A stretch of 32,701 bases of DNA from Planoprotostelium fungivorum. Its lineage: Eukaryota; Evosea; Variosea; Cavosteliida; Cavosteliaceae. Both the position numbers and the translations under genes were made by a program. A model generated the notes under the pieces. That model made no database searches and was not told where the DNA came from. It worked only from the letters and a program-made list of their open reading frames with translations. The stretch lies in assembly GCA_003024175.1 (NCBI GenBank), contig MDYQ01000281.1:1-32701 (forward strand), written 5' to 3'. This document shows positions 1 to 32,701 of the stretch, in pieces (position 1 is the first letter of the stretch; every line of letters begins with the position of its first letter).

Positions 1-218
1 GCGATATCGTGCATCATAACAACAGTCTGGGGGTGGTGAACTGTTGCATCTCATCGATTTTCAGAAAACCATGCGTGATGGCACGATAAACAAATTGGAG
101 GAACAATTCAGAAGAGGTATGAAGAGAGATTTATTGAAAGACTTGTGGTCGTGTCCTTGTTTCGCCTTACGCCTGAGAACTGTGTCGAGTTAGACTGCAG
201 AAGAGAAAAATGGACGGC

Positions 219-535
219 TCACGACGAGGCTGCTGCGCGTAGAGCTGTTATTCTATTGATCTCTTGACGGTCGCCATCAGACAGGTCCTCTAAACGAACT
301 CGTCCGAAACCGAGGTCATGTAAATTATTCACTTGTCTGATAGCCAGGAATTGCAACCTGCGCAACATTCAGAAGAGGCATCATGTGTGAGATCACTCGG
401 TGAGAATGATAGGAGGCTGAGCGACGGCAGAAGGAGCCATGTTAGGCGCCTGTGCTGGACGGACGACGTCTACAACGGGTGTGTTCTGGGTGGTCCTGGC
501 TGTCACGGAAGGTAGAGGCGACGCGTGTAGTACAG
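219..535 (-). pseudogene. Tandemly duplicated terminal exons of the repeat gene, copy 1
   Basis: This stretch repeats exons 2 and 3 of the small repeat gene, including the short intron between them. It reads ...VVDVVRPAQAPNMAPSAVAQPPII, then after the intron ...VRLEDLSDGDRQEINR and a stop at 219-221. No initiator exon is attached, so alone it is a gene fragment. It could serve as an alternative 3' end for the CDS starting at 1078. About 120 nt of unrelated sequence separates it from the proximal copy of the same exons. Confidence 0.5.
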
Positions 536-662
536 AGGGAGACCTCCGTTCATCTCATCCATAGGTCTTCGAAGCCCTACTCGTTTTTTGATCAGTTACA
601 AGGGTGAAGGGAGATGTCTCAAGCGAAGAGACGAACGATGCGGACGGATCTGCATCTACGGA

Positions 663-1078
663 CTACCAGATCAGCTGACGGTCGACATCAGACAAGTCCT
701 CTGAACGCACTATGCCACGATACACGGCAACTAAATTGCCCCCCTGCCTGATAGTCAGGAGATCCAACCTGTGCAACATTTAGAAGAGGCATCATGTGTG
801 TGCTCACTCGGTGAGGATGATAGGAGGCTGAGCGACGGCAGAAGGAGCCATGTTTGGCACCTGTGCTGCGTGGACGACGTCTACAACGGGTGTGTTCTGG
901 GTGGTCCTGACTGTCACGGGAGGTAGAGGTAACGCGTGTAGTGCGGCTGTAGTGTTGAGAAATAGAGAAGATGCAGTCGCTTACACTGTCTCTGCGTGGT
1001 GGGCGATGCTACCACAGGTGGCAGCACTGGTTCCTGGGGTCTCACTGTGCCTCGAATGGGTGGAAATCGATCGGACAT
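663..1078 (-). CDS. Small repeat-encoded protein, copy 1 (unknown function)
   Basis: I do not recognise this family. The start MSDRFPPIRGTVRPQEP is shared with copy 3, and hand-splicing two short introns at positions conserved in all three copies gives a Pro/Val-rich middle (TTQNTPVVDVV, QVPNMAPSAVAQPP) and a C-terminal segment ending RSEDLSDVDRQLIW. The last residues of the usual ending (RQEIDRLEALIEA) are lost because the exon diverges at 663-680. A second copy of the last two exons lies downstream and still has the full ending, so a transcript could splice to either. The N-terminal two-thirds looks disordered; the C-terminus is probably a short acidic helix. No signal peptide or membrane segment is visible. 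Confidence 0.5.
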
Positions 1079-1772
1079 CTTGTTGCTGCTCTTGACTGTT
1101 GCCGCTTTGTTATGTTGCGAACAAGTGCAGAAGCATAGCTCAGCCTCTTGCGCTTGTTACCGTGCGATGACGCGGTCGACAGCTGTCTGCATGTCACGCT
1201 CAGAGCGCATTCCTTTGTACTCTGAGAAGGTGCTATGCCGAAGGAATGATGGAGCATGCCCTTGTTAAAGCTACAGATGTGATGCTGTCTGGACAACTGA
1301 TAAGAGAGAGAAGCTGCGCTCATTCCTTACAGCTCTGAGAAGGCGTTATACTGCGGGATGGATGGAGCGTGCAGGTGTTAAAGACACAGATCTGATGGAG
1401 GAAGATGATGGAATAAAAACGGCTCGCCAGGCTGCGGCATACTGAGCGTGTGATCTGTCACAGCTGTTGCTGTGACGCTTGCTCACATCTCGCTGTCGGA
1501 CATCTGCTTACCTCTATCTCTGCAGATCACTCTCCCTATATCCTCGAACTAACTGTCATGCGCAGCAGGCATCGCATCTCCGAACCGTCATGTGATCTGT
1601 TGTACTATTACATCGGAGGCGTTGCGGAGGCGAACACGTCTGTGTGATGCGAAGCAGTACGACGGTGGAGAATACGCTACGATCCTTCTGGCATTGTGTT
1701 TGTTGTTGTGTCAATTGTGGTGTCAAGACTCGATCGATGGGATTCGCGCTTGAGAACCAGACGATATGATAG

Positions 1773-1940
1773 GTTGGAATTTTCCTCTTTGAGGATTTTC
1801 AAGAGTGCGACGCAAGAAGAGCAACTTCTTCGGGCATGCAGAATCCGCCATCTATGTCAACGAAGTTTCTGTTGGGAGCAGCCAGTCAATACAGAAGAGC
1901 GTGCAAAGGATATCATTCAGTGTCTGACTATGATATGTAG
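1773..1940 (+). pseudogene. Fragment of the small Ser/Arg-rich gene found intact at 9602-9889
   Basis: In the frame ending at the TAG of 1938-1940 this stretch reads ARRATSSGMQNPPSMST...GAASQYRRACKGY...VSDYDM. The minus-strand ORF at 9602-9889 ends in the same pattern (SSGMNPPSMST...GGSQYRRTCKGY...VSDDGM) at the same relative stop. Just upstream the frame is closed by a TAG at 1770 with no ATG in between, so this copy lacks its 5' half or an upstream exon. It lies tail to tail with the histidine-kinase fragment, as its homologue does at 9.4-9.9 kb. The function is unknown. Confidence 0.5.
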
Positions 1941-1974
1941 AGAAGAGAAGAATACACAGATATTTACATTTCAG

Positions 1975-3381
1975 TCAGATGTGACCTGGAATGCTGAGCG
2001 AGTGGTAAGCGTCCATCACTATCCTTCTCAGGTGGTCTCGATCCACAGGCTTCGTCAGTATGTCGCTCATGCCTGTCCATCGAGTCATGCTCGTGTTCGG
2101 GTGAAGGTGAGGACGATCGTTCACCTGCGTCCAAACAATCTCTACGATTCCCTGCTGATACATCGGCCGTCAATCCAACGACACAAGGTCTATCCGTTTC
2201 CAGCAACTTCACGATGTCACACGTCGCATCGATGCCCCCCTGCTCTCATCAGTCCATCTGATCTCATCTCTCCCATCGTCATCATACTGGCATGTTACAA
2301 TCCCTGCGATACAATCAGCTCTTGTCATCTCTTCTTCACTCACATGAGGACGAGGTGATACTTGTCTTCCTTGCAAGACTGTGCCGCCTTCTCACCATCA
2401 TCCACAAATCGTATGTCTCTGACTCCCATTTTGGTCAATATCCTGTGGATGACCTTCTGGTTCGTCACGTTGTCTTCCGCGACGAGAATTTTGAGGCCGT
2501 TCAGATCTTCTTCCTTCTTCTCCACTCTGAGTGTGGAAGAATGGTTCTGTGGAACGAGATTGCGATGGAGCAGCTTGACGATCTGTCTCCTCTTGAACGG
2601 TTTCCAAAGGAGCTGCTCTTCCTTCCTTTCTACTCCGGGAGCAAAATTACCGCTGAAGATGATGATGGCTTAGGAAATGTCGACCGAAGGGTGAGGGCAC
2701 CATCTCGCAGGCACGATCTGTCGACGATGACGAGATCGCATCCTTGTGCCGTGGGCATAATCTGACGGTCGTCGTCGAACGTCTCCACGATCATTCCCAG
2801 GGACTCCAAGGTGGTTCTCAGCATGTCGGACTGGTTCCTCTGTCCCTCGATGACAGCTATCCTCTTCCGGCTCATTTTCAACAGTTGCTCCACCATGATT
2901 CTCAGAACATTGCCCTCTTCTGACGTCTCACACGGGCTCGCCCTTACGTGGAGGCGAAACGTAGCGCCTCTACCCTCGATAGATTCCACCGAGATATCGC
3001 CGCCCATTGCGATGCAAGTTCTCTTGCAGATGGACAGACCCAGCCCTGTTCCGCCCTGTCAGCCGTCAGCGTCATGTCAGACGTAGGGTACGTACGTATT
3101 TACGAGTGATGGAGGAATCACTCTGTTGGAATAAACTGAATATCCTCTGCTTGAATTCTTCGCTGAGTCCCACGCCGCTGTCACTGGCTGAGATTTCGAG
3201 TGTTTCACCATCGGTCATCTTTCCGTTCATCACCACTTGGCCTGCGTCCGTAAATTTGATGGCATTACTAGATTCACATCAATCAAGCTTTTCGATGCGA
3301 TCGATTCACCTCAGTAGATTACAGATGATCTGTCTCAGCCGCCCGCGATCTGTTTGTATCTGTGTCTGTATGGGAAATTCG
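1975..3381 (-). pseudogene. Hybrid histidine kinase, 5'-truncated (ATPase, pseudo-receiver and receiver domains)
   Basis: This is the C-terminal half of a hybrid two-component kinase. In order it encodes RGRLRQIICNLLSNAIKFT (N box), DSGVGLSEE (G1 box), IFSLFQQSD...TRKY (F box), then after a short intron GGTGLGLSICKR (G2 box). Next comes a receiver-like domain lacking the usual Asp pair, followed by a true receiver: ILVAEDN (acidic pocket), LVLMDCNMP (phospho-acceptor Asp), GLTA and ILTKPV (conserved Lys). It ends at TGA 1975-1977. Introns of about 30-60 nt join the pieces; the one inside the pseudo-receiver would be only 32 nt with a weak donor, so a frameshift is possible there. The HisKA domain with its phosphorylated His and all sensor domains are missing: just beyond the 5'-most acceptor (3382-3384) the sequence becomes repeat copy 2. 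The remaining ATPase motifs look undamaged, which suggests recent truncation. Confidence 0.85.
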
Positions 3382-3400
3382 CTGAAACAGACGATGGGAA

Positions 3401-4110
3401 GCACCTTCTCAGAGCAGTAAGGAATGAGCGCAGCTTCTCTGTTTTGTCAGTTGTACAACATCAGAATGCGCTCTGAGAGTGACATGCAGACAGATGTCGA
3501 CTGCGTACGGTAACAACCGCAAGAGGTTGAGATTTACATCGACAATTCTTTCACTGCATAACGAAGCAGCACACGCGAGAGAAGAGACAACAGCAACAAC
3601 AAACATGTCTGATAGACTGCCACCATTCGAGGTCACTCTGAGGCATAGTCAAGAGGCCAGGCAGAACTGCCACCACCCGTGGCAGTATCGTCCGCAAGAC
3701 AGAGGCAGTGTGAATGACTGCATCTTCTCTGCATCTACCTGCTCTGACAGCCAGGGCCGTCGAGAATGCATCCGTTGTAGATGTCGTCCGTCCAGCACAG
3801 GTGCCAAACATGGCTCCTTCTGCCGTCGCTCAGCCTCCTATCGTCCTCACCGAGTGAGCTCACACATGATGCCTCTTCTGAATGTTTCCAGGAGGGATCT
3901 CCTGCTGCTGAGGCAGGGGGGCAATTCATTTGCCATGTATCGTGGCATAGTGCGTTTCGAGGACTTGTCTGATGTCGACCGTCAAGAGATAGATAGAATA
4001 GGAGCTCTTATCGAAGCAGCCGCGTCGTGAGCCATTCCATTTTTGCCTCTTCTGCAGTCTACTCGATTCAGTTCTCAGGCGTAAGGCGAAACAAGAGTCT
4101 TTCAATACAC
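3401..4110 (+). repeat. Dispersed repeat copy 2
   Basis: This shorter copy is in the same orientation as copy 3. It starts abruptly at GCACCTTCTCAGAG, 20 nt past the last recognisable intron sequence of the histidine kinase, and runs through the small CDS into the shared 3' UTR word CTCAGGCGTAAGGCGAAACAAG. Homology fades near 4110, between here and the NMD3 stop. Compared with copy 3, it lacks the distal upstream part and a block between the two CTTCTCAGAG repeats. It forms the breakpoint that removes the 5' half of the histidine kinase. Confidence 0.8.
3605..4030 (+). CDS. Small repeat-encoded protein, copy 2 (unknown function)
   Basis: The CDS starts MSDRLPPFEVTLRHSQEARQ. Removing two introns at the positions used in copies 1 and 3 (the second is GTGAGC...TTTCCAG, 38 nt) gives a continuous protein of about 115 aa. 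It contains VVDVVRPAQVPNMAPSAVAQ and ends GIVRFEDLSDVDRQEIDR plus about ten residues. The reading frame, both introns and the stop region are preserved although the DNA has diverged from the other copies, which argues for a real gene family. No family is recognised. The protein is mostly low-complexity and Pro/Gln/Arg-rich with an acidic C-terminal helix. Confidence 0.5.
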   Translation: MSDRLPPFEVTLRHSQEARQNCHHPWQYRPQDRGSVNDCIFSASTCSDSQGRRECIRCRCRPSSTGAKHGSFCRRSASYRPHRVSSHMMPLLNVSRRDLLLLRQGGNSFAMYRGIVRFEDLSDVDRQEIDRIGALIEAAAS

Positions 4111-4266
4111 CACTTTCATTCATCTTCTCTTCTCATACATCTGAAGAACTGATTCTACAGGAACTCAATCGTGTCTCGTTGTAGTGGTGGAGAAATAAAT
4201 ATTCCATCTTTTCGTACCAAACGATCGTCAGATGAGAAACGAATGAGATGTTCGAGTCTAACTTCT

Positions 4267-6356
4267 TCATTGTTCCTCTTCCATGTCTTCTCCTTCCGCC
4301 TCATCATCATCATCATCGTCATCGGATCCCTCGTCCGTGATCTTGAGCTCATCCAGCCCGATGTCTGGGAAGTCATCGTCCAGCATCTCCTCCTCATCTT
4401 CCTGTCTGTGTCTCTTGTAGATATCGTCCGCTCCATCAGCTGTTCATCATCAGATCTCCATCATCGACGGCACGATGGTTCATCACCTTTGAAAATGTTG
4501 ACGTTAGCTCTAAGAGTTGGATCTTCTTCCAGCTCTTCCAAGAACTTGTTGTAATCGATCAGTGCCTTGTTGATCTCAGCCTGCTTCATGCCGTCATCAG
4601 ACTCCATGTTCATGTTGTTCAATCTCCAATGTCTGACTCTGTTCTTCTTCCTTCTCTCTGGGTAGGTCTTTCTGACGAGGACAACCTCAGGCACAGTTCT
4701 GCCCTTCATGGCTGACACGTCATCATCGTTGTAGTTGGAGTTACCGAGATCGTAACTGAAAGAGTCAGCCTCTTTCATGCAGATGATGATGATGTCGTGA
4801 TCGGAGATAATGAGCGATCATGCATGATGATCATCATGTCTCACCCTAAGACGGTGTCTCCGGGGTGAAGGATGTTACCCAAGTGAGTGCGAGAGTAGAG
4901 AACGTTGTCGTTCTTTCCGAAATCAGAAGATCTGGCGATCTGTACGTCGGCGAGACTGTACTGGAGGAAAGATTCAGAAGGTGTGATGGATCAGAGTGTG
5001 TGGGCTCACTCTTCCATTCTGAGGGCCCAAGAGGGTGACGTCTAAGACCATGAAGGGGATCATCTGCTTGCTGGAGGCGATAGCTCTGAATGGATTTTGC
5101 CAGAAGACTGGGCCTTGCAGTTCGGCAGCTACAATTTGCGTGAGTTGCGAGTTCGCATGAGGAGATGATGAAATGGAGGATCTCGATGGATGTCACTCAC
5201 TTTGAAGGGTAAAAGGGTCCATCAGATAGATCATGCTAGATACCTTTGTCGGTCAGACGTCATCATCATCGTGATCATGAATGTCACCTTCACGCAGAGA
5301 AGGAGAGGAATGATGTTACCAAACGATTGAGCTGTCTTCGCGGGTAGACACACGATGTCATCCTACCCTCCGTCAGTCTCTCTCCAGGTCAATTGGATGG
5401 CTCACTCTGCAGATGGGCACGATCTCGACCATGTAGGTGCTCTTCACGTTGGCCGTGTTGTTCTTCTGATCGGCAGAGATGAGCTTCTCTGATTGAGAAG
5501 AGCGGAGGGGGGCGACAGCTTGTAAGAAACTGACCATCTTAGCGGCGTGGTTACGGTGGCTGTATCACAGGTGAGTCATCTCATTGCATCATCGATGGAT
5601 GTGATGATCGATGGAGGATGGATGAGCCCCACCTGAAGAAGAAATCGATACCGTCTGGCTTCTCCTTGATGTTGAGTGTGTTCTGATGAGCATTGTGCTT
5701 GAGGATGACTTGTTCGAGATAGAAGAAAGTTCTCTTGTGATCGACTCTCTGTCTGGCCTGAACTACGGCTTGCCATGTGTCCTTGGCGTCCTTTCTCTGA
5801 CAGGCCTCGCACTGCTGGGCGGCTACGACGTACTCGATCTGGAACGTCTGCTGCAGGATGGTGGAATGGAAGACCTGATCGAGCCGTTAGAAGGGAGAGG
5901 AGAGGCCTCGTACCTCTTTCTGGATGGTGAGCTTGACTTTGATACGACGAGAATGGGGCTCTGTCCAAATGAAGCCGGCGTCAATGAGTCTGACTTTGTT
6001 CAATCCTTTAACTCTCTTAAGACAGAGAGAGAGGAGCTCCTTGGATTCGAGATCACAGCTAATCCACTGAGTAGGAGGGTTCAGATAGCTGCATGAACAT
6101 CAATGGGCATCGTCTTTCTTGACGAAATACTCACCGATCACAGCCTTTGCAGAACTGGACTGTGAGATTCTTGGGCAGACCATCCGTAATGTCAACTTGT
6201 GCTCTCAAACAGTTGACACACATGTTGGAGGGGTTGGCCTGTATGGTGGTACCACACATGCAACATAATCTGTGGCGATGATGTGAGATGAAGCACAGGA
6301 AAGACTTTGTCTAGATAGAATGCTCACATGGTCGCGGGGGTCGATTGAAACTCCAT
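4267..6356 (-). CDS. NMD3: 60S ribosomal export protein NMD3
   Basis: NMD3 is the adaptor that bridges the pre-60S subunit to exportin Crm1/Xpo1 for nuclear export. The first exon encodes MEFQSTPAT; exon 2 opens with the zinc-binding CCMCG...NPSNMCVNC; then come FCKGCDRYLNPPTQW and CDLESKELLSLCLKRVKGL, followed by KVRLIDAGFIWTEPHSRRIK, the family hallmark. Near the end are VPEVVLVRKTYPERRKKNR and LEELEEDPTLRANVNIFK. A final exon of Asp/Glu-rich residues (DEEEMLDDDFPDIGLDELK) provides the acidic tail with a likely nuclear export signal. The gene has many short introns, two of which carry TGATGATG-type simple sequence. The start at 6356 gives the shortest leader before the first Cys pair. It is divergent from the Maf gene, with 119 nt between start codons. 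Confidence 0.95.
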
Positions 6357-6475
6357 CGTGCTGTCCGATGTGTTGTTCCAGTTGATTTCCGGAAATTTAT
6401 GAGATGAAATTCTGCATTTCGATGCCCCTCATCTACAACGCTTCTTTCCTATTTCACACATGAGATCGCGGCAGC

Positions 6476-7247
6476 ATGACGACATCACATCAGGTCATAT
6501 TAGGATCATCCTCTATATGGAGGAGACAAGTCGTCGAATCGCTCGGATATAAGTGCCAATATATGTCGCCTGATATCGATGAGAAGGCAATCAGACATCC
6601 CGATCCAGAGATCCTGACTAGAATGATATCCGAAGCGAAAGCAGCCGCTCTTGTTCCCAAGGTGAGAGACGATGATTCAAAGTCGCAGTGTTGATGATGT
6701 CACTCACAGATCAAAGAGCCAAGTTTCCTCATCACGGGTGATCAAGTAGTCACCTGTGAGGGAGTCATCAGGGAGAAGCCCGAAGATGCAGAAGAGTGCC
6801 GAACTTTTCTGAGATCGTACAGAACTCACCCTGCCACCTGCGTATCCTCTCTCCGTGTCACAGACACAAGCACTGGTAAATTCGTAGAAGGAACAGAGAA
6901 GGCGACACAATATTTCAAAGAGGTGATCATCCATTAACATCATCAATCTTCACCATCAGGTTCCATTACGAGGAATCATCTTCTGTGGGTCTCTTGTCTC
7001 GTCTTCGCAATGTGCAACGAACAATAGTCACTGCATCTTTTTAAAAGATGGAAATGACAAGATGCAGATCCCCGAAGAGTTGATCGAAGAACTCATCTCA
7101 CACGGGGACGTGATGTCCTGCGCGGGAGGTTTTATCATCGAGCGCATGGAACCTTATCTGGGCGACAGAATCGGTCACGAATCAGCCATTAAAGGCATGC
7201 CCGAGATCCTCCTCGAGAGACTGATGCAGGAAATAAAATCATCCTAA
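6476..7247 (+). CDS. Maf-family nucleotide pyrophosphatase
   Basis: Maf proteins hydrolyse non-canonical or modified nucleoside triphosphates to monophosphates. Exon 1 encodes MTTSHQVILGSSSIWRRQVVES followed by PDIDEKAIR; SSSxxRR and PDIDE are the substrate- and metal-binding signatures. Exon 2 has FLITGDQVVTCEGVIREKP, where DQVV carries the catalytic Asp, and SSLRVTDTSTGKFVEGTEKATQYF. The last part is IPEELIEELISHGDVMSCAGGF ending near EILLERLMQEIKSS. The splice between TQYFKE and MQIPEELIEEL is uncertain: the sequence between (about 6922-7060) stays open, but most of it has no place in the family alignment and ends in a pyrimidine-rich ...TTTTTAAAAG, so one longer or two short introns are likely. 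The SSSxWRR start resembles the bacterial YceF branch. Confidence 0.85.
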
Positions 7248-7422
7248 GAGATGGAGGGTGAGACGATGAGGGGTGGTTGATATCATGAAGTCATTTCCAC
7301 AGTTTGTCGTTCGAGATTACGAATAGAAGTCAATTGTAACAGGCACCAGTGTAAGAACGACGATGATGGAGATATCTTTATACATTCCACTCGAAATCAC
7401 CGACAAGGTGATGGTCTCGTGT

Positions 7423-8025
7423 TTAAGCTCTGGTGGCGGTGGCCTCCTGATACTTCTTGTTGTTGACATCTCTGTACTCTATTGTCCCATTAGATGATGA
7501 ACCCCGGAGAGGTCTCTCACCTGCTTGTGACTCCCACAACGAGGCCGCGTAACCGTTGAGAGGAGAGTCGTTGTTGGGCTCTCCCAGAAGACTCTGGATG
7601 GACAACAGAATCGTTCGGACGTTGTAAACGGCGGACCACTTGTCCTTCAGAATGTCGAGACAGATGTTTCCGTGAGTATCCACATTGGGATGGAAACATG
7701 CAGTCTCGAATTTGACGGTGGGGGCAGTGTAAGGATAAGTGGAGGGGAACTTGATGGACAGAGAGTACTGCTGGCCCTCGTAGACGGTGCCTTCAACTCC
7801 GGTAATGTTGGCGGACCACAAGAAGAGATTATCTCCCTGAGGAAATGCAGAGATTCCAACATCGGCAGACATCTGCATTACCGGTGAGATGGATGAAGAT
7901 TGCAGGATTCTCACCATCAAAGACATCAGCTCCGATTGCAGACGCTTTGCGACAGATCCTCCTGCCTTTGGCTCGGGGGCGGCTTTGGTCTTAGAAGGTG
8001 AAGAGGCCACACGGGAAGTAGACAT
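7423..8025 (-). CDS. UBE2C: Ubiquitin-conjugating enzyme E2 C (APC/C E2)
   Basis: UBE2C/UbcH10 is the E2 that primes substrates of the anaphase-promoting complex. The protein starts [20 protein letters not shown], a disordered N-terminal extension typical of this E2. It continues [13 protein letters not shown], then after a short intron [22 protein letters not shown]-type [56 protein letters not shown], and [12 protein letters not shown]. The catalytic Cys is in GNICLDIL, after HPN. A second intron near the end yields [18 protein letters not shown], matching the family length. The ORF is open upstream to 8166, but 8025 is the first ATG giving a normal length. An E2F-like site lies about 60 nt upstream. 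Confidence 0.95.
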
Positions 8026-8086
8026 GCTGTTCAGATGATGTTGGTGCCGATATGGTTTTAGAAAGAATGAATCCGACGAATTCAAA

Positions 8087-8098
8087 TTTTTGGCGGGA
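8087..8098. promoter_or_regulatory. E2F-like site upstream of UBE2C
   Basis: TTTTTGGCGGGA matches the E2F/DP consensus TTTSSCGC. It lies 62-73 nt upstream of the UBE2C ATG, in the short divergent promoter shared with the elongase gene. UBE2C is a cell-cycle gene, so an E2F site here makes sense; binding is inferred from sequence alone. Confidence 0.45.
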
Positions 8099-8323
8099 GA
8101 CTTATCCGTTGATGAATTAGGGAATTTCCACACAGAACCACTCCTCTTCGCTGCCGAAAAAATCACGCACCACCCAGTACCCGCGGGACCACGCGGACGA
8201 ATATCTTTAGAGGAGAGATCATGAACAAGAGAGTTCTGATTTTATTCTCTGTTCGTGTGGATCTTTTGTTTTTCCGAAATTCTTCCGCCGTTGATTTATT
8301 TACAAACAAACGGTCAGGGGACG

Positions 8324-9290
8324 ATGCAGGTATGTCATGGTGTAGGAGGGAGGAGAGTCCTCAGCTCACTGTGAATCAGGCAATCAACCGGATCTTTTCT
8401 GAATACAGCGATGATTTCAAGTACAGAGGCGATCTGCCGCTGGCCAATTGGACTTACTGTCTGAGCGCTGTCGGAACCTACCTGGTCATTATCTTTGCCC
8501 TGAAGAAGTTTATGGCCAATCGTGAGGCCTTCAAGCTCAGCGGTGTCGTCCCGCTTCACAACAGCATCTTATGCATATGGTCCCTGGCCATGTTACTTGG
8601 CATCATCTACGAGCTGGTGCGAATCTATCTGTCAGAGACTCAAGATAAGACACTCCTCTACTTCTGCGATCCCGAGCACAGATTGGCCAAAGGAAAGCAG
8701 GTCTGGTGGTTCTACATCTTCTTTCTCTCCAAATCATACGAACTGCTGGACACTGTCATCATCGTCCTGAAGAAGAGACCCATCATCTTCCTTCACGTCT
8801 ACCACCACTGCATCACGCTCAGTGAGTTCACTCGCACGATTGTCATCATCTGATCTCTACCAGTCTTAACGTTCGTCATGCTGGAGCACGAGACTGGAGT
8901 CCAATGGATGGCCATCTCTGCCAATGCCGCCGTCCACGTGCCGATGTACTTCTATTACGCTCTTAGTTCCGTCGGTTACTCTCCTTGGTGGAAGAGATAC
9001 ATCACTCAATTCCAGATCATTCAGTTCGTCTGCGATCTCATCGCCAACTTCATCGGATTCTGGTTCATCTTCCACGATGGGAGAAAGTGTGCAGGTGAGA
9101 CACGTTCGTATGATCATCCATCACATCATCATCGTCTTACATTTCGAATGACACATCATCAGGACACCCCTTCTCTTGGATCTTTGGACAATCCGTTCTG
9201 CTGTCCTTCCTCCTCCTGTTCATCAACTTTTTCGTCAAGACTTATTCTAAGAAGCCAGAGGCGAGAAGACCCACCAAAAAGGAGAACTAG
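8324..9290 (+). CDS. Very-long-chain fatty acid elongase (ELO family)
   Basis: ELO proteins are the ER condensing enzymes (3-ketoacyl-CoA synthases) of fatty acid elongation. The spliced protein begins MQLTVNQAINRIFSEYSDD if the 35-nt intron GTATGT...CCTCAG after the second codon is used; an in-frame ATG at 8221 is the alternative start. Seen in order are several hydrophobic helices, KGKQVWWFYIFFLSKSYELLDTV, LKKRPIIFLHVYHH (the HxxHH catalytic box), VQWMAISANAAVHVPMYFYY, and WKRYITQFQIIQFVCDL. Introns at about 8822 and 9092 remove phase breaks. The C-terminus ends KKEN, a KKxx ER-retrieval signal. It is divergent from UBE2C. Confidence 0.92.
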
Positions 9291-9399
9291 ATCCATTTTT
9301 GACCTTTATAAATTTTCTACATTGTGTCTTTGCATTCGCGAATGATCATCATCTGATCTTCGCAGTGGTGATGCTGACAGGCCAACACATCATGATAGT

Positions 9400-9585
9400 G
9401 TGTGACAGAAGAAAAGACGAATTAAGAAGAAGAGAGATCCGTTCTTGCAGGGAAAAAGTATCACGTCGTTCATGTGTGAGAGGAGAGAAGAAAGAGCTGA
9501 TGGATCGCAGGGATTATAACATATGCCAGTGAAGGCGAAGATGATGAGCAGAGAGGAGAGGAGATGGACTGACGACAGCAAGGAG
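9400..9585 (+). pseudogene. Decayed relic of the histidine-kinase receiver domain
   Basis: No open frame remains, but the nucleotide sequence follows the minus-strand receiver region at about 2200-2390. Both contain a TCTTGCA(A/G)GGAA...AGTATCAC(C/G)TCGT...TCATGTG stretch (the receiver exon and its splice donor). They also share GAGCTGAT...ATCGCAGGGATT(G/A)TAACAT...GCCAGT (the next exon) and GGAGATGGACTGA-type intron sequence. The reading frame is lost by indels. It is followed, tail to tail, by the small Ser/Arg-rich gene, the same order as at the left end, so a larger block was duplicated and then eroded. It fills the space between the elongase stop and the next gene. Confidence 0.6.
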
Positions 9586-9601
9586 ACCTCTCTTCTCTTC
9601 T

Positions 9602-9889
9602 CTACATACCATCGTCAGACACCAAACGATATCCTTTGCACGTTCTTCTATACTGACTGCCCCCAACATAAAGTTGTGTTGATGTTGACATCGATGGCGG
9701 ATTCATGCCCGAAGAGAAAGAAACGTTTGGACGAGACGCACGCCGAGGACCAGAAATTTTGCTCCTATTCCGACGTCCTTGAATAGACATACCCGTAATA
9801 CCCCTCCTCAAGGTCCCGTTGCCTCGGGTTTGCATTGAAATCGGACCCTCTTCGGACCCGAAGGCATTAGGACGGGATGATCTACACAA
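9602..9889 (-). CDS. Small Ser/Arg/Gly-rich protein (unknown family)
   Basis: This is a 95-codon open frame beginning MCRSSRPNAFGSEEGPIS, Arg- and Ser-rich throughout (RGNGTLRRG, GRRNRSKISGPRRASRPN), ending SQYRRTCKGYRLVSDDGM. I do not recognise it. The support for coding is comparative: a diverged second copy at 1773-1940 keeps the same frame and the same stop, with conserved NPPSMST, SQYRR and CKGY. The protein is basic, probably disordered, with no signal peptide or membrane segment. Its start lies 30 nt from that of a divergent small membrane protein gene. An upstream exon cannot be excluded. Confidence 0.5.
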   Translation of the reverse strand: MCRSSRPNAFGSEEGPISMQTRGNGTLRRGITGMSIQGRRNRSKISGPRRASRPNVSFSSGMNPPSMSTSTQLYVGGSQYRRTCKGYRLVSDDGM

Positions 9890-9918
9890 ACATCATTGGA
9901 CACACAACAGCGACGCAA

Positions 9919-10078
9919 CATGGATTACGAAGTGACAAGATCGCACGTGAGAAGGGAGAGGACGAGACGAGAGACTGATTGAATGCAGTCGACCGGCATC
10001 GATTACGTCGGAGCCTTCGTCATGATAGCATGCGTGGCGGCCCTCTTAGCGAAGGCAGCTGGAGCGTTCCCTGGATGA
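9919..10078 (+). CDS. Short single-span membrane protein (about 37 aa)
   Basis: Two exons flank a typical short intron (GTGAGAAG...AATGCAG, 43 nt). They encode MDYEVTRSH then STGIDYVGAFVMIACVAALLAKAAGAFPG and a stop. The second exon is a single hydrophobic helix of about 20 residues preceded by a short polar N-terminus, the shape of small subunits of ER or mitochondrial membrane complexes. No specific family is recognised. The clean splice signals, ATG and stop favour a real gene, but at this length chance cannot be ruled out. Confidence 0.5.
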
Positions 10079-10306
10079 TGACAGAATGCACAGACATTTG
10101 TACTGTATAGAAGACACGGCGCAAGCGTGGACGATGCATCGCGCAAAGTAATGAGAACCGATAAAGACAACGATCATCGACGTCACTCGTTCATTTCTTT
10201 CTCCTCATGTTTCTGGAGACCGTCTTGACGTGAGACGAGGTCATCTGCACGCGTCCATCTTTTACAAACAACCTTCACAGAGTCAACGAACTTCACTCTG
10301 TCTGCA

Positions 10307-11643
10307 TCACCTCATCACGTTCGAATCAGATGCAACAGAGACACACTCTGAAGCGTTCGCCGACGGATCCGCCCTCCCATCTTCTAACAACAACTTGACG
10401 ACATCTGGATGCGAGTGAGCCACATCATCGCGTAAGATCTCTTCACCCGCGTGATTCTTCTTTGCCGCAACGACCAGAGCGAGACTGTTTAAGAAGGTGG
10501 GATCGATTCTCGTGTCTTTCAACAAGAGTCGTGCGACGTTGCAGTGCCCCAGTTCGGAAGCGAGGAGAAGCTCGTGACCGGCTGAGAAGATGAGATCATC
10601 AAGTCGATGTGAAATCGTCTCACAGAGATGAACGCGGGGATCGCGCATCAAGATGTTCATGACTTCGGTGCTGCCAGATGTCACTGCGTACATCAATGGA
10701 GTGTATCCTTTCGGTCTCTCTCCCTTTCGTTTGTTTAGACGTTTGTGATGATGATGATGCAGTCGACGTGATGTTTCTATAATACGTACATCTGATGTTT
10801 TCTCATGATGATGTCAAGCGTGGGATGATATGACGGTATTGATCGCATGAACGGAGAAGAAGATTACTTTTCGGGGAGAGAATGTTTTTGCATGAGTGAA
10901 GTCCGGATCAGCTACACCATCTTGCAGGATCAAGTTGACGATGCGAGGATCACCCAACTCGCAAGCAGTTCGAAGGGCCTCATCGTGTTGGCTGAAACGT
11001 TTGTCGCGTAAGAGCATGGAGACAATGCTGGCATGACCGGCTCCTGCGGCAGCCACGAGGCACTGAGGACCGATGCATCTGTCAATCAGGGTCACATGAG
11101 GACAGAGATGTGAGGGTGATACCTTCTATCCTTCAATAGACTCTGAACGATGCGTATATGTCCGAGACGAGCTGCCTCATCCATCTCTAATCCACAGCTG
11201 GTGGGATCGGCTCGTTTGTCATCTAAGAGGATGGAGAGGGTGTTGTCGAGGCCACGAATGACACATGATCGAATAGCAAGGTTATAATCACACCCTGGCT
11301 CCACACTGGGATGTTGCAGCAGGAATCTTGTGATGTTGAGCATTGTGAATGCTATGTCGATTTTGTCACCTGGTCGTGTCTATGTATTCCTTTTCGCAAT
11401 GGGAGAACAACCACGTCCATAATTCAAAGAGGTGGATGACCCTGAGACGAATGAGATGATACGGCATCGAAAGACTGACCTATCTGCTGCAATTTTCCAC
11501 GTGTGATTGACAGAGCGCAGACGAGCCCATTGTCTTGCTGGTTGAAGAGGGTGTCTATAAGTTCGAAAGCAATGAGTGAATACTATGTATAGAACGTCCT
11601 CTGGTATTTCAGGGACTTCATTGACGATGGACGCAGAAGACAT
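10307..11643 (-). CDS. F-box-like / ankyrin repeat protein
   Basis: The N-terminus reads EVPEIPEDVLYIVFTHCF...WARLRSVNHTWKIAADR, an F-box-like helix set with the conserved Pro and the final Trp; such domains recruit Skp1 in SCF ubiquitin ligases. It is followed by VIHLFELWTWLF and then a run of degenerate ankyrin repeats: ITRFLLQHPSVEPGCDYNLAIRSC, ALRTACELGDPRIVNLILQD, GYTPLMYAVTSGSTEVMNIL, ELLLASELGHCNVARLLLKD and a final DVVKLLLEDGRADPS. At least six short introns are needed; two of them are multiples of three and stay open if unspliced. The splice in 10697-10860 is the least certain. The protein is probably cytosolic and its target unknown. Confidence 0.8.
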
Positions 11644-11753
11644 AACGATGAGACGATCCAGTCGCGAAGAAAAATTGGTCACGTGACTGCAATCATTGTA
11701 GTGTGCGGTTTTCTTTTCGGTGTCAGTTTGACCCATCAGACAACACCCACTCC

Positions 11754-13081
11754 ATGACTTCTCTATATTCAAACAACTTTGACGATGTGAGTCCCCTTAT
11801 TTCAATTTCTTCTCACCATCCTCAGATGAAACCCATCACATACGAAGTATGGTGGGATGCGGAAAACTGTCTCATTCCCAGAGATGTGGACGCTATTCAA
11901 CGTCTTTATGACGAATTGAGACATCAAATCGAACGGTGCCTCAAAGAGAGATTTCCTCAATCACCGATCGCATCTTCTCGCTGGACGGTCCCCATCAACA
12001 TTGGCAAGTTACCTCTTCACGTGCAGAAGAAACTGAATACGCTGGTGAGGGTGTTATTGTCCCAAATTATTGAATCATCAAAAGGGAGTTCACATCAGCC
12101 AAGTGGCGGCAAAAAAACCGAGTGAGCTCACCAATCATGAAACCATCATCTTTCCATTGTACAATCAAAATCCGACTGTGTCATTGACATAGAATCCATC
12201 AGATGCAGCCGATCATCTCATCACAAACGGTATCATCAATTGCTCAGCACCTGCTCTCGTCGTCATCTCTGGAGATCACGACTTCTCCACTTACATCCAC
12301 GAAGCCAAATACAAACGTCACGTCATACAGATCCTCGGTCTCTCTCATAACGAACAAGACAAAACTTTAGCTCATCAAGTCCTCTTCTATTCTCACATCG
12401 CGAGATCATCACACACCGACGTCCAATTTCCAGGTACAGAAACATCGATCTTCCATCTCAGACATCCATCATCGTGTTCTGAAACGTAGAAGGTCACAGC
12501 ATGGTAGCCCCCACGAAGAATGAGAAGGAAAGATCAGAAGAGAAGGAGTTGAAGGCCATGCAGAGACGAGTGTGGATCAGTGATGTTCCAGCAGACCTTC
12601 CCGAAAAAGAACTAGAAGCTGCTATGAGACAAAAGTATCCAGATATCAAGAGGGTCGTGAAGAAGAGAAACAGGGATGCATCTACCTCCTACGCATTCGC
12701 GTTTTTCAGGTTCGCGCGCGGCGGGTTGTAGATGGATAAAAGTCTGAAGAGGGCAGGACGGAGGAGAGCTTCGCACAGGCAATCAGAGACGCAACGTTTA
12801 AATTTGGAGATCGAGTCATGGGGTTGAAAGACAGCAGCAAGCCGAAGCCAACGGAAGGATTTAAAGAGGCCGCCGGACACGTAGAGGCCCCATCTAGACA
12901 AGCTCATCATCCTTCGCCCGATAAGTTGGTTGGGGAGAAGAGCTCGGGGTGAGAAGAGATGGAGACTGAGCTGATGATGACGCAGGAGAGACGTCACGAT
13001 GTGCGAAGAATGTTCGAGGAGGTTCATCAATTCGGAGGGGTTGGGAATTCATCGGAGAGAGGTTCATGCGGCTTGAGATAA
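11754..13081 (+). CDS. NYN-domain and RRM protein (MARF1/limkain-like), probable frameshift
   Basis: The start MTSLYSNNFDD is joined by a 40-nt intron to MKPITYEVWWDAENCLIPRD, the first motif of NYN (PIN-like) RNase domains, with its acidic residue pair. Later exons give ADHLITNGIINCSAPALVVISGDHDFSTYIHEA, where the GDHDF motif holds the next metal-binding acids, and then HVIQILGLS. After another intron comes an RRM: RRVWISDVPADLPEKELEAAM...YAFAFFRF. There the frame hits a stop at about 12729, while the RRM clearly continues in another frame from about 12743 (EESFAQAIRDATFKFGDRVMGL). No intron joins them in phase, so I infer an indel (mutation or sequence error). The end at 13081 assumes a further weak intron and is tentative. 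The role is probably RNA cleavage or decay. Confidence 0.75.
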
Positions 13082-13105
13082 TAAACTATGATATGTTATT
13101 AGAAG

Positions 13106-13497
13106 ATGGACGACGAGGAAGCCTCTCTTAGAGGTCGTTGTTGATGTTCTTCATGAACACGACACATGCCATTGTAGATAGAGTTCGCGGAAAAGGGTTT
13201 GGAGAAAAGATCTGAAGGTTCTGATGGAAAGACACAAACTCACTTTCAGCTGGTCTAAAATACGATCACCTGTGGCAGTACGAGCACAACGGATGGAAGA
13301 ACTACGACGTGAAGGCATCAGACACAGTGGAGGAGATCTATCTGGACTACCTGCAGAACAGAAGAGGGACAGACGTGAGGGCAGTCAAGTCGGGGGAGTG
13401 GGAGTACATGGTCGACTTTCTGGCACTGAAACAGACGAACATACAACACGAGGCACACACGATCAGAAGCATTCGAAGGGTCCCCGTATCGAAATAA
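13106..13497 (+). CDS. Small WWE-domain protein
   Basis: Splicing two short introns from ATG 13106 gives MDDEEASLREFAEKGLEKRSE followed by a complete WWE domain: LKYDHLWQYEHNGWKNYDVKAS, EEIYLDYLQNRR, EWEYMVDFLALKQTN and TIRSIRRVP, ending at TAA 13495-13497. The two Trp of the name are in LWQYEHNGWKNY and the Glu in GEWEYMVDF. WWE domains bind (iso-)ADP-ribose units or mediate interactions in PARPs and ubiquitin ligases. A protein of about 100 aa that is little more than a WWE domain is unusual. It starts 25 nt after the assigned end of the NYN gene on the same strand, so it could instead be that gene's last exons. Confidence 0.75.
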
Positions 13498-13647
13498 ATG
13501 TAACATCAAAAGTGCATTTTATATTCTATTCCATGGATCTCATCTCGACAGCCGAGTATTGAGTCAACTCTTCTTCCGTTAAGATGACCTCTTCTCTCTC
13601 CTTCACTTGTCGCCTGCCTCACGTCACTCTTCTCTTTCTCTCTCTTC

Positions 13648-16600
13648 TCACCCAGACCCCAACGAATTTGAAACTGGAGGTATCCATTCATATCTGCGGG
13701 CTTGGTCGCCACCCAAAGAATCTAGATCAAAGGAGAGTCCACTCGCACCGGGTGTTACGTCGTGGAAAGACATACCGGCAGAGTTTTCGGGTGTGGAGAG
13801 GGGGGTCAAATTGCCCTGCGGCATGATAGAACCAACACCGAGGTAATGGCAGATGTCTTTGAAGGAAGGTCTGTCTCTTGGGTTATCCTGCCAACATCCT
13901 GAGGAGAGATGAGTTTTCAGGTGATGAGAAAGAGATGACGGTGATGGTGATGTTGTTTTGAAATGCACGAGAAGAGAAGAGAAGACGTCGGTGACGATCT
14001 GATGATGACGATGATGACGATGCTGATAATCGAGACAATCTCACGGTGCATCAGAGCGTGCATCCCTTCTTCGCAAGGATCGGGCACGGGAAGCCGTTTA
14101 CCATCAGCCACGTTCAAGGCCACTTCCAAGTGTGGAATATCCTCCCACGGCTCACGCACTGTTTTCCTTCAGTCATCTCTACCATCTCCTTTTTCATCGA
14201 ATGTCGTATTCACCTGTGAGGATCTCCCATACGACTACACCGAAAGAGAAGACATCTGACTTTGTCGAATATTGCTGACTCTTTAGAGCTGAGAAGATTC
14301 AGACGTCTGTATCTCCTTGATCGACTCACATTCTGGTGACATCCACTTGATGGGTCCGATGTTGGATGTCGTTCTGAACCATTCAGTCTCATCGTGATGT
14401 GATGATCGATCAGATCGATGATAAGGGTAACAGACGACGTCGATGAAGGATGACGGATGTTGTAGATGATGGATCTCACAGAGATGGACCGTCTTCGTCT
14501 GCTGTCTGTTGCTCTCGACTCAATCCAAAGTCTGACACCTTCGGCTCCAAATATTTTGACAGAAGTATATTTCTCACCGCCAAGTCACGATGCACGATCT
14601 ACACGGTTGTAGACGAATCACAGATGGATGACGAGGCATCTCACCTTCTCCAAGTGCAAGTGAAGCATGCCGAGAGCGATGCCTTGTATGAATCTGTATC
14701 TCAAAGCCCACGGCACTTGACTCATACGAAGGAACGCTAAGATGGTCAGAATGACACGATGTGAACGAAGATCGAATTCGCACCATACATACTTCCTCCC
14801 TCGCAGAATTCCTGATGTGAAATGAGACTATTTCATAAATGAGAAGGAACTCACCGTGATGAGAGCCAACGGATCAGGCGGGAAAGTTAATCCCATACTG
14901 CTATCGTCACTACCACATCTCTCGTGACTTCATCACTCACAATAATACTACGTTGGGATGTGCTCTCAGTCCCTGCAAGATGGCGACTTCTCTCACAAAT
15001 TCCTGTTTCCGTTCAGATCCATTTTAGCGGGAGCTTTTCATCACCTCCAACTGATTCGCATTGATGCTGCCCTGTTTGACCATCTTCACTGCGACAGACA
15101 GACTCCTCCATTCGGCTCGGTAGACGACTCCGAATGCTCCACTGTCTCTCATCAACACATCGCGAGACTCATCATCACACCTTCCGATCTGTTTCAAGTT
15201 CTTCAACTCTGAGAAATCAACAACTGACTTCTTAGCTGCTCCCAGATTGATGTTGGACAGGTCCACGTTAGTCACGATACCACCCAATAGCTCTCTCTGT
15301 CGACAAATCAGTCGTCCAATTCTGTACATGTACAAGATGTAGACTCACCCTCCTCTGTTCTCTGAGCCTGGCATAGAAGAAGAGTATGATGCCGATGACC
15401 AACATGAACACGATGAAGATGACAGCCACCACGATGCCCACGGTAGCTCCCGTGCTCAGACTCGTCTTCTCTGGAGCAGGTATGGGAGATACGATCGGAT
15501 CTAACATCTGAACCAGTCAGATGCGGATGAACCATGGATGATGACACATACTTGTATACCATTCTGAGCAAAGGTGGATGAAGGTGTCTGTTGTAGAATA
15601 GTGACGATGCGATCTGATGAGCCCTGGTTGAATGCACCGTTGGGGCCCGTCAATGTCATGTCAACGATGACTGATCCAGATCTACAACGCGTCAGATTTC
15701 ATGTTAAAATTGAACTTCAGAGATCACCGTATGGAGTTGATTGTGAGACGAGAAGAGGAGATGTTTGTGATGCGACAGATGCTGGATGCGAAATCGTCTC
15801 TGGAGAAGGTAGACACATCTCCCGATATTCTCATTCGTAGCGTCTGCAATTTATCTCCTCCTGACTGACAGGTCGCCCTGCAGGCTGTCGATGTGTCATC
15901 TACACCGTTGTAGATGGATCGTTCTCGCCTGAGAATGTGAAGAGAGGTAGAGGGCATTCGAGTACATTGTTGGATAGATCGCACGATGTGAGATATTGGC
16001 TGTTGATGGACTGAATGAACTGTAGATTGTTGTGGCTCATGTTCAGAGCCACGAGAGGTGCATCGATGGCAGACACCTTCACAGAGTGAGAATTCTGAAC
16101 GAGTGAAGAGAGGCATACCTGACCGCTGAAATTGTTGTTCTGTGCATACAACATCTGCAAGTTGTCTGACGACGTCAAGTCTGGAAATTGTCCGGACAGC
16201 TCATTATCTGACATACTTCAGATGAATTGTCGTAGTGGAAGATGACACACCTTGCACGTAGAGGTGAGTCATGTGCTGTCTGTTACTCATACTCGGAACA
16301 CTACCGTTGAACCTGTTCTCTGTTATCCCGTGACATGCCATCGGATTCTCATCGGATTTCCTCTCACTTGTTGTGATGTATGTACAGCTCTTGCACGGAG
16401 ATGAGAGACGACATCCAACTGACTCCTCCCCCTATCTCATTGTACGACACGTCGAACATCGCAGGATCGGATATGACTGCCGATATCCTTCCACTCAAAC
16501 TGTTTCTCTTCAGACATACATTATCATGATTACGACTTACTTGTTGTTGGACAGGTCGACCACCTTCATGTTCCTCGTATTGGATAAAAGGTTGTCTACC

Positions 16601-19564
16601 GATCCAGTGAGAAAGTTATACGACAGATCTAGATGCTGCAGATTCGATTCTCTCGTAAAGATCTGCGGTATATCTCCCGACAGAAAATTGTTACTTGTAC
16701 AAGTTATTTTACGTTACATCGACATGTACGCATCACACCTGACTGATAGCCAGGTCAGGAGGGGTAACACTGCGACAGACGGTGGGAGATAAGTCAACAA
16801 GTTACCATCCAGGGCAAGAATGGTCAAGCTCTTCGCGACTGATGACGTCATTTCGCATCATTCTATTTGACTCACCGGAGAAGGCGTTGATCGAACCTAC
16901 GAGCTTGTTGTACGATGCATCGAAGACAGAGAGGGTAGTGATGGAAGCCACCCCCGGTGGAATCTATGTACGTTCAGACCACGATGACACGACGATCATC
17001 GCGAATGAGATGATGATTTACTCCTCCAGTCAAACGATTGTGAGAGATGTTGAGATGAATCAAGCCAGTCAGACGAGAGAAACTGTAAGGTAGGGAACCT
17101 TCGAAGATGAGTGGTCGATCCATCTAGAATCATCGTTCTTCACCTTCGAATTGATTCGCAGAGAGATCCATCGTCTCGATGCTGGCCAAACTCTGCGGAT
17201 CATTCAAAATACAAATCGAGCAGGAATAATCTCACGTCACCGTGGGAACTCATCGTTCCATAGAATAGATTGTGTGCTACTTTTAATGTTTTCAACTTCG
17301 ATTTGTCAGTCTGTTCATCATTACCTTTGATAATATTCACCGAATTCAAACCAGTAAGATCCGATAGAGTTCCACCTGACATCCATCATCCATCTACCAC
17401 GTTGTAGATGCTCACTGATCTGATTGTACGACGCATCCATGTATGTCAAGAGGGGCATGTTACGTATCACTGTGATACGTGTGGTCTGCAGAAGATTGTG
17501 AGATAAATCCAGATAAGTCAAGAGGGGAACGTTATCCAATACTGGGAATGTTCCATTGAACCTGAAGCGATGAGAAAGAATAAAGAGAGAGACTGACTGA
17601 TTGAAGGATGCATCGAGATACGCCAGTGAGATTGGGGTAGTGGGGAGGTATAGAGATCCTGCACCGTCAGATGAGCGTGGGTCGATGATGATCACGATGA
17701 TGATCTGAATTTCTTTTGTCTCACCGTAAAAATAGTTGTGCGATATGTCTACATACTTGAGATTGGGTGTCTGGAAGAATGAAACGGGGAGCATTCCAGT
17801 GAAAGAGTTATTCGCCAAAAGAAAACTGATGGCGTAAGGATATTTCTCTATGACGTCATCGTGTGTCATTCGCTCACGAGATGAGACCTTGTGGAAATGT
17901 CATCGAGGAATTGACGGAACCAGAGAATCCATTTCCCGCTACATTGATGACTTGTAAATAGGGGCAAGCTGCGAGGGTGTCGAGGATCTACAACCAGTCA
18001 GACGATGACGTGTAAAGACGTCATCACCTCTCCTGACATCGAATTTTGACTCAGGTCCAAACTGTACAAGTAGCTACCCGCGTAATCCGAGGGAAATTCC
18101 CCGGAGAAATTGTTGCTCGATAGGGACAACTGTACACGTCAGATGACATCATCGCCATCGTGTACGTACAATACTGAGGGTAGGGATGTAAGGGACAGGT
18201 CCGGACATGTTGCAGTAAGAGACGTCTAAGTATTGGATTGGTGTCTGATTCAGCTCCTGTGGAATGCTTCCCGTGATCTGCTGAAACGACATAACCAAAA
18301 CAATAAGTTTCTTCATGTTTCCTGCGGACATGTCAGGCTTATCTACAAAGCAGCACTTTCACCGACTGAGGGTGGCAAGGGACCGGTGAAGAGGTTTCCC
18401 GCCAAAATGACGTCTGTGACATCGATCAGTCACGTGACGTCATATATACATACACTGTAGGTTGGAGTCTGCACGAATATTCGGAGAAATGTTTCCCTCG
18501 AAGCGGTGACCATCGAGATCCATGTAATACAAGTCCGGAAGATTCCACAATTGATCCGGTATTGTTCCGGTCAAATTGCCCGTACTCTGTCGACGTCACA
18601 ATTTCTCGGAAATTTGTGACGCTCACGAAATCGATGTACTCCAAGGTTTGAGCCCACCGAGAGGGTAGGGAACCATATAAGATATTTCTAGGAAGAGAGA
18701 GATAAGAGAGATTGAGCATGGAGAAGGACTCTGGAATGGAAGAGCTGATCTGTAGAGACGTCAGCGACATCATCACGATGTGACGGAAGAGATCGATGTT
18801 GAATGGAATGCCAAGTGACGCTTGAGATGTCTTCCAACGCACCACATTGAAATCGAGCTCGAGGTAGGTCAGACTCGGCCAAGACGGCAGTTGGAAGAGA
18901 TCTCCGCCGATGCGATTGTTGGCTGCCACAAATGATTGCAGTGTCTTCTGTTCACCCAATGCATGGAGAGACCCTTCGAACTGTTTCGATCTCGTCAGAA
19001 GAGCCCGTCGTTGCGGCTATCTCACAGTGTTGAACGAGATGTTGAGGAAAACAATCTGAGGTAATGTGTGAAACAAGCCGAGATCCCCAGACAGGATGTT
19101 TGTTCCGAGGCTTAACACTTGCAGCTGTGATAACCCAGACAGATCAGAAGGCAGTCCTGTTTTGGAGTGAGAATCATCAATCCACGAAAAAGTTACCCCG
19201 CAGAGAGTTTCCCGTCAAGTCTAAGGAGGTGAGATTATACAGCTCGTTGATGGTGGAAGGTATCGTTCCGTCCAAGTTGTTGTAGCTGCTCTCTTTAGAT
19301 ACTCTGATGATGGAACTGCAGCCACCTGAGATCCAGGGTGAAGACAGGATCACATGAGATCCCGTACCAACTACAATAGTCTTCTGAAGATCCCCATTTG
19401 TCTTTGATGAACCAGGCGTCTCCTGCTCCCTCTTCAGCTCGTCACTCGCCTGAGATACAATCACCTTGCGTCTCATTATAGAGTGTCAGCAAAACAGAGC
19501 GGAAATCTGCCAGACACAGATGTATCGACAGGAGAAAGAGTACAGTGAGTAGAGCTCTCTTCAT
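13648..19564 (-). CDS. LRR receptor-like protein kinase (tyrosine-kinase-like)
   Basis: The signal peptide is [19 protein letters not shown], followed by an LRR N-cap with [11 protein letters not shown]. The ectodomain (about 19350-15700) is a long series of plant-type leucine-rich repeats, for example [29 protein letters not shown]-type units, [12 protein letters not shown] and ISYNQIS, spread over many small exons. One transmembrane helix ([21 protein letters not shown]) lies at about 15447-15370. The cytoplasmic kinase has [19 protein letters not shown] (catalytic Lys near 15085), [42 protein letters not shown] and [13 protein letters not shown]. HRDLAxRN is the loop found in tyrosine and tyrosine-kinase-like enzymes, so Tyr specificity is possible. 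It ends after a Ser/Pro-rich tail. It is probably a surface receptor; the ligand is unknown. Exon joins within the LRRs are approximate. Confidence 0.85.
14595..14615. repeat. Intronic palindrome at a 3' splice site (kinase gene)
   Basis: On the gene strand this reads GTCTACAACCGTGTAG followed directly by the exon ATCGTGCATCGTGAC (IVHRD). The right arm of the palindrome supplies the AG acceptor. Confidence 0.6.
15898..15917. repeat. Intronic palindrome (CATCTACA...TGTAGATG)
   Basis: This is a near-perfect 20-nt inverted repeat. On the gene strand it is CATCTACAACGGTGTAG followed by exon sequence (ATGACACATCG...), so it again ends on the probable 3' splice site. Confidence 0.6.
17391..17410. 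repeat. Intronic palindrome near a 5' splice site (LRR exons)
   Basis: On the gene strand the intron begins GTGAGCATCTACAACGTG and continues GTAGATGG, so the palindrome starts five bases into the intron, directly after the donor GTGAG. The intron is about 40 nt, so half of it is the palindrome. Confidence 0.6.
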
Positions 19565-19885
19565 CTTCGTGTGGTTGTGTCGGTTATGCCCACACTGCGG
19601 CTTCTGTCTTTGACGTGTGCTCCGATGTCATCGGTCCACCAGAAATACCTCAATCGATGAAAAAAAAGTTCCTGTGACAACCGTCACAGTACATCCGATC
19701 GATCTAGAGGTTCGTACAACGCAGGATGATGCTCAAGGAGCTCATCATCACACGCAGAACGGCACATCACTTCCCCTCTCTCTACATAACACATACACAT
19801 CGAGCTCATCGGATTCTTTGTCCTCCTTCACGTCAGTGTCAGCACAGCGATCCCTCCGAATCGTCACAACTGCCATGACAAGTAT
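19565..19885. other. Intergenic region between two minus-strand genes
   Basis: This is the promoter side of the LRR kinase and the 3' flank of the RalGAP gene. A plus-strand open frame (19617-19895) shows no family features and overlaps the RalGAP end, so I do not call it. The only structure noticed is an inverted repeat, CCTGTGACAACCGTCACAG, next to an A-run at about 19660-19690. No clear TATA box is visible. Confidence 0.4.
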
Positions 19886-22800
19886 CTATTTATAGCACAT
19901 CAAGACTCTGGCAGTGACGTCCTCGACTTGTCCACGGATGTTCTCTCGGTAGAAGTCCTTCTTCACGTTAGTTCACGTGAACGTCCCCGGTAGTTAACGT
20001 GTCACTTACCTAGAATTTGTGCTACCGAGGAGCAGGGCGGGGGGAGAATTAACGGCCATGGGAGGTATCACCACGGAATCCCGAACGTTCTACAACGATC
20101 AGTCGATGACGTCATCATTCGTCATAAAAGAATAAAATCAAATAAAATCACCGTGCTCTCGCTGCTGGCCATGACTCCCAGCATCTGTTCCTCCCAAGAG
20201 GTCTTCGTTGTAGATTTAGAGATGGTGTCAGCTAATACGCGGTGGCGTGCTGCGTAAGAGGAATCGTGCTTGTCCATGTAGTAGTACCGGTGGGCGTTGA
20301 TGGCAGTTTGGCGCGCTAAAAGTGGAAGAATTTTCTTGGGAACGATCATACCGTGGAGGAGGGGACCGAACACGGGCACCTACTCCCTTGAGCATCGAAT
20401 ACATTTTGGCGGGAAAAATTTGGCGGGAAAACACACCTCTTCGTCCTTTTTGGCGACTACAACGCGACACATTCCGTTGGGAAGGGGGCAGAGGATGATG
20501 TGAGCCTGGTTGAATTGGGACACGATCGTTTTCGGAGAATATTCCCTCCCGTTCTCGTTCCAAATAACGTGCACGGCATCATTACCCACGTGACGTTTCT
20601 ACCTCACGTCAGTGACCGAAATTTCACCGAAATTTCGATGAGATGTCTATGCGTCCACCTTCAATAGCTGTTGTTTGTCGTCTGGGTTGGTTGGCATCCT
20701 GGCAATCTCGTGGAACATCAGTTCGAGCATAGGTCCTGCAAAATAGCTGCTCGTCTTGCCGTTGCTTCCCTGTGGATCTAAACCCGCGAGATATCCCTGG
20801 AAATCCGTGAGTGGCTCGTTGTAGACGGACGGTACCCACCCTGTGAGACGACAATTGTACCGGCCAGGCGAGACCGCTGACGAATTCGTGGTAGTGAGAA
20901 GATGCACTGTCGTTGGCCAATATCTCGTGCTGCGTCTCCTGTCCTTCTTTCACGTAGATCAATCCCACTTTGATGACGTCACGACTGACACGTTTCAGTG
21001 AAATTTCAGATCGATCTACAACTCACGTCGGTGCCTTGTCTAGATTTCTCAATTTGAGTAAGAAGGCTTTGTTTGGCTCGACTAATTTGATGTTGTCCAA
21101 TTGGTCACTGAGAAATCCCATTTGGGATAAGACTTGTCTGCCTGCGCTCTTCACGGGGAGGTGGAGGGGTAAGGGTCTGCGTGACGTCATCGTCCGTCTA
21201 CAACGGTGTAGATGGGTACGTACCGGGTGGCGGGACCGCAGGGTACCGGTTGGACGGAGGAGTCGCTCTTCTGCTGTTCGATGTACATGTCTTGCATGTT
21301 TGCAATAGAAGGTAAAAATTGGGCGGGAAGAAGAGAAGGTCTCAAAAGTGTGTTCTGCCCTTCGGGTAATAACTCTGGATATTTTCCACCCAGACTACCA
21401 TCACGTCAGGGGATGCGAAAGAATGTCGACCGAGAGATGTCGACAGTGGACTCACTGGAGTAAAAGCTCGTCCCACTTGTCGACATTCTCCGTGTCGTTG
21501 GGTCTGTGCACGGGAAGCTCTGGGACAGATGCTCCGGAGATTTCGGACTTTCGGATCAATTCGGGTGCCGGCTGTGCGGACCCCGGAGAAATGAACGAAT
21601 CTCTCTTGATGAGGCTGATGACGTCATCATTCTTCTTGTCTCCCTCTACCGGCCAGAAATTCCACGCGAATTTCCCGGCGGCGGTTCTGCTGAACACTCT
21701 CGTACAGCGTCCTATCAATATCAGTGATGAGGTCACGTGACGTCACTCACCCGATGGGCTGGCGGGGTCGGGCACTTCGACCACGGAGAAGACAACTTCC
21801 CCGTTGTAGATGAAGTAATCCACGTCATCGTTCGCTTGGTCGTCCCCTTCGTTGATGGAGCTGCAGACGTTGTTCCCAGGAACTGATGGGAAACTGCGGT
21901 GATGGTGGAGGAGGAGGTAGAAGAGAGATAGAGCCGAAAACTGTTTGGGTCACGTGATGATTCACACGAAGAAATGTCACCCGAATGTTGGCCTTGTGTG
22001 CCGTCACTTCTTCTGTGGGCTGCTTCGCTTTTTGGTTCGATTTCGTCTTCTTCTTCTTTATCTCTGAGAAGGAATGAATGGAGATGAATACGTCTACAAC
22101 GAGCCTCACCCAATTTCTTCGCGTGGATTCCGTAGGAGATCAACAGGGAGATCTGTGACGTCATCACCCCGCGAAATTTCATCGGAATCTCACCAGTTTC
22201 GCCACGTCGGCTGATTCGAGGAGGGAGGGCTCCATCAACAGCCACTCGGCCAGAGCATCAAAGTGTGCACATAAGAGATGCTCCATTCGATTGATACCCC
22301 CCGACGTCATCTCCCTCATCAAGTTGTTCGCGATACCGTTCAAGATGGACGATGGGAAACTCTGATGACGTCATCATGACGTGTGATGACGTCACACTCA
22401 CCGGGTCCAAGTTTTTGAGTTCGGGGATGACTTGTGCCAATCCAACGAGGGCGTCTAGGGCGGTGACACCAACCATGTGATCGTATATCTCTGTTCCAAC
22501 GCTGACGCCTGTGTTTTCTATCAACACGTTGATCAATTCTCGGATCTTGGCGATGCTGGGGGGGTGTCAGATTTCGATGAAATTTCGGGTTACGTACTCG
22601 GGGTTGTAGTAGAGACGGTCCATGATCATGAGGTAGATGGACCACAAGCACATGCATTTCATTTCGGTGGGTCCGAAACTGATCTCGCCGACCAAGAGTG
22701 ACGTGATGTGTTCACGTAACTGGAAATTTCAACGGAAAGTGGGGACGACGAGACTCACCTCGGCACACGTGACCTTCTCCTCGATGCCGAATACCTGGAA

Positions 22801-25800
22801 TATTCTCAGAAATTTCACGGAAGAGTGTGATGACGTCACCTCTTTGGTCTGCTGTCTGTGTTGATGGCCGACATATTTCATTGGAATTTCCACGTCGGAG
22901 TATTGGGACAGGGTAGAGATGATGGAGGCCAACAGGATGACACACTTTCTGCGGATCCTCAGCGGTGTCTTCTCCGTCTTCAACTGTTCCGATCGTCAAT
23001 CTACAACGAGCCACTCCGGACCCCTCACCAGCCTCTTGATCTCCTTCAAATAGTAAGGTAGGAGAACAGTGGCACCGGGGAGTCCCAAATTGAAGATGTT
23101 GGATGTACAATCGATAACTGTCTCAGTCATGGTATTGTTATCGGGTATGGGGTTACACAGCAACTGTACGGTGTGAATCCCGTGGAAAACTCGCGGAGAA
23201 CTCACGTGGTGGACGATGTTGTAGAAGTGAGGTAAGATGACGTGTGGCATGGAGTTGACCCTCTGGTATCTACAAATGAGGCGAGAGAGACCTTCCACCG
23301 CAAAGATCTTACTCTTTTCGAATTTACTGAAATTCCCGTGAGTTTTCCATCGAATCTACGTGACTCACTCGCTGAGATAGCAGGCCTCGAACAACAAAGG
23401 ACCGAAGTTATTTAACAGTTGTAGAGGGATCGAACTGTCACCACCCTCCTCTGAGAAATTTCAGAGATTCTTCTCGGATTTTTCTCACCCGTCTGGGCTA
23501 GGATGGCAGCGTAGGGTGCTCGGGATTCAGCTTTCAAGAAAATTTCTACGACTTCTACGATGGCAGACAAAGAGGAAGCGTGGATGGCGTTGTCCTTCAG
23601 ATGATTCGTAGCCGAAAAACTTTCTGTGAAAAGTGAAGGAAAAGATGGAGAAAATCTTGAGATACGTAAGGATACGTAAGAGGGAAGCCCACACGAAGCG
23701 AGCGTAATCGTGAGTCCAGTCGAGCTTCTCGAAGGGGTTGGGACTGTGGGGGATCAATCGATTGAGACGATCTACAATGCGAAAGATATTCACCCTGGAT
23801 CTCTCCTGATCTGGCTGACATCGTCCGGTGTCTAAAAATAGATTCAGTCTCCTATTCACATAACGAACCTCACCAATGAAGGTGCATCTTTGTTCTTCTT
23901 CGCACTCCTACACATGGAATCAGAATAAACCAAAATAAATCATCCGAATCAATGCTTGTAGTGAACCATTTCGTCAACTCACGTTCCCTCCAGCTTGACC
24001 TTCTCCTTCTCAACGATCTGTGGATAAACGAAATTACACAGAATGATCGAAGTGTGGATCAAGATCATCTACAACTGTCATCTCTCATCCTAACGATCCA
24101 CCCCTCCACCTTCAACTGCTCTACGGTCTCTGCCCTGTGGAAAATAGGCCACAGACCTTCCTGCAGCCTCACCCACATCTCAGGGTCGCGACACTTGGAA
24201 GAGATCCAGCAGTAGAACACCGTTTCGATGACATCTTTTGCCAAAGAGGATGCCAGCTCTTGATTGTTATCCCTCTTCAACAGTGTGTTTGTGATCTCCA
24301 ACAGAGTGAACAGGAGGACGTCTCTGTTGCGTGTGAGGGTGGGGTGAAAAAAAATGGTGGGAGCGGGGATCGAAGGGTGGCTCACCGAATCTCGCTGGAT
24401 AATTTGAGAGGATTGAAGGCCTTGCGGAAGAGTTCTAAGACTTCTACGCAGAGGGCAGCTCTTGCCTCCGTGTTCGTTCTCGATTCGCAGACGAATAGGT
24501 TGGGTAGCCCCTCCAGAAAGTACTGTGAAATGTCGGTGAAAATCGACGATCTACAACGCACCTTTTGGAAATTAACGAAGGCGGGGTTCTGCACGATGGC
24601 GGTGGAGGGACTGCTGGGCTCGATGACCTGAAAAGTCTGAGAAAAGAGGGAGAAATTTCACGGAAGAGTCACCAAAAGCATGTTGTGAAAGATCTGTACG
24701 GACTGTCTCGTCGTCTCGATGTGTTCTACTGGCAGAAAAAGTGTCTGCTTGTAGATCTCCATCAAAAGCCCCACGTCAGTCTGTGTCGCCCTGTTGACGT
24801 GAGGAACGTTCATCTACAACGCGTCTCACCAGAGTACGTTGAGGCATTCGCGGTGGCCGAGCCACACTTTCAATTTGGGGATGAGAATGTTCTGCATTTC
24901 GAATGGAGAATGAATGGGAAAACCATAATCTACAACGATCAGACGATTGTAGGTGTGACGTCATACCCGAGTGCTTGTCCAAGAGTCCCAGCTCCTTGCT
25001 GATGTCGGGGTAGAAATAGACGATGTAGTACTTCTTGAAGAGAGACCAGCCCAGCGGAAAAAGTCGCAAGTTGTTCGTGATGATGGTGAGGAAATGTTCG
25101 ACAATTCTAACCGTGTCGTCCACGCTGGGTGGACCCAACGCGGGTAAGAGCAGAGCCGCACCGTCAGCTACTTGAAATAAATGAACATTTAATCGTGATC
25201 TACAACTCACCGCTGGGGATCTTGTTGGGAAGGATGATCTTGGCATTGGGGTAAGCGGGTACGAAGACACTCAAATCTGCGACTGCGCCAAATGCAGAAT
25301 TCTGCGCTGACTCGGGTGAATCGAGGTCATCCAGGAACATGATGAGCAGCTCCAGACCTAACTGTCTGACCTGACGGGTTATCAGCGAATTTTCCACTGG
25401 ATTTCACGTGACGATGGTCACCTCGTAGCGATTGTTGCGATCGAGCAGTTTCTCTATGATGGCGGCTGTGTCACTTGAGTGAGAGGAGGAGAGGGTAGGG
25501 AGATGACTTAAGATGCAGAATGATGAGAGATGGTGGAATGTGATGATTTGGAAGCAGATCATCTGATATGATGTCGATGATACGATGAGATCGCCACGGT
25601 GGAAGTAGAAGACACACACCTATGCTTCGGATCTGCCACTTCTCCTTGATCTTCTGTGGCAAGAAGACGAAGATCTTCCGCATGATGCTCAACAGCCGCT
25701 CGATCTCTGAATGAGATGAATACCCTCCACTCTCGTACGATGGATCCGAATGGATCGTGACGCTCACCTTCGAATTTTCGTGGTGTCTTCTGCTGTTCAT

Positions 25801-26154
25801 ATGCTTGGAAGGTGTCTAAGAAGACCTGCCATATGTTGTATGCATCTTTCTGAAAGAAAGGGCCCAGCTCGTCGTCGCTCGCCGCTTCTGCAAACATACA
25901 TTCAGATGGATTGTTGAGATGGATTATCTGGATTCGACTCGTATGAATGCATTAGAGTGAATGATTATTCTTGAAAGAGGAAGAATTTCGTAAGTTCATT
26001 CAGAATCGGAGGAGGTGATATGCCATATGTGCTTTAGCCGAGTGAAACCCCAGAGAAGAAGAAACTCACCCGTGAAGGTGATCAGGGACTTGAAACGTTT
26101 ACTGAGAGGTGCCTTCGTATCATTAAACTCTTTCAATTTCTTATCTTTCGACAT
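19886..26154 (-). CDS. Ral GTPase-activating protein subunit alpha-like (Rap/RanGAP domain)
   Basis: The N-terminus matches RalGAP-alpha: MSKDKKLKEFNDTKAPLSKRF, DELGPFFQKDAYNIWQVFLDTF, EIERLLSIMRKIFVFLPQKI, EKWQIRSIGV. It is followed by a helical-repeat body of about 1,300 residues (for example RQLGLELLIMFLDDLDSPES). The C-terminal Rap/RanGAP domain has LMFHEIARMPTN, then HVGNDAVHVIWNENGREYSP, whose GND Asn is the catalytic 'Asn thumb' of this GAP family. It continues QFNQAHIILCPL, VPVFGPLLHGMIVPKKILPLLARQTAINAHR and a short tail ending VLMCYK. RalGAP complexes inactivate Ral/Rheb-type GTPases upstream of exocyst or TORC1. The body holds about 25 short introns rich in TGACGTCA and ATCTACAAC words. 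The start could also be the in-frame ATG at 26184. Tuberin is the nearest alternative; the N-terminus favours RalGAP-alpha. Confidence 0.9.
20404..20431. promoter_or_regulatory. Tandem E2F-like sites inside a RalGAP intron
   Basis: Two consecutive TTTGGCGGGAAA words, 15 nt apart in the same orientation, lie in the short intron between the exons encoding VVVAKKDEE and VPVFGPLL. They match the E2F consensus; an intronic location is unusual and function is unproven. Confidence 0.35.
21195..21214. repeat. Intronic palindrome (CGTCTACAACGGTGTAGATG)
   Basis: A full 20-nt palindrome within a RalGAP intron that also carries a TGACGTCA octamer (21182-21189), so both intronic words occur together. Confidence 0.6.
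22366..22394. repeat. Double TGACGTCA in one RalGAP intron
   Basis: Two perfect TGACGTCA octamers (22366-22373 and 22387-22394) flank CATGACGTGTGA within a single short intron. They are part of a set of at least 14 such octamers in the window. Confidence 0.6.
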
Positions 26155-26737
26155 CCCGTTCGTTCCGCCTTCTCTCGTAAGCATTTCTCTCTCATCTCCA
26201 ATGCATCTCCTCCCTTTCTCTCACCTCTTAACCCCTCCTTCTGAGCTGCGAAGGATCTGTCAACGTTAACGTGTCAGACAGTAACTACTTGTCTCTGCAG
26301 GAGCTCAACAACTGCGGTCTAACCCGATTTCTCGGTTTGACCTCGTGAACCTCGGGCCCGGAGCGTTTCGAGCGAAAAACAAAAATCCTCTGCTGGTTGT
26401 TGACCCACTCACTCATGATTTCAATCTATCTTCAGAACACACAACCTGATTCACACGCTCTTCTATGATTCACCCCCTACGACTGATGGACGACGCGACT
26501 AATTCTTTGATTCACCTTATCGGCGCGTGAATCCTAGGGATTGATTTCAAGAAAAGAAAGCTGTCAGCTTCACAACTCGTCTCCGTGAAATTGTGCTCTG
26601 TGGGAAGTCCTCGGCCGACTCCAGAACGTAGACTGAGGCACTGTTGCGCTCAAATTGGGCAGGTTAGGTTGTCCTATCACACACTGGGAGCGACAGATAC
26701 GAGGGTCGGAGGTCTAAAGACCGACCGAGAGATTGAA
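26155..26737. other. Divergent intergenic region between RalGAP and the MST-like kinase
   Basis: These 583 nt hold both promoters. A GTTAACGT palindrome near 26270, pyrimidine-rich tracts at 26200-26240 and a short GGTCTAAAGACC palindrome at about 26711-26722 are visible. Plus-strand codons stay open from 26585 into the kinase but resemble no protein. No tRNA-like cloverleaf was found. Confidence 0.4.
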
Positions 26738-29700
26738 ATGGAGGACGGCTCAGCGATGGTGTTACCCGATTTGAACATCATACCTATCATAGAACAAGCA
26801 GAAGAGATACCATGTATAGAGAAAGGTGTACCACCTGAGCAGCAATTCGACTTGATAGAGACTATTGGGAAAGGGTATGATGTGAATCTATGTCAATCAC
26901 CTGAAACGAATCAGATCGTGTGGGTCAGTTTATCTATATAGTCACATAGTGACACAAAGACTCGTTGCCATAAAGAGGATGTCCATCGTACAGAATCGCG
27001 ACTTAGATGAGATCCGTAAAGAGATTCAAATCATGCAGCAGTGCCGCAGCAGGTGTGAAATATTATTTCATACATTCACGTTTATTTACGTCGTTATCCA
27101 GATACATCGTATCATTCTATGGTGAATGTTGGCTTCCATCCAGTCACGAGATGTGGGTGGGTCACGAAACATTTTCTCCTCTCTTCTCACTTCTTCAGAT
27201 CGTAATGGAATACTGCGAAGGTGGTTCCGTGGGCTCCATAATGCATCGCATCAGGAGAGCTCTGAGAGAGATCGAGATCGTCGTCATCGTCAGAGCCGCT
27301 CTCTCTGCTCTCCAATACCTCCATCACTCTGGAAAGATCCATCGTGACATCAAGCCGGACAACATACTCATCAATCACAAGGCAGAACCCAAGCTGGGTG
27401 AGTGAGATCCTTCGATGATGTCGTCTGACGTCACACAGCCGATTTCGGTATCACGATGGAGCTCAGTGGTAACAAGAGAGAGATGAAGACAGTGATGGGC
27501 ACTCCTTATTTTCTCGCCCCTGAAATTTTAGAGGGCGAGGTTAGATACAACGACAAGGTGAGTTTGTGATGGTTTAGATGGGTCTGAGAAGAGAAGGTGG
27601 ACATATGGGCTTTAGGCATCTCCATCATCGAGGTGAGTTCTTTTCGTCATATCGATACTCATCTACATCGGTGTAGATGGCCGAACAATACATTCCTCAT
27701 GGAAGTTGTAATGCCATGAGAGTGAGCACCCGTCATCTGATCTCATCATCACCTTGCCTCTCCATCGTTTCGAAATTTGTCTAAACATGATGTGAAACAA
27801 ATTTTCAACGTTTTCGAACTGAAACAAGATTTCATCGTGATGTCATCTCATCATCATCAGGCCATTCGTCTCATCACGACCGAACCTGCTCCACGACTGT
27901 CTATCGACAAGGGATGGTCCAGTGAATTCCAAGAATTCGTCTCTCTCTCCTTGACGAAAGATCCAGTGGCCAGAGCTAGCGCCAGCGATCTCCTCAAGGT
28001 ATATCGACCATCTACAACCGGCCTGATCTATAAATAGCATCCATTTCTGGCCACTTGGGAGGGAGACCTGATGCCCATGTTGGAAGAGGCTTTGAACGTC
28101 ACGAGGAACAAGGGTAGGAGGAGGTGATCATCTACATCGTTGTAGACGTCCACGTAAATCTGACACCTCCAGACACGCTTCAGATTCACCCTCACCGATG
28201 GGATCACCACAGATCACGCGTCAGAGATCACTGTATGTTTTATTCTATTTTATTTCTCTCCCCCTTTAAAGATGAAAATAGAAAAAAAACGATTTTTATT
28301 CTCTCAAAGCTAACGTGGAGACAGACCGAGCACACCCGATATGAGAACAGAGAAGATGACCAACGAAGAGATTGGAAGCTTGCGAGTCAATCTAGAACGC
28401 CAGAAGATTCAAATCGAAGCAGAGAGGAAGGCCATCGAGGTCGAAAAGGTCAAATTAGAAGATCAAAAGAGGATCATCAAGCAGAAGGTGAGACGTTTAT
28501 TTTCACGTGAATCAGAATTATTGAAGAGGGGAATCAGGCGCGAAATCTCATGGGTGAGAGATCTTCCATCAAAGCAGAGAAGAGGAACATCGATTCCAAT
28601 CGAGAAGAGATGCTGTCAAATCGTGAAGAGAGAGCACAGAGAGAGGCAGAATTCAGGAGGAGAGAAGAAGGTGAGTCGTTGACGTTTGTCGTATCGCTGA
28701 CGCTCGTGAAGAAGCGCGGCGGCGGAGGGAAAGAGAAGAAGAGGAGATACGTAAGAGGGAGGACCACGAAGAAGAAGAGAGGAAGAGGAGGGAGGAGGTG
28801 AGTTCCCGCCATTTTTTCCCGCCAAAATTCTGAGCCCGCCAGCTCATTCGACAGAAGGGGATAGAACTGTCACAGATGTCGACGACGTTAGATGAAGAAG
28901 ATTTACAGATCGAAAAGTCCATCGAAAAGATCACACGATCTCTCGCCGAACTACAAATGGTGAGAAATTTACGAGAACGACGATCTACAATTCCTTCCAT
29001 CTACAATGCTCACCTCTACAGACTCTAGAGGAATTATCGGAGAGATTTCTGCTCGTAACGGAAACAGAGAAGGAGGAAGCAGTCAGCCTGCAGAAGCAAA
29101 AAGAAGAAGAGTTAGCCACAGAGAAAATCGTGGAGGCCAAATTACAAGCCTTACAGCAACAAGAAGAAGAGCGACTGAAGCAAGAGCGAGAGAGCATGAG
29201 CGTGGCCAGTTCAGACGACCAGAGGCCACAGCTGGTGAGAAGATATTCGACATCAGACGAGAACCCGTCGAGCTGATCGTGTGACAGCCCCCACCGAAGA
29301 ACAAGCTCAAGATGAGATCACCCAACAACAGTCTCCGTTCAACGGAGGCGAGACCTCTTCCCGATCCACAACCTGTGAGTCTTCGATACGTTCATGAGGT
29401 GTTGTCTCTGTGTGGTGCACTCAAACGAAGAACAGTCGCCGAAAATCGTCCTCTCTCCCACTGTATCGAGCCCGACATTGGGTGTCCCAGCTTCTCCAAT
29501 CGTCAAATCTCTATCGGCTGAGACACCAAAGGTAGGGACAGACTTTAAAATCGATCGAAATGGATTTTATTCATTCCTCCAGGACTTTGTGGCGAGTCGG
29601 GCGAATCCGTCTACAACGGAGGAATTAGATCTGAATCACTTACCACCGGGGTGGGCCACAGCTTTAGATCCGAAGGGGAGGAGATACTTCATCGACCACA

Positions 29701-29810
29701 CGACCAGAATGACGCACTGGAAGTTACCTGACACGGCCATCCAGTGGATGAACAGCAACCGAGATAAGAAGGGGAACAAGATACCAGCGCCACTCATAAA
29801 TAAACGCTGA
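26738..29810 (+). CDS. MST/Ste20-like kinase with coiled coil and C-terminal WW domain
   Basis: The kinase domain comes first: FDLIETIGKGYDVNLCQSPE (glycine loop, with only the first two glycines), VAIKRMSIVQNRDLDEIRKE, IVMEYCEGGSVGSIMHRI, KIHRDIKPDNILI, ADFGITMEL, VMGTPYFLAPEIL (Ste20/GCK signature), VDIWALGISIIEMAE and LTKDPVARASASDLL, HPFL. After a Ser/Pro linker come several exons of heptad-rich Glu/Lys/Arg sequence (about 28341-29230; for example LQALQQQEEERLKQERESM). Then follow Pro/Ser-rich segments with several SP sites and a canonical WW domain, LPPGWATALDPKGRRYF...MTHWKLPD (about 29638-29733). All exons join in phase across about 17 short introns. No SARAH domain is evident. It resembles Hippo/MST kinases; the WW domain suggests binding to PPxY partners. 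Confidence 0.88.
27660..27679. repeat. Intronic palindrome at a 3' splice site (MST-like kinase)
   Basis: CATCTACATCGGTGTAG lies at the end of the intron after ...ISIIE, and the exon begins with the palindrome's last bases (ATGGCC, MA). This plus-strand gene shows the same arrangement as the minus-strand ones. Confidence 0.65.
28130..28149. repeat. Intronic palindrome just after a 5' splice site (MST-like kinase)
   Basis: CATCTACATCGTTGTAGACG begins five bases after the GTGAT donor of the intron following ...NKGRRR. It shares CGTTGTAGACGTC with the coding part of the dispersed repeat. Confidence 0.6.
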
Positions 29811-30054
29811 TTGTGAAGTCGTTGAATGCAATGGGATAGCACACCGCAGATTTCGTATTCACACGCCGCACATGTTCATGTGATCCATCGATGCCTCTTT
29901 GGATTCACAATGCGACGAAGAAAAACCACAACCGGAGACTACCGAATTATAGAACGAAATCAATAGAGTCAATGCCTCAGAATACCTTTTCGTGGCACCT
30001 GATGTTGTTCTGCTGTAAGAGATCGCGTCTTTGTCATGTGTGCGAATCCCGAAC
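29811..30054. other. Spacer between the kinase gene and repeat copy 3
   Basis: This is the 3' flank of the kinase gene. No convincing coding sequence is seen; weak open frames on both strands lack family features. Confidence 0.4.
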
Positions 30055-31527
30055 CGAAAGATCATGGCGTATGATCCACCGTCGTACTGCTTCACATCTC
30101 ACATATGTGTACGCCTCCGATGTAATAGACCAGTTGATACAACACATCATATGATGGTTCGGAGATGCGATGCCTGCTGCGCATGACATATTCCGTGGGA
30201 ATCTGGGTAAAGTCGAAAGCCAGAGCAAAGAGGATAAATATGGACTTGATCTCGTTCACGCGAGTGTATATCGATTGCTATCCACGTCGTGTCTGCAGGA
30301 GTTGCTCTGTGGAACTTGATCTAGGAGATGAGTTTATTCTCACAGATCGACAGTTCCGTCGTTATGTATAGCTTCTCGGTCATCACAGTTAGTTCGAGGA
30401 TATAGGGAGAGAGATCCTCAGAGATAGAGGTAAGCAGATGTCCGACAGCGGGATCTGAGCAAGCGTCACAGCAACAGCTGGGACAGATCACACGCTCAGT
30501 AAGCCGCAGCCTGGCGAGCCGTTTTTATTCCGTCATCTTCCTCCGTCAGATCTGTGTCTTTAACACCTGCACGCTCCATCCATCCCGCAGTATAACGCCT
30601 TCTCAGAGCTGTAAGGAATGAGCGCAGCTTCTCTCTTTCTTATCAGTTGTCCAGACAACATCACATCTGTAACTTTAACAAGGGCATGCTCCATCATTCC
30701 TTCGGCATAGCACCTTCTCAGAGTACAAAGGAATGCGCTCTGAGCGTGAGTGACATGCAGACAGATGTCGACCGCGTCATCGCACGGTAACAACCGCAAG
30801 AGATCGAACTATGCTTCTGCACTTGTTTGCAACATAACAAAGCGGCAACAGTCAAGAGCAGCAACAAGATGTCCGATCGATTTCCACCCATCCGAGGCAC
30901 AGTGAGACCCCAGGAACCAGTGCTGCCACCTGTGGTAGCATCGCCGGCGAGACAGTGTAAGTGACCTCATCTTCTCTATTGCTAAACACTACAGCCCCAC
31001 TATACGCCTCTACCTCCTGTGGCAGCCAGGACCACCCAGAACACACCCGTTGTAGACGTCGTCCATGCAGCACAGGTGCCAAACATGGCTCCTTCTGCCG
31101 TCGCTCAGCCTCCTGTCATCCTCACCGAGTGAGCACACACATGATGCCTCTTCTGAATGTTTCCAGGAGGGATCTCCTGCTGCAGAGGCAGAGCGGCAAT
31201 ATATTTGCCGCGGCACGTGGCATAGTGCGTTTAGAGGACTTGTCTGATGTCGACCGTCAAGAGATAGATAGACTAGAAGCTCTTATCGAAGCAGACTCGT
31301 CGTAAGCCATTCTATTTTTGCCTCTTCTGCAGTCTAACTCGACACAGTTCTCAGGCGTAAGGCGAAACAAGGACACGACCATAAGTCTTTGAATAAATCT
31401 CTCTTCATACTTCTTATGGATCGTGTTCTCCCAATTTGTTCATCGTGCCGTCACGCATGGTTCCTGAAAATCGATGAGATGCAACAGTTCACCACCCCCA
31501 GACTGTTGTTATGATGCACGATATCGC
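30055..31527 (+). repeat. Dispersed repeat copy 3
   Basis: This is the longest colinear partner of copy 1, inverted relative to it. Homology starts near GATCATGGCGTATGATCC (30055) and stops at GCACGATATCGC (31527), the very base with which the window's first copy begins. It carries the CTTCTCAGAG double repeat, the small CDS and the AATAAA-containing 3' UTR. It holds about 200 nt (roughly 30187-30384) absent from copy 1, bounded by CATGACA and CATCACA. Confidence 0.85.
30869..31305 (+). CDS. Small repeat-encoded protein, copy 3 (unknown function)
   Basis: It starts MSDRFPPIRGTVRPQEPVLP and, with two introns at the same places as in copies 1 and 2 (the first ends ...TGTGGCAG, the second is GTGAGC...TTTCCAG, 31129-31166), stays in frame through TTQNTPVVDVVHAAQVPNM and QRQSGNIFAAARGIVRL to EDLSDVDRQEIDRLEALIEA, stopping at TAA 31303-31305. 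The first intron must use the later acceptor, because the earlier one is put out of phase by a 5-nt difference from copy 1. Family and function are unknown. This and copy 2 are the best-preserved members. Confidence 0.5.
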
Positions 31528-31563
31528 GTCACTGCCAAGGTGAGAGGAATGGATAGACATTCT

Positions 31564-31600
31564 GTTCTATCTATCTCTTCGCGGTCACCATCAGACAATC
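31564..31600 (-). repeat. Remnant of a fourth repeat copy
   Basis: CTATCTATCTCTTCGCGGTCACCATCAGACAA matches, in reverse orientation, the CDS stretch that encodes LSDVDRQEID in the other copies. It lies tail to tail with copy 3, only about 40 nt beyond it. Too little remains to code. Confidence 0.45.
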
Positions 31601-31741
31601 ACATGATGAAAATCATACGGCGATAACCACAAAAAGAAGACACCGTTGGCAATTGCGGAATCCAGCAGCAAAGAGGAATCACTTGTACACCATTCGACAC
31701 TAACGAGAGAGATGCGTATGTTGGACCTCCATTCTTTAGTA

Positions 31742-32701
31742 TTACATCTTGCTGCTGTGACGTTTGAGTTCTTCCATCGTACGGATGATGATGTCGTGTT
31801 GAATCTTTGACGCCTGCAGGGCCATTCTCTTGTTTGGTGTGTCTTTTACGTTCCACTCCACCTTCTTCATCTCTTCCAGCTGATGATGTAACACACGATG
31901 CACCTGCGGCACATCAACACATGTGGAGTCGTGCAAAGAGTTGCCCTCTTCAATGTCTGTTGTTGTTCTTCGCGCGTGCTTTTGGACAGATGAGTCGACA
32001 GATCGCTGTCAACACCTCTCATGAGGAGGCGTAAAGAGGCGACGGGTCTCATTGTACTTCTTTGCATGTCAAGGATCACCTTCTGTAATTCCTCTCTCAC
32101 TGTTTCCTTCGCTATGTCTATGAATAGTCAAAAAGAGTACAGAGGATGCTGTTGGATATTGGATGATGTTGGCGATGATGTGCGAAGATGCGATCGCAAT
32201 GTTTTATTCCTTCTTACCTTCTACGTGAAATCGAATAAAATCTGTCTCAGCAGTATCTACAAATCCATACTTCTCCATCAGGTACTCATGACTTGATTCG
32301 TCCGGGGAGGCAAAGTAAGACAGGGTCACCTGATCATCCATCATCCACCATCATCCCACTCGATGTGTGATCACCTCTTCACCGGCTTGTTTATCTCTAT
32401 CCACGATGAAGCAGTCCGACACATGATTCTCTATCGTGTAGATGTAAGAGGGGCTGTCGATGGGTGGCCACGCATGATTGAAGAGGTCCGCGATGGGATA
32501 TAGGAAGGCTGACGAGCCATCACCAAAGACTCTGCTATTGACGACGCTGTAGATGTGCTCTAAATCGTCCAGGAGGGGTGTGCAGTTGTTGCCCTCGATC
32601 GTCTCGAGCATGCGCCGTCGGCAGTGGTCTGCTCTGGTTTGCAATGATGTTCCTCTCAGGAGTTCAATTTCAGATTTTGTGTAGTTGTTGAGAGGTGAGG
32701 C
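31742..32701 (-). CDS. SET-domain protein of the SETD3/Rubisco LSMT type (partial)
   Basis: The gene runs off the right edge, so its start is missing. Visible are SEIELLRGTSL, a helical insert ending LEHIYSVVNSRVFG, then FLYPIADLFNHAWPP (the NH motif of the SET active site). AGEEVTLSYFASPDESSHEYLMEKYGFVD follows, with the EEV and YF positions contacting S-adenosylmethionine and Lys or His substrate. A Rubisco-LSMT substrate-binding-like helical region (LRLLMRDIEEGNSLHDS, VLHHQLEEMKKVEWN, KIQHDIIIRTMEELKRHSSKM) ends at TAA 31742-31744. Four short introns are inferred. Family members methylate Lys or, for SETD3, a His of actin; the substrate here is unknown. Confidence 0.85.

Follow-up and report, generated by a model that had tools for sequence, protein, structure and literature searches.

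Why do the very short introns of a 32,701-nucleotide stretch of DNA from Planoprotostelium fungivorum (contig MDYQ01000281.1; this whole stretch is what we call the window) contain, again and again, the word ATCTACAAC or GTTGTAGAT? The first-pass annotation had offered three readings, namely an RNA hairpin that aids splicing, the footprint of an intron-generating element, and a protein-binding site. Our analysis favors the last, at the level of DNA: with a probability of roughly 0.45, the words are sites, most likely for putative dimeric sequence-specific proteins, spread across the transcribed interior of long genes. What keeps very short introns so numerous is a standing question, and if tiny introns seat DNA-binding sites in the interiors of long genes, this would supply a concrete and testable reason for keeping them and would tie intron density to gene length and transcription and not to splicing.

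Gene models

Gene models were computed with a gene finder trained on hand-chosen exons, to which an explicit intron-length model was added later, and three models were edited by hand. In the first edit intron 20841-20907 was replaced by 20797-20839, a change backed by the alignment of the RalGAP protein to PDB 9qwp_A; the second (15929-15984 replaced by 15865-15905) and the third (intron 29532-29582 added) rest on reading of the protein. Position 21619 is doubtfully placed in the models. The curated counts leave out the introns of five models, three in or beside repeats (starts 14, 3494 and 30755) and two that are doubtful (9317 and 13128). The pre-curation models underlie the intron-pair, folding, distance, splice-score, per-kb density, ACGT, palindromic 8-mer and held-out tests.

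Three long genes, which we call A, B and C (Table 1), are contiguous, word-rich neighbors (14.4-29.6 kb). The LRR and kinase assignment of gene A, whose words lie in the gene interior, comes from reading of the translation and not from a Pfam scan. Pfam identifies Rap_GAP and RALGAPB_N domains in gene B, the most word-rich of the three, and a reading of gene C suggests a kinase of the STE20 type.

Table 1. Long genes, palindromic copies of the main word, and word-bearing introns in the window. A slash marks a splice border.
Feature	Position	Strand	Details
Gene A, LRR receptor-like protein with kinase domain	13506..19476	-	39 introns, curated
Gene B, RalGAP-like protein	20006..26154	-	34 introns; Pfam and PDB alignment
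Gene C, protein kinase with WW domain	26738..29810	+	18 introns, curated; Pfam
Palindrome ATCTACA-CGGT-TGTAGAC	14597..14614		Acceptor TGTAG/AT on minus strand
Palindrome	15898..15915		Cut by donor of 41-nt intron 15865-15905 (minus)
Palindrome, one arm mismatch	17392..17409		Directly after donor
Palindrome	21196..21213		In intron 21177-21223, which also has TGACGTCA
Palindrome	27661..27678		Acceptor TGTAG/ATG at 27676
Palindrome	28130..28147		Directly after donor
Intron containing TTTCCCGCC twice	20380..20436	-	
Intron with two GAAATTTC words	20599..20658	-	
43-nt intron recovered by homology	20797..20839	-	Holds GTCTACAACG
Intron with half-site GTGAGTTGTAGATC directly after donor	20985..21026	-	Also one GAAATTTC
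Intron with two TGACGTCA words	22362..22401	-	
37-nt intron, TGACGTCA near 5' end	24930..24966	-	Acceptor GTTGTAG
Intron with three CCCGCC words	28798..28854	+	

A palindromic word and its places

That more than ten exact copies lie far above chance, as had been claimed, is confirmed: the window holds 18 exact copies of ATCTACAAC/GTTGTAGAT where trinucleotide counts predict 0.3, and allowing a single mismatch raises the number to 54, against 7.07 expected and a maximum of 13 over 100 shuffles. Four copies (469, 880, 3773 and 31048) fall within a repeated element of the window. The full palindromes reported among the copies are likewise real. There are six of the form ATCTACA-4nt-TGTAGAT, all with the same spacing and one with a mismatch in an arm, and most copies of the word are single half-sites. 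With the core TGTAGA, all five inverted pairs at most 40 nt apart (5/5) have spacing 4, so that, as in a dimeric site, inverted half-sites occur at one fixed spacing; the shorter core GTAGA yields six inverted pairs at spacing 4 and five at other spacings (38 four times, 21 once).

Nearly all copies had been assigned to introns, which is correct for the 20 places then listed and incorrect for all 54 copies. In the curated models the listed nine-mer is fully intronic at 16/20 places and lies across a splice site at 4/20, namely over the acceptor at 14597, 20088 and 24928 and over the donor at 15898. The nine-mer at 20817, exonic in the automatic models, became intronic with the corrected 43-nt intron. 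Among the 54 matches 20 were exonic in the first models, of which curation placed 20818 inside an intron and 15898 across the border of one. An arm ending at TGTAG/exon is indeed seen at 14595, 20092 and 27660 (where the nine-mer is intronic and the right palindrome arm spans the acceptor), but at 15898 the palindrome is instead split by the donor, the border reading exon ...CATCTACAACG / GTGTAGATG... Just after the donor, palindromes stand at 17391 and 28130, as described.

Distribution within and among genes

At least three further words, TGACGTCA, GAAATTTC and TTTCCCGCC, are distributed like ATCTACAAC/GTTGTAGAT; TGACGTCA is identical to the consensus of bZIP/CRE sites and TTTCCCGCC to that of E2F sites. 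In genes A-C, 39 of the 81 curated introns located 600 bp or more downstream of the start codon carry words, where shuffling predicts 5.2, whereas none of the 10 earlier introns (<600 bp) does (0.26 expected). The introns of other genes are wordless both early (0/22, 0.43 expected) and late (0/14, 0.13 expected), so that all 32 curated introns within 600 bp of a start codon lack words. Fisher's test gives 0.004 for early versus late introns in long genes and 3e-4 for late introns of long versus other genes, values that, like the intron, distance, per-kb density, intergenic and coding-sequence counts, partly depend on the selection made, since the words were picked from this same window and the 600-bp cut was set after the data had been seen. 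A count by distance in the pre-curation models found words in 0/37 introns below 600 bp and in 38/91 beyond. The idea of a spliceosomal intron signature is hence too narrow: the 36 introns of other genes and the 10 early long-gene introns have the same kind of splice sites and no words.

Could distance from the gene start alone be the cause? This candidate is rejected by the 14 wordless late introns of other genes; they emerged once NMD3 was modelled as one 2.1-kb gene, and they show that the identity of the gene or its region plays a part as well. Within the long genes no trend with distance was found (medians 2601 for word-bearing and 2440 for plain introns, p 0.35), and it is only their first 600-900 bp that differ in word content. 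The stretch 25200..27425, where genes B and C start in opposite directions, is free of counted words (gap test p 0.07 for this 2.2-kb gap; second gap 0.03).

The same data bear on a regional, neutral origin, in which a domain of ~15 kb would have its own word bias, or short gene conversions would have carried words from the introns of one gene to those of its neighbors. The three word-rich genes are adjacent, GAAATTTC is found in the RalGAP gene alone, two introns have ACTCTTCCGTGAAATTTCT in common, and the late introns of other genes are also wordless, all as such an origin would have it. Moreover, with three adjacent genes in one window, long-gene interior and chromosomal stretch coincide. 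However, inside the domain gene starts are avoided, judging by the wordless early introns (a point that rests on the contrast with the late ones) and by the gap over the divergent starts; different words follow one pattern; and the fixed palindromic spacing is left without explanation. We regard a regional origin as rather unlikely.

Held-out genes and coding sequence

Words chosen in one gene transfer to the other two. Those found in at least four introns of gene B occur 26 times in genes A and C against 2.1 expected, and 0 times in short genes against 0.96; at a threshold of three introns the counts are 41 against 5.7 and 2 against 3.9. Training on gene A at threshold 3 selects mostly GATGA-type words (38 against 6.1 in genes B and C), which are also raised in short genes (21 against 8.0) and so, as common words, are not peculiar to long ones. 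With the threshold at 4, GTTGTAGA alone is left, with 7 against 0.08 and, in short genes, 0 against 0.03. Gene C yields CATCTACA, found 4 times against 0.16 (short genes 0 against 0.05). When any reverse-palindromic 8-mer is counted, irrespective of its letters, the interior introns of long genes hold 41 against 14.6 (sd 3.9), other-gene introns 7 against 9.3 and all early introns 7 against 7.6; in gene C alone the excess (5 against 2.9) is not significant. The reverse-complement symmetry of 6-mer enrichment is 0.36 in interior long-gene introns, 0.13 in other introns and 0.27 in exons.

Introns are the denser location: before curation of the models they hold 10.15 words per kb and the exons of those regions 1.42, and still the coding sequence of long genes has 12 words against 2.25 expected, the maximum in 1000 synonymous shuffles being 7. 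In the coding sequence of short genes there is 1 against 0.94. The exonic copies at 20457 and 20974 lie within the segment aligned to RALGAPA2. Such an exonic excess, together with the occurrence of words on both strands, if with the sense lean described below, indicates the independence of transcript context that a dimeric DNA site would show, most of the exonic places being model-based. ACGT, the core of two of the words, is not raised in long-gene exons (3.97 per kb versus 4.67 in short genes), a point against DNA sites.

Splicing and folding

Might the words act in RNA, as intronic splicing enhancers that define very short introns through RNA-binding proteins or small nuclear RNAs? Word density is highest in introns, the half-site also serves as acceptor in six of them, 18 motif copies are shifted toward the 5' side of their introns (KS p 0.02), and word-bearing introns are slightly shorter (42 versus 46.5 nt, p 0.04). 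Single half-sites in the introns of the curated models of genes A-C number 15 in sense and 7 in antisense orientation (p 0.13); for the RalGAP gene the figures are 11 and 1, and for the earlier models, taken over every intron, 16 and 6 (p 0.05). A lean to the sense strand would fit an RNA signal and would speak against DNA sites. Against enhancers, two of the words are palindromic, the main word pairs two sides at a single spacing, and both orientations occur. In addition, 42/81 late long-gene introns and all 46 others do without words, the excess extends to coding sequence, and word-bearing introns, tested for weak splice sites, have donor and acceptor scores no different from those of plain ones (p 0.65 and 0.59). 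On balance we find splicing enhancers rather improbable.

We give very little credence to the suggestion that RNA hairpins bring the splice sites closer together. The six palindromes could form a stem of 6-8 bp closed by a 4-nt loop, strong folding is seen in individual introns (18587, z -4.35), and all 123 introns in the test, which left out 5 introns >120 nt, lean slightly towards folding (mean z -0.18, se 0.09). But the 24 motif introns have a mean z against shuffled sequence of -0.22 (se 0.22), no stronger than the -0.26 of wordless long-gene introns, the antisense strand folds no worse (-0.47 for motif introns), most sites are half-sites, and the sense RNA of 2/3 asymmetric palindromes has, by reading, an A-C mismatch. 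A search of Rfam at gathering thresholds returned no match.

Discussion

How could DNA sites come to be distributed in this way? We propose that the sites would begin ~600-900 bp past the start codon and that introns would hold most of them because they are free to do so, some falling in codons. ATCTACA-NCGN-TGTAGAT would be a palindrome of two half-sites, used whole or by half, with TGACGTCA, GAAATTTC and TTTCCCGCC as companion sites, and where a half-site ends in TGTAG/A its AG would double, opportunistically, as the splice acceptor. From the sequence we infer protein binding and, with it, a putative role in gene-body chromatin or transcription, by which long gene bodies might be kept permissive or cryptic starts silenced. 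More generally, long genes of this eukaryote might carry, past ~0.6-0.9 kb, a palindromic lexicon written mainly in very short introns and, where the code allows, in the choice of synonymous codons; dedicated proteins would read it and so manage chromatin or transcription along long genes. This wider proposal we consider doubtful; if it were true, part of the reason for keeping short introns would be that DNA-binding proteins land on them.

Several known systems invite comparison. The periodic An/Tn clusters (PATCs) of C. elegans are phased A/T runs, largely intronic. The words resemble them as largely intronic, non-coding DNA, but they are discrete and palindromic. PATCs have been described as preventing transgene silencing (PMC7725773). 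The IMEter signals of plants, which are dispersed and poorly conserved, raise expression from introns of the first kilobase, whereas here exact palindromic words occupy the distal introns of three long genes. The promoter-proximal enrichment of intron-mediated enhancement was not found (0/32, by distance from the start codon and not from the transcription start). The words differ from CRE/bZIP and E2F sites in occupying the interior of genes rather than the window's intergenic DNA, whose 8.1 kb contain no TGACGTCA, GAAATTTC or GGCGGGAA, which counts against classical transcription-factor sites, since these would be expected there.

In the portion of the open-licence literature available to us, we found neither this motif nor any restriction of palindromic words to distal introns described. 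No relative was found in viral_contigs, queried with the idealized 18-nt palindrome, the repeat piece and three proteins (UBE2C-like, NMD3 and RalGAP domain), or in genome_contigs, queried with the repeat piece.

Finally, the words could be footprints of introners, that is, intron-generating elements, or of other mobile DNA. Introners, known from Amoebophrya, Micromonas and Aureococcus, are introns present in repeated copies, whose two ends are linked by inverted repeats and whose borders carry direct repeats. The likeness lies in the inverted repeats, reported in introners of, for example, Amoebophrya (PMC7789003), and in the four motif copies within the repeated element. The same source gives Aureococcus introners canonical splice sites (PMC7789003), so that canonical sites do not discriminate. 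In our comparison, made without gaps between the inner parts of 128 introns for pairs sharing an 8-mer, the best score was 16, and the matches spanned at most 24 nt, with mismatches, among the best 70 of 548 pairs scoring at least 9. What these introns have in common is thus short words and not whole bodies, and no large group of introns that are nearly the same across most of the intron emerged among the 128. The palindromes are compact and sit at varied places in introns, and coding exons contain words as well. An origin in introners consequently appears very unlikely to us. The 16-mer TTTTTCCCGCCAAAAT is common to introns 20380-20436 and 28798-28854.

Results

Genes were predicted with a purpose-written gene finder seeded on clearly coding exons, to which an explicit intron-length model was added later. 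A Pfam scan of ten models, leaving out the LRR kinase, gave matches in nine and supported their products: a histidine kinase with response regulator, NMD3 (in two pieces), Maf, ELO, NYN, Rap_GAP with RALGAPB_N, a kinase with WW and an ankyrin protein. The tenth had no Pfam match. An eleventh model matched UBE2C structures. Comparison of the RalGAP model with RALGAPA2 (PDB 9qwp_A) exposed a false intron, two further corrections were made from reading of the protein, and the models do contain errors. Of the 127 introns in the models so corrected by hand (the curated set), 93 measure 36-60 nt.

Coordinates of features in the window
Feature	Position	Observation
LRR receptor-like gene with kinase domain	13506-19476 (-)	
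RalGAP-like gene	20006-26154 (-)	RALGAPB N-terminal domain (Pfam) and GAP domain; best solved match the alpha subunit RALGAPA2
Kinase gene with WW domain	26738-29810 (+)	
False intron	20841-20907	
Model without Pfam match	31742-32701	
Motif copy, exact	6431-6439	in the interval separating divergent genes, directly upstream of NMD3; may lie in an untranslated intron
Exonic sites	20457, 20974	within region aligned to RALGAPA2
Exonic site	21619	may instead form the end of a 35-nt intron
Hairpin intron	18587-18626	40 nt, nearly a single hairpin, z -4.35; none of the words
Introns of two different genes	20380-20436, 28798-28854	share 16-mer TTTTTCCCGCCAAAAT, with repeated CCCGCC words
Introns, both RalGAP	22795-22839, 24637-24672	share ACTCTTCCGTGAAATTTCT
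End repeat	1-1688, 30056-31527	mutual inverted copies, 79-99% by block, ~28 kb apart
End repeat, partial third copy	3404-4095	
Tandem duplication in end repeat	258-531/669-942	

The excess of a palindromic word reported by the first-pass annotation is borne out: ATCTACAAC/GTTGTAGAT has 18 exact copies in the window against 0.3 expected from trinucleotide counts, and 54 against 7.07 in shuffles at up to one mismatch. An unbiased count over the window gives, among the top-ranking 8-mers, CGTTGTAG (23 against 0.61 expected), GTTGTAGA (31, 1.01), GGCGGGAA (7, 0.4), TGACGTCA (14, 1.17) and GAAATTTC (9, 0.81); in introns only, CGTTGTAG (6, 0.02), GAAATTTC (9, 0.23) and TGACGTCA (9, 0.32) lead. AT-rich and CATCATC-type words, also in excess in window and introns, lie outside the present finding. 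Unlike the palindromic words, those of CATCATC type are in excess in introns of the window generally (26 sense, 4.56 expected).

Taking as words TGACGTCA, GAAATTTC, CCCGCC in the sense strand and six motif 7-mers, we find at least one in 39 of the 81 late introns (at least 600 bp past the start codon) of the three adjacent long genes, where shuffled introns give 5.21. Early introns of these genes (0 of 10) and early (0 of 22) and late (0 of 14) introns of other genes have none; these zeros are background, because shuffling yields only 0.26, 0.43 and 0.13. Among introns of the curated set the excess is thus limited to the late ones of long genes: Fisher tests give 0.004 when these are compared with early introns of the same genes and 3e-4 when they are compared with late introns of other genes. 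The 600-bp cut was picked post hoc, with the data already seen, and within-gene permutation gives p 0.0025 there and 0.003-0.02 at the alternatives examined between 400 and 900 bp; distance past the cut has no additional effect across all introns of long genes (p 0.35). On the uncurated models, word density in long genes is 10.15 per kb in late introns, 1.42 in late exons and 0 before the cut. In the other genes it is 0.25-0.38 for exons and 0 for introns. Intergenic DNA has 0.49 per kb, and 3 of its 4 sites fall within copies of the end repeat; a model inside that repeat, tallied separately, has 2 sites over 753 nt.

A word list was drawn from the RalGAP gene by taking those found in 4 or more of its introns. 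With each overlapping 8-mer of a site counted, introns of the remaining two long genes contain 26 such words, against 2.1 expected and no more than 11 in any of 300 shuffles, and short-gene introns contain 0 against 0.96. A laxer LRR-gene list, mostly of GATGA-type words, is enriched in short genes too (21 against 8.0), and such words are therefore general to introns here. With no chosen word at all, late introns of long genes hold 41 reverse-palindromic 8-mers against 14.6 (LRR 13 against 5.7, RalGAP 23 against 5.4, WW kinase 5 against 2.9), early introns and other genes being at expectation; masking the known words leaves 22, four of them TCACGTGA.

Discussion

Do these words act in RNA or in DNA? 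The site provides the acceptor (TGTAG|A) in six introns and starts a few bases past the donor in several; at 15898, listed as an acceptor by the first-pass annotation, the donor instead splits the palindrome mid-way. Motif copies are somewhat commoner in the 5' part of the intron (KS p 0.02 for the 18 copies and 0.06 for all 43 words). Though compatible with splicing, the sites have no single fixed intron position. An RNA signal would fit the tilt of single half-sites to the sense strand (15 versus 7, p 0.13), which comes chiefly from the RalGAP gene (11 versus 1), but splice-site strength does not differ between word-bearing and plain introns, and motif introns show no extra folding, so that the proposed hairpin is not upheld.

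We count for DNA the build of the main word, a palindrome of two halves with one spacing, found in 5 of 5 inverted pairs of the core TGTAGA; the shorter GTAGA has 6 pairs at that spacing and 5 at others. We also count for DNA that coding sequence of long genes has 12 word sites against 2.25 under synonymous shuffling, without excess in short genes (1 against 0.94). Exonic sites outside the RALGAPA2 alignment depend on gene models.

We think, from one window, three adjacent genes, computed gene models and words selected from the same data, that the words are putative DNA binding sites for dimeric proteins in the interior of long genes. We take TGACGTCA and TTTCCCGCC to be well-known bZIP and E2F consensus sites, and the shared 16-mer with its CCCGCC words presumably resembles the latter. 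Given the absence from gene starts and intergenic DNA, the simplest guess is a gene-body role, in chromatin, elongation or suppression of cryptic starts. The end repeat is a repeated element, possibly a transposon.
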